The notes beneath the pieces were generated by a model that worked only from the letters and a program-made list of their open reading frames with translations, had not been told where the DNA came from and ran no database searches. The translations under genes were made by a program, and so were the position numbers. 64,000 nt of DNA, taken from assembly GCA_003024785.1 (NCBI GenBank), contig PUQB01000373.1, positions 62,001-126,000 of the forward strand, in the 5' to 3' direction. Shown one piece after another: positions 1-64,000 of this stretch. The stretch's first letter is position 1; each line of letters begins with the position of its first letter. This DNA is from Selaginella tamariscina. Taxonomy: Eukaryota > Streptophyta > Lycopodiopsida > Selaginellales > Selaginellaceae.

Positions 1-724
1 AACATCGGACAATACTTTGATTACATTGGATCTTCGAACCAACTGCTTAACATATTCATCATATGTTAATATTTGACATTCCGTTGTATTATAAGTTCAT
101 CACCATAGTCTGCTTCTAGAGTTACACTCTCGGAAACATGCACTATAATAAGAGCTTATTTTACACTTTATGTCAAAATGTAGTGTTCATTCTTATGTTT
201 GAATATGCCCCTTCTCGAAGTCAAAGATGCACTTCTGAACATAAGTCTTTCCCCGTTTGAACACTATTGCTGGAACGATATTGAATCTTGACCTAAGCCA
301 AAACTCAATGGACATGTCACGTTCTCAAATCATGTGTTATCCCAAATTCAAACACCTTAAAGAAAAAGAAAAATTTTCAATAATGTGTAGAATAGGATAT
401 CACAAGCCCACTCACAAGACTTAGTTTGTAAGCCAGAACAAACTAACATGCCTTGTCTTGTGGAAGTAATGGTAAAGTAACCTGGACAACCTTAAGGTAA
501 AATAACCTGGCATACAACTTGGAAGCTCTTCCAAGTGCTACCTTTAAGTCCATAACCCACACCCACTTATAAGTAGTGTCTCTGAAGAGTTATAGATCTC
601 AGGACCAACTCTCCACGCAGAATTCAGACATTAGCCGAAAGTGATAGAGTACTTCAAGAATTTAGAACTAACTAAACCCTAAAATACACTACACTTTAGG
701 TAGTCCTACTGACCGCAGAGAATA
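1..724 (-). mobile_element. Internal region of element A, 5' part (non-coding)
   Basis: This is sequence downstream of the primer-binding site of copy A, mirrored at about 4115-4842 in element B. No open reading frame of useful length is present on either strand. It looks like the leader of a non-autonomous or decayed LTR element. The rest of the element lies outside the window. Confidence 0.75.
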
Positions 725-738
725 GGCTCCGATACCAA
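725..738 (-). other. Primer-binding site of copy A (initiator Met tRNA type)
   Basis: Immediately inside the LTR, on the minus strand, the sequence reads TTGGTATCGGAGCC. It resembles the TGGTATCAGAGCC site complementary to the 3' end of plant initiator tRNA-Met, with one A-to-G difference. One base separates it from the LTR end. This fixes the orientation of element A and shows that the 740-2493 LTR is its 5' LTR. Confidence 0.75.
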
Positions 739-739
739 T

Positions 740-2493
740 TGTCAGAGTTTTAACCCAAAGGGCCAACACGTGGCAACACGTGGCTGCCAGGTGGCCATTT
801 GGCGTCATCACCCTGTGTGAGCAACGCTAAGTTTCCCAGAACAACCCCAACGACCCCTAGGGTTAGACTCTAATGCCCAAGTGGACAGGAGACTTAGGGT
901 TTAGCCTAAGTCTCCCTAGATGTCTCCCCCAAACCCTTGAGGGATAACCCTAGTTGACTTAGGGTTTAGCCTAAGTCTCCCTAGAGTGTCTGCCCCCAAA
1001 ACCCTTGAGGGATAACCCTAGTTGACTTAGGGTCTTGCCCTAGAAGACCTAGACAGGCTCATGCCCTAACCCCCATCAAGGAGACGTGTGTTCCACACAT
1101 ACCCCTGACAGAGCTAAGGCATCGTCACTTACCCCTTGAGGAATCACCCTCATCCGGGAGTACAACCCCTTTAGGGCGACAAGGGGTACCCTGAACCACG
1201 ACTAACCCCTAAGGGTTTGAGTGGCCAAGTTATACCCTAGACCTAGGGCTAGTACTTAGTGAGGACACGAGTGTGCGCGTAGGCGGACACGAGTGTTCTG
1301 CTAAGCAAACTCCCTAAGGCTAGGTTTGGGATAACCCTAAGCACATGACCTTGCGAGTGCCTCACGAAAGGGCTCCTGCTAACAGCTTAGGTTGTTCAAC
1401 CCTTGAATTCCAAGGAGAACACTCCCCTAGCCAAGTGTGCCAAAACACACCTAGTTATGAGACCTAACCTTCCTTGAGCGGATGCCCAAGGCTTAGCACC
1501 CTAGTGCAAGCACAAGCATGTCTGTTTGCTAGTATCCAACCCCTTGGCGACAAGCCCATGACATAACCCCAAAGGGCGTGCCTCAGGCGTTGTACCATGT
1601 GACGTTTAGCCCAGTGTCACATCTCCATGTGACACTGCCTTCCCCGATGTGGGCTATCATGCCATAGCCCTTAGATTCAAGAGTTGCACCAAGTGCCACA
1701 AACGTGGCTCCTAAATGCCAACTCTAGAACCCCTCAATTATCCCTCAAGACCGAAAGGAACCTGTCAATCAAGACCCACAACAGTTGGACAAGACACGTG
1801 CCCTGTTAGCTGTGAGTGTTGCTCTAACTTGACGTGGAGGAGGAGGCTGGAGACAAGCCTCAACCTCTGCCTCTTGGAACGTGCATTCCGACAAGACCTC
1901 CCAGGCATGGATTCGCCAACGTTAAGGGTAGGCTACCCCGAAGGTGGGACGTACCCCTGGCATCTGGAAGTTAGGGCGGCACAACAGAGGGTTGTGCCTT
2001 AACGACACAAGCTAGAGCTTGCACCGGGAGAAGAGTAACGAGCTCAGTCATGAACCCAGGAACCCTCACTCCTATATACTACCTTATTTATGTGACAGAG
2101 GCCCCCCCCCTGTTTTCCTGTTTACATAAGTGGGCTAGCACTGAAATCTCATTCCCAGAGGAAATACTTGGTGAGTTATCCATCGACCCCTAAACCCTAA
2201 CCTATCAAACCTGGGGGTATTTCTAAGCATATCCGACATGCCGAACTCACCGGAACTAGCCATTAATCCAACCGGGACACGGAAAACCAAGGTAAGAGTT
2301 TTCTAGATGGTAAGTGCTAGCTTCGCCTAGAGTTTCCTGCAAATACCTAATGACACCCGGCCGGACCATCACCAGATACCCAAGTGCACTAAGCGGGCCT
2401 GTTTCTACTACATCTAGAGCTTATCAACATAGTACAGTAGGTAACAACAGTCAACGTCCAAAGTAAAGAGGAGTCATAGTAAAAACTATGACA
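740..2493 (-). mobile_element. LTR copy A (1.75 kb, reverse orientation)
   Basis: Read on the minus strand this LTR begins TGTCATAGTTTTTACTATGA at 2493 and ends CTCTGACA at 740, giving standard TG...CA ends. It is followed (below 740) by a primer-binding site, so it is the 5' LTR of a reverse-oriented element whose body leaves the window. It matches copies B and C over its full length apart from small indels. The interior carries a duplicated block of about 70 bp rich in CCCTAA-like words near 890-1030, and a C9-type homopolymer near 2101. Confidence 0.88.
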
Positions 2494-4099
2494 CATTAGG
2501 TATTTGCAAGAAACTCTGAGCGAAGCTAGCACTTCCATCTAGAAAACTCTTACCTTGGTTTTCCGTGTCCCGGTTGGGTTAATGGCTAGTTCTGGTGAGT
2601 TCGGCATGTCGGATATGCTTAGAAATACCCCTAGGTTTGACAGGTTAGGGTTTAGGGGTCGATGGATAACTCACCAAGTATATTTCCTCTGGGAATGAGA
2701 TTTCAGTGCTAGCCCACTTATGTAAACAGGAAAACAGGGGGGGGGGGCCTCTGTCACATAAATAAGGTAGTATGTAGTGGAGAGCTCCTGGGTTCATGAC
2801 TGAGTTCGTTGCTCTTCTGCCGGTGCAGCTCTAGCTTGTGTCGTTAAGGCACAACCCTCTGTTGTGCCGCCCTAACTTCCAGATGCCAGGGGTACGTCCC
2901 ACCTTCGGGGTAGCCTACCCTTAACGTTGGCGAATCCATGCTGGGAGGTCTTGTCGGAATGCACGTTCCAAGAGGGAGAGGTTGAGGCTTGTCTCCAGCC
3001 TCCTCCTCCACGTCAAGCTAAGAGCAACACTCACAGCTAACCAGGGCACGTTTTGTCTTTGTCCAACTGTGGTTGTGGGTTCTTGATTGACAGGGTTTCC
3101 TTACCGAGTCTTGAGGGATAATTGAGGGGTTCTAGAGTTGGCATTTAGGAGCCACGTTTGTGGCACTTGGTGCAACTCTTGAATCTAAGGGCTATGGCAT
3201 GATAGCCCACATTGGGGAAGGCAGTGTCACATGGAGATGTGACACTGGGCTAAACGTCACATGGTACAACGCCTGAGGCACGCCCCTTTGGGGTTATGTC
3301 ATGGGCTTGTTGCCAAGGGGTTGGATACTCTAGCAAACAGACATGCTTGTGCTTGCACTAGGGTGCTAAGCCTTGGGCATCCGCTCAAGGGAGGTTAGGT
3401 CTCATAACTAGGTGTGCTTTGGCACACTTGGCTAGGGGAGTGTTCTCCTTGGAATTCAAGGGTTGAACAACCTAAACATGTTAGCAGGAGCCCTTTCGTG
3501 AGGCACTTGCAAGGTCATGTGCTTAGGGTTATCCTAAACCAACAGAACACTCGTGTCCGCCTATGGCGCACACTCGTGTCCTCACTAAGTACTAGCCCTA
3601 GGTCTAGGGTATAACTTGGCCACTCAAACCCTTAGGGTTAGTTGTGGTTCAGGGTACCCTTGTCGCCCTAAAGGGGTTGTACTCCCGGATGAGGGTGATT
3701 CTCAAGGGGTAAGTGACGATGCCTTAGCTCTGTCTAGGGGTATGTGTGGAACACACGTCTCCTTGATGGGGTTAGGGCATGAGCCTGTCTAGGTCTTCTA
3801 GGGCAAGACCCTGAGTCAACTAGGGTTATCCCTCAAGGGTTTTGGGGGCAGACTCTAGGGAGACTTAGGCTAAACCCTAAGTCAACTAGGGTTATCCCTC
3901 AAGGGTTATGGGGTAGACACTCTAGGGAGACTTAGGCTAAACCCTAAGTCTCCTGTCCACTTGGGCATTAGAGTCTAACCTTAGGGGTCGTTGGGGTTGT
4001 TCTGGGAAACTTAGCGTTGCTCACACATGGTGATGACGCCGAATGGCACCTGGCAGCCACGTGTTGCCACGTGTTGGCCCTTTGGGTTAAACTCTGACA
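2494..4099 (+). mobile_element. 5' LTR of element B (5'-truncated)
   Basis: It starts at CATTAGGTATTT, which corresponds to a point about 140 bp inside LTR C, and ends CTCTGACA at 4099. It is about 1.6 kb long. Compared with copies A and C it shows single-base indels, for example one base missing in CATGCTGGG near 2938. Confidence 0.85.
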
Positions 4100-4101
4100 A
4101 T

Positions 4102-4114
4102 TGGTACCGGAGCC
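4102..4114 (+). other. Primer-binding site of element B
   Basis: TGGTACCGGAGCC follows the 5' LTR end by two bases. It matches the initiator tRNA-Met type site with two substitutions, and mirrors the site at 725-738 with one difference between the two copies. Confidence 0.72.
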
Positions 4115-7100
4115 TATTCTCTGCGGTCAGTAGGACTACCTAAAGTGTAGCGTATTTTAGGGTTTAGTTAGTTCTAAATTCTTGAAGTACTATCACTTTC
4201 GGCTAATGTCTGAATTCTGTGTGAGAGTTGGTCCTGAGATCTATAAACTCTTCAGAGTACACCTACTTCATAAGTGGGTGTGGGTTATGGACTTAAAGGT
4301 AACACTTGGAAGTCAGCTTCCAAGTTGTATGCCAGGTTATTTTACCTTATGGTTGTCCGGGTTACTTTACCATTTACTTTCACAAGACAAGGCATGTTAG
4401 TTTGTTCTGGCTTACAAACTAAGTCTTGTGAGATGGGCCTTGTGATATCCTATTCTACACATTATTGAAAATTTTTCTTTTTCTTTAAGGTGTTTGAATT
4501 TGGGATAACACATGATTTGGAAACAACAGTGTCCTTTGAGTTTTGGCTTATGTCAAGATTCAATATCGGATCCAACTGTAGTGTTCAAACGGGGAAAGAC
4601 TTATGTTCAGAAGTGCATCTTTGACTTCGGGAGAAGGGGCATATTCAAACATAAGAATGAACACTACATTTTGACATAAAGTGTAAAATAAGCTCTTATT
4701 ATAGTGCATGTTTCCGAGAGTGTAACTCTAGAAGCAGACTATGGTAATGAACTTATAATACAACGGAATGTCAAATATTAACATATGATGAATATGTTAA
4801 GCAGTTGGTTCGAAGATCAATGTAATCAAAGTATTGTCCGATGGACGTAATACTTTGATGACGCTAGCTGCAAGTAACATTAGGTGAAATAGTTTACTAA
4901 GTTCAAGTCGTTTGATTTGAACAAAGTACAACTTGAAACCTTAGTTGGTTGTAAGGCGCGCACTTTGTATTCAAGTTAGCTAACTCAACTAACTTGATTA
5001 TGAAGTTATCTCATGTGGGATCTTAAGAATGGGATAGAATAATATATTTTGGCAGTAGATGGATTTAATGTTGCATCCCTATCAATGCAACTTTTGGGAT
5101 AGATGGCATGATCTATCAAAAAGAGTAATGTTGGAAACATACGTTTACATTTTCAGTTTACTGAGTAATGAAGGACTTGCATAGTGAAGGCGTTCGGCGC
5201 ACACTTGCGCATTTTCATTATTAACTCTTAATTAATTGAAATTTGTAACGTTGTTTGCAATGTGGGGATAAGCTCTTGAACAAGGGTGATTCCTTGTTAA
5301 GAAGAGCATGATTTGGGATTCTCCACTCTGCTTATTGACTAAGTAAGGAAACTTGCTAAGTTTAATAAGTTATGTTGGTGATCTCAAATGAGCCAAAAGC
5401 TAGTCGGATATTCATTTTGGAGGTTTAAGTGCATGTACCTCCTCAGAGATCGTATTCGATGAGAATTGAAGTTGTATTGTTTCAATATCAATTTCATTTT
5501 AGAGTCAAATACGATTATTAAAAGACGGTTTCTTGACTCTGCATCATGGTCGAAATGTGCACTTAAAGAACAAATAAAGTATGTATCTTCAATCTTTCGG
5601 AATATTGAAAAATAGAACTATTCTTGACTCAAGGTTTGATTGTATTCCTTGGGTTAGTTGTTAGTTCTATCTCAAGGTTTGATGGTGTTCCTTGAGTTGG
5701 TTCAATATTCTTGAAAGTGAAGTAGCGGGATTAGCTCAAGAAGATGGTGTCCCTTCTTGATGATTGTAGTTCAAGGTTCGTCCAATATCCGGTTCGACAA
5801 TATGAGGTTCCTATCACCTCATCTGTTGAGATATTTATATTCTAAACTTTGGCAGAACTTGTGACAATCTTTTCAAGATTGGTTATAAATGACTTGTCAA
5901 AGTATGGTATGATATCTTTCAATATTGAGTTTGGAGCGCTCAATATCAAACTTGATTATGATCACATGAGGTGGCCGTAATCATATAATATAAAGACTCA
6001 AGTGGATTTGAGTCTGACACTTTGGTAAGGCACTACCTTAGTGTTATAACTTGAAACGTGTTTTCAAGTTAGTTGAGAAATGAGACATTTCTCAATACAT
6101 TGCTTGAGGGGCAATGTGATACTTTCTGGATTGCTAGGTGTCTAAGTGAATAATGTATCTTAGTTCAATGTACTGAACTAGATATTTTATTCATGTTTGG
6201 GGAGATTATTGAATTATAAGGTATGACGGAAACATGAAGTTGATATAACATTTCAGTATTATGATAACATTTATGTGGAGGTTGATATCTTACTAAATCA
6301 GTTAGATGAACCAGACACTAGTTCATGATTCCTCTTAGTCTCTGAACAAAGTTCCTCGAAATACTGTCTAACATTATATTTCCATCTCAAAATTGAAGTT
6401 CGGTTCATATAAACTAAGACCATATCTATAATGTAGTTGTAGCATTTTGATAAGATTGATATGATTGTAAGTTTATTCGCTAGTATAACAACTAATTGAT
6501 AAACTTAGGATTTGAACGTTAAAACGATCATTATCCATTCGAGAGTATCAATATCAAAATTGCGACTAATTTATGGAATAAGGATTAGTTTAAAAAGATG
6601 TTTATCAAACACTAATTGCTTAATTAGTGAAAATGCTATACTTCGATATAGTGTTGAGAAACATTTCAAAATTAGTTTAAGAGTTGGAAATAAATATATG
6701 TTATGGAGGCGTGCAGTATTACGAATTCAGAGAGACTCTTATCGTGGAAACTAAGTCTTAAAATTTGGTATTTTGAACTTAGTGAGATAAAGAGTTAGGA
6801 AGTATTGAACGGCATCTAGTATGATGTACTCTTTAGGGAATGAGTACAATGAGAGTGACAATTAAGAGACATGTTATTTAAAGATTATCAATTAAGGCAC
6901 TAGAGATGGGTTGAATTTCTTGGTTTCCACATTGATTTGTAAGAAAGATATGTTACTTATCTGGTCCCTGAACTGGTCGGTGTTATGAAAGAGTACAAAG
7001 ATGGTTGCAAAGGACAAATGGTAAGGCTATCACACTTGGTCACGGATTTGATTGAATTTGATTCCTATCGGGAATAAATTTATGTTAATAACACACTAAG

Positions 7101-7826
7101 TGAATGGCAGTTGGTAGATTGGCAAGACCTTGTTGTTTACATGTGTACAGCCATGCGCCTCTGTGATCGCCTCTGGCCAGATTGACATGTTTACAAAGAA
7201 TAGGGTTTTACAACTTGTACTCTTATATTGGAAAAGAGCTTGATTCCGATAAAAGTCTCATACTTAGTCTGGCGTAGCTATATACTAATGAGAGATAGGT
7301 ATAGTAGCAGACCCTTATGAAAAGGGGTAATGAGAAGCACTGAGGGATGCAGAGATGGAAGCTATAATATCGTAACATGTGGAGATGTGGAACCATTGGA
7401 AAATCAAAAGAAATGGAACGTGTTTAGACGACAGAAGTCGTCAACAGCATTTAATATTAAGGAATAAAGCAAGTCTTTATTTCTTGTTAACCAAGGGGCC
7501 GGCAACAACACTAACTAGAGGCCTCCAATATAAATTCTAGTTAAGTAAAGAAATTAACCAGTGTTGTGTGTGTCGGGTGACAGACTTTGCAGACGTGCAA
7601 AAGGTCTCCAAGTGACTTCATGTCGCAGGTGGTGCCTCCGGCGGCTGGGTTTATGACTCAGTGAACGATGGTTCTGAAGTACTTGGCTTTGCGTAATGCA
7701 AGGGGGGTAATGAAATTATGTGAACTTTTGGCTAACTCCGCATAGAGAGATATGTTAGTTTTGGTTAGTTTTTTCTAACATTATCTAGTCTTGGAGTTGG
7801 ACGTCAACGAGGACGTTGACATTTTC
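4115..7826 (+). mobile_element. Internal region of element B (no recognisable genes)
   Basis: 3.7 kb of moderately AT-rich sequence with stop codons in all frames. Scattered runs of tens of codons exist but none carries a motif I recognise. The last 250 bp, with a GGCGGCTGGG stretch near 7640, is the most GC-rich part. Confidence 0.7.
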
Positions 7827-7840
7827 AAAGGCGGGGAGTG
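7827..7840 (+). other. Polypurine tract of element B
   Basis: AAAGGCGGGGAG directly precedes the TGTCATAG start of the 3' LTR, as expected for the primer of plus-strand DNA synthesis in LTR retrotransposons. Confidence 0.75.
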
Positions 7841-9577
7841 TGTCATAGTTTTTACTATGACTCAACCCTTTACTTTGGACGTCGACTGTTGTTACCTACT
7901 GTACTATGTTGATAAGCCCTAGTGTAGAAGAAACAGGCCCGCTTAGTGCACTTGGATATCTAGTGATGGTCCGGCCGGGTGTCATTAGGTATTTGGCAAG
8001 AAACTCTAGCGAAGCTAGCACTTCCATCTAGAAAACTCTTACCTTGGTTTTCCGTGTCCCGGTTGGTTAATGGCTAGTTCCGGTGAGTTCGGCATGTCGG
8101 ATATGCTTAGAAATACCCCAGGTTTGACAGGTTAGGGTTTAGGGGTCGATGGATAACTCACCAAGTATTTCCTCTGGGAATGAGATTTCAGTGCTAGCCC
8201 ACTTATGTAAACAGGAAAACAGGGGGGGGGGGCCTCTGTCACATAAATAAGGTAGTATGTAGTGAGTTCCTGGGTTCATGACTGAGCTCGTTACTCTTCT
8301 CCCGGTGCAAGCTCTAGCTTGTGTCGTAAGGCACAACCCTCTGTTGTGCCGCCCTAACTTCCAGATGCCAGGGGTACGTCCCACCTTCGGGGTAGCTACC
8401 CTTAACGTTGGCGAATCCATGCCTGGGAGGTCTTGTCGGAATGCACGTTCCAAGAGGCAGAGGTTGAGGCTTGTCTCCAGCCTCCTCCTCCACGTCAAGC
8501 TAGAGCAACACTCACAGCAACAAGGCACTTCGTGTCTTGTCCAACTGTGGTTGTGGGTTCTTGATTGACAGGTTCCTTACGGTCTGAGGGATAATTGAGG
8601 GGTTCTAGAGTTGGCATTTAGGAGCCACGTTTGTGGCACTTGGTGCAACTCTTGAATCTAAGGGCTATGGCATGATAGCCCACATGGGGAAGGCAGTGTC
8701 ACATGGAGATGTGACACTGGGCTAAACGTCACATGGTACAACGCCTGAGGCACGCCCTTTGGGGTTATGTCATGGGCTTGTGCCAAGGGGTTGGATACTT
8801 AGCAAACAGACATGCTTGTGCTTGCACTAGGGTGCTAAGCCTTGGGCATCCGCTCAAGGGAGGTTAGGTCTCATAACTAGGTGTGCTTTGGCACACTTGG
8901 CTAGGGGAGTGTTCTCCTTGGAATTCAAGGGTTGAACAACCTAAACATGTTAGCAGGAGCCCTTTCGTGAGGCACTCGCAAGGTCATGTGCTTAGGGTTA
9001 TCCCAAAAGCCAAGCAGAACACTCGTGTCCGCCTACGGCGCACACTCGTGTCCTCACTAAGTACTAGCCCTAGGTCTAGGGTATAACTTGGCCACTCAAA
9101 CCCTTAGGGGTTAGTCGTGGTTCAGGGTACCCCTTGTCGCCCTAAAGGGGTTGTACTCCCGGATGAGGGTGATTCCTCAAGGGGTAAGTGACGATGCCTT
9201 AGCTCTGTAGGGGTATGTGTGGAACACACGTCTCCTTGATGGGGGTTAGGGCATGAGCCTGTCTAGGTCTTCTAGGGCAAGACCCTAAGTCAACTAGGGT
9301 TATCCCTCAAGGGTTTTGGGGGTAGACACTCTAGGGAGACTTAGGCTAAACCCTAAGTCAACTAGGGTTATCCCTCAAGGGTTCTGGGGGCAGACATTCT
9401 AGGGAGACTTAGGCTAAACCCTAAGTCTCCTGTCCACTTGGGCATTAGAGTCTAACCTAGGGGTCGTTGGGGTTGTTCTGGGAAACTTAGCGTTGCTCAC
9501 ACAGGGTGATGACGCCGAATGGCCACCTGGCAGCCACGTGTTGCCACGTGTTGGCCCTTTGGGTTAAAACTCTGACA
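7841..9577 (+). mobile_element. 3' LTR of element B (copy C, complete)
   Basis: A 1737-bp LTR starting TGTCATAGTTTTTACTATGA (a perfect short hairpin) and ending CTCTGACA. It is the most complete plus-strand copy. It contains a G-rich homopolymer near 8222 and two tandem blocks of about 70 bp near 9285-9425. ORFs inside it (for example 8278-8568) are incidental and overlap each other on both strands. Confidence 0.88.
9285..9425. repeat. Two-copy tandem repeat inside the LTR
   Basis: A block of about 70 bp built from CTAAGTCAACTAGGGTTATC, a CCTCAAGGGTT segment and GGGAGACTTAGGCTAAACC occurs twice in tandem. The same duplication is present in LTR copies A (about 890-1030) and B (about 3800-3950), so it predates the amplification of this family. 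The words resemble plant telomere repeats but do not form a telomeric array. Confidence 0.8.
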
Positions 9578-9578
9578 A

Positions 9579-10775
9579 GAAGATAGATGGCGGTTGGCTG
9601 TGCCCTCTACATATGTTCCACACCTTCTTCGAGCATATCACGATTCACCTATTGTTGGAGGTCATCTTGGTCACCAACGAGTGTTGGAGAAGCTCCGCAG
9701 ATCCTTTTATTGGCCTAGCATGCGTGGTGATGTGATCAGGTATATTCAGAGCTGTCCCATTTGTCAAACTCGGAATTCCTCTACGACTCGGGCCATGGGG
9801 GTGTTAAAATCCATCAACGTCTCTTGCCCTTTTGAGTTAATTGCAGTGGATTTAATGGGACCTTTTCCACGTTCTTCTCAAGGTAACCAGTACATCATTG
9901 TCGTATCTGATTATTTAACTCGTTGGGTGGAGGTTGGTGCTCTTCCGGATGCAACTGCCCTGTCAACAGCTTTGTTTTTGTTCGATAATGTGGTTTTGCA
10001 GCATTCTTGTCCAGAGCGGATGTTATCAGATAATGGCCCCGCTTTCATTGCAGAGGTATTCCGAGTGTTGTGTGAAAGGTTAGGGGTAAAACACTCATTT
10101 GCCTCTCCATATCATCCACAAACTGATGGTTTGGTGGAGCGATTGAATCGGACCTTCAAGGGTATGATCTCGAAGTATGTGAACTTCAATCACACTGACT
10201 GGGATTGGTATTTGTGATGCTTGAGATTTGCTTATGTAACAGGCATTCAGAGTTCGATTGGTATCTCTCCGTTCAAGGCATTGTATGGATATGATCCTAA
10301 GTTGCTTAGTGAATTGGGATTATCATCGAATCTGCCACGTGCCGAGGATGCGAAAATGTGGGCTCGACATTTGGATGTTGTCTTATCTCTTCTGCGTGCA
10401 GAGTCTGCTGAACATCTTGGTCGAGCTCAAATACAGCAACAATCTTCTTACAATGCACGACATCAAACTCCACCAGACTATGCTGACGGTGACTTAGTAC
10501 TGGTACGTTTTCCCAAGCTAACTGCACCTGGGCTTGCAACTGGTTTATTACATAAGTGGCTTGGTCCCTACCGAGTTCTCCGAAAGGTTGGTCCTCAGGT
10601 GTATCAGGTACAGTTGGTGGGATCTCATGAGGTTGAGATAGTTTACGTAGTTCGAATGAAACGGTTTGTTGTTCGAGACTCGTTGACTACATTCAGTCAT
10701 ACCTTAGATGGCCCAACTCACACGGATCCAGGACCATCAGATCCATCACCATCTACACAACCGCAGGGGGGATAA
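9579..10775 (+). pseudogene. Ty3/gypsy integrase fragment (3' end of pol)
   Basis: The frame opens directly after the LTR of element B and contains the integrase zinc-binding module (H..H, then CPICQ), the catalytic core with D in AVDLMGPFP, D in LSDNGPAF and E in GLVERLNRTFK, and a GPY/F module (KWLGPYRVL). One in-frame TGA interrupts it at 10215-10217, after which the same frame continues to 10775. There is no chromodomain; the C-terminus is a Pro/Thr/Ser-rich tail. The upstream part of pol must lie left of the window, beyond the nested element. Integrase inserts retroelement cDNA into chromosomes. This type is distinct from the chromovirus at 48.6-53.6 kb. Confidence 0.88.
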
Positions 10776-10970
10776 TGTAAGATACTGTATATTATGTAAC
10801 GTAATGTATATACGCATGTGTATATACACACATGCATAGTGACACATGGGTGGTGATCTAGCCGCCATGTGTCAGCGCCACGTGTCGCATGTGTGCCACA
10901 TGGCAGGAGGTCTCCTGTATATAAGCAGGGTTTTTGTAGCTTAATAGATCTGACATTTTAACATATATCG
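10776..10970 (+). mobile_element. 3' LTR (start) of the gypsy element
   Basis: A purine-rich tract (GCAGGGGGGA) precedes TGTAAGATACTG at 10776, the expected LTR start. A TATA-like CTGTATATAAGCAGG lies at about 10915. The sequence contains repeated CACATGTG and CACGTGTC words. The LTR end is not defined; it may be truncated. Confidence 0.6.
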
Positions 10971-11187
10971 GCTTTTTCAATATGAAATATAATTTTTAAA
11001 ATAAAGTACATAATTTGGTTATATTGTAATTTTACATTTTAATAATCTCATGAGTTAACCATAAATCAACATGATGAGATAAGTTTGATTTTGTTACTTA
11101 AAACTTTTATAATATATACATATACATCAATATGTATATACACATATAATTTTTGTACATACAAGCTAACCTCTTTAATTATGTTAA
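10971..11187. other. AT-rich spacer, no gene seen
   Basis: About 220 bp of AT-rich sequence with an ATATACATATACATC-like stretch. It lies between the gypsy LTR and the broken end of the MSH5 5' fragment, so the breakpoint of that gene is at about 11187. Confidence 0.6.
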
Positions 11188-11564
11188 GCCTGGTATTTAA
11201 CTGCAGATGAAGAGAGTTTATCTCTAGGAGCAGAAATGCAACCAGGAAAGAATCTCACGAAGATCAATGTAGGGGAAGTCCGTCTGCTCGTCTTCCCAGC
11301 CGTCCAAAACGTACATATTCCCGGTGTCGGCCTCATAGTAACCTACACCGAGCCTGGAACAGGACGGTCTTATCAGCAAGAACATGCAAGGAACCGAGAG
11401 CGCTACCTCGAGCTCTGCATTATGAACGCCATGTACACCTAACACGAAATGCCGACCATATTGACCTCAAAATGCAGGAAAGTGCTCACCTTGGACTCGG
11501 ATTCCTCTCGGTCGAGCAGATCGTCGATCCGATCGATCTGGGCGTGCCTTGAAGCGCTCTCCAT
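11188..11564 (-). pseudogene. MSH5: MSH5 5' fragment (exons 1-3 and start of exon 4)
   Basis: Reading leftward: exon 1 from ATG at 11564 to 11490 (begins MESASRHAQID), exon 2 at 11438-11407 (VYMAFIMQ), exon 3 at 11353-11259 (GVGYYEADTGNMYVL then DGWEDEQTDFPYIDL), and the start of exon 4 at 11200 (LKYQA). Introns are 46-58 bp with GT-AG ends. This matches the N-terminal domain of the meiotic MutS homologue MSH5, which pairs with MSH4 to stabilise crossover intermediates. Homology stops at about 11187 and the next feature leftward is transposon-derived. The remaining two thirds do not follow; a C-terminal MSH5 fragment lies upstream at 18.3-19.5 kb instead. Alternative: one gene scrambled by rearrangement or misassembly. 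Confidence 0.8.
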
Positions 11565-11593
11565 GTCAAATGAAGTAGGGTTCTTCAAATGAT

Positions 11594-12480
11594 TCAAACG
11601 GCAACAAATATACCATCGTCCTCGTCGGACCCGCTAGCCGTGCTTTGACGAACGCTGCGCTTTGCTTCCTGAGAAGGCTTGGGTCTGCTCACAGACCCTT
11701 CACCGTCGACCGTGATGAGCCCCGAGCCAGCAAGCCGTTCTTCGAGCTCCTCGGTTGTGAATTCGTCCGTTCCACCAAGCTGGTCGAACCCAACCTGAGA
11801 ACAGAACATGTGAGCTGAAAATCGAGCACAAAACCAAGAAGAGAAAACAAGGGGAAACAACAGAGAAAACCAGAAACTCACCACATAGTCGTCAACCTTT
11901 CCTTTCTTGATCAAGGCTAAGGTCGGAAGGACAACGATCTTCAACCTGTCGGTGAGGAAAGGACTCTTCTCGGCATGGATCTTCAAGAACGGGTGCTGTT
12001 TAGCCAGGATGATAAGTGCTTGTCCATAACATGGAGCAAAAGCTCTGAAGAAAAACAAAGGAGAAAACAAAACAGGCCAGTTCTCTCGGTAGAAGTGGCA
12101 AACCACTTGGTCGCTCTTCTTCACAGTGGAGAGAAGAAGTCTTTCTCGGTGATCTCTTGATACTCACCGTGGCCCTGAGACAACCACTGTTGCTTCTTAG
12201 CAGCCATCTGCTTCAGCTGCTGCTCCCTCAGATTTTCAATGTCGTCGTCTTCAAGCATGTTGAGCTTTGAGATCTCATCGTCTAACTGATCCTCTATGGC
12301 CTTGGCGACCGTCAATACTTGCTGCTCTACCACCTGCCATGGATCGACACCGACAATGAGCAAATGTAGGCATTCAAAAATGTAGGCATCAATTAGGTCG
12401 GAAGAATGCAGATCGCCGCGACTTCGAAGAGCAATGCCGCGCTCGACCAATCGTACCTTCTGAATCACGTCTTGTTCCGT
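11594..12480 (-). pseudogene. TXNDC9: TXNDC9 / phosducin-like protein 3, damaged
   Basis: Exon 1 is 12480-12457 (EQDVIQK), exon 2 12333-12074 (VVEQQVLTVAKAIEDQLDDE, then GHGEYQEI and CHFYRENWP), exon 3 about 12044-11882 (HAEKSPFLTDRLKIVVLPTL), exon 4 11794-11594 (GFDQLGGTDEFTTEELEERL plus an acidic tail). The family has a thioredoxin fold without a CxxC active site and works with the CCT chaperonin in tubulin and actin folding; in plants PLP3 acts in microtubule assembly. Lesions: the start codon position is ACG, there is a frameshift near 12118 and another near 12010, and about three codons are missing near 11990. Introns keep GT-AG ends, so this is not a retrocopy. It is head-to-head with YJU2. 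Confidence 0.82.
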
Positions 12481-12518
12481 TCCGTCCCGTACTACGTATA
12501 TAAGGGACTTGAAATTAG
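12481..12518. promoter_or_regulatory. Very short divergent gap between TXNDC9 and YJU2
   Basis: Only about 40 bp separate the presumed starts of two divergently oriented genes. A promoter for both would have to overlap their 5' coding ends, and neither start codon is intact, so the original intergenic DNA and both 5' ends have probably been shortened. A TATATAAG-like word occurs at 12498-12504. Confidence 0.4.
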
Positions 12519-13490
12519 ACTGGAAATAGGAAGAACCCTAATTCTTTCTTCAACAAGTACTATCCTCCGGATTTCGATCCGGCCAAGATCCCCAGGCGAC
12601 GGGAGCCCAAGAACCAGCAGATTAAGGTTCGTATGATGCTTCCGATGAGCATCAGATGTAGTACTTGCGGTAACTACATCTACAAGGGGACCACGGAAGG
12701 AAGATGTGGTTGGGGAGGTAAGCACTCTGGGTTTGTAGTTTTTCTGACGTTTCTGAGCTCGAGTTTTTGCTGGTTTTTCCAGACGTATCTGGGAATACAA
12801 ATATTCAGATTTTATTTCAAGTGTACAAAGTGCTCAACCGAGCTTGCCAGAAAACGGATCCCAGAACAGCGACTACGTCATGGAATCTGGTGCAACACGT
12901 AATTTTGAACCTTGAGATGAGGTACGCCCTGTTCGGCTTGTAATGGCCCTGAGCTAATATACTCTTCTGCAGGCTTTAGAAAGTGAAAAAATGGGGGACG
13001 CCATGAAGGCTTTGGAGAATAAAACCATGGAGTCACTCGAAGCAGGAAATAGACATTTTAGCTGCTTTGGACGAGATGAAGTCGATGGGAGCGAGACATG
13101 CCCGAGTAAATACTGAAGATATGCTTGCCGCCTTATGAAGAACGGCCGAGTTGAAGGAGAAGGAACTGGCAGAAGAGGACGAAGCCGTCATTCGGTGAGT
13201 AAGTCTACAGAAAACCGTCCGGCTCCCACTTACTGACTTGTCTTTGTTTGTACTCCAGAATTCCCAGGGCTATGTTCGACGTTTGGAGGATGAGGATTCA
13301 GATAGATGAGGACGACCAATCTCGAGCTAAAAAGGCAAAAGTGACAGAAACCACGGCCCCAATAGCCGAGAAGCGGCCTCCTCTGGCCTCAACGCCAACG
13401 TTCAAACCCAAGATAGTCGCAGTCAAAGCCAAGCCGGTTGTGGGCCCATCGAGATGGCAGGCTGTTCTAGCTGACTCTGACGAGGATTAG
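12519..13490 (+). pseudogene. YJU2: Splicing factor YJU2 / CCDC94 homologue, damaged
   Basis: Four exons: about 12519-12717, 12783-12921, 12973-13194, 13259-13490. Recognisable stretches are NKYYPPDFDPAKIPRRREP, KVRMMLPMSIRCSTCGNYI with a CxxC, TYLGIQIFRFYFKCTKCS with the second CxxC, MGDAMKALENKTMES, and a basic tail SRAKKAKVTET. These define the CWC16/YJU2 family, which joins the spliceosome at the first catalytic step. Introns are 51-65 bp with intact splice sites. Lesions: no ATG at the 5' end, about 11 nt missing at 12692, single-base deletions near 12849, 12912, 13035 and 13305, and TGA replacing a codon at 13133. Either a decayed copy or an error-rich consensus. Confidence 0.85.
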
Positions 13491-13869
13491 AAAGTATGTG
13501 TGTATTGCTAGCTGAAGCAGAGAGCAAGATTGGAATCAGTTCAAGGCGTTTTGAAGGCTCATCCAGCACAGAGCTGCGAGCAGAACGAGCACAAGTGGGT
13601 TCTCATGGATGCTGCAGCCTCCGGAGTTCCTGGTTCCCATGGTAGTGGTGGTAGTGTTACTATCAACAGTCGAATCGAGCGCCAAGCTGCCGTTCCGATC
13701 AAATCAGTTTCAGCCAGCGCAGAGTAGCAGAGGTATGTGCCTTATCGAAGGGTATATGCAACTGTCGTAACCTGTATCAACACCAGAAATGAGCAACAAG
13801 GAAGCCGTTGACTAACTTGACTTACTTGGGTGAACGTTGGTAAGCTGGGCGCAGCCACGGAAGTCGCAG
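13491..13869. other. Stretch downstream of YJU2, no gene resolved
   Basis: A 65-codon plus-strand frame lies at 13530-13727 (contains VQGVLKAHPAQSCEQNEHKW) but carries no motif I recognise. It may be 3' untranslated sequence of YJU2 or a decayed exon. Base composition is like that of the neighbouring genes rather than of the AT-rich spacers. Confidence 0.4.
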
Positions 13870-14584
13870 GTACCATTACCTTGAACGTTACGTTGGTAGT
13901 AGCTGTTGAAGGCTAAGGAAGCATGGGACGCAACCTGGTTGGGCATGTAGCAAGCACCACCCGGTTGTACCGGATCCGCAAGCCCAGTTAAGTGCCGTGC
14001 TTAAGGCGGCGTCCGGTGCTCCGGGCTTTGCTACCCACCACCGTCGCTGCAGTTGCCCGTCTCGTAGTATGCGGTATCTCGTCGGCTGTGTGCTTGAGCC
14101 GAGCCATGGCCGTGGCGGTAGCATTGAGAACGGCGTCGAGGATGCATGTATAGTCGAGCCCGGTGGAGACGCCGAGGACGCCCGAGTTGGGTGGCAGAGG
14201 GCGTAGTCGAGCGACGTGACCGAGCTACTGTCGCGGTAGATTGCGGTGGCTGAGCAGCAGCAGCGACCGGGCCGAGGCAAGGAAGTCGAGCAGCGGAGCC
14301 GCCGGCGTGGAAGAGTTGAAGAATGCCCGAGATGGCGGGAAGCCGCCCAAGACGGCCTCACAGGACACGGCGCGGCGGTGATGAAAACCTTGGAAGAGAA
14401 AGATTGAGAATCTGAGATCGCTTAGCAGCTTGGCCTTGGAGAATCGGGTTAGAAACAAGACGACGCTACCGTCGGCCGTCAAGTAGAAATCCGGCTTCAC
14501 CTTGGAGAAGATCCGGACGACTTGGCCTTGAGCATGTCTACGAGTCTGGAGGATCACAACAAGATTGTCACAGTGGCAACTCAT
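13870..14584 (-). pseudogene. Unrecognised coding-like segment with frame breaks
   Basis: From ATG at 14584 the minus strand reads MSCHCDNLVVILQTRRHAQG and then VVRIFSKVKPDFYLTADGS, which looks like real protein. After about 14440 the plausible reading moves between frames; a second convincing stretch (GVLGVSTGLDYTCILDAVLN) lies near 14195-14130. The GC-rich middle gives long frames on both strands. The first part faintly recalls EULS/R40-type lectin repeats, but not enough for a call. It is co-oriented with the protease-like gene upstream. No function assigned. Confidence 0.4.
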
Positions 14585-14682
14585 TGCATGTCTTTGCAGC
14601 TAGAAATTTTGACAAAACATACTTAAATTGGCCATTCTGTTTTTAAAAGAGAAGGACCTAAAAAGCCGGCCCCAGAAAAATT

Positions 14683-16293
14683 CTAACTTGCAAACCCAAG
14701 CACTTGTGCCTTTAACTCTTCCTTGGTCATTAACTTTGTGGGAATCCTGGGCCGGCTTCGCGTCCTGTACGGCGTTATGTGCTCGTTTGGCGAGCCAGTG
14801 GAAAAGCCTGCAATAAAAGGCATCAACAACACAGCTACAACTTACAAACTCACTTACTTTCTAACGGATGCTGCTCTTCCCACTCATCAATTGGCGTCTT
14901 GAAATTCACCGGGAATGTGTACTCAACAAGTTGATTCTGCAGAATCGCCTGGCTCATGACTACCATGAAAAAGAAACTGTGTTAGCATGATATAGAAAAA
15001 CAAATGCAGAAAAGAACTTACACTCGAATGAAGTCTCATCAGCTTGCAGCCGTATTTTCTGTCTAGCGTGCCATCTATCGTGCCACTTCTTCCGAATCTT
15101 CAACTCCTCATCAAGATCTCGAACACTCTGGACATGCAACTCTACGCCATGCAAACTCTTAACCTTTCTCCTTGACTGCTGCCTGGGCAACTTGCCGCCA
15201 TCCACCCGAACAACTATACCTCGCAAGATGCCCAAACCGTTGAATACAGGAACCCCAATTTGCCTCACCATTGCAGACGGGTAAATGATAACTTCAGGCT
15301 CTGTCTCTTTTCCCTTCACCGAGTCCAGCGTTAACGCTGGAACCGCACCTAGCGTAGGATAGCTGTCAAATATCACCACCTCTACTCCTGGATGAGCAGT
15401 CCCCAGCTGAACCAACACGCAGGCATCAAAGCTCTGACTCTCAACCGGCTCCAGCACTGCAACAGCATTCTGCTGATCAACAACTTTGCACTCGTAGCAA
15501 GCTCCTAAACTAGGGAACTTGACCACGATCACCACTTCTTCTTCATCGCGACCCCCTTGCTCATGTTCAATGCAAGCTTCTGCTGTCAAGCAAACCCCAT
15601 TTGGCTTCACCAGAGTCGCAACACCAGTTGGTGATTCCAAACTCAGAATTTCCTGCTGCTGCCTTGCTCCAGTGCCATCTCTTCTCTTTCGGGCTATGAC
15701 GTGCACCGATCCAATGAATTTCCTAACCTTCTCGCCTAAAAGCTTGATATTTTGCTGCCGTGACATGTGGCAGTGCAGCTCCAACGAGTAGGAATAGAGT
15801 CCATTGCCTTAGAAACAGAGACATGAACGGGTCAGAAAAAGAGACATAGTGCTCGCATCAGACCCACCTTTGTAGAACGCATCGAATTGAGCGCGCGATC
15901 TCCTTACGCTCATCTCACGAAGCCTCTGGTGGTCAATCTTAGGCTGCTTCCTTTTGAATGCTTGCGAAGTCGGCATTGCACGGCCACTACCATCACTACG
16001 GCTTGGAACCCTAGCACCAGTACCGGTGATGATGATGGGAGTCTCCTCCGACATCCCATCCCCAAGGCCAGCAGAAGTAGAGACTTGCCTTATTTGATTT
16101 GCATCCATGATGGAGAGCCCATTTGCGTCCTTGAGCATTACCACGCGTCCGACAGTAAGCGAAGCAGGATCGAGCCCAAAGTAGCCCGCAATGCCATCGA
16201 CAATCAAACGGTTGGAGCCTGGATCCATGGGAAAGCCAAGGCCCCTTTCTCTGGCGCCCCACTGCTCCTCACCCACACCATCGTCTGAGCCAT
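14683..16293 (-). CDS. Trypsin-fold protein without a catalytic triad (pseudoprotease-like)
   Basis: Four exons: 16293-15868, 15807-15022, 14959-14858, 14807-14683, about 475 codons, ending KAQVLGFAS. The N-terminus (GFPMDPGSNRLIVDGIAGYF) and C-terminus (EHITPYRTRSRPRIPTKLM) look lineage-specific. The middle resembles an HtrA/trypsin-like barrel: GVATLVKPNGVCLTAEACIE stands where the His motif (VTAAHC-like) would be, with Glu in place of His, and GVPVFNGLGILRG stands where GNSGGP would be, with no Ser. A role in proteolysis is therefore unlikely; binding or scaffolding is inference. One base appears to be missing near codon 5 between ATG and the long frame; otherwise the frame is open. It sits directly downstream of a triad-bearing protease gene in the same orientation. 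Confidence 0.6.
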
Positions 16294-16542
16294 GAACCTA
16301 AAACCCTTAAGATGCTTCTGGTGCAATTATAAAGAAACATGTAGCAGGTGCGCATTTGCTGGATAATCTCATTAAATGTTCATATTAATATGATTAAGAT
16401 TTAAACATTTGATTTTTTAATAACTAAGGTTGTAAGTGCCACGTGTCAAACAGGCATGTCGTGGCGCTTAACATACAATAACTGAGAAAAAACAAATGTT
16501 AAAATTTGAAATCTAAAATTTGATTTTACTTTTACTTCTATG
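16294..16542. promoter_or_regulatory. Intergenic gap between two protease-like genes
   Basis: About 250 bp, AT-rich, between the stop of the trypsin-like gene and the ATG of the pseudoprotease-like gene, both on the minus strand. It contains a CCACGTGTC (G-box-like, CACGTG core) at 16440-16448 and a GGTGCGCATT word. It probably holds the terminator of one gene and the promoter of the other. Confidence 0.4.
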
Positions 16543-18101
16543 CTAAAGAGATTGGGCACCTTGAATCCTGTCGAGTATCTGCAAGGAGTATTTAAAAAAT
16601 TAAATACCAATATAAGAAAATAAAAAACTTACCTGGGGAAATATGGATCGTAGCAGTGTATCCTTAGCTTCGTCATCTTCAGGAACATCACTTGGCATTA
16701 TTGTGTCTTTGATATTGCCCCATGTGTTCTCCGTATGTATGCCGTACACTCTGGTGGTGTTATCCTTTTTGTCATACATGAAAATGGGGCCGCCAGACGA
16801 ATTCAAGTTGCAAAAATAACTCCCAAAGTAGTAGCAGCTCTTTGGTATGCGAAATCCAGTAATAACCGGGCTCACCTCGTGGATAAGAGTCGTTGGTTGG
16901 TCTTCAACAAATGCATTATCGACAAGGAGTGGGAAGCCTGCAATTAGAAGATCCTGCCCAAGATGCTGAGATAAAGATGCTACTTCCATCCACTTTACAC
17001 CTGGACCATCTGGACCATTTGGACCATCACTTGCTGCACCCTCCAAGTTCAAGAAGGCAATGTCTAGATCATCGTTGTAGGAAGAGACCTCACACTTGAA
17101 TGCTTTGCAGTGCCCAGCCTCGCTCTCGATGTACGGGAAGTAGGCAATATAAAACTCGACTGGTGCTTCGTCTGCTTTTTCTCCACCTTCACTTTGCTCC
17201 CTCAGCTCTACCTGCTCCAGCGCAACGTTACTTCCCCACTGCCCTCCCCAGCTCCACCTGTTCCAGCCGCAACCGTTGCTTTCCCCAACTCCACCTGTTC
17301 CAGCCACAACCGCTGCTTCTCCACTGCCTTCTCCAGCTCCACCTATTCCAGCACAACCGCTGCTTCTCCACTGCCTTCCCCAGCTCCACCTACCTATTCC
17401 AACCGCAACCGCTGCTTCCCCACTGCCCTCCTCAGCTCACCTGTTCCAGCCGTTACTTTCCCACTGCCCTCCTCAGCTTCACATGTTCCAGCCGTTACTT
17501 CCCCACTGCCTTCCTCAGCTCCACCTGTTCCAGCCGTTGCTTCCTCACTGCCCTCCTCAGCTCCACCTGTTCCAGTTGCAGCCGCTGCTTTTCCACTGCC
17601 TTCCCCAGTTCCACCTGTTCCAGCCGCAGCCGCTGCTTCCCCACTACCCTCCTCAGCTCCACCTGTTTCAGTCACAGCCGCTGCTTCCCCACTGCCTTCC
17701 CCAGCTCCACCTGTTCCAGCCGCAGCCTCTTCTTTCCCACTGCTTCCCAACTCCACCTGTTCTAGCCGCAGCCGCTGCTTTGCCACTGCCCTCCCCAACT
17801 CCACCTGCTCCAGCCACAGCTACTGCTTCCCCACTGCCCTCCTCAGTTCCACCTGCTCCAGATCCAACTGCATTGTCAAGAACAACACAATGCTTGCAGT
17901 AACTACAACCCCACGTCCAATCCGAATGCAAGTCCTTATACATTCGACAGAAGAGAGAAAGCACCTGTTGTTTTGAAGATTAAAGAGAATACTCTCGTCT
18001 TCGGTTACCAGGAGCCTCCCAATGGCTTCCAACGCTGACCGTGAGAGACCATCGAAAAGCTGTGGTATGGCCGTTTGCTCACTGCTCTCCCCTCTTTCCA
18101 T
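16543..18101 (-). CDS. Trypsin-like serine protease with an internal Gly/Ala/Glu repeat
   Basis: From ATG at 18101 (MERGESSEQTAIPQLFDGLS) to a last exon at 16578-16543 (ILDRIQGAQSL). The triad can be placed: His in VTA.KHC near 17895 (one base appears lost just before Lys-His), Asp in DLDIAFLNLEG near 17065, Ser in NLNSSGGPIFMYD near 16785. Downstream NTTRVYGIHTE fits the strand after the Ser loop. Between His and Asp lies a low-complexity segment of about 200 residues encoded by a minisatellite. A GT-AG intron of 53 bp lies at 16632-16579. Serine proteases of this fold cleave proteins; substrate and location are unknown, and no signal peptide is evident. Frame changes within the repeat mean the gene is either damaged or has sequence errors. 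Confidence 0.68.
17225..17875 (-). repeat. Coding minisatellite, units of 36-48 bp
   Basis: About 14 imperfect units. In the protease frame they encode variations on GTGGAEEGSGEAAAA. Units differ by multiples of 6 bp, with occasional frame-breaking changes. On the opposite strand the same DNA reads as Pro/Ser-rich frames (17100-17976), which I regard as shadows. The repeat lies between the His and Asp motifs of the protease. Confidence 0.85.
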
Positions 18102-18265
18102 GATTTTGAAAACCCTACTAACAATTCTTTGCTTCAAGCTGATTTCGTCTAGGGTGGAATGAAGAGCCGTCGAAGCTATAGGCGCTCAGGCCTTTGGAAT
18201 GATCAAGAAGCCCAGAAAAGAAAACATCCGAATTTGACTCCCACCACCGGCAAGATGTGAACAAG

Positions 18266-19518
18266 TCAGAACGACATCTTCCGCAAAAAAACTGCCTGAA
18301 ATCGAGAAGGAAGTAAAAGTCTCAAAGCTAGGAGCTTATCTTCGAAAAGAAAACTATCCACGTCCCCTGTCTCGCAATCAGACGAGACGAGTTTTGTGAC
18401 AAGCTTCTGTAAGAGCCAAAGCTGAGAAATAGCTATTACAAACTCGATTGTTACCTCGTCGATCCCTCCAAGAATTCTGAAGCTATCCAAGAATCGACTG
18501 TCCCAATTCTACTGCTTCCAGCACGATGGCAGCCTTGTTGGTAATTTCCTGAGATTGGACATATCAGCATTGTCGTCGCGGCGCCCGATATGTCGGCATA
18601 CCAGCAAGTTTAGTGCAGTAAATCCCTGCAGGAGGTTTACCGTAGCTGAGAGCTTGATAACCGGGTACGAGCCTGCCACAAGCTTCAGCTTAGATAAAAG
18701 AATTCCATGTCGTGCTGGTCGTGCTGGTCGTGTTACCGATAAAGAAAGACCGGGGAGCTTCTCGGCTCTAAGATGTTCATCACGGAGAATGATATTTCTG
18801 GTGACTGCCAGGAACATGATAGATACGATGTTCCGTGAACAATGAACACGCACCTTCGGCAGAAAACAATCTTCAGAAAGCTCGCTGAAATGAGTGCATG
18901 CCAAACCTGTAAGGGGAAACGAGAACAATCGGCGAGACTTTACGGATGCCGTACCTTGGGGTAGATTCTGAACAAGCAAAATGGATCATTGTTGAACACA
19001 GTAGGCCTATGCCATCTGCGGACACAGAGTGAAAGACATCGTACCGGCTGATATTGTGCCACTGCCGAACTCATCTATCAAACACAGAGACTTTGGAGTT
19101 GCGTATCTGCCACAATCAGAAGTTGCGACTTATGTTGTTGCTCATGAAGTATACTCAGCATCACAGCAATCTGGTGAAGGTTAGTCATGAAGGTTGACTG
19201 TGGAACACGTATCGGATGTTTGCAAGGCAGTCTCGCAAATATCCGGTTTGTAAGACCAATCCGCGCTTCATCAGCTGGTACAAAGCTTCCAATATGCAAT
19301 AATTAGACAATGAGCCCCATCTGTGGGAAAAGTTAGCGGAGTGGGGCTTACTTGCTTGATTTACACGCTCTTTCCAGAATAGTTTGACCAGTTATCACAC
19401 TAATGCTTCCGTCCCATTATCTTTGGGACGCATACGACAGTCAAGTGACTTGCCTTCCGTTCCAATGGAAGTATCATTTGGAACAAATGTATCCACGGTC
19501 ATCTTTTGAAGCGGATGC
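18266..19518 (-). pseudogene. MSH5: MSH5 3' fragment (ATPase domain to C-terminus)
   Basis: Reading leftward from 19518: HPLQKMTVDTFVPNDTSIG, then a Walker A remnant (VITG..YSGKSV; a few bases missing at 19362), IGSFVPADEARIGLTNRIF at about 19300, STFMTNLHQIAVML, Walker B region LCLIDEFGSGT near 19080 in a shifted frame, ADGIGLL, ACTHFSELSEDCFLP near 18880, LSYG and KLAGMPT near 18620, and a tail LVSSDCETGDVDSF near 18390. These are the MutS ATPase motifs in MSH5-specific context. Several single-base deletions break the frame. Homology ends at HPLQ, where the Lys/Glu repeat region begins; the lever and clamp domains are missing. A 14-bp word (GGAACAAATGTATC) is duplicated at this boundary (19479 and 19520). 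Confidence 0.8.
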
Positions 19519-19529
19519 CTGGAACAAAT

Positions 19530-20429
19530 GTATCGAGCAAGCGGTGAAGAAGGAAGCGAAGAAACGAGGTGCACGGTCGAAGAAAGCTTCTGCAACCAAA
19601 AAGGCCGAGCAGGAAGAGGAGGAGGATCCAAGTGACGAGCAAGAGGTAAAGAAGGAACCGAAGAAACGAGGTGCACAGTTGAAGAAAGCTTCTGCAGCCA
19701 AAAAGGCTGAGCACGAAGAAAGGAGGATCCGAGTGATGAGCAGGAGGTGAAGAAGGAACCGAAGAAACGAGGTGCACAGTTGAAGAAAGCTTCTGCAGCC
19801 AAAAAGGCGAGCACAAAGAGAAGGATGAGGTGAAAAAGGAACCGAAGAAACGAGGTGCACAGTCGAAGAAAGCTTCTGCAGCCAAAAAGGCCGAGCACGA
19901 AGAGGAGGAGGATCCAAGGCCGAGCACGAAGAGGAGGAGGATCCAAGGCCGAGCACGAAGAGGAGGAGGATCCAAGGCCGAGCAGGAAGAGGAAGAGGAT
20001 GCAAGTGATGAGCGAGGGGAACGGAAGAAACGAGGTGCACAGTCGGAGAAAGCTTCTGTAGCCAAGAAGCAGGCAAAGCAGGAAGACGAGGAGGACTCAA
20101 CTGATGAGCAAGAGGTGAAGAAAGAAGCCAAGAAAGGAGGTGCACAGGCGAATAAAGCCATTCCAGCCAAGAAGTCGATGTTAAAGGCCGAGAAGGAAGA
20201 AGAGGAGGATCCAAGTGATGTTAAGAAGGAACCAAAGAAACGAGGTGCACAGTCGAAAAAAGCCTTTGAGGAAGAGGAGGAGGATCCAAGTAAGGGACGA
20301 GGTGCACAGTCTCAGTTGTCAAGAAGCAACGGAAGTAGGAGGACAGTGAACCGGAAGAGCAGGACTCGACTGATGAGCCAAGCAGTCGAAGCCGCTGAAA
20401 GCTTCAAAGTAAACGTGAAACAATCTTGA
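19530..20429 (+). pseudogene. Lys/Glu-rich tandem-repeat ORF of unknown function
   Basis: About six units of roughly 100 bp encode variations on VKKEPKKRGAQSKKASAAKK followed by an acidic run such as EHEEEEDPSDE. The longest open part is 19830-20429, ending SFKVNVKQS. Alternating basic and acidic blocks suggest a nuclear, nucleic-acid- or histone-binding disordered region. The frame is broken by small deletions (near 19720 and 19810). No domain or start exon is evident: the repeat runs directly into the antisense of MSH5 exon sequence at about 19518. It could be a fragment of a larger gene joined here by rearrangement. Confidence 0.5.
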
Positions 20430-20557
20430 AACAATGCTTTGTGAATCCTGCTCAGTTATCAACCTTTCGAATTCTACCCGTCGGATTGCTGATAGACGGC
20501 ATCAATGTACATCAACTTCAAAAGCAGTTGCTATGGTACACTCATCCTGCTCTTTCC

Positions 20558-21936
20558 TCAATTCTTCCGCACCGGTACAGCAAAGTCTGAGCAAAGGCCG
20601 GTGTCAATTGACGAGCATTGAAGCGACGAACATACCAGATTGTTGTAACGATTCCAGTAAGTCACGTAAATGTCGCCTAAGGTGGCACTCGAGTCAAGAA
20701 CTTCGATCAGTTTGGTTTTTGTCGCAGTCTGGAAAGACGAACCTGAGTTGAGTCTCACAAGCTTCTCAGCAACAATCTCGAGCTCCGTGTCCACAGGGAA
20801 CACGTAGTGGCTCAGAAGGAACTGCATATATCATACATGAAAGACCCACATAAAGGCAGAACAAATTTACCGAGCAAAGCTGCTGCACGGAGACTTTTGG
20901 AGAACAACACAAGTGCGGCTTTTCCAGACTGGCAGAGTCTTATCCGAATTCGAACGTCGTTAAATGGCTGCAAGCTGAACTGCACATCTAGCTGCTAAGG
21001 AAACACGTAAGTACCGAAAGTAACGTGAAAAAGCTCTCGATCAACTTGATCAAGAGCTCCTCATGGATGAGCTTCGAGCAGCACAGTTGCACGCATGCAC
21101 CGTAATTGCCTGTTACTGACGAGTACCACCCGTGGCCCACGTAGCGATGGCATCGCCATTACCAGCTCCCTCATCAGCTTCTTTTCGGTCTGGATGGTGA
21201 TTCCAAAATCTCGTCGTCGCTATTGCCCTCGGCGCTCAAACTCATTGAGTCGAACGCGACAGGCCTTTGACGCTTTCTGGTGGATGTCCTTCAAGGCGGC
21301 GTATCCTTTGTCTCTCGCTCGGCATACTCGTCGCTTTCGTCTTCCAAAGGTGCCAGAGCCTCCCTCCTCGCCCCTGCGACCTTGGACTGTCCGGAACTTT
21401 CCGTGTGCTTTTCTTACTATAGCAGCAGCAGTGGCTTTAGCAGTACGGTGCTTTGTTAGAGCTTCTATTGGCGCTTGAACGTTTCAGCGATGTTGGCTTG
21501 CACCTGAGCAAGCAAAAATGTATCAAGGAAAAGAAGAAATTCACTTTGCAACCTTACCATTTCCTGTATAAAAGGGGAAAGTAGCCATTATAAACCTCTT
21601 CCTCGTACTTGTCGATATCCTCGTACAGGGCTGCTATTAACGAGTCAAAATTCGAGTCATCCCAGAGACCTTCTGCTCGCGCAGTGAGTTCGGCAAGCTG
21701 GGCATTCGTTGTTTCTACATGAAAACAAACGGTCAAGAACATAAGTACGTAGCAAGAAAGTACCCTAAACGCATCGATTTGTCTATGCACGTGAAGACAC
21801 TCCATCGCAGTTCTCGTCTTCCGAATGATGCCTGCAGCATAAAACCCAGAACCATTATTCAACGAGATGAAAACAGCAGCAAAAACTCACCCAAGCCGGA
21901 TTTCTCATCAAGGCTTCTATAGTTTCTTTGTGCCAT
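20558..21936 (-). pseudogene. RING1: RING1-type Polycomb E3 ligase, RING damaged
   Basis: Exon 1 from ATG at 21936 (MAQRNYRSLDEK), exon 2 near 21840 (GIIRKTRTAMECLH, then IDKSMRL in a shifted frame), exon 3 near 21717 (NNECPACRTHCASRRSL in a shifted frame, then DDSNFDSLIAALYEDIDKY). These match plant RING1A/B, the PRC1 subunit that monoubiquitinates histone H2A. Further left are a basic segment (RTTAKATAAAIVRKAHGKF) and a C-terminal RAWUL-like part (LDVQFSLQPFND, then VLDSSATLGDIYVTYWNRYN). Small deletions remove the first CxxC pair (the expected CPIC before GII) and the His/Cys positions after MECLH. As written it cannot form a normal RING finger. Confidence 0.78.
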
Positions 21937-22430
21937 AGTAAATCTATATATGTTCTACACAGGCAGCCGTACTTATCAAAGATATAATGCACAAAACTAA
22001 GACAGAGAGCTTATTATAAGGTGCCTCGAATTGCCACTCTACGCTGATTACTTATTATATTATTAGCTTTATTTTAGTAATAATCTTGTTGTAAAACAGT
22101 AAAGCTGTAGTACCACAAATAAGATGGGCAATTTTCATAGAGAATCTTATGATATTCTGTGGTAAATTCTATTGAGCCTTGAATATTCGTTACACACCCA
22201 ACCCTTATGACATGTTCTTCACTCCACATGTCTGCCACGTTGCACACAATCATCACATTGTATCCCTGCCCATCACTTACATATCCATATATTATTATGT
22301 CTATGCACTCGTACACAGTATCAGAAAAATTAAATAATTAGAAATAGCTTGGAAAAAAAAAAAAACTCTATATAAGCAGCACCATTACTAATGTTTAGAG
22401 TGCGGCCGGATACTTGAATAAATTCTATCG
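21937..22430. other. Spacer between RING1 and CSN7
   Basis: AT-rich, with one 80-codon minus-strand frame (22074-22316) that has no recognisable motif. It should contain the RING1 promoter and the CSN7 3' end. Nothing else is seen. Confidence 0.5.
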
Positions 22431-23668
22431 CCTTTCTGCACATCAAGGAATCCTTAAAAAATCTATACAAGAATAGCACAATGAAAATATATAATAAAAA
22501 AGACTAATAAACAATTAATTACCTCTTTGGTCGAACACGCTCCTCATCCATGTAGTTAACCACCAAAGGCCCAGACTCCATATATGATAGCTCTTGGTGT
22601 CCGCGAAGCTCTAACTCCGCCTGTTTCATTAACTAAACACTCAGTAATCACACACGTAGGAGAGAGAGGGAGAAAGGAGAGAGAGAGAAAGAGGGGAGAG
22701 TAACTGTCCAGGTAATCAATTATGCTCATATATAACTGATTACCTGGACATTCTTTCTCATTTCCTCTTGCTTGTCTTGCACCTCTTTCTTATGTCGTTT
22801 ATCAATCTCGCTCATGTTATCTGCCCATTTAATCTTCTCCTGGATGTTGCTCAGCAGAAACTCTGACTTCACCAGCCTGTATTAATTAAATACTAGTTAA
22901 CTAATAACTATGTCATTTAGTAGAATATTAACAACATTAAGTATGTCACCGTAGTTTAATAAGAACAAAAGCTTACCAGTTCTCCAACGTCTGGATCATG
23001 TTCTCGAGCTGACCCGGCCTCAGATCCCTGCCAGCGGCAAAACTCACCTGCAAACAATAAATCACATATATTATATGAACACAACAAATTTGGCTCACAT
23101 ATATATACATATTAGAATAATTTATATCGAGAGAGTACCTCGAAACAACGACGACACTGATCGAGCTTTCCCCGCACGATTCCCTGAATATGAAAAAATA
23201 AGTGTGACTATATGTCCTGTTGTGTACAGAGATAAGTATAACAAATAATATGTACACTTACAGCATACATACAGTCGTTGATGAGTAGGTCTTCTAAGTC
23301 TCTCACGTTTGAGATATCAAGCTCCCTCATGAGAAGGTCGTACGGTAGAACCTGTTACAAATCATTAAGAACAAAGTCATATTTATACACAAACCTACAA
23401 AAGACGCATGAAGTTTACCTTTGTAGTCTCGGCCAGTGTCAAAACGGTGAGCTGCTTGAGCTTCAGCTCCTGTTGCGGTAGTAGCTGTGGCAGACTCGCT
23501 ACATTGCCTAAAATAATTAAAAATAACATATCGTGTCGTTTGAGTAATCATTACATCAAACACTTACATTTGTAATCGTTCCAAGTTCCATGTGCAAAGA
23601 GCTTCAAAAGAGCCAATGAACTCGAGTGCTCCGTGTTTTGTAGCTGAAACATACGCTCATTAGAAAAA

Positions 23669-23705
<37 letters not shown>

Positions 23706-24044
23706 ACGAAAACCCCAGTTTTCATGCTATATGTATAAGAACTTTAGTATTTATTATACTATGCGAGTATATAGCAATTTTTACATGAAATGAATGAAAT
23801 TGCAGGATTTCATGATTTTCACAAAGAAAAAAAAATCTTTACACAAAAACACAGATTTTCCAAAATCACAGATTACCTCAGCAATATGAGGAACAGCGAG
23901 AAGCTCAGAGAAAGCGAAGAGAGAGGGATGCGATGTGGCATGAGAGATCAGCTCGGCCGCCGCTCGTCCTCTTGCGCCTTTGGCAAGCGTCACAAACTGC
24001 TCCACAAGCTCGCTCTGGCGCTCCTCCACTTCCATCCCGAACAC
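22430..24044 (-). CDS. CSN7: COP9 signalosome subunit 7
   Basis: Eight or nine exons. Exon 1 is 24044-23876 (MEVEERQSELVEQFVTLAKG, then ATSHPSLFAFSELLAVPHI). Next come about 23645-23570 (LALLKLFAHGTWNDYK), 23510-23420 (QELKLKQLTVLTLAETTK), 23352-23272 (VLPYDLLMRELDISNVRDLE), about 23190-23138 (GIVRGKLDQCRRCFE), 23047-22978 (SFAAGRDLRPGQLENMI), 22877-22750 (FLLSNIQEKIKWADNMSEID) and 22625-22525 (ELRGHQELSYMESG, ending VRPKR). The order PCI domain then winged helix then C-terminal helix is that of CSN7, a scaffold of the complex that removes NEDD8 from cullins in light and hormone signalling. No frame break is seen, unlike the genes to its left. The exact C-terminus after VRPKR is uncertain. 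It is divergent from the Sfi1-like gene. Confidence 0.93.
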
Positions 24045-24144
24045 GAACCCTAGCCCTAAACCTTATTTAGGAGCCCTAAAACAGACCCATCTGGCGGGAA
24101 CCTAAAACAGAAGAGCCCTAAAACAGAGCAAACTTCTTGGCGGG
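24045..24144. promoter_or_regulatory. Bidirectional promoter with telo-box and E2F-like sites
   Basis: 100 bp lie between the ATG of CSN7 and that of the Sfi1-like gene. The gap holds ACCCTAGCCCTAAACC at 24048 and further GCCCTAAA words at 24073 and 24115 (telo-box type), plus two E2F-like cores GGCGGGA at 24093 and 24139. Telo-boxes mark many housekeeping and translation genes in plants, and E2F sites mark S-phase genes, so cell-cycle control of the divergent gene is a reasonable inference. Confidence 0.6.
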
Positions 24145-24363
24145 ATGAAGCGCAAGATTGGGCAGGAAGCGGAGAATGCAGGTGAGAGCAGCTCGGATTC
24201 AGGTGGGATTTCGAGGGATTCTGAGAATTCCGGAAGCAGCAGTGTTGCAGCCACAGTCGGGATTGTTACATCCCCCACTTTCTCTTCTCTCTTCTCTGTT
24301 ACTCCCAGCTTATCTTCTTCTTCCCGAGCCTCTGTCACTTCTATACGTGAAGAAAAGAAGTAA

Positions 24364-24440
<77 letters not shown>

Positions 24441-27400
24441 GTGTTTGTGTGTGAAGAAGCTATTGGTGGTTTCTTGTAGAGCTTGTAGACGGCACCGTAG
24501 GAGGCTTGCAAGGATTGTAACAGAGCAATGGAAGTATGCTGCTAGATCGGTATGTAAATTTGCTTATATATGCATATATGTGGGTTTATGTGTATTTACA
24601 TATGGATATAGATAACATTTGTCATATGGATATATAACACATAAGTCTGTGTTTATATATATATAAGGAATTAATTGTCTTGTGTGATAGCTTCCTGGAG
24701 AATCGTTCATATGTTAAAACGTAAGTTTCTTATTAAAAAAATTATGGTTTAATTGATATAACGGGGCCGCGGGCATGGGTGTGCCGGCTTGCGCGGGGAT
24801 CCCCATAACTCTTTACATAAAATGCTCATAATATATGCACACACACCATCCTGTAAGTTTACGTTATGCATTTATTTATTTAACAATATTCTGCTGCTAT
24901 CTAGAGGCTTTTAGCAGTGAAGTTCAATAGGGTTATGGCTGTACATCGAGTAAGGTATATACAACACATCTCTCTCTCTCTCTACACACACACACACACA
25001 CACGCACACGCACACACACACACGTAATGTGGAAATGAACCTACATTGCATGCTTATTGATTGAAATAACATTAAGTATAACATACCATGACTTTGTGTA
25101 GGAATGCTTTTCTTGTCTGGAAGGACTTGATTAAAGAAAAGGCAGCAATAAGAGAGAAAGTCAAGAAGATATTCCCAAATGCGGTATCAAGAAGATTCTT
25201 AAGAATTTGGGTGAAGTTCACAAACCGCTCCAATATACTTCGTCTTACTTTTCTTCAGTTCTCTAAAACGTCCTCCGGTAGGTCGTGTGTGTGTGTGTGT
25301 GAATACATATGTGCCTCATGCTATGCTCAATCCGTACATAAATAATAAGAATAAATGTGCATATCTCTCTCTCGCCCCTTCTCTCCTCTCTCTTTCGTTG
25401 TTCTTGCCTAATTTATTTTAGTTTCTTGCATATTTAGATAGAAGAAGCAGGAGCATATTGAATGAATGGCGAGGATATGCTGAATACCGCCTTTTACACG
25501 AGAAACAAATGCTAACAGCAAGTCACTATTACACGGTTTCTTTGTTATCAAGGTAGTGGTCTAAACACATGCACAGATACACATAGATACGCTTACATAC
25601 AACATACATATCTGCATATGTGTTGCCTGTACCTTCGTTTGGATATATCCATGGACAGTCACATATAAACATATGCATTCATGTGCATACATACATACAT
25701 ATATATCTGTCTGCATTGTTTATTATCAGGTGTTTTAGCGACTGGAGATTAGCACCCCAAGTGAAGCAGAAGAAGGAATTTTATAAGAAAGTAGCTTATG
25801 CAAAGTGGACATTTACTAGGCAGAGAACATCGATACGAGCTTGGAAATGCTTCATTGCTGATAAACACTTCAACGCAACACTGGTTAAGGACTGCCAAGA
25901 TAGAACCCTCTCCAAATGTCTTCATTCTTGGAGACATCTCCTAGACTCAGGTGTGTGTGTGTGTGTGTGTGTAGATGTGTATTCATAGCGTTGCGTTTCA
26001 GAAAGAGAAAGTGAAATTGTTCAAAACATAGAAGAGGATATACTCCCTTGTATTAAACAGCTATTTCAATACAAAGAAGCAGGTATACTTTAGACATACA
26101 CATATGTATATATGTACGACATGTGTGTGTAATTGACACCGTTTATGTGCAGAGGACGTTCTTCTCAAAGTTATCAATAATAGCGGCTACACATCGTGAA
26201 ACCAAGTATATTATCCAGGATTTTTATGATTCTAATGAATATTCTAAAGAAGAGTTTCCGCTTGTGGAGAGAGTATCAAACTCGTAAATACCTCCAGCAC
26301 AACCAGGAATGTGCAGCATCTAGTTTATGGAGAAATCACCGGTTAAGAAGCTGCTTTATCTGGTTTAAACAATATGTTAGCTGCAAGGCCTCCCATCGCA
26401 GGTAAAACACAAGTATCTAACGATGATATAAAGCGTGTGTCTTCGTGTGTGTTTACATTATCTTATATATAAGGGCTAAAATGTTTACTTAGGCGCGGAG
26501 AGCTGGCAATGAAACATTGGAAGGCTAACAAGCTGAGAATATGCATGTTTTACTGGATGGAGTATGCCTCATGCAAAAAATCGTGGTTTGAGAAACAAGG
26601 ATTAGCATATACTCACTGGAGATATGCGAGTTTAAGAAGATGCTTAAGGAGATTAAGTGAGTTTAACTTGGAATCGAGAAGGACAACTGACATGGAAGAA
26701 ACAGTGGTAAGTATAAATTGAATTATATACACAACACACGCGCACACACATACCTCTACATGTATTAGTTTGTGTATTTATTATCTTTCTAGATTGCAAC
26801 AAGAACGAGGAGGCTAATTTCAAAGGCTTTTCATTCATGGAAAGTGTTTTTGTGCAAAAGGAAGCTGTTTAAACAGCGGTTTATGGATTGTAAGGCTGTC
26901 TTCGAGTCTCACAAGCTTGCTTATGCATGGAGAGCCTGGCGAGAGTTCAGGTGCGTGCGTGAGTGTGTGTTTGCGCGCGCGCGTTAGTTCATATAAGTGC
27001 TTATTAATAGTTTACTGTATAATTGTTGTTACTATTATAAATTTAATTTGTATAAGACGCAAGTTATAATATGGACTATATACCAACTAATGGTAAGTCG
27101 ATAATATGTATGTACATGTACTATATCGTGAAAATCTAATGATGCAGTTCTCTCTCTCCTCTCTCTCTCTCGCACACACACACACAAAAACTGCTATTAT
27201 ATAGCGAGTGTATTTACATTATGTATACGAAAGTTTATTATTTGCAATATAATAAAGCATAATATGCGTGTGTGTACGTCTGTGAGTGCGTGTGACTTGT
27301 ATTATTTATATATATATAAATATGTGTATACAGGGTGAAAAGGTTGAAGAGTGAACAGGCTGAGGCTTATTATAAAACACATACACTTCAGTCTGTGCTG

Positions 27401-28237
27401 TGTGCATGGCATGCGGAAGCTCGGCACATGTCCAATCACCTAACTGACGAGTTTATAGCAAGCTTCTCCAAAAACTGGCATTTTTAGGATGGTATAAAGT
27501 GCAGAAATCTAAACTTTCAAACAGGTATACATACATACATACACATATACATATATACATATACATATACATACATAGATAGAGAGAGAGAGAGAGTCTA
27601 CATACATAACTAGATATGTATACTTTGATGTACATATCATATGCACACACACAAAAATGCATGTATATACACATACATACGCATACTATTTGAATGTTGT
27701 GTGTGTGTGTGTGTGAAAGAGAGACAAAGATGCATATCTACATCTTTGATAATCAAATAATAATTTAGTATACACGACATAATGATATCTCTCATGCATT
27801 TATATAAATAAAGTTATGTTAAGATTTTCTTGACTTTAACCGTAAATAGTGTTCTTACACACACACACACCACATACAGATATAATATTTTTTCTTCCCT
27901 TTTCTTTATATGTATTCTTAAGAATCAAAAGTTGTTTCTTTTGGCAGGGACTCTCAGAGTACTCCAGAAAGGAACAGAAACGATCCCAAGCACGTTGTAC
28001 GGATGCGGCCGGCTCCACGTAGGCCAGCCCTCAGTGACGTACACATACGGAGCTCCGTACTGCACTCTCCAGCGTTTGATGCCTCCAGCGTGTCGAACCA
28101 ATCCTATGGTCCTTGTTTATTCAGACATGAAGATGGGGATAAATCCAACGTCAGGATAACAAACACTATGCATGAACTGGACAACTATCTAAACCAAGGT
28201 GTGTGTATGTGTATGTGTATATATATATATATACACA

Positions 28238-28271
<34 letters not shown>

Positions 28272-28865
28272 ACAGTCATCTATGCAATAATATACAGACA
28301 CGTGTATATGCATGCAAAATGGAGATATGTTATGTTTGATGTAGATTATTCACAAGTGATAGCTGATGAGGTGGCGTGGATGGAACATCTTCTTTCCAAC
28401 TTTGATGACTTAAGAGCTGAGCTGGTTGAAAAGCGGGCTGAGCTGGCACTTCTCTTGGAGAAGAATATACCAGGTATTATAAACCTATAATTAACTATAC
28501 GGAATCTGAATATTTTATATTCTTTATAGTTTCATATTTTATCCTTTGTATATACTTATTATACCGATATATTTGAGAATATAATATATGAATGTTTATT
28601 TATTCAGGTTCCAGAGAACATGGTGCTAAGATACAGATATTAACCCAGAAGATTGCATTGCTGCAGCAGCGGAGGGCTATCTTGCTGCCAACCATCCAGG
28701 CAATTGCATATCTATCTACACACACGCGTGTATATGTTTGTGGCGTGCGTGCGTGCGTGTGTACGTGACTAATGTGTAATTCAGGCAGTTGCATCTGTGG
28801 TACCCGGACTCCGTTTACGAGCTCGTAAAACAGTAGTATCTTCCACTGAAAGCAACAGAAAGTAA
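24145..28865 (+). CDS. Sfi1-like centrin-binding repeat protein
   Basis: About 14-16 exons. The N-terminus is Ser-rich and disordered (24145-24360, MKRKIGQEAENAGESSSDSG). The following exons carry repeated short helices with a Trp about every 30 residues: FLVWKDLIKE and FLRIWVKFTN (25103-25278), CFSDWRLAP, SIRAWKCFI and CLHSWRHLL (25730-25950), SFRLWREYQ and CFIWFKQYV (26240-26400), MKHWKANKLRICMFYWMEYA (26505), AFHSWKVF and AYAWRAWREFR (26795-26950), VLCAWHAEA (27395). This is the pattern of Sfi1 repeats, each of which binds a centrin at centrosomes or basal bodies. The C-terminal part is coiled-coil (DDLRAELVEKRAELALLLEK) and ends TVVSSTESNRK near 28864. One likely single-base deletion lies near 27455. 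Several introns begin with long GT repeats at the donor. Confidence 0.75.
24365..24445. repeat. Compound microsatellite (CT)n(TA)n(TG)n
   Basis: It lies inside the first intron of the Sfi1-like gene: a CT run, a short TA run, then about 18 TG units with one break. Similar runs recur at 24970-25022, 25951-25972, 27170-27185, 27690-27716, 28205-28268 and 28945-28975. Confidence 0.95.
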
Positions 28866-30365
28866 TGCATGGTATGAACAAATATTAATCCTATAATTAT
28901 TATTTATTAAGAAGTAAATTTCATACTTATTCGCGTGTCCTCTGTGTGTGTGTGTTGTGTGTGTGCGCGCGCGCGTTGCGTGGTTTCTGTTTTAAGACTT
29001 CGTTCTTGAATGTTTTGTTAACATGCTTTTGTGTATATATTTTCAATATGTTGCGTTGAGGGACGTAAAATCTACAGGACAGAAGTGTGTGTGTGTGTTG
29101 TGTGTGCGCGTGCGTGCTGAATAAACGAATGTTTACGTTATAGCAACTAATAGTTTGAGTTTTATTCAGGTTTTATTCTATGATGTCCAAGTTGCAATAT
29201 ATAGTCAAACTATAAATTAAAAGAAAAGGTAAATTATTATATTATATATATCCAGCATATTCCAGTTTCCATGAAGCATGGTCTTTTGTAATGTTCTGTA
29301 TTTTATTCAAATAAATATATTGATATTTATATTATTATGTAGTACGAGATTATCTCCGCACCTTGCATGTGCATAATATTTAAATATATTTTTTGAGTTT
29401 TAAATATTAAATTAACTTATTCATATATTTACATTTATACCCCTGAAATTTATCATATTTACATATATACCCCTAGAAGTTTTATATTTACATATATATT
29501 CTTTAAATTTCAATTTAAAACTTTATAAATTTTAAAATTTTAAAAAATTCAATAAAAACTTATTAACCATTTTTTACTATGACAATTTTTTAACATTTAA
29601 TACTTTAATTATTTTATTTATAATATATTATGAATTAAAAATATATTTTTAGTTAATATTATTATTTTTAAAAATCAAAATATTACGATTAAAGTTTTTC
29701 AATAATATATATGTAAATTTATAACTTTTAGAGGGAATATACGTAAATATAAAACTTACAAGAGTATATATGTAAATTTCAATGTATAAATGTTAAATTA
29801 CATTTAGAGACACGTATATCTACACGTATTAACGTATAAAATGTTGTATAAATAAATTATACATATTCTACACTATTTTAATCAATACTTGTTTGTTTCA
29901 TATTGAATTCAATCGAATGTTGCCATCACATTTATACGATATTATACACAGTTTGGGACACCTGTAGAAAGATCCACGGCCTTCGTACTTTCCGTGCTTT
30001 TCCGTTGTAGTGAACCGTCCAGATTCAAACAAATCAAACGGTCGCGATTATCCTCCTCACCAACCATCCAGCTGGCGTATCTTGTCGTATAAGACAGAAT
30101 CCATGTTCTGATACGCGTAATAATCTAACGGCTCTAATTTCTCCAGCCTATATGGAAAGTTTAGGGCTTCCGTACGGTCGTACGATGTACGTCCATGAAA
30201 TTTGTGTTCAAATTTCACACATTATTTTCTATTTAATTTGTATAATTAATTAAGGTTTATCCATTCTTCATTGTGTTCTTGTTCGGATTTGCAGATTGGC
30301 TTTGCAATTGTTCGGATTTGCAACTGCAATTGTTTGGAGAAATTCTAAGGAGTCTTAGCAATTGC
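28866..30365. other. AT-rich intergenic region before the CBSX5-like gene
   Basis: 1.5 kb, with TG microsatellites near 28945 and 29085 and a strongly AT-rich core at 29220-29880 in which words such as ATTTACATATATACCCC recur on both strands. The last 400 bp is less AT-rich and contains the 5' untranslated region and promoter of the gene starting at 30366. No coding region seen. Confidence 0.6.
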
Positions 30366-32575
30366 ATGGCCGATTTCTTCCTGAGGTATGGAATTGGGAT
30401 CTGACACTGGGAAAGCCTGGGATTTACGGGCTTCCGGCAGACTCCACCGTGCGGGATGCAGTGTGTACATTGCGGGATCTGAATCTGACGGAGATTACCG
30501 TCTGGGACTGCGCGGGACACAGCTCCGGAAACGGGAATGCAGGGAATGTCGGTGTGTGGGTAAAATCACTCTCTTAGATATCATACTCTATTATGTCAAC
30601 AAAGGCGATATTGAAGGCGCTTCTAACGAATCTGTGTCCGTGTTGCTTAAGAAGTCTCATGGTATCCAACATGTAGATTTCTCCACAAGGTATGTTTTCT
30701 TCACCCCATATATAGAATATATACATATATGTATGTATATATGTATTATACACACCCACACAATCTGGTATAGTTTAATATATACATAAATATACACATT
30801 TGTACACACTGGGTAGCTGACCACTTTGATCTTGTTGCTTCTTGACAACCATTTAAAGGTACGGTGTGTGTGTAGTTAAAAAATAAAACATAAGTTATGT
30901 AGGTAGAATACAGTATATATTGCATTATACAGGGACCAAAGTACTTAAAAAAGCAAGGAAGTAAGTACTTCTGAACTTTGTAAACATTAAGTACTCCAGA
31001 ATAAGAGTTACTTAAATGTTAAATTAAAAAAACTATTGTAAAATTAAGATTATTTAATGAAAAAAACAAATTTAGTTCTCTCTTCACAAAGATTTAGTGA
31101 TGTTTCAACTTGCTCCAAGGCAAATTGGACCTCCTAAACAATGGGTAATCTTTTCTATTTATCCACAAATTACTAAGCTTATTTAGTATATGCAGTGTAC
31201 TATATCACATGCTTATGTAAATGTATTTGTATATGTTTTTCCTTAATCGTTTTTGTTAATTTCAGGTTGGTAGATGCATTTAACTTTGTACTTGATGGTA
31301 CGCAGTGTTTTCTTGTGCCACTTGATAATCGTTGCAGCAAGTACAGCAGTGTTCGTAAGCTTACAAGTGGTGATAAATACAGGTAAGTATTTGTGTGTGT
31401 GTGTGTGTCGAGAGAGAGAGGGATTATATAGTAAGGTTCGGATATTTAATACAGGAGAATGGACTACTGTTGGTTAACACAGGAAGACATGCTGCGTTTC
31501 ATGCTGGGTTACATAGGTGTGTTTTCGCCCCTACCAATGCAGACCATTGAGGAGCTTGGGATAATTAACCCAGATGTCCTGTCAATCGATGTGAATGCAA
31601 ATGCAATGGATGCGTTGCCATTAATGCTTCAAGCATCAGAAACCATGTCAGCTGTCGCTGTGTTAGAGGATGATCACAATCTCGTCGCTGATATCTCCTT
31701 GTCCAGTCTGCGTAACTGTGACGAAACCGCAGCAGTTGCAGGTCTGTCTCTGTGTGTGTGTGTGGATATGCATATATAGACATGCATACACACACACACA
31801 CACAATCTGTGTGTATTATGTGTGTAAGTTATATGGGTCTGTGTGTGCACATACTTATAGAAAACAGATCTCTGGTTTTCTACACACATATATATATGTA
31901 TGTATGTGTATGGTGTGTGTGTGTGGATATGCATATATAGACAGACATGCACACAGAAAACAGATCTCTGGTTTTCTACACATAGATACACACATGCCAT
32001 CTCATATATATATGTATGTATTTACATACATGAAGACAGACAAGATACTTGTATCCTACACACGCGCATATTCACATACGTTATGAAATTTTTTGTGTGC
32101 GTGCGTTTGTGTGTTCGTGTATAGAGACATATTTTCTTTACAGTTGCGAATATGTGTGTGGGGGACTTTGTAATGTACATCCAAGATGTTGCTGGAGCTT
32201 CACAATGGCTTAAAGAATACAAGAAGGTACAGTAGCATCTTAATTAATATTTAATTACCATACTTTAACAATGTCATACAGGCAAGTATAATGGAGGGTG
32301 ACAGTGATGACTCAATATCGGAGTCCGATATATGGGAAAGCTCATCTTCATCGTCGGAGTCGGAAACCCTACCTTACCGGAGAAGTAAAACGTTAGTGAG
32401 GAGTAACAGCGGTAGTAATGTACCACTATTGACGTGTCACCCATGGAGTTCTCTAGTTGCGGTCATGGCACAAGCCCTTGCTCACAGGACTACGTATTTG
32501 TGGGTGACGGACAACGATAATACGCTCCTTGGGATTGTAACTTATGTTGATATGATCCGCGTTCTGTGTGAGTGA
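30366..32575 (+). CDS. CBS-domain protein, CBSX5/CBSX6-like
   Basis: Exon 1 starts ATG at 30366 (MADFFL then EVWNWDLTLGKPGIYGLPA, STVRDAVCTLRDL, RCVGKITLLDIILYYVNKGD) to about 30690. Further exons are 31266-31382 (LVDAFNFVLDGTQCFLVPLD), 31455-31740 (YCWLTQEDMLRFMLGYIGVF, NANAMDALPLMLQASETMS, ISLSSLRNCDET), 32143-32226 and 32282-32575 (CHPWSSLVAVMAQALAHRTT, then LLGIVTYVDMIRVLCE). This is the plant four-CBS-motif family of AT4G27460 type, related to SNF4/AMPK-gamma modules that sense adenine nucleotides. An acidic Ser-rich linker precedes the last CBS motif, as usual. Two small deletions shift the frame near 30386 and 30547. Confidence 0.88.
31750..31995. repeat. Duplicated block in a CBSX5 intron
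   Basis: GTGGATATGCATATATAGAC occurs at 31761 and 31921, and AGAAAACAGATCTCTGGTTT (the left part of a near-palindrome ending GGTTTTCT) at 31859 and 31955. The blocks include TG/CA runs. This is a recent local duplication within an intron. Confidence 0.8.
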
Positions 32576-33334
32576 CTCTTTTGACTTAGTCCCGGCTGCT
32601 TGTTCTATATTTGTAATAATCTGAAGAGTTTGCGTTTTTCATGTCCTCTCCTTGCGCGTGCGTGTGTGTGTGGAAAGTGGTTAATTTATAATATTTTGCT
32701 ATTATAAAAAACCTTATATTTACCTTTAATACTAATGTTAGCTATATATTTTCATTTTAGATTTTACTTTATAAATTATAACTCTAGAAAAATTAAAATA
32801 TATTAATATCCTGTGCTAAGGAAAAATTTGAAAAATAACCTTCACAGTGAAAAAACCTCCAACCCTTCGAAAACATTAAATCTCTGGTAAAATATATATT
32901 TTTAAGACTTCATACTCGTTATTTAATATTCTTTAAAAGTGTCATGTTCAATTATTTTTAACAAAATTAAAAGATAAGTAAATAAATAAATAACTGATGT
33001 TTTAGGATGATTTTGTATTAATAATAATTAATTAAAACTTAATTAATTGGTAAATACTAAAATCAGAAAAAAAAAAAATATATTTAAGAAAATTTATTAT
33101 ATATTAAATCATGTGTACATATGAAACGCATTGACCGTGAAGATCTGTTCAATTTATATCCTTAAATGCAGACTGTACAACAGAACCTACTCCATAAATT
33201 CATGATCATAGTATTTTAACGCATAATCAAAACAATATAATTTAATAGTATGTTTAATCTAATGTATATTATTTGTATAGAACTTATATGCATATGTCAT
33301 TATAAATATATGATACTGTACAATATACTCAGTA

Positions 33335-33369
<35 letters not shown>

Positions 33370-34067
33370 CACATTATAATTTACAAAGACGTTTTTAAAG
33401 GGTTTAACATATATAATTGTAAATTTTAATACAAGTATACATATGTGTGTATATAATAAGTTGTGTTAAAATGAAATGAGCCTCTCAATATGGTGTGTGC
33501 TTTAAATACATTATATATTATATTTAACATAATAAATATATAGCATCAAAATATATCAAGGCAATGTAAAAATACAAAAATATATATGCATGAAATTGTC
33601 AACAGGCTTATTTTAATGTGTACTTATTAGATTAAAAAAATAAAACGTATATAAATGTAATTAATATGAAAACTAAGAATAATAAAGTATTCTTAAAAAA
33701 GCAGAGGAAAAATATAAAATATGAAAAGAAGGAAATGGTTTACACGTTTTTACAGCCATTTGCAGATAAGGACAGTACTGTCTGAAAAGAAGTTTTTTAT
33801 CTTCTTCAAATGGAGATATTTATCTACAAAAATAAATAAATAAATAATACATAAATTATAGAAAATACACCCATATACACAATGAAAATACTACTATACA
33901 CGCACACACACACACACACGGACATATATGTATATACACAAGGATGACTAAAATTTTTGTGTATTTATGTGTTCCTTTATCTTTAAATTAACATGTGTAT
34001 ATATTATACACATCTCTCTTACTGCGCGTGTTTCCCGACAGCAGGAATGTACAGACGCATGTGTGTC

Positions 34068-34103
<36 letters not shown>

Positions 34104-34169
34104 CCCAAATGTTGACGTTGTTTACAGTCAAGGCTTCCAACAACAATGTATACATATATATATAGTAAA
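32576..34169. other. AT-rich convergent intergenic region
   Basis: The 3' ends of the CBSX5-like and EBF-like genes face each other across 1.6 kb. It contains an A-rich run near 33067, a CA/TA microsatellite at 33335-33370, a CA run at 33900-33920 and a TG/GA run at 34070-34102. No gene seen. Confidence 0.6.
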
Positions 34170-36590
34170 CTAAGGCATGAGAATATCGCACCTTTTCCCG
34201 ACCTCCATCTCGAACCTCTCCGCAGCCTCCGCGGACAACCCGCTACAGTTCTTCAGGTTCAACGCTGTAAGCGAGTCGCACATCCTCCTTATCATGTTCA
34301 ATGCCTCGTCCGTAATCCAGTCGCAGTTCGCGACCGTGAGTGTTTTCAAGGTCTGCCCAACTGCAATAACCACCGCAAGGATACCGTCATCCGTTACCGT
34401 GCACTTGGAGATATCCAAGTCCTGTATATCTGTACACCTGCTAGCTAGCATCCCGATACCCTTGTCTGTGATCTCCCGGCAACCGCTAAGTACCACTGAC
34501 TGCAGCCCGAGACAACAGTTGGCCATCTCGGATACTGTCTTGTCCGACAGCTTTGTACACTCGCTGAGGTTAACCGTTAACAAGTTACCCCCGCTGAGCT
34601 CCAGCAAACCAGACATCCCGTCATCCGTTATCCTCCTGATCCACTGAGATCCAGATGCTCCAGATTGGGGAACAGCCTCCCGGCGTACTCAAGGCAACTG
34701 TCCTCAATACCTTCACAGTACGTGATACTTAACGACCTCAGAGCCGCACACTGAACCGTGCTCATTGTGGTTTTTATATCATCTACAGAAGAATCTTCAT
34801 CGTCTTTGTCTCGATCCTGTACCAGGGAACACCTGCTGATGTGTAGAGACTTCAAATTCTTTGAGGTATACCTGAGAGAGGTAGTGAATCCACGGTATGT
34901 TACACCAGCACACTTTTCAACATGTAGCCCGCTCACAGCCTGACACCCCTTTACGAATCCCTCGAGTCCCTTGTCTGTGACTCTCTCGCAATCCATGAGC
35001 CAGAGCTTGGACAGGGATTTGCAGGAGTCACCTAAGCGGGACAAGAACCTGTCTGTGACCCCCTGACAATTGCTGAGTACGAGCAGCTTGAGACATCGCA
35101 GACCCTCGGAAAATGTAAAGCTTAAGAAGCCTGCCTCACTAACCTTGTCAAGACCAGAGAGAACCATCTTTGTAAGAGACAAGGACTTTGAGCGATTTCC
35201 AAGAGTTGCTAGTCCCTTGTTCGTGATCCCAACCTGCTCCAGCTTAAGCTTTCTGAGAGCTCCGATAAATGCAACAATCTTATCACCAACTTTTGGACAT
35301 CTGTGCATTCACAAGCACAAGCAAACTCACCAATTCAGTATCATTGTCTCAAAATATTCTCTCTCTCTCTCTCTCTCATACGCAATCCACTAACTGATTC
35401 CCACATTTATACACACGCACTAACTAAATTCCCAATTTCATGCACACATAGACACGGGATGCACAAGCAGACGCACGTATATGTAAGACTAGTAACTAAA
35501 TACATCCATTACCTGCTTATGGACAATACCATAAGATTTGAGCAATTCGCAGCGATGGCCTCAATGCTGGCATCCCCGATGCCTTCACACGAATCGATAA
35601 TCAAGTTGGAAAGCCTCAAACACCCGTTTGCTATGAACTTCATACCTATGTCTGTGAAGTTCGGACACTTGAGCACATCTAGGTTCTCTAAAAGCCGGCA
35701 ACCCTTTCCAATGGTCTCCAGTGAGGAGTCCGTTATATCCGGGCAGTCCCACAGTGTTAGCGACTTGAGAGCATTGCAACATATCCCGATAGTGCGGAGT
35801 CCGATATCCGTAACGCCTTTAGCCGATCTCTCGCCTGGGCCCCTCGGACTGTTAGCTTCCCAAGCCCGCCACGAGCAGATGTCCCGACTGCTATCGACGC
35901 CAGCCTCACATTTGTTGCTTTCTTCCCCTCCAGGCATCGGGAAAGATCACCTACACTAACTCATAGTCAATACAATAACCCGTGTGTGTGTGTGAGAGAG
36001 AGAGAGAGACAATGAGCTAACTTAAGTCATGACTTCTGTGTGAATTCTAAAAAGAAAGTCTACATGCATATAAACAAAAATGTATGCATGTATATATATA
36101 CCAAAATGGAATGTATAGTGGCTTCATCCCATATGAAAAAACTTACAATAGTAAATGTGTCATATTTTGTATTACCTATAGCCCAATGCGGTTGTTTTTC
36201 AAGCTTAAGAACTTCCTCGCCGGAAGAAGTGGCCCGGCCCGGCTGATTAACCTCGGATTCATCGAAGATTTGCTTCGGACAACGGTGAAATTCTTCTCTA
36301 TGCATCTGGCTCTGGATCATTAGCCACCTCTTACACACACACGCGCAATTAGAACGGTCCCATGCAGATGGAATCGATGCAAAGATGGCTATAAGAATTT
36401 CATCCGGTATCCTGTCCATCGGCTCGTCCCAGCCGGATTTAAGCCGCTTTGATGGTCGCTGACGGTTTCTACTACCCCCCAGAAAGTGGGAATCCTCGTC
36501 CCCGGTCCATTCTGCATCACAATCGCTTGTTGCTCCTGCCATTCCTTCTCTCTTCCGTATTAAGCTGAATCTTATTTTCTTGACTGCCAT
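34170..36590 (-). CDS. EBF1: EIN3-binding F-box protein (EBF1/2-like)
   Basis: Exon 1 (36590-about 36176) has a basic N-terminus and an F-box (RIPDEILIAIFASIPSAWDR, then VCKRWL). Exon 2 (about 35953-35511) begins DLSRCLEGKKATNVRLASIA and GLGKLTVRG, typical of EBFs, and enters the LRRs. Exon 3 (about 35300-34170) carries the remaining LRRs, with repeated patterns such as LWLMDCERVTDKGLEGF and VVLSGCREITDKGIGML, ending CDILMP. EBFs are SCF adaptors that send EIN3/EIL transcription factors to the proteasome and so restrain ethylene responses. Single-base losses shift the frame near 35835 and 34635. Introns contain CT/GA microsatellites. Confidence 0.92.
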
Positions 36591-37626
36591 CTCTTCCTTT
36601 GCATCTAAATCGAATACTGCACAATAAATGTACGATCAATATATCTCATCAAAATACTGGATTTCTATCCACTTACCCCAGAAACTGTCTACATCCGTTA
36701 TACATATGATATTTAAGGTTTCGAAAAGTACTACAGCGGTGTAGAAGGAAAAATCGTTGATAAATCCTTGGAAAACGGGCGATTTGTCTCAGCAAATGGT
36801 AGAAATTACCTAGAGAATCCAAAAATGACTAAAATCTCGGACAATTTTCTGACAAAATCACTAATTTTTGAAGAATTCTCTACAATATGCTACAGAAATC
36901 ACTAAAATCACAGCAATTTCATGGAAATCACAGCGATTTTTACAGAATGCACAAATAAATGAGAAATCAAGGAGAAATCCGACAGAGAACGCATCGCTAA
37001 GCCTAGAATCGCTAATCCGATACAATACCTAGACAAGAAGCGGATCCTCGAGATCTTGCGCGGACGATACCAAAAAATGAGACCCTTTTAGGGTTTGCGT
37101 TAACCATGGATTTTAAGAAGAACAGAGCAGCAATAGGAACCCGCCACGTGGCCTCGGCTGCTAATGCCATGTGCGTGAACATCGAGCCGATGATGGACCA
37201 TGCCAGCGATTTTATACAAGTTGCAAATTATAATACTTAGAAACTTAAACGCAAAGTTCAGTTCACCACTTAATTATCATTTAATACTGGATTATATTAA
37301 TTAAGATTCATTATTGTGTTGCGTGCATCTGCCGTAAAGAGAGGTGCATCTGTAACACACAAATAAAACTAGAATCCAATATATCGTATATACACACACG
37401 CATGTATGTATAGGCATTGTGTGTGCAACTCTGAACTAAATAAAAAAAAATGTGTGTGTGTGTGTCTCTCTCTCTCTATATATATGGACACACATTTCTA
37501 CGTATTGTGAGGCATACATACAGTTATATATGTGTGTGTGTGTGTGTGTGTGTGCGCGCTGGAGTGGGAATGTATATATAAAATGTGAGAAGATATATGC
37601 ATATAATGAAGAAAAACGTACCTTAT
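36591..37626. promoter_or_regulatory. Leader and promoter region of the EBF-like gene
   Basis: Immediately upstream (36700-37000) is a stretch with many short AAATCAC/AAATCTC words and no long frame, probably 5' untranslated. TTTAGGGTTTGCG (telo-box) lies near 37088 and a CCACGTGG (G-box core) at 37144. 37300-37560 is AT-rich with TG, CT and TATA runs. This gap also separates EBF from the small gene at 37627-37874. Confidence 0.45.
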
Positions 37627-37795
37627 TTATGTTGATTGTGTTTGAGTTTGCTTATCTTCAACACGAGCCGGTTCATTATTCTTTACATTTGCCTCAGCTG
37701 CTTGCTGTCTTTGCTGCTGGCCCCAATATATCTCTAAATCATTCTTAAATAAGTAATTACCAGAAACAATGCCCGTCCTGAAAATCAAACCCCAT

Positions 37796-37835
<40 letters not shown>

Positions 37836-37874
37836 TCACAGAATTGCTCCTATAATCAGCGGCAGTCGATTCAT
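37627..37874 (-). CDS. Small two-exon membrane protein, about 61 residues
   Basis: Exon 1 is 37874-37840 (ATG; MNRLPLIIGAIL), with a GT-AG intron of 62 bp, and exon 2 is 37777-37627 (TGIVSGNYLFKNDLEIYWGQ, then a Gln/Lys-rich tail ending QTQTQST and TAA). The N-terminal 18 residues form one hydrophobic membrane helix. The rest is polar and Gln-rich. The layout (short helix, polar tail, housekeeping-type promoter) fits small organelle or ER membrane proteins, but I do not recognise the family. The reading frame crosses the splice junction cleanly, which supports the model. Confidence 0.65.
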
Positions 37875-38050
37875 CAGCTCCCTGCTCAAGCCCTAATGTT
37901 TTTAAACCCTAATTATGTACCCTGCTTCAAACCCTAATTCAGCAGAAGGTAAACGTGGACGTTGGATTCATAAAACAGAGTAACCTAAATCTCAAGCCCT
38001 AAATACAGAGTAACCTAAGGTTAGGGTTTAAGATCAAGAACATCTACAAA
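37875..38050 (-). promoter_or_regulatory. Telo-box-rich promoter of the small membrane protein gene
   Basis: Several CCCTAA/TTAGGG words: GCCCTAATG at 37890, AAACCCTAATT at 37905, AAACCCTAATT at 37929, GCCCTAAA at 37995 and GGTTAGGGTTTAAG at 38019. Such clusters mark constitutive plant promoters. Confidence 0.5.
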
Positions 38051-39396
38051 TTCAAGCTTTATACACTACATTATAATATATACAAAATAATAATAACATT
38101 ACCTTATAATTCCAAAGAAGCTTCTTATGCTACAATTTGTGGTTTTATCAACAATAAAGTAATTGAAAGTCAAGCAGGACACAACAACCAAATCAAAGTC
38201 GATCCCCCTATACACTTCCTCTTCAACTGCTAGAACTAGCTAGGTTTTTGATTTTTTTTTATTTTATATTTTAAGAAAAGAAATTTGTTTCTGGTTGGTT
38301 TGGTCATCACAAGACACTCACACGTGAAACTACAGTTTGACTTTATACGTAAAGCTTTTATTTCGGAGGTTTCACATTGTCGTCGTGAGTTATGCACAGC
38401 CCTAAAATTTGACGACAAAAGTTCCCCTTGGTATTAATCATATTCTCCACTGGCCCACAATGTTATGGATTTATCAATATATATAGAGACTAACTCCAAT
38501 GCAAGGTTTAAGTTTGACTTTAAACATAAACCAATGTCAAACAAGAGGTTTACTTACATTTAAAGGTAAATAAGAATATTCGTAAGGATCTATCATTTCA
38601 GTACTTATAAAGTAATTTATATTCTCGATATTCTAAAGGTACAATGATGGAGAGAGCACACACATAGAATTTACAACTCCACTCCACCCACCACGCACTT
38701 ATGGACCTTGGAAAATTAATATAAAGATTTAAAAATGAATATATATTCCTATTTAGTATATCTCATTTTGATATGGATAATATCAGAAATGTATGATATC
38801 CATACATTAACCTAAAGAGGAAAAGGTTAGTCTAATTACATTTTAGGGCAAGATAGGTACATACAAAAAATGTATGATATCCAGGTTACATTAACCTGAA
38901 GGGGAAAAGGTTAGTCTAATTACATTTTAGGGCAAGATTTGACTTAAAAAGCACATAGTGACAGCGCAGAGAAAGAGAGAGAAAATTAAGGGCGCATAAG
39001 GTGCTTACAAGACAGACAGCAGGTAGGTACACACTCCCGGTTGTTCACGCTTCATTTGTTTCTTCTCCATTTTGGAAGAACGAGCCCCTTCTTAGAACTG
39101 TTCTTCCGGAATGAGCGCCATTTGGAAAGCGATTTCGATCGTTCTTTGAATAAACACCCGGTGTTTTGGCTCCGATTCGAGGTTCTGGATGCGTCTTTGA
39201 AGCTGGCTCGGATTCCAGGTTCTGGGTGCGGGATCAATCTATTAAAAGAAACAATGTTTTGCCTCGGATTCAAGGTATGAGCGATCGATCTATCTATACA
39301 GGAAAAGAGCGGCTTTTACGAGAGATTGCAATGCACCGACAGGATTCCGATAGAATGCGGCAGGGGAGTATGATTTGCATCCGATTCTGAGCAAGA
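38051..39396. other. Intergenic region with one tandem duplication
   Basis: An AT-rich spacer. A block of about 70-78 bp (AAATGTATGATATCCA ... TTTTAGGGCAAGAT) is present twice in tandem, at 38787-38853 and 38868-38938, with small differences. The last 400 bp (GAACGAGC, GGATTCCAGGTTCTGG) is more balanced in composition and is probably the 5' untranslated region of the kinase gene. No gene seen. Confidence 0.6.
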
Positions 39397-42300
39397 ATGG
39401 GGCGAATCACGCGCTCATTGTCATCGAATTCGACTTCTTCCACCGGGCATGCTGTTCATAAGCAGCAGGATCGTGGGAGTAAGCATTCCAAGGCGGTAAT
39501 CGGAGGCGCGGCTGCGGCAGGAGGAGTTTTTCTCATATTCTTGCTCTTTCTGACCCTGCTCGTGTACAGAAGAGTGAAGAAATCCAGTCCGAGAACAAGT
39601 CCGGCCGATCAGCAGGTCCGGCTTCGGAGGTTCAAATACAGGGAGCTCAGATCTGCTACGGGAAGATTCGGCGAGGCGAACAAGATAGGTCAGGCGGATT
39701 CGGCTCGGTCTACAAAGGGACTCTCAAGAATGGGCAGGAGGTCGCCGTGAAGAAGCTGGACACCGCTTCATTGCAAGGTGAGCGCGAGTTCATGAACGAG
39801 CTCTCTATTGTCGGCAGCATTGCGGGGAACTCCGGGAGTCATGTGTGGGGCTGATAGGATTTTGCGCGGATTCAAAGCGGAAAATGCTCGTCTACGAGTA
39901 CATGTCCAACAGGAGCCTGCAGGAGGCGCTGTTTGATGAGAAGCACAGCTTGCAGCTGGATTGGGAGAAGAGGACAAAGATCATTCTCGATGTTGCTCGT
40001 GCTCTAGCGTTTCTACATGGGAAGTGCGAGCCTCCAATCGTGCACGGGGATGTGAAGCCGAGCAATGTGCTGCTGGATGCTCAGTTCTCTGCCAAGCTCG
40101 CGGATTTCGGGCTCGCGAGGGTTAAAACCGAGGTACAAGATCTCCGAAGCGAGGATGTTCAGAGGGATTCAATGGAGCAGGAACGAGCTAGGTCGCAGAT
40201 AATGGCAAGAGATCGGGAGCGCAAGCGGAAGAAACGGGTCGAAGTACATGCTAGGGTTCATCGGGAGCAAGAATCCAAGGACGAAGAACAGCAGAACCAG
40301 CATGTTATTCAGGTAGATCAAACCGTAGAGGTTCCTAAGAAAGCCGAGGATCTCCAAAAAATGCAGATAAGGGACCTCAGGTGAGGAAACGGAACCGGAG
40401 CAGAGGCTTCCAGCTGAAAAGCGGTTATCTCCTGCTTCTGGAGATGAATCTCACGAGTCACCGGTTCTATCATCGCCCACAAGCAGACAGACTGAAAACA
40501 CAAGATCTCACGGGCAGCTGGGACTCCGAGCAGCATTGGAGGTGCAGATGACGACGATGACTGGAGCAAGATGAGCCAGTCGGCTTATGGAACAGAGCCC
40601 GATACATGGAGCAAGGTGAGCCCGTCCGAGATGGATTGCCGGTCCGAGATTAGTATAGATAGTTCTGCACAGAGGTCGACTATGAATTTTTTGGGCAGGA
40701 AACGGAGGAAAAAGTCGGCTTCTCCTTCGAAAAGCAGAGAATGGTGGTGGAAACAGGAAGGTGGTGTTCATGCCGGGGGTGGAGAATTCAGTATCAAAGA
40801 GTATATTGTAGATTGGGTTTCGTGCGAAAGAGGCCGGTCTAGAACTCGTGAGTGGCCCTGGAATCCCTCAAGTACTCCTCCGGGTAATATGTCATTATAC
40901 AAATACATTATGACATGCAATATGTAGGTTTTTTTACTTTTATCCCTTTATTCATACGTCTTCACTTTTATAAGTTGCATTTGTGGCTGTGTTTGTGGTG
41001 TGGATTCACGCGTGGGGTGATGTAGATTTTCAGCATGACATTGGGATATTTTTTCTCGGTCTTTGCATGCAACTCCTTTATACGATTCTCTTAATTTAAT
41101 CATTTTTAATTGACCGTCATCGTTTTTTCTTATAAATAACCAAGTATAGCATACATATAGCTCTCGAACTCTATTTCCTGTGATAGTAATCCAGGAGATT
41201 TATTGTAGATTATATATACTATATGAGTTGTATATCATACATTTATATGACGATACATACAGGCAAAGATGGCGGTGGAAAGAAGAATAAGCAGGCAAGA
41301 TCTGGAAGCTTAGAATGGTGGGCAGAGTGCGATGATAATGACGATGACGAGCTTGCCAGGAGGATCAAGTCGGAGCAGAAGAGGAAAAAGAAGCTCAAAA
41401 GCAGCAGGACAAACTTGCAATGAGCGTTAGCAGGATGATAGCAGAGACTGGTGGAGGTAATATCAATATTTTTCATTATTATAGTATAGTTTAGTTACAA
41501 TATACGGTTCCTAGTTATAAATAGATAGCTGCTAGTTATTCGCACAAAACACACGCTCATATATACGCTTGTGCTATGTGGAAACGTAAATTTACCTTTT
41601 TTTGTATATACACGATATATTAAGGTATAATAAAGTATTATAATCTATATTATGTGCAGGGGTCAAGGTGGTGGAAACACGCCTGTACCTGTTTCGGGAG
41701 AGCTCTTCGATGACTTAAGCGGGGAGATCACGAAGAATGACGAAAACGAGAAGATGAAACGGAGTATGAGTGAAGAGTCTTTTACATTTTACCATTCGGG
41801 AGAGATCCCAACAAGGTAATATAGATTGATAATAACAGAAAAAACTTGGTAATTATAAATATAGCTGATATTCCACTGAAACAGTAATACCAATAATGCT
41901 GGTTTGAACAATAGTATGGAACTGCTTGCGAACTTGAACAATTCTGATGCTGCAAATGGTCGCAGACGAGTTCGGACCCGTAGCAGGGAATGGTGGAGTG
42001 GTGAAATGCAACGAGGCAAAGAATGGTGGTCGGGAGAACTTTCCAGCAAAAGGATGAGAAACAAGAATCTTCCAAAAGGTTCTGTCTGTCTGTCTCTCTC
42101 CGCATGTGTACGCTTGCGCGTGTTGGATAAAAATACATCTAGAGATATGTTATATGTTTATTCATGTATGTATATGTCTTCGTTGGGAAGTCTCTTTATG
42201 TTATATAGCTGTAGATTCTCTCTTTCCTTAGACGCTACATAGATTCTTATATGATGGAATATGTAGCTGTATAACTATCTTATCTAATTTTGTGCTATGT

Positions 42301-42748
42301 GTAGGTGGCAAAATTTTCGAAACATGGAGCAGAGAATCCTTAAGTGGAGAGCTGAGCAGAAAGCCACGTCACCACCGGGACAGGTCCAGGTCACGTTCTC
42401 GTGATTGGTGGTCAGGAGACTTACTTAGCCGTACCACAGTAAGCTCTACACCAAGCATGCGGGGTACGGTTTGCTACGTGGCACCGGAGTATGGAGGCGG
42501 TGGAATGCTGACGGAGAAATCCGACGTGTACAGTTTTGGGGTGCTGGTTTTGGTTGTTGTGTCTGGAAGAAGGCCTTTGCAAGTCGTGGCAAGTCCCCTC
42601 ACTGAGTTCGAGAGAGCTAATTTGATATCATGGGCGAGGCATGCGGCACAGGCTGGGAGAGCACTTGACTTGGTGGATACCAAACTTGGAGGTGTATACT
42701 CAAAAGAACAGGTAACACTAGATGTGCGCGCACACACACAAACAAGAG

Positions 42749-42807
<59 letters not shown>

Positions 42808-43333
42808 GAAACTTACAAGATATTATTGTGGTTTAGAGTTATGTAATAAATGTGTTCTAAAACAGTATTGATATCTTATACGCTTGTATATAGAGATATA
42901 ACCGAATTTAGAACGACATGCATGAAAGCGCTTAATAGAAATTTGGATTTCTGCTATTCAACAAATATACACTAAAGCTTACTTGAAAGACGGTTACAGA
43001 GTAGATGAAGAATCTCTCTCTCTCTCACACACACAATATTTGTAAGTGTGATGTTATGTCTTACATATATATATACAGGTGTATCATGTCTTTTCGATTT
43101 TGATATGTTTTTGCTGTATGTAGGCGAATCTATTTATATCAGTGGCACTCTTGTGCCTCCAAAGGTTGCCTGCATTGAGACCTGCTATGAGCGAGGTGGT
43201 AAAGATACTCTCCGGTGAGGCGGAGCTCCCTGCGTTGCCATTTGAGTTCTCACCTTCACCGCCAGGTTTCAAGTCGAGGAGGAAGCCTTCCTCAGAACAG
43301 GTTGCTGTGGATCTTCCTCTATTGACTTCTTGA
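39397..43333 (+). CDS. Receptor-like Ser/Thr kinase, At2g45590/At4g25390 type
   Basis: Short N-terminus, one membrane helix ([20 protein letters not shown]), then the kinase: [20 protein letters not shown], a Gly loop with a 2-base loss near 39690, [20 protein letters not shown] (Gly before Asp, so a non-RD kinase) and DFGLARV at about 40118. The activation segment is then expanded by several hundred residues over five exons before [20 protein letters not shown] at about 42447. The C-lobe follows ([20 protein letters not shown]) and the last exon (43124-43333) ends with [17 protein letters not shown]. The insert contains repeated [21 protein letters not shown] and SRDWWSGD motifs, which also occur in this family elsewhere. 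Frame breaks lie near 39690, 39830 and 40384. Extracellular part minimal; ligand unknown. Confidence 0.88.
42751..42807. repeat. (CT)n(AT)n microsatellite in a kinase intron
   Basis: About 17 CT units followed by about 11 AT units, just after the donor-side sequence GTAACACTAGATGTGCGC. Confidence 0.95.
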
Positions 43334-44400
43334 AAGCACAGCTGTATTCTTTCACCTGACACTGTGCTGTTCCTTTTTGATGTCCAACTCACTCATTTGA
43401 GGAGGTACGTTTGTATACTTGAAACGCATGCCATACACATACATGCATAGCTATTAAGATCAACGTGGATACATACAGTAATGACAATCTAAACTGATAC
43501 ACAAAGTAGAGATTTTCTTATTTGAGGAGGTGCGTTTGTACACATGACATTGATATGTAAGTTGACAGACGTCTCTAGACATACAACGGTATATTTGTCT
43601 CTATACCATCACTCGTCGTGAAAACGGACCTCCTTAAATAAATAAATCTCAACTTAGTTTGTCGGTTTATAAAAGTACAAACATACTGAATGCATAAAAC
43701 ATATACATACATAACAAAACACTCGTGTATCTTCTCTCTTTGTGCACAAGCATACATACGTGATACATATATACATACATACAATACACACTTATGTACA
43801 ACAAGGCACACATACATTTTGTATATGTTTGTTAATGTAGACTTGGCTATCAGATGACTGATGTGGCTTTGGTTGACGGATTTTTGGTTGACTGTTGTGT
43901 GCTTTTGACTTGAAATTAATTCATATATTTATGTAACTGTGCAAAGCACTTATATATATGGGTACTTCCGCACTGAAGATTAAATAGAAAATGGTGTTTT
44001 TAATTTAATTATACACACATATATGACATACATACATAATACATGTACAGTCCAGATGACAAGTCACTGTCCGAGGAACGTTCAGCGTTGGAATGATTTT
44101 CCCGTTTCCTTCTCTGGTCCTTTTGGTGCCTCTTCAAAATGGCTTTCGGCTTATGAGTATCATAATAATAATAATAAGATTTTATTGTCTACTATGTACA
44201 AATTACTTATTAGACTTATTTATCTTTTTTAGAAGGCCATGTTACTATGTTAATGGTATTTGTCCTGTGTGGAAGTGAGCATGGACATTTGGAGGTATTA
44301 TGTCTGATGTGAAATTATTGGATTCACACGAGATGAATTACTATAAAGTTAGAGGTGAAATTCTTAGATTTACAAAAAATCAACTATTGTGTGTGTGTGT

Positions 44401-44438
<38 letters not shown>

Positions 44439-46372
44439 TTATTTTCTGTTTTCTTTTCTTAATAATATACTAGTTTATATACACATAAATTGTTATAATA
44501 AACACTTTAAAATGATAATTTAAAGGTATTATTTAACCATCATGGGGATCTAAGTAAGTAATTACTCAATTACTTATTATTTAATTAAACATTGAAAATT
44601 ATTGAGTTGTTGTGTTTAAATCATTATGGTTATATTTAATAATTGTGATAACCTTCGTATATATATCAGTTGTAGCTCTTAATGTAATATGCCTCATAAT
44701 TATTTTGTTATTTTATTATTTTGATATATTGAGTTATTATTTGTATGAGAGGGTTATTTTGTTTATTGTGTGCTAACATCATGATATGTACAATTTTATA
44801 TAATGTTTCATACATGTTTATATAATTTTATCTTGTTTAATGTTGTTAAGGGTCAAACATTGTGATGTATAATAATTTAAGATGTTGTACATAAATGTCA
44901 GTTATCCTTAGTATTAAAAATGATTAAAAAATGACATAATATGCCTAAAGTAATCTTTTAAATAACTATAACATTTCTTTTAACATAAATAAAGGAAACA
45001 TCTCTTTTCAAAAAACATAATATTATCTTTATTATATATCATATACATATATAATATATATAATATTACTAATAATTATTAAATTACTCATTAATTAATT
45101 AATCCATGTATAAAATGTTTTATGGTAGAGTAATTGATATAATTACAAATATATTAATAATCACTATAGCATTTGCTATTATTTATATTATTATTATTGT
45201 TATGATTTGAATTATTATTATTGTTATTATTATAATTGATTATGCTTTTAATTCTTATATTGTTATTATTATAATTTATTGTCATTGTCATTATTATTCA
45301 TAAATTTAATTTCGATTTAACTATTGTCCTTATTTTAATTATTAAATCTTATTCTATAGTTTATTATTATATTCATTATTATTGTTTTTTGTTTAAATAT
45401 TTGGTATTGTTATTACTTTTTATCCTTATGTTGTTATTTTAAATTATATTATTATTGTTATTTTAATTTTTTGTATTGTTGTTGTTTTTTTAAAATTTTA
45501 TTATTGTTATTATTTAATGATGTTAATGTAATTCATTATTATCATCATTATTTTAATTCTTATTATTATTATTTATATTTTAATTTAATTTTCATATTGT
45601 TGTTATTTAGATTTTTGTATTGTTATTGTTATTTTTATTCTTGTCATTATATAATGATATTAATGTAATTCATTATTATTATCATCATTTTAATTCTTCT
45701 TATAATTTTTTATTATTGTTTTATATTTTTATTTAATTCTTGATATTGTTGTTATTTAAATTGTTAGTATTGTACTTAAAATAATTTATTATATTGTTAA
45801 TATTATAATTATTATTGTTTTCTTATTTTAATTCTTAATATTGATTTTCTTCTTGTTTTTTGATGTTATTTATTTATTTTATTATGATTATATTAATTTT
45901 TCTTGCTTTTATTATTATTGTTGTTATTTTAATTTTTAATTATATAATTAATTAAACTTCATGCTTAATATTGCATAAATACATAATTTATTTTATGTAT
46001 AGTAAGTGAACGTTCAATATAAATTATATTAGTCTCATTTAGAAGAAAATATAAATCTACAGGAATGAAACATATATAAATAATGAAAAAGTTAAATTTA
46101 AAAAGATAAAAAAAAATTTAAAAAAAACACAAATCTGAGCACTTCAAATAAATAATTATAGAAAATGTTCATATTGTATTAACCAAGCTCTCACTTATAA
46201 ACAAGAACAATTAAAACCACATTTTAGCCGTACAACTAAACCTTAACGATAGACTTAAAAGCATAATTTTACAATAGAATAATTTACCATAACGACCTTA
46301 CTATTTCTGGACATAAAAAATTTACTTAATAAATAAACTTAATTTATTTTAAGTTTATTTGTTGCTATTTGC
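43334..46372. other. AT-rich gene desert
   Basis: 3 kb downstream of the kinase. 43400-43830 has ATACATACATA-type repeats. 44038-44350 is less AT-rich and includes a short rRNA-like word discussed under findings. From 44400 the sequence is extremely AT-rich. No convincing coding region on either strand. Confidence 0.65.
45165..45935. repeat. Degenerate ATT/TTG-rich trinucleotide tract
   Basis: About 770 bp dominated by TTATTATTATTGTT words on the plus strand. Within it a block (AATGATGTTAATGTAATTCA ...) recurs about 135 bp later (45516 and 45652). A 65-codon frame (45471-45668) is composition-driven and not taken as a gene. Confidence 0.85.
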
Positions 46373-47212
46373 TCATTTGTGCTTCTTGTGTTTGTGCTTG
46401 GTGTTGCTCTCCTTGTTGCTAGTCTTAGTGATTCCATTCTGCTTGTTGCTGGTCTTAGTGGTTCCATTCTGCTTGTTGCTGGTCTTAGTGGTTCCATTCT
46501 GCTTGTTGCTGGCCTTAGTGCTGCTCTCCTTGCTCGTCTTAATCTTGAATTGCTCAAAGCTTAGGGCCACTTTGGGGGCTGCTGATTTGTTGAATTCCCT
46601 GCGGAATTCCTTCAATTCCTTACTGCTTAACGAAGCATCAGAAATGGAGAAGAGCCTCATGAGGAGCGGAGCCAGAACGTGGGAGGTGCACACACCCTCG
46701 AGGCGTGGCGTGGTCTTGAACTTGGTTGAGGTAATGTCGAGCACCGTTTGACCATTGGGTGACACGAAAGAGTTGAGAAATAGGGCCTCCTCCTTGGTGA
46801 AGTAGACTGGCGACTCAAAGAGGCCAGTCGCAGTGGGAAGGAAGTAGTCCATCCTATCCTGAGCGTCCTTGCTATCCTTATAATCCATCAGGTCCCCCAA
46901 GTAGGACAAAAGCCTGAGGTAAAAATCCCTTTTCTCCAAGAGGGCCTTCTTGCAGGCTGAATGCTGCTCCTCGCCGTGGCTCCACTGAGAATAGAGCGCT
47001 TGAAATTTCTCGAACTCAGAATTGCCCTCCACCAGGATGGAGGCACGCCAAATTTCTTGGGTCAATGTCAACGGCGGATCTAGCGGGACGACTACCTCAC
47101 CTAGGGCAAAGCCCCGCTCGTGATACGACTCCACAAGCTCAAGGAGATTGCCTGCCTCCACATGTATCTCATCCGCCAGGGAAATCGTTCCAGGCCCCGA
47201 CTCGCACCACAT
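46373..47212 (-). CDS. Intact 279-codon protein of unknown function
   Basis: A single uninterrupted frame from ATG at 47212 (MWCESGPGTISLADEIHVEA). Residues 20-200 are globular-looking and helix-rich (TLTQEIWRASILVEG, LLSYLGDLMDYKDSKDAQDR, YFTKEEALFLNSFVSPNGQT). The C-terminal 70 residues are disordered and repetitive: KQNGTTKTSN occurs three times in tandem, ending HKHKKHK, probably nuclear. No family recognised. It is intronless and surrounded by AT-rich DNA; GC content is clearly higher than its flanks, which supports coding. A GATTAGGG-like TTAGGGTTAGGG word lies just upstream at 47222. Confidence 0.7.
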   Translation of the reverse strand: MWCESGPGTISLADEIHVEAGNLLELVESYHERGFALGEVVVPLDPPLTLTQEIWRASILVEGNSEFEKFQALYSQWSHGEEQHSACKKALLEKRDFYLRLLSYLGDLMDYKDSKDAQDRMDYFLPTATGLFESPVYFTKEEALFLNSFVSPNGQTVLDITSTKFKTTPRLEGVCTSHVLAPLLMRLFSISDASLSSKELKEFRREFNKSAAPKVALSFEQFKIKTSKESSTKASNKQNGTTKTSNKQNGTTKTSNKQNGITKTSNKESNTKHKHKKHK

Positions 47213-48557
47213 CCTAAGAAATTAGGGTTAGGGCCTGCGCCTTCTGATAATTATTAATCCTACAAGATTTGTATTTAGGTTAGGATTTATATACAGTATA
47301 TCTTACTATATTTAGATTTTAAAATATATTATGAAACGTTTATCTCTATGATAATAAATTAATTAAAATATATTATGATTATTTACCTTATTATTTTGTA
47401 GTATCACATGTGAATAATAAATGTTCTTTAGACGGTAGAAGTTTTAAAAAATGTATAAACTAAAAGTTATAACAGAATTATAATTATGCTGTTAAACTTG
47501 TAATCATAAGATATTTTAAAAGATATTGGAGTTAATTTTTAATATTGAAATATTATTTATATAAATTTTCTTTGTTTGTTGCATTACGATTCTATATAAG
47601 TATTCTTTTGTGTTTTTTTCCAAGACATGTTAAGTTTAAACGAATTTTACATAGGCGTATAGCACGCACATTAGATGCACTTCACATAAAGTACTATCGC
47701 ACTAGGTCCAATTTGAAAACGCAATCTAAAAAACAGGTTTGACAAGGGTTGACCAATGTAAAATTGGTTTTTAACATTGTTTTATTAACATGACCAAAAA
47801 AAGCTATGTAAAAATATTTACAATGTTTTTTTTTTTTTTTTTTGTAGAAAATGTACATTAGCTTTGTTTCATATTTTACTCAAAAATTAAAATCAAAGTA
47901 AATTCATATCAATTATGCTTTTTTAATTGTATGTGTTAGTTTTCTTTCTTGTATATATGACTTAATTGAATTACTTTCAAAATAAGCCATATATCAATAA
48001 AGTGGTAAAATAAGTTTTATTATTATATAAATATATATTCTTAGAATAATATTAAGATGAATCAATTAATTATTAAAAGATCTAATTAATATAATATATT
48101 AATTGATATTAATGTAAAGTATCTAGTACAACAAGATGCATCTTGTTATAATATTAAACATTACTTACAAGTTGTATTAACCTTCTCAAGCTTAAGAAGT
48201 GACTTTTATAATGGGATAAAATTTTATATGTCACTTCAAATAATGGTTTTACATAATAATTTATTTGTTTAACACATGAGTAAAACATTATACATATGAT
48301 GAAATATATAGTTATTAAGTGAGACTAGTCTCGTTGGAATACAAACATAATTTAATTATTTGCATTGACAAAATTATGGAATGTACAAATTTGGAAAATT
48401 AAAAATTACAAACAGCAATTGATAATTTAATTTTGTAGCATATGGTAATATAAGTCCATTCAATCTCCTAACAAGAAGCATCTCATGACACGACAAATAA
48501 TTTATTTTCTTTTAGTAAGTTGGACACAAATACATGTCATGCAAACAAGTAAACGTA
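47213..48557. other. AT-rich spacer before the chromovirus
   Basis: 1.3 kb, with a T17 run at 47827-47843 and otherwise low-complexity AT-rich DNA. A 65-codon frame at 47545-47742 has no recognisable motif. No gene seen. Confidence 0.6.
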
Positions 48558-48562
48558 CATTA

Positions 48563-48974
48563 TGTCACGACCCGATACAGGATACGGATTATAAGATATG
48601 CCTATAGGATATACCTACAATATATGCTTGCAGGATATTCCTACAGGATATGCCTACAGGATATCTTATAAGATATACCTATAGGATATGCCTATAGGAT
48701 ATATTACAAATATGCCTAAAGGATAAGGGTTATTATTTTTAGCTCATGACCAGATTAGACTCATGACAAGATTAGCTTGGAGTTGTGAGTATAAAATCTC
48801 TGACCTAATTGTTGTATAATCGATTACTATCAACACCAGTCTTTTTACGATCAATCTTGTCTTGTCTTATTCCTAGTTCCTAATTCCTATCTTGCTCCAT
48901 GTCCTACTTCTGAGTCAAGCTTCCTTGTTCTTGGAATCCTGTTCACTTCCTTGTTTCTGGATCGTGGCTTGACA
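48563..48974 (+). mobile_element. 5' LTR of the chromovirus
   Basis: 412 bp, TGTCACGACCCG to TGGCTTGACA. The first 150 bp is a degenerate minisatellite of GGATATGCCTATA-type units of about 16-17 bp. The 3' half is a TCTTGTCTTGT and CCTAGTTCC-rich pyrimidine region. It differs from the 3' LTR in length by about 50 bp, mostly in these repeats. Confidence 0.9.
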
Positions 48975-49071
48975 GTTTGATAGTAACTGCTTTCATAGCT
49001 TTCTGATTTCTAACTACTTTTTTTTCCTTGATTCTTCTCCTTCATTTTCCTCCTTTTTTCTTTCATAGATT

Positions 49072-50050
49072 ATGGCCGATTTTGAGCAATTTCAATGCGA
49101 GTACCAAATATTATTCATGAGTTGGCCACTTTGCGCCAAGTTGGTCACATATCTGCAAGGTTCCACCAATGTGGCGCATGCAACTACTGATGCATCCTCC
49201 AAGGCTGTTGCACAGGCTCTCTCTCAAGCATCCGTGGTTTCCTCTCCATCAAACACTTCTTCGAAGCCAAAGATCAGCATGCCGGAAAAGTTCAATGGCA
49301 ATCGTGTTGATTTCCAAGGGTTCCTGAATTAGATCAGGCTTTTGATCCGCATGCAACCATGCCGGTACTCGACTGATGCACAAAAGGTTGGCCTTTTGAC
49401 ATCCCTACTAGTTGGATCTCCACGGGCTTGGGTTGCCCCTTTGCTGGAGTGTGACAACCCATTGATGGAAGATTTTGAAGGTTTCGTGGCTGCCTTTGAA
49501 GCTTGCTTTGGAGATCTCGATAAGTATCGTTCCGCATGCACGAAGTTACGAAAGCTTAGACAAAGATCTCGATCAGCTTCCGTCTATGCATCCGAATTTC
49601 AGTAATTTTGCACGAACATTCCATGGGACGAGACTGCATTGATTGAACACTTCCGTTTTGGGTTGAGGGATGACGTGAAGGACCTTCTCCTTACGTTACT
49701 GGATGCCCAAACATTAGTGGAGATTATGCAACAGGCCGTTCGCTGCAACAACCGCTTGTTCGAGCGTCGTCAGGAAAAATCCCGTCAACAGTTCCTACAA
49801 ACCAATCCTGCAATTGTGGTATATACTCCTGCGACACCTTTTGGAATAGTTCCTATGGAGGTTGAGAAATACAAGCGTGGCTCACTTTTCGCTGCTGAGA
49901 AGTAACATTGCCGCAATGAGAATCTATGTTTGTATTGTGGTGAAGCAAGACCCAAGGCGGCGGAATGTCCTATTAAAGCCAGGAAGTTCAAAACGCGTGA
50001 AGTTGAAGCTGAAGTTCAGTCAGAAAACTTCAATGTTCATTTCGTTTAGG
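49072..50050 (+). pseudogene. Chromovirus gag (capsid), interrupted
   Basis: Begins MADFEQFQCEYQ. The retrotransposon gag core (KVGLLTSLLVGSPRAWVAPL and FVAAFEACFGDLDKYR) is clear. A zinc knuckle remnant CLYCGEA...ECPIK lies at about 49924; its His position is not conserved. In-frame stops at about 49330, 49604, 49903 and 50048. Confidence 0.85.
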
Positions 50051-50060
50051 AGCCACGAAG

Positions 50061-50606
50061 TTGGACATAGGTGCAGGCTCTATTGGTGCTGCTCATACTA
50101 TTTCATCACTCAAGTTTCCTGTACACATTCATCTCAATAATCAAGACCTCAAGGAGTTTGCCCTGTTAGACACTGGTGCAAATACATGCTTCATGAATGT
50201 CACTTTTGCAACTCAACATGGCATTCCGGTGGTAAAGTTCAAGCGTGCAGTTCCTGTAGAGGTGGCCGATGGTCATTTGATTGCTTCTAGCATAGTTACC
50301 CATGCTACCAAACCTCTCTCTTGCAGTCATGGCGCATTTAACTGTTTGATTTCCTTCAACTTGATTAAGACTCGGTCGACTCTCATCATTTTAGGCATGC
50401 CATGGTTCATTGTTGCAAATCCTCAGATCGACTGGAGGTCTAGGACGCTCATGTTTTCCTCTTCGGCAACCAGGATTAATCTTGTACCTTCCTGTGTACA
50501 TGATACATCCTTAGTGTCTGAGGCAGTACAAGCTATAGGATTCATCCAGGCGATGAGTGGAAGACTGCCTTTCGTACAAGGTATGGACACTTCGAGTACA
50601 CGATGA
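50061..50606 (+). pseudogene. Chromovirus aspartic protease region
   Basis: FALLDTGANTCFMNVTFA carries the DTGA active-site motif, followed by ILGMPWFIVANPQIDWRS, the typical downstream landmark. The frame then runs across the deletion junction near 50540 and stops at 50606. Confidence 0.85.
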
Positions 50607-51740
50607 TGCCTTTCGGACTTACCAATGCCCTAGCCGTGTTCCAACACATGGTGAATGACATCTTTCATGACTTCTTGGACCAGTTTGTGGTAATTTACCT
50701 CGATGACATTTTGATTTTCTCCAAGGACTAGGCAGCTCATGACAAGCATGTACAACTAGTTCTACATAGGCTTCACGAGCATGGCCTGTATGTGAAGTTG
50801 GAGAAGTGTTTATTCGACAGGGATACTATGGAGTTCTTGGGCTACATCGTCTCTCCTACTGGCGTTTCTATGGACATGCACAAGGTGAAAACTATTGCGG
50901 AGTGGGAGAGGCCCAAGTCCGTATGAGATGTACAATGTTTCCTTGGCTTTGCAAACTTCTATAGGCGTTTCATATAGGACTTCTCCAAAGCGTGTACTTC
51001 CACTGACGGAACTCACCAAGTGTTCTCTTGGTCCGACAAGGTGGAACATGCATTCATAATATTTAAGGACGTCTTCACAATAGCTCCGATTTTAGTACAT
51101 CCTGATCCTTCTCGTCCCTTCTTCGTTGAAGTAGATGTCTCGGATTTTGCAATAGGATCTGTTCTATCACAAGTTGGAGAAGACAAGTTGCTTCATCTTA
51201 TAGCTTTTCACTCTTGTAAATTCCTTTTGACGGAAATCAATTACGAGATTCATGATAAGGAACTCAAGGCCATTATGGATTTGTTCGAGGAGTGGCAGCA
51301 TTTCCTGGAAGGTGCTGCACATCCTGTACAAGTTCTTACGGATCACAAGAACCTGGAGTATTTTCAAACGGCTCAAGTTCTCAGTCGGCGACAGGCTAGG
51401 TGGGCGGAGTTCCTATCACGTTTTGATTTCGTCATCATTTACAGACCTGGTTTTCAAAATGACAAGGCGGATGCATTGTCTAGGCGCTCTTACCTTGCAC
51501 CAACTCCGGGCGATCCTGCATATGACTGTCAAAAGCAAGTGTTGTTGGGTCCTGATCAACTTCGGCTTGTAGCACTACAAGTTCATCAGGCTCCAGTAGA
51601 TTCCACACTCCTACAGGACATCTGTTTGCAGTTGGCTATAGACGACTTGGCAAGAAATGTGTTTTCACACATTAGTCCTAACATCGCAAGTTCCTCTTCC
51701 TTTAGTTCCTGTACAGACTACAAGTTGTTTGCTATATAGG
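50540..51740 (+). pseudogene. Chromovirus reverse transcriptase / RNase H, deleted
   Basis: The fingers and first palm motifs are absent; the sequence resumes in the palm with [13 protein letters not shown] and the catalytic YLDDILIFS near 50696. Stops interrupt the thumb at about 50730, 50925 and 50976. RNase H reads in one frame from 51020 (FFVEVDVSDFAIGSVLSQ, ELKAIMDLFEEWQHFLEG, VLTDHKNLEYF) to about 51500, ending KADALSRRSY. Roughly 100 or more residues are missing between protease and palm. Confidence 0.88.
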
Positions 51741-52520
51741 ACGGACTCCTATACCGGGAAGGTCTCCTGTACGTTCCTGTTGGTGTTTGAAGGACTTGTG
51801 TGGTACAGGATTGTCATGATACCCTGGCTACAGGACATTTTGGTGTGGCCAAGACAGTTGAGTTGGTGATTCGCAACTATTTGTGGTTTGGGTTGCGAGG
51901 TTTTGTGGACAAGTTTGTACGGAGTTGTGACACCTACAATAGGTCGAAGATGCCTCGTCATGCGCCCTTTGGTCTTCTTCGTCCTCTTCCTGTTCCTTCT
52001 GCTCCTTGGAGATCCATTTCTATGGATTTCCTCACAGATCTTCCTCCTTGTGGATTTGATGCAGTTCTTGTGGTGGTTGACCGTTTCACCAAACAGGCTC
52101 ATTTCCTATCATGTCACAAGACTTCTACATGCCAGACAACCGCTGAGTTGGTGATCTGCAAAGTATTTTAAAACCATGGTCTTCTTGAGAGCATTGTTTC
52201 TAATCGAGGCCCAGAATTCATGTTCAAGTTTTGGCGAGAATTTCTCTAGAATCTACAAGTTAAAGTGGACCTTTCTTCAGGATATCATTCACAAACTAAT
52301 GGGCAGTCAGAACGCATGATTCAGACCTTGGAGCAATATCTTCGCTGCTTCATCAGTTACCAACAGGACAACTGGTTGGACCTTTTTTCAAGGCAGAGTT
52401 TGCCTACAACAACTCCGTTCACGCATCAACAGGCCCGACACCTTTCTTTGCTCTTATAGGCTACCATCCATGTTTTGACTTTGCTCTTCCTGCTTCTCCT
52501 TCTTTAGCTCCTACAGTACA
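51740..52520 (+). pseudogene. Chromovirus integrase, interrupted
   Basis: The zinc-binding module is damaged (HDTLATGHFG, then CDTYNR with Tyr in place of the second Cys). The catalytic core shows D in SMDFLTDLPP, N in place of the second Asp (VSNRGPEF) and E in GQSERMIQTLEQY. Stops lie near 51789, 52170, 52247 and 52459. The substitutions are mostly G-to-A or C-to-T. Confidence 0.87.
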
Positions 52521-52862
52521 GGATCGTCTCCAGCATTTCGTCAAGTACATGAGGATCTGCGGGTTCATCTTCAGCAGGCACAAGAACAGTACAAGCGTCA
52601 TGCTGATGCTCATCGTCAACCGACACCTACATACAAGATTGGTGATCGTGTGTGGCTTCTTCGTTGGCATATTCGCACCAACAGGCCTTCTTCTAAATTG
52701 GATTTTCAACGATTGGGCCGTTACAGGATTGCAGTTGAGGTCAATCCTGTAGCTTTCCGACTCGATTTACCATATATGGTGAAACTTCATCTTGTGTTTC
52801 ACACCTCTTTGTTGGAGCCGTATCATCTTTCTTCTCTTCTTGGTCGTGCTTCTTCTTCTCCC

Positions 52863-53090
52863 CCTCCTATGGTCATTGACGGTGAACCTGAGTACGAAGT
52901 TGCAGCCATCCTTGATTCTCGTCTTCATTGTCACCAACTTCAATACTTGGTGGATTGGAAAAGTTATTTACCTACCGATCTCACTTGGGAACCTGCATCC
53001 AACTTACTACATACTTCTTCTAAAATTGTTGCTTTCCATCGGCGTTATCCGGTTAAACCAGGTCCCAAGACTTGTGGAACTCGTCCTTAG
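52863..53090 (+). pseudogene. Chromodomain at the C-terminus of pol
   Basis: EYEVAAILDSRLHCHQLQYL, then VDWKSYLPTDLTWEPASNLL, is a chromodomain, used by chromoviruses to target heterochromatin. This assigns the element to the chromovirus branch of Ty3/gypsy. Confidence 0.88.
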
Positions 53091-53101
53091 GGAAGAAGTG
53101 C

Positions 53102-53562
53102 TGTCACAACCCGATACAGGATACGGGTTACAGGATATGCTTATAGGATATACCTACAGGATATGCCTGCAGAATATTCCTACAGGATATGCCTATAGGA
53201 TATTCCTACAGGATATGCATGCAGGATATTCCTACATGATATACCTATAGGATATACTATAGGATATGCCTAGAGGATAAGGGTCACTATTTTTAGCTCA
53301 TGACCAGATTAGCTTAGAGTTGTTTATAAAAGCTTTGACCTAATTATTGTACAATCAGTTACTATCAACACCAATCTTTCTACGATCAATCTTGTCTTGT
53401 CTTGTTCTTATCTTGTCTTGCTCCTTGCCTCCTGCTCTTGTTTTGTTCCTGGTTCCTAGTTCCTGTCTTGCTCCCTGTCCTACTCCTTGTCCTGCTTCTG
53501 AGTCAAGCTTCTTTGTTCTCGGAATCCTGCTCACTTCCTTGTTTCTGGATCGTGGCTTGACA
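53102..53562 (+). mobile_element. 3' LTR of the chromovirus
   Basis: 461 bp, TGTCACAACCCG to TGGCTTGACA. It carries more GGATATGCC units than the 5' LTR and an expanded CTTGTCTTG/CCTGCTCC tract. The CG-to-CA change at position 7 relative to the 5' LTR fits cytosine deamination. Confidence 0.9.
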
Positions 53563-53567
53563 CATTA

Positions 53568-54059
53568 GGCATACTAAATATAAGATCTTTGAGAAGCGTT
53601 ATTTGTTTGTGGTGACTACAAAATGCAGAAGCCTTTGTTGCAATCTATCATACCAATTTCCCAATGTTTACTTGTTCCTCCCCACAACTTCTCAAAATTA
53701 AACAGCTATTGTGTTAAAGGTGTGTTTTCAATTTGACAAACATATCCTTAAACTTTTGGTCACATGGGGCCCCATTCTAAAAATAACAGTAAGAAGTTAT
53801 ATTTGAAAATAATGTTTGTAGTTTGTGATTGTAACAAATGGTGAGAGAAATTATATTTTGTTTAACTATTATTGTTGTTATTTATAACAAGTATATGTGT
53901 TTTGGGAGTATGAAGGTGTAAATAAGATAAAATAACATATTATTTTTAATTTGATATGTTTTTTAAATAGGACTTATATTTGTTACTTATTTGAGTACTA
54001 TGTTTTAGTTCCAAGTTTATTATTTACATATATCTTTTAGTTATGTTAGGTTTTTAGGT
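53568..54059. other. AT-rich spacer between two transposons
   Basis: About 490 bp, no coding frame. It may be the 5' part of the CACTA-like element or the DNA that the chromovirus entered. No CACTA terminal repeat recognised. Confidence 0.5.
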
Positions 54060-56850
54060 ATGGCACATGCGAACAAGGTGATTTGTCAATGCAAACTATG
54101 TCATGACTTGAATTTGGTTCCTAGACCAACAAGGGATTATCACAGAAAGTGCGACAAACAGTTGTTGCATGTAGAAAAAGGTTTATAAATGTTTATAGGA
54201 TTTGTAAATGTCAACTTTGTAAAGCTAGAAATCATGAACTAGGTGAGGTGCAATATTCTAGAACAAGATATGGGCAGCATTTGGTTCTGTGAAGGTTAAA
54301 AGAAAAATACTTCAATTTGCAAGTAGGGGGTTCCTTACAGCAAAAAACACAAGTTCCATTTACAACGAAGAAACACAAGAAACATTGCCGAATAGAGGGG
54401 AGAATGAAATAGATGATGGCGTGCATGTCAAGGTGTGTATGGAGCCACTACCACAACAAACTGTAGTACAGAATCCATTTGATGATCCAGACTTTGATAC
54501 AGCTGCATCCACAAAAAGGATTGTTGACATGAATGATGCTATTTTATTCTCTATTCTAAACCTTGCAAGTTTGTTTGAACAACACAGAGCACATGAAGCA
54601 TTAGCTAATGAAGTCTACAAGTTGCTTTTCAAGGAAGATGGACTTGCATCATTAAATAGCTGGTCATAAGGTTCCAACTAGTGTGACAACTATGAACCGA
54701 GACTTGGGAGCTCTAGAGGTTGACAGATATGTAGTGTGCTACCATAAGGATGACAAGCAGTATATATTTCTAAAAATTAAAGACAATGGAGCTCAAGTCA
54801 CTAAAGCAAACCGGGTGTCATGTGTTCATGTTTAAACATCTGCAAGGACGCCAAAGCAGTTCATGTACATCCCTCTTGGAGCTAGGCTTCATATGCTAGT
54901 GTCAACAAGAACAGTAGCTTGGAGTTTCCTACATCCATGGCGAGAGAAAGGATTGTCTTGGAAAACATACGCATGAGCAACCTTCAAAAATGCAAGAGTT
55001 TGGCACGGTAGCAATTGGCGTGAGTATCAATCATTTTTCACTTCATGTGTACAGTGGAAACTTCCATAACAATGTCCCACTCACAAGACAATGTTCCATT
55101 GATGGCCAACTAAACACAACATTGTTGCTACACGTTCAAAGAATGGAAGCATGACTTGCTTTGTTTGTGGTAACATCTTCAGTACTCTTGGGCATACGTA
55201 GAGGGTGATCCCAAAAACCTTTGCCATGATCATTTGTTCGGACAAGTTTTAGGCCACAAGTACAAGAATAAGGAGCACCATGTCTTTGAACATTTAGGGG
55301 GTAAACTGTGGTAAGAATGCAATTACAGAGGTTAAACACATGGTTCTGCCAGTTATGTTGTTTACAATTAAAGATCTTCCAGATGGTCCTGACAAGTATA
55401 ATCTTTCTAGTTGCGGAGTTGACCGATCTGTTTGTCAAAGGAACTCTAGTTCAGTATGCAGTTGACGTCCCCAATTTGCAACTTGACAAATATTTCAACT
55501 TATGTGTATTGACGCTTGTTGTTGTTGGAGACCATCTAGCTCAATGTGATATTACAAAACTATCACAAGATACATTTTCACTTTCCAAACTTTTTCTTTT
55601 TTAATCTTATATAATAGGCGGACTTTTACCCCCTTGATATTGTCATGTACATTGTGAAAATGGAGGCAAGTTTGAGAGGAACAAAGGAGAAGAGACACAA
55701 AGAGAGACATGTGTTTGTGGATCAACAGAATTATATATGGTTTGGTCACTACACTATGCTTTCAAAATTATTGGAGATTGTATTATAGACATAATGCATC
55801 ACTTAGCTCTGGGAGTTCTAAAGAAGGCACATGAAAGTTGTTGGAAGAGATCTCTTCACAAACTTCTAAAAGATATTTTAACAATCAGGTTGGAGACTGC
55901 TTTGGAGTATGGAGCACCTTGAAATATATTGACTATGATGGATTACTTCTTACTACATGATGGGAAAAGTTTGTTGCATTGTATTGCAAAGGAGGAGCTC
56001 CAAGTAATTTTGTTTACATTCAGAAGTTATAAATGTAACATACATGTCTATGTAGATGGTTACGTATGTGTTCCAACACAAACTTTAGCAAAGAACATAT
56101 GTCTGTTTAGCAAGCACACATGTTGGGATGAGTTCGTTAGCAAAGGTATAGCCATTGGAAGGTCTACCAAGAGATAGGTATCAAAGGAGGAAAAAGAAGC
56201 TTTAGCAGCGTTTGTATGAGTTGTCATCTAAGACCATAGAAAAGTACTCATTGGTACTTGTAGCTGACACGGTCTTTAGTGAGGGGACTACAATGTGAAG
56301 CTTCAGACAATTTGCTTGAGTACATTGTGAAGCTGGAGTTTATATTCACAACAAAAGTTAGTACATGGATGGTTATGTTCTTTGCAGGCGAGTACATGTG
56401 GTATAGTGTAGTGGATGGAGAAGTTGAGGTTGACACTGCTACCGGGATGAAAATTCTGCACAAAGAAGTTGAAGGATTTGATTATAGCAACATTCTGCCA
56501 GTGTCCAAGATACTTAAAGAAATGTGTGTGCTGCCTTGTCATGATGGTAAGAGACCAGGATATAAAATTGCAATGGAGACAAGAATAGCTAAATTGCCAA
56601 AGGCGTTGTTGAAGCTTGGTAAACCTGGCATTGTTCCAATCTAGCCTAGAAATGGAGAAGTTGTGGAGATGTACGCTCCCATCGGTGAAAATTGGTACGC
56701 TCTTATTGACACTGTTAATGTTGAAGACGAACAAGTATATATGACGTGGTTGCAAGCACAACAATAGGTTCTTATTGAAAATTATAAGGAGAAAAAACCA
56801 TATGAATAAGAAAGCATTATCAAGGTCATTCCTTGCATGGAGGCAAGATG
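54060..56850 (+). pseudogene. TNP2-like (CACTA, Transposase_21) transposase, decayed
   Basis: Starts MAHANKVICQCKLCHDLNLV, a CxCxxC module repeated at about 54200 (ICKCQLCKARNHELG). Then come DAILFSILNLASLFEQHRAH, VPTSVTTMNRDLGALEVDRY, TPKQFMYIPLGARLHMLVST near 54850, LVVVGDHLAQCDITKL near 55510, IIDIMHHLALGVLKKAHESC near 55775, YVDGYVCVPTQTLAKNICLF near 56050, and a C-terminal part GEVVEMYAPIGENWYALIDT near 56660. The order of segments fits the TNP2 transposases of En/Spm elements, which cut CACTA termini. More than ten stops and frame changes are present. A minus-strand frame at 55136-55438 is a shadow. Confidence 0.72.
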
Positions 56851-57159
56851 AAGCGGAAATTTTTTTTTTATTCCGACAAATAAAATACACCTGTAATAAT
56901 CATCTATAATTATTTGTAATGAAATTATTATTTAATAATTATCTACAATAATATATATCTATAATTTCCTAGTCCAGTTGAATCCGCCGCATAAGTAATG
57001 GTTGTTATTTTATATTGTATTAAAAGTAAATGTAATTAAATGAAGCTTTTAAATAATAAACATGTGTCAAGTCTAAAAAAGACATATGTTTTTTTATTTA
57101 ATATTTTATTTAATTACATTTATGTACATTTGAATTTCTAAATTGTTGCCAACTTGTAG
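56851..57159. other. AT-rich gap between the TNP2 relic and the ParB-like ORF
   Basis: 310 bp of AT-rich DNA with no coding frame. It could be an intron or the boundary between two genes. Confidence 0.5.
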
Positions 57160-59675
57160 ATAATGATGTTCACGTTTTCACTAATGATGTTGATCGTGGA
57201 GTTCTTCTTCAACTCAATGAAAGCCCATTTATGGAGGGGATCCAGTTAAATGTCTACTTCGAAAATCTCCATACTCATCGAGTAGGTGTATTCTCAGCAA
57301 ATATTGCTTCACAATACAAAACATCCACAAGTGGAGCAATCGTCCCTCTTCTTATTGAAGAAGAACACAGCAACATCATTAGGGTGATTGAGAGGGTGGC
57401 TCGGTCCTAGGTTCTTTACAAATCACGTTCAATTTGCTTAGAAATCTTCGGAAGCTAGAAGATGTGGGGAGAACATTAGAACAGCTGCAGTCAAGGATCA
57501 CACATGTTGATTCGGATTGCAAAAGAAAATCATTTGTCGTTTTGTCAGATGCACCTGTGGCATCCCATGTTGCAATAAGCCACAAGGAAATGATGTTGGA
57601 TGATAAGATTTATGAGTATAGGGTTAAGTATTGCAGCGTCAACCCAAACTTCAATTACATGCCAATCAACTAGTAACATGTAACTGAGCTCATGGAGAAA
57701 ATGAAGGAGGACAATTCTTACACCGTTCCACATAATGCTGTTTTGTGCCCATACTATGAAAGAAAGAAAGGCGCTAATAAAGTGTGGGTGACAACACCAA
57801 AACAAATCACGAAGATTCAGATGAAGAATAGAAAATCAATTAAATATTACATCATTAGTGGCCAGCACACAATAACAGCAGCCCAATGACTTCTCGATGA
57901 ACACAACAAAGGAACAATGGCAATAAAACTTTTTGAGCATACCTGTGAGAAGCTGACAAAAAGATTGGCTTTTTTAGTTAAGCCGAATCTCACAATCGAG
58001 CAGTACCATAAGTTATCGGCGGAATGGGACGTTGCCGACACTAACCACTACAACAGCAAAATATGGGAGAAGTTTAAACACACGTGAGCCATGTGGGAAA
58101 CTCTTGAGCGACCACAAAGAGCTATTGCATGGAAAAACAATGTTCAAACTACCAGGTAAGTAAATTGTCTTCGCATGATTTATCTCGCCAGTATATTAAC
58201 CTGTCTCTTTTTTTTAGAGAGTTGAAAAAATTTCTACTGCTGATTTTGCCCAGGTGGGCGGGAAGGAAGCATCCTTTTTGATGATGTTGATCTCTTGCCC
58301 TAAGGATAAGATCTTTGCCAAATGGTTGGGGATTATGGAATCCTTTGCAAAAGGAACACTGAAGAAAAAGCAGACAAGTGAAGAGGAGCCCTCATTGAAG
58401 TCTGCAAAGAAACCCAGTAAAATGCCAAAGGTTAAGTCTGTTCAATTTACAAAGAATGTAGACAACGATTTCAAGCTCATATAGTTGAAGCCTTTAAATG
58501 GAACAACGATGAAGGAGATGGAAGTCTTGGCTGATTTGGTGATTGATGGCAAACTACAGATTAACAATAACAGCCCCACCTCTCCTTTTCATGTCAAGGC
58601 AATGGAGTTAAAGATGGTCAGGCACTTCAAGGAGTGGTTGGGAATACACTGTCACAAACTGGGTTGGACCTCAGCCTCAACATACAAAGAGGTCAGCAAA
58701 TATTTGCATGTGACAAACGATGATATGCTTGTCTAATGGGTGAATCAATCGGAAGATCTGGGCAAGAATCTATTGCATGACAACGCCAAAAAGGAGAACA
58801 TTGCGATGACGCCTTCTCTTATGGCAGTCTTCAGCAGCGAAGAACCGAGTTGAACTTTATAAAGGAGGATGCTACGAAACAAACAAGCCCTACAGATGTT
58901 TGTTGTCGGATTCAGAGACTTTATGGGGTAACATCACTGCTTGTAGGAAACCGTTTCAATTGTTCATGATGGATCAGGGTGTCAAAAAATCCTTTGACAG
59001 ATAGGGCACTAGAGGATTGGTGGAGAAACTTAGCCGTGCAAGTATGTACAAAGAAGGTATTTATTATTGAATTCATGCTTGCACTTTCACTGATACCTAC
59101 GTTTTCAGGTATTTATTTCTTGATTCTTGCTCATGTCACGATACTTTTGCCTTCACCTTCGCCAAGAAGAATAGACATCGTTGGACAGGATTTTATATGA
59201 ATGATGCTAATCCCAAGTGCATTGATACGTTCACTTGGTTGTTAGGAATGTGCCAAACAATTTCAAATTTCCAAATGACTGGCCAGGCATCTGTTTGCAC
59301 TCCAACGGCCTGAACCTCCATCCGATACACCGATAGCTGAGAGGACGTATTCGGCAATGTACGTTATCCAAACATCACAAGTCAAGCGGCACAGAGCATC
59401 GTCAACTTGATCAGGGTCCTCACAGTGATGCATGGGTTTTTGACTACTGCACTAGGGGGTCCATCTTGAAGAGTGTTACCTTCAGGGTACATGTGTGTTT
59501 GCCGTTGAAAAGGATAAGACCATGGTTGAGGACCTGAACAAGTGGATAGAGAGGTTCTCAACTGACTACCCCAACAAACCCATACAGGAGTATTTGAGAA
59601 AGTTCCCTCCCGAGAAGTGCAATAGCTTTGAAGACGAATCTGGTTCAATGTCAGAATCTGAGGACGATCTTTAAT
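57160..59675 (+). pseudogene. ParB-like domain plus DNA methyltransferase-like domain, decayed
   Basis: Segments in order on the plus strand are DNDVHVFTNDVDRGVLLQLN (57162), LRNLRKLEDVGRTLEQLQS (57437), SVNPNFNYMPIN followed by VTELMEKMKED (57637-57712), and YYIISGQHTITAAQ, then LLDEHNKGTMAIKLFEHTCE (57847-57950). The PxxxxMPIN ... SGQHTITAA pair is the pattern of the ParB/Srx fold. A GT-AG intron may lie at 58156-58218. After a basic linker (58254-58736) come LSDSETLWGNITACRKPF (58905), PLTDRALEDWWRNLAVQVC (58990), then WVFDYCT.GSI, ECYLQGTCVFAVEKDKTMVE (59430-59525), which resembles AdoMet motif I with the acidic strand-2 end. The frame ends ESGSMSESEDDL. Stops and shifts are many. ParB-methylase fusions are familiar in phages and bacteria. 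Confidence in ParB is moderate, in methylase lower. Confidence 0.5.
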
Positions 59676-60096
59676 CAGATATTAGACCAGAAGTTATCTC
59701 GAGGAGTACAGAACATTCACATACTCCATTACCAATGAAACATTAACAAAAGATATAGAAGATCATGAACATCTACCAAGCAACTAAAACCTTCTTTGCC
59801 TCACTTAGAAGGTAATAGCGAAGAAGAATTATTAATGAGTTCTTAGAGTGACGAATAGTTGTAAATGAGTGTAACATAAGGCATTTTTGTATATTTCGTT
59901 TATATTTGTACAGAAAATAAATTCTCAAGAATTAATGAAGCTTTTAGTTCAAACATGGGTCACACATTAACAAGGTAAATAATATACCTTGATAATTTAA
60001 GGCTAGCTAACTATCAGTTTGCAGATGTAATGAAACAGTTGAGAACATAGATTTTCAGCATTGGCATGAGGTAGAGGGGTTTGGCGAAAATTTCTT
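59676..60096. other. Spacer between the ParB-like ORF and the HAD gene
   Basis: About 420 bp, moderately AT-rich, no gene seen. Confidence 0.5.
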
Positions 60097-61130
60097 GTGC
60101 CACATGTTAGAATGACACCATTTCTATTGGCTTCAGTTCTTAAATCACTTTCTTTAGCGCCTGCAATATCTGAATCTTGTAAAGATGATGTACAATTAAA
60201 TGATAAAGGGATAGACAACGATATAGTGTCAACAAATAAATGTGAAAGGGAACAAACAAGTGAGTTGCAAAGCATTCAAAAGGCAACGTGACCCTCAGTT
60301 ACCTATGGCCATATTGTGTTGTTGGATGTCAATGGTGTTCTGCTTCATCGACAAAGGCCCAAGGAAAAAAAAAAAATCAAACAAGGAGATTTCATTCCTT
60401 GTCATGGTAAATTTCAATGTGATATCATTTTTCGTTTGGGGTTGGATTGTTTCTTTCAAAAGCTTAAGGAGATGGGTGCACTTGTGAGGATTTGGTCATG
60501 CATGCAGATTCACAACTTAACACTGCTATTGAATTTGCTTGAGAAATATTGTAGTGTTGCAGAAGAGGTGATTCGTAAAGATTGGATTTTTGACTAACGA
60601 ATATGTTAAAACCTCTCAAATTTTATAATATAAAAAAGAAAGCAAGCCATACTTCTTCAAGAATGAAAGAATAATTGGGACTCATGAAGAGATCAGTCGC
60701 TTAAGGATAATGAAGAACGCACAGATGTTAGTGGTAGACGACTCTCCTCAGAAGACTATGCTCAACCAAAACATTGCTTGTATTTATCCAATCACTTTCG
60801 ACCCATATTCTGATACCAATATCATGGATGAGCTAGTGAACTACTTGGATACGTGATTCAAAAAGAAGAATCTCAAAACTTTTATGCAGTATCCACCGTA
60901 TCAAACATTTTCTGATGCTTTTCTTTTTCGTGATTTTGAATTTTATAAAATGAAGGATAGCAACCGGATGCTTTATAATATTATTCTTAAGGAACATCAT
61001 TTTTTAGATGAGCCTTTATGCAAACCTTCTCTTATCACATATTATGTATTAACAAGGATGGTAACTCCCAATTGCATTCGTGAAAGTGTTAGGTGGTAGC
61101 AACAACATCAAGATATTGACCAAAATGATT
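60097..61130 (+). pseudogene. FCP1/NIF-type HAD phosphatase, decayed
   Basis: The first segment, 60097-60289, is a disordered N-terminus. HAD motif I reads VLLDVNGVLLHRQRPK near 60320 (DVNG where active enzymes have DxDxT or DLNG), followed by FFQKLKEMGALVRIWSCMQ near 60455 (motif II region). After a frame break KPYFFKN lies near 60645, then MLVVDDSPQKTMLNQNI near 60728 (motif III/IV VDDSP) and PITFDPYSDTNIMDELVNYL. This is the layout of the plant NLI-interacting-factor/FCP1-like family. Stops occur at 60290, 60597 and 60856 among others. The 3' half is duplicated next door. Confidence 0.72.
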
Positions 61131-62375
61131 CGATTAATCCGGAGAGTGATGATTTAGATAAAATGAGAAGATTTTTCTGTATGATAGGAAGAAAGTATTT
61201 ATAAAAAAATTAACTTGTTGATAAGAAAATGATTTCATTTATAATTATGTTTGATAATATGTTTTAATTATTGTAAACTATTTTTAGAATAATATGAATA
61301 TTCTAAAATATTTTAGGAATATTCCTTAATAAGGTTATTCAAGGATTAATTTATTAATTAATTATTATTTAAGGCTTAATTACATATTAATTAAATAATT
61401 AATTAATAAAAAAAACTTAAGTATTAATTAGTAATTTATTTTATATTCCCATTTTCACGTATCATGCCCACTTTAATTACAACGTGCATATGTTATAAAC
61501 CTCTCGAATTTCATAATATAAGAAAGAAAAGCAAACCATACTTCTTTAAGAATGAAAGATTAATTGAGCTTCATGGAGAGATCAATTAATTAAGGAAAAT
61601 GAAGAACGCACATATCTGAGTGGTAAACGACTCTCCTCAGAAGGCTATGTTCAACCAAAACATTACTTATATCCATCCAATCACTTTCGACCCATATTCT
61701 AATACCAATACCATGGATGAGTTAGTGAACTACTTGAATATGTACCTCAGAAAGAAGAATCTAAAAACTTTTGTAAGTAATATCCACCATATCAAACATT
61801 TTCTGATGCTTTTCTTTTTCGTGATTATAAAATGAATGAGAGTAACCAAAAGCTTTACAATATTATTCTTAAGGAACGTCATTTTTTAGATGAGCCTTTA
61901 TGCAAACCTAGTCTTATCACATCTTATGTATTAACAAGGATGACAACTCCTAACTGCATTCGTGAGAGTGTTAGGTGGTTTAAGATATTGACCAAAATGA
62001 TTCGATTAATCCGGAAAGTGATGACTTAGACAAAATGAGGAGATTTCTCTATATGGTTAAGGAGAAAGTATTTATAAATAAATTAATATGTTGATAAAAA
62101 TGATTTCATTTGTAATTATGTTTGATAGTATTTTTTTAATTATTGTAAACTATTTTTACAATGAAGAATAATATGAATTATTCTAAAATATTTTAGGAAT
62201 ATTCCTTAATAAGTAAGATTATTGAAGGATTAATTTGTTAATTAATTAATATTTAAGACTTAATTATATATTAATTAAATAACTAATTAATAATTAAACT
62301 TAAGTATTAATTAGCAATTTATTTTATATTCCCATTTTCATGTATCATGCCCATTTTAGTTACAACGTGCATTTA
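60604..62375. repeat. Tandem duplication of about 0.88 kb (two units)
   Basis: Unit 1 is 60604-61490 and unit 2 is 61491-62375. Each begins TGTTA(A/T)AAACCTCTC and includes the 3' half of the HAD phosphatase and an AT-rich tail with AAATATTTTAGGAATATTCC and ending CAACGTGCAT. The units differ by substitutions and short indels, so the duplication is not recent. Confidence 0.9.
61497..62070 (+). pseudogene. Second copy of the HAD phosphatase 3' half
   Basis: Contains VVNDSPQKAMFNQNITYIHP near 61617 (Asp to Asn in the VDDSP motif), NTMDELVNYLNMYLRKKNLK and DEPLCKPSLITSYVLTRMTT near 61890. It lacks the 5' half with motif I, so it cannot be an enzyme. It is the copy in unit 2 of the tandem duplication. 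Confidence 0.75.
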
Positions 62376-62869
62376 TGTTTGAATTTAATTTAATAAATCA
62401 TGTTTTAATTTTCTTTCTTTCATATTTCACAAAGTTATTAATGTGGCATTCATCTCTATTGTGATAGATGATATATATGAAAGTTATAATAGTCATAACA
62501 ATATAAAATGCAATAACCAAAAGTCACTTAAATATATATCTTAAAACAAGTGTTGTGTAATAGCATACGCACATGGAAGGCCAGTGGAATGTCAAGTATA
62601 AATAATATACTTAATCTTATTGGTTGTAGTTTCTTATGTGAGCATATGAGAACTAGTTGGTGGTTATGAAAAGTACATATGTATTAATGTTAGATTATTA
62701 CTCTTGCCATTTTAATGTAAATGGCAAAAACAAGGAATTTATGTGGTTTAGTTTTCATAATGGTATTCTCAATATTATTTGCAGTGTTTAATCATAATTA
62801 AGTGAGTGATTTATCTTTAATGATTTTAGTATTTATAACAATGCATATAACTTCTTTTTTTATTTTTTT
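62376..62869. other. AT-rich spacer, no gene seen
   Basis: About 500 bp of AT-rich sequence without coding signal, between the duplicated HAD block and the direct repeats at the window end. Confidence 0.5.
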
Positions 62870-64000
62870 CTTATGCAAAAATCAACAATAAGTGCAAATA
62901 CCAAGTCATTATATGTTTTGGGAACAGTTGCACCAATTTATATAGTAAGAAAAAGATTTCGCTCCATTTTATATATAAGTATTGTTAAGGGAATATTCAT
63001 TAAATTGGGTGGATATGCTTGTATAAATTAGCAAACCTTTAGTAGTAGTTTTGTTTATGCTAGCACGTCATGAAAAATTTAAGATTGCATATAGGTTCAA
63101 AAATATACAAAGATTATCATTAATATTCTTGTAGATAAACTTTAGTTAAAATTTATTAGAATTTTGGATAGAAATCAGCTAAATAAAATAATTTTTGATT
63201 TTTTATATTGTTTCTTTTACCCCATGTGTGTGGTGCTTTAGATGGTACACACATCATAAACCCTTTAAGAAGTATATGCCTGCAACTTAAGTAGATACAA
63301 ATGTCACACATTTATACTTTAAGAGATATGTGATGTAAATAAGTGTTTTTGAGATATTGATATTAATGCTTTAAAGGGTTAAAATGATCTAAGTCATTTA
63401 AAAAGTATTTTTTATTTATTACAAGCTTAAATCATGTGAGATATTATATAAACCTATTATTGACAAATAAGTAAAACTATATTTAATTTGTGATTTTATT
63501 TATTGATCTACTAGGTTTACACTTAACTCATATGGTTATCAACAAAGTTTAAATGATTAGGAAAGAGAAAATATTTAACAAACATGTTAGAAAGGTAAGA
63601 GTAACTATAGAGAATGTATTTGAAATATTAAAAAATAGATGGATGATAATAAATTGCCCTATTAGATTATTACTAACTCCAAGAGTAGCAAGTGCTTCAT
63701 AACTTTCTTTAACTTTTTATGTTTTTTCTTATGCAAAAATAGAGGAATAATCAACAATAACTGCAAATACCAAGTCATTATGTATTTGGGAACAGTTGCA
63801 CCAATTTATATGGCAGAAGAAGCATTTTATATATATAAGTATTGTCAAGGGAATATTCATTAGATTGGGTGGATATGCTTGTATAAACTAGCAAACCTTT
63901 AGTAGTAGTTTTGTTTATGCTAGCACATCATGAAAAACTTAGGATTAATAGCATATATGGGATAGGATATATAAAGAATATTCTTGTAGATAAATTTTGG
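62870..64000. repeat. Direct repeats of about 280 bp flanking a Harbinger relic
   Basis: 62870-63145 and 63722-64000 share CTTATGCAAAAAT, TGCAAATACCAAGTCATTAT, GAACAGTTGCACCAATTTAT, GGGAATATTCATTA and TAGTAGTAGTTTTGTTTATG, with about 90 percent identity by eye and a few short indels. The second copy reaches the window end. They sit on both sides of the transposase relic and could be part of a duplicated element. Confidence 0.85.
63210..63700 (+). pseudogene. PIF/Harbinger transposase relic
   Basis: CGALDGTHIINPLRS near 63231 is the motif around the first catalytic Asp of DDE_Tnp_4 (ALDGTHIP in intact proteins). At 63573-63660 FNKHVRKVRVTIENVFEILK, then NRWMIINCPI, matches the segment containing the last catalytic Glu (VENAFGILKxRW). 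The part between them is short and out of frame, so a large internal deletion has occurred. The downstream gene end reads into the second direct repeat. Confidence 0.75.

What the first reader, a model, noticed from the sequence alone, without database searches (positions are those of the whole stretch)
57160..59675. ParB-like nuclease fold joined to a DNA-methyltransferase-like region in a plant genome
The decayed frame has a PxxxxMPIN strand-turn and SGQHTITAA, the two landmarks of the ParB/Srx fold, followed about 500 codons later by WVFDYCT.GSI...CVFAVEKDK, which looks like AdoMet motif I with the acidic end of strand 2, and an earlier DRALEDWWRNLA segment. Such fusions are known in phages and bacterial mobile elements. 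In a plant chromosome it would suggest an acquired mobile-element or viral DNA-modification module. It directly follows a TNP2-type transposase in the same orientation, so it may be a second ORF or cargo of that transposon.
Basis: partly seen in the sequence, partly recalled or inferred. Interest (0 to 1): 0.75.

Follow-up and report, generated by a model that had tools for sequence, protein, structure and literature searches.

The report
Dead gene beside a possible transposon
A broken, intron-bearing gene remnant in a plant-like chromosome has a few motifs like a DNA-binding and DNA-methylating protein known from algal jumping genes, but the statistical tests run here do not establish that identity.

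Summary
The stretch is a real coding remnant: 4 stops in 246 codons against 10.9 expected, 3-base periodicity and two intron-like GT-AG breaks. Internal stops and frame changes make it dead.

Identity is not established. Pfam, NCBIfam, PADLOC and PDB-sequence searches gave no ParB, methylase or transposase match, and no relative was found. Against 27 phage ParB proteins the SGQHT box gives a weak local signal (1 of 300 shuffles as good). Stricter tests fail or are near chance: Box I scores -8.4, and 62 of 400 shuffles match as many landmarks. The methylase half has no reproducible signal, and the upstream transposase is unconfirmed.

Closest precedent: a ParB-plus-methyltransferase accessory protein in an Ectocarpus transposon, said there to have green and red algal counterparts (PMC12477816, passage). 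A land-plant relic of that kind is possible, not shown.

The parts
54262..56780 (+).
   Evidence: Open segments in changing frames; no Pfam transposase match for fragments or read-through; no homologue. The TNP2-like look is recalled motif resemblance only.
57027..57122 (.). 42-nt imperfect inverted repeat (79%) in the A+T-rich spacer between the two decayed genes
   Evidence: (I1)
57114..57410 (+). Open segment, possible N-terminal part of the second gene
   Evidence: no Pfam match
57416..58153 (+). Decayed segment with the NP...MPIN and SGQHTITAAQ strings (possible ParB/Srx-like domain), 4 internal stops
   Evidence: stop deficit P 0.0045; periodicity 3 of 2000; ParB Box II signal weak
58156..58217 (+). 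Intron-like break (CCAG/GTAAGT ... TTTTTTTTAG); the 3' end could lie two bases further
   Evidence: sequence; by eye
58218..58865 (+). Decayed middle coding segment, 4 internal stops, no family match of note
   Evidence: periodicity 0 of 2000; stop deficit P 0.0285
59000..59035 (+). DRALEDWWRNLA segment
59057..59108 (+). Second intron-like break (AAG/GTATTT ... TTTTCAG)
   Evidence: sequence; by eye
59433..59674 (+). C-terminal part with WVFDYCTRGSI and, after a frame change, CVFAVEKDK and an acidic tail; possible class-beta amino-methyltransferase C-terminus
   Evidence: periodicity of 59466-59674 20 of 2000; no signal at motif I against phage methylase profiles

Best explanation
A dead, multi-exon accessory gene of a DNA transposon. 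Its ancestor may have been a ParB-like-plus-amino-methyltransferase protein of the kind reported in algal transposons: the ParB-like domain would hold the protein on the element's DNA, and the C-terminal enzyme would put N4-methylcytosine or N6-methyladenine there, marking the element's own DNA. Shown here: a decayed coding remnant on the same strand as, and just downstream of, another decayed stretch. Inferred: that the two form one transposon, the ParB and methylase identity, and the function. The present copy cannot make the protein.
For: Coding signal; intron-like breaks. Weak ParB Box II signal: 1 of 200 shuffles, 1 of 300 for the whole segment and 0 of 300 for a core chosen after the fact; rank 2 of 320 window ORFs; top place among 852 six-frame pieces, though 1.1 against 0.9 bits for the next. 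Phage ParB-like proteins with GNHT at this place exist (L010, L013, L068), so SGQHT is a possible Box II. Published precedent with the same two domains in a 1104-aa transposon protein (PMC12477816, passage).
Against: No ParB, methylase or transposase match in Pfam, NCBIfam, PADLOC or PDB sequences. Box I scores -8.4 against a phage PSSM whose own members score 11.4 to 34.4. With two misanchored rows dropped, another site in the window scores highest for Box II (14.2 bits), a score that 29 of 200 shuffled windows and 8 of 1000 shuffles of the 2.58-kb region reach. 62 of 400 shuffles match as many invariant columns. Methylase: 116 of 300 and 237 of 300 shuffles score as well. No DPPY-type motif IV seen by eye in the three forward frames. 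No terminal inverted repeats with target-site duplication found.
Confidence: 0.35

Rival explanations
1. A dead transposon ORF of an unrelated, undescribed plant family; the ParB and methylase motifs are chance look-alikes read out of a decayed sequence.
For: No ParB or methylase model matched; motif tests near chance; GQHTxxAAQ turns up in 24 viral stretches that read as unrelated.
Against: Several landmarks in a sensible order (NP box, GQHT box, FDYCTxGS at the C-terminus), and a published precedent with that architecture.
Confidence: 0.35
2. A host pseudogene, not part of a transposon, that happens to lie beside a decayed element in a repeat-rich stretch.
For: Intron-like breaks; no terminal inverted repeats with target-site duplication found that enclose both genes; upstream transposase unconfirmed.
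Against: Neighbourhood is repeat-rich (Ty3/gypsy-type element; repeats); transposon genes of eukaryotes can have introns too (recalled).
Confidence: 0.2
3. A remnant of a large DNA virus inserted in the chromosome, carrying a ParB-methylase gene.
For: ParB-methylase fusions are common in phages (a generic consensus matched 719 phage records, many of the listed ones annotated as ParB or methylase; PMC12704722, passages).
Against: Intron-like breaks; no viral gene recognised among the stretches scanned; no relative in viral contigs or, at E up to 1, in phages.
Confidence: 0.04

Closest known systems
Sola1-1_Ec32 accessory protein of Ectocarpus and the algal transposon proteins cited with it (PMC12477816, passages seen)
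   Same: Both have, or are read as having, a ParB-like domain and an amino-methyltransferase domain in one long protein beside a DNA transposase; the same paper says giant EnSpm elements with accessory genes are reported in red algae.
   Different: That gene is on the strand opposite the transposase, in a Sola-1 element, with a predicted 1104-aa product; here the gene is on the same strand, dead, and neither domain is confirmed. No sequence of the algal protein was available for comparison.
Phage ParB-N6/N4 methylase fusions (PMC12704722, passages)
   Same: The Box II region resembles G(H/N)xx...AA; methylase motif I lies near the C-terminus in both readings.
   Different: The four phage proteins with both parts that I read in full are 404-450 aa (L005-L008), with 31-40 residues between the N and G landmarks in the set; here 73 residues lie between them and about 525 codons between SGQHT and the FDYCT string; scores are at or near chance.
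DNA transposons of fungi that carry TET/JBP dioxygenases (PMC12730594, passages)
   Same: Principle: a DNA transposon carries an enzyme acting on DNA modification.
   Different: Different enzyme, different hosts.

Membership tests
ParB/Srx superfamily | Match to ParBc or related curated models | tested here: not met
   Pfam, NCBIfam and PADLOC negative
ParB/Srx superfamily | Box I (NP-containing strand and turn) | tested here: not met
   NP present, but PSSM score -8.4 against 11.4-34.4 for the phage rows the PSSM was built from
ParB/Srx superfamily | Box II (GxxR / GHxR / GNHT ... AA) | tested here: inconclusive
   hhalign 1 of 300; best Box II site in the window with 26 rows but not with 24 cleaned rows
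ParB/Srx superfamily | alpha+beta fold | tested here: inconclusive
N6/N4 amino-methyltransferase, class beta | Match to methylase models | tested here: not met
   Pfam and NCBIfam negative on pieces and composites
N6/N4 amino-methyltransferase, class beta | Motif I near the C-terminus | tested here: inconclusive
   FDYCTRGSIL lines up in register with phage motif I but 116 of 300 and 237 of 300 shuffles score as well
N6/N4 amino-methyltransferase, class beta | Motif IV ([DNS]PP[YFW]) | tested here: inconclusive
   Not seen by eye in the three forward frames; decay could hide it
EnSpm/CACTA (Transposase_21) transposon | Transposase domain | tested here: not met
   Pfam negative on fragments and read-through; no homologue; decay could hide it
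EnSpm/CACTA (Transposase_21) transposon | CAC...GTG-type termini with short target-site duplication | tested here: inconclusive
   No 12-bp inverted repeat with at most 1 mismatch plus a 2-9-bp duplication between 52.9-54.3 and 59.7-60.5 kb; decay or wider bounds could hide it

The most novel reading that the evidence does not exclude
A land-plant DNA transposon of EnSpm/CACTA type carried its own ParB-like plus amino-methyltransferase protein, extending from algae to land plants a class of transposons that write a bacterial-style mark on their own DNA.
Probability: 0.25. Interest if true: 0.6.

Novelty: new member of a known kind. Interest (0 to 1): 0.3.

Why it matters
If the reading is right, plants once hosted transposons that could put N4-methylcytosine or N6-methyladenine on themselves, which bears on where bacterial-type 4mC enzymes of land plants came from. 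PMC8885841 (passage seen) mentions a 4mC methyltransferase of bacterial origin recruited in Marchantia. It would also show that ParB-methylase accessory genes are older or more mobile than the algal cases. At present it is a lead on a dead copy.

Tried and rejected
Tried without result: family libraries on pieces and read-throughs; PDB sequences (searches list only unrelated weak matches, best E 0.12); protein database (for this gene; for the upstream stretch); viral and genome contigs; phages; Rfam on the window; single-sequence fold; terminal repeats.

Not used as evidence: phrog_21535 (E 4e-4 to 1e-3) matches residues after SGQHT, but it is a phage family of unknown function with a 104-position profile. 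phrog_2245 (nucleoside triphosphate pyrophosphohydrolase, E 0.004 to 0.016) covers the stretch up to the SGQHT box; I did not follow it. Lactococcus and Streptococcus phage proteins that tblastn placed at E 1 to 6 (one looked at) carry no helpful annotation.

Profiles. The first ParB profile came from too strict a filter (15 proteins, 14 representatives); one search repeats it with 143 proteins, 27 representatives for ParB and 9 for the methylase. In one search the C-terminal composite reached a methylase score matched by 8 of 200 shuffles, but at a stretch away from motif I, and the ParB segment itself scored about as well there (10 of 200); with the larger profile this vanished (116 of 300). 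One search anchored 26 of 27 representatives, at least two wrongly; the two-block score of this region ranked 3 in the window, and 15 of 40 shuffled windows reached the window's top score. One search kept 24 rows and did not print the score of the SGQHT site. The core segment was chosen after seeing the whole-segment result.

The protein database's plant coverage is unknown to me, so its silence says little. The genome search was asked 14 times with the same request and never answered.

Ten paper searches showed, in the titles and abstract starts listed, no report of a ParB-methylase transposon gene in land plants. Three likely sources (Iyer 2011, the Bostrychia genome paper, PMC4738411) are not held, so I make no claim that it is unpublished.

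Full report
What was claimed. A decayed frame at 57160-59675 was said to join a ParB/Srx-like fold to a DNA-methyltransferase-like region, following a TNP2-type transposase in a plant genome.

The observation. The quoted strings are in the sequence on the + strand: NPNFNYMPIN 57641-57670, SGQHTITAAQ 57857-57886, DRALEDWWRNLA 59000-59035, WVFDYCTRGSI 59433-59465, CVFAVEKDK 59492-59518. The two 'methylase' strings are in different frames. The region was coding once: the frame at 57416-58153 has 4 stops in 246 codons, against a mean of 10.9 for the best frame of 2000 Markov sequences (P = 0.0045), and 58218-58865 has 4 against 8.9 (P = 0.0285). Codon-position bias was reached by 3, 0 and 20 of 2000 shuffles for 57416-58153, 58218-58865 and 59466-59674. 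Two intron-like GT-AG breaks, seen by eye, lie at 58156-58217 and 59057-59108. With internal stops and several frame changes it is dead. blastn found no second copy in the window.

Surroundings. Upstream is a Ty3/gypsy-type element with integrase zinc finger and chromodomain, then 13-bp tandem repeats, then decayed coding stretches at 54.26-56.78 kb. To my eye the latter carry TNP2-like strings, but this is recall: Pfam gives no transposase on fragments or read-through, and the protein search gives no homologue. No enclosing terminal repeats with duplication were found.

Methylase test. But 116 of 300 and 237 of 300 shuffles score as well. With the smaller profile one composite was matched by only 8 of 200 shuffles, at a place away from motif I, and the ParB segment did about as well on the same profile (10 of 200). 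The region's ORFs rank 24, 31 and 33 of 320 at best, the best region rank in the six-frame search is 17 for the C-terminal model and 28 for the full one, and Pfam has no match. No DPPY-type motif was seen in the forward frames. There is no reproducible support.

Precedent. In Ectocarpus a 21.5-kb Sola-1 transposon family carries a gene for a 1104-aa protein with a ParB-like domain and an N4C/N6A methyltransferase domain. [quoted passage not shown] The cited sources are not held. Phage fusions of ParB with N6/N4 methylases are frequent (PMC12704722, passages), and a ParB-methylase of Bacillus cereus is said to nick DNA (PMC5512222, passages). Fungal transposons carry TET/JBP enzymes (PMC12730594, passages).

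Verdict. A real but dead coding remnant next to a possible dead transposon. The ParB-methylase identity remains a lead: membership tests by curated models are not met, and most motif tests are at or near chance. Intact relatives from plant genomes, which no tool here could reach, would settle it.

Noticed in passing
60292-64000: Repeat units spaced about 855-891 bp, 84-100% alike over the matched pieces, with a fragment of an NLI-interacting-factor-like phosphatase (PF03031, E 3.9e-5) at 60292-60594.
   Followed up: partly
51791-53279: Ty3/gypsy-type retrotransposon pieces with integrase zinc finger, Tf2-like SH3 and chromodomain in different frames, followed by an 11.7-copy 13-bp tandem repeat at 53129-53279.
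   Followed up: partly
57027-57122: 42-nt imperfect hairpin in an A+T-rich spacer between the two decayed genes, possibly a small inverted-repeat element.
   Followed up: no
57890-58084: Weak match (E 4e-4 to 1e-3) to phrog_21535, a phage family of unknown function; probably chance.
   Followed up: partly
34631-36632: Leucine-rich-repeat and F-box pieces on the minus strand, and a protein kinase piece at 39782-40378 on the plus strand.
   Followed up: no
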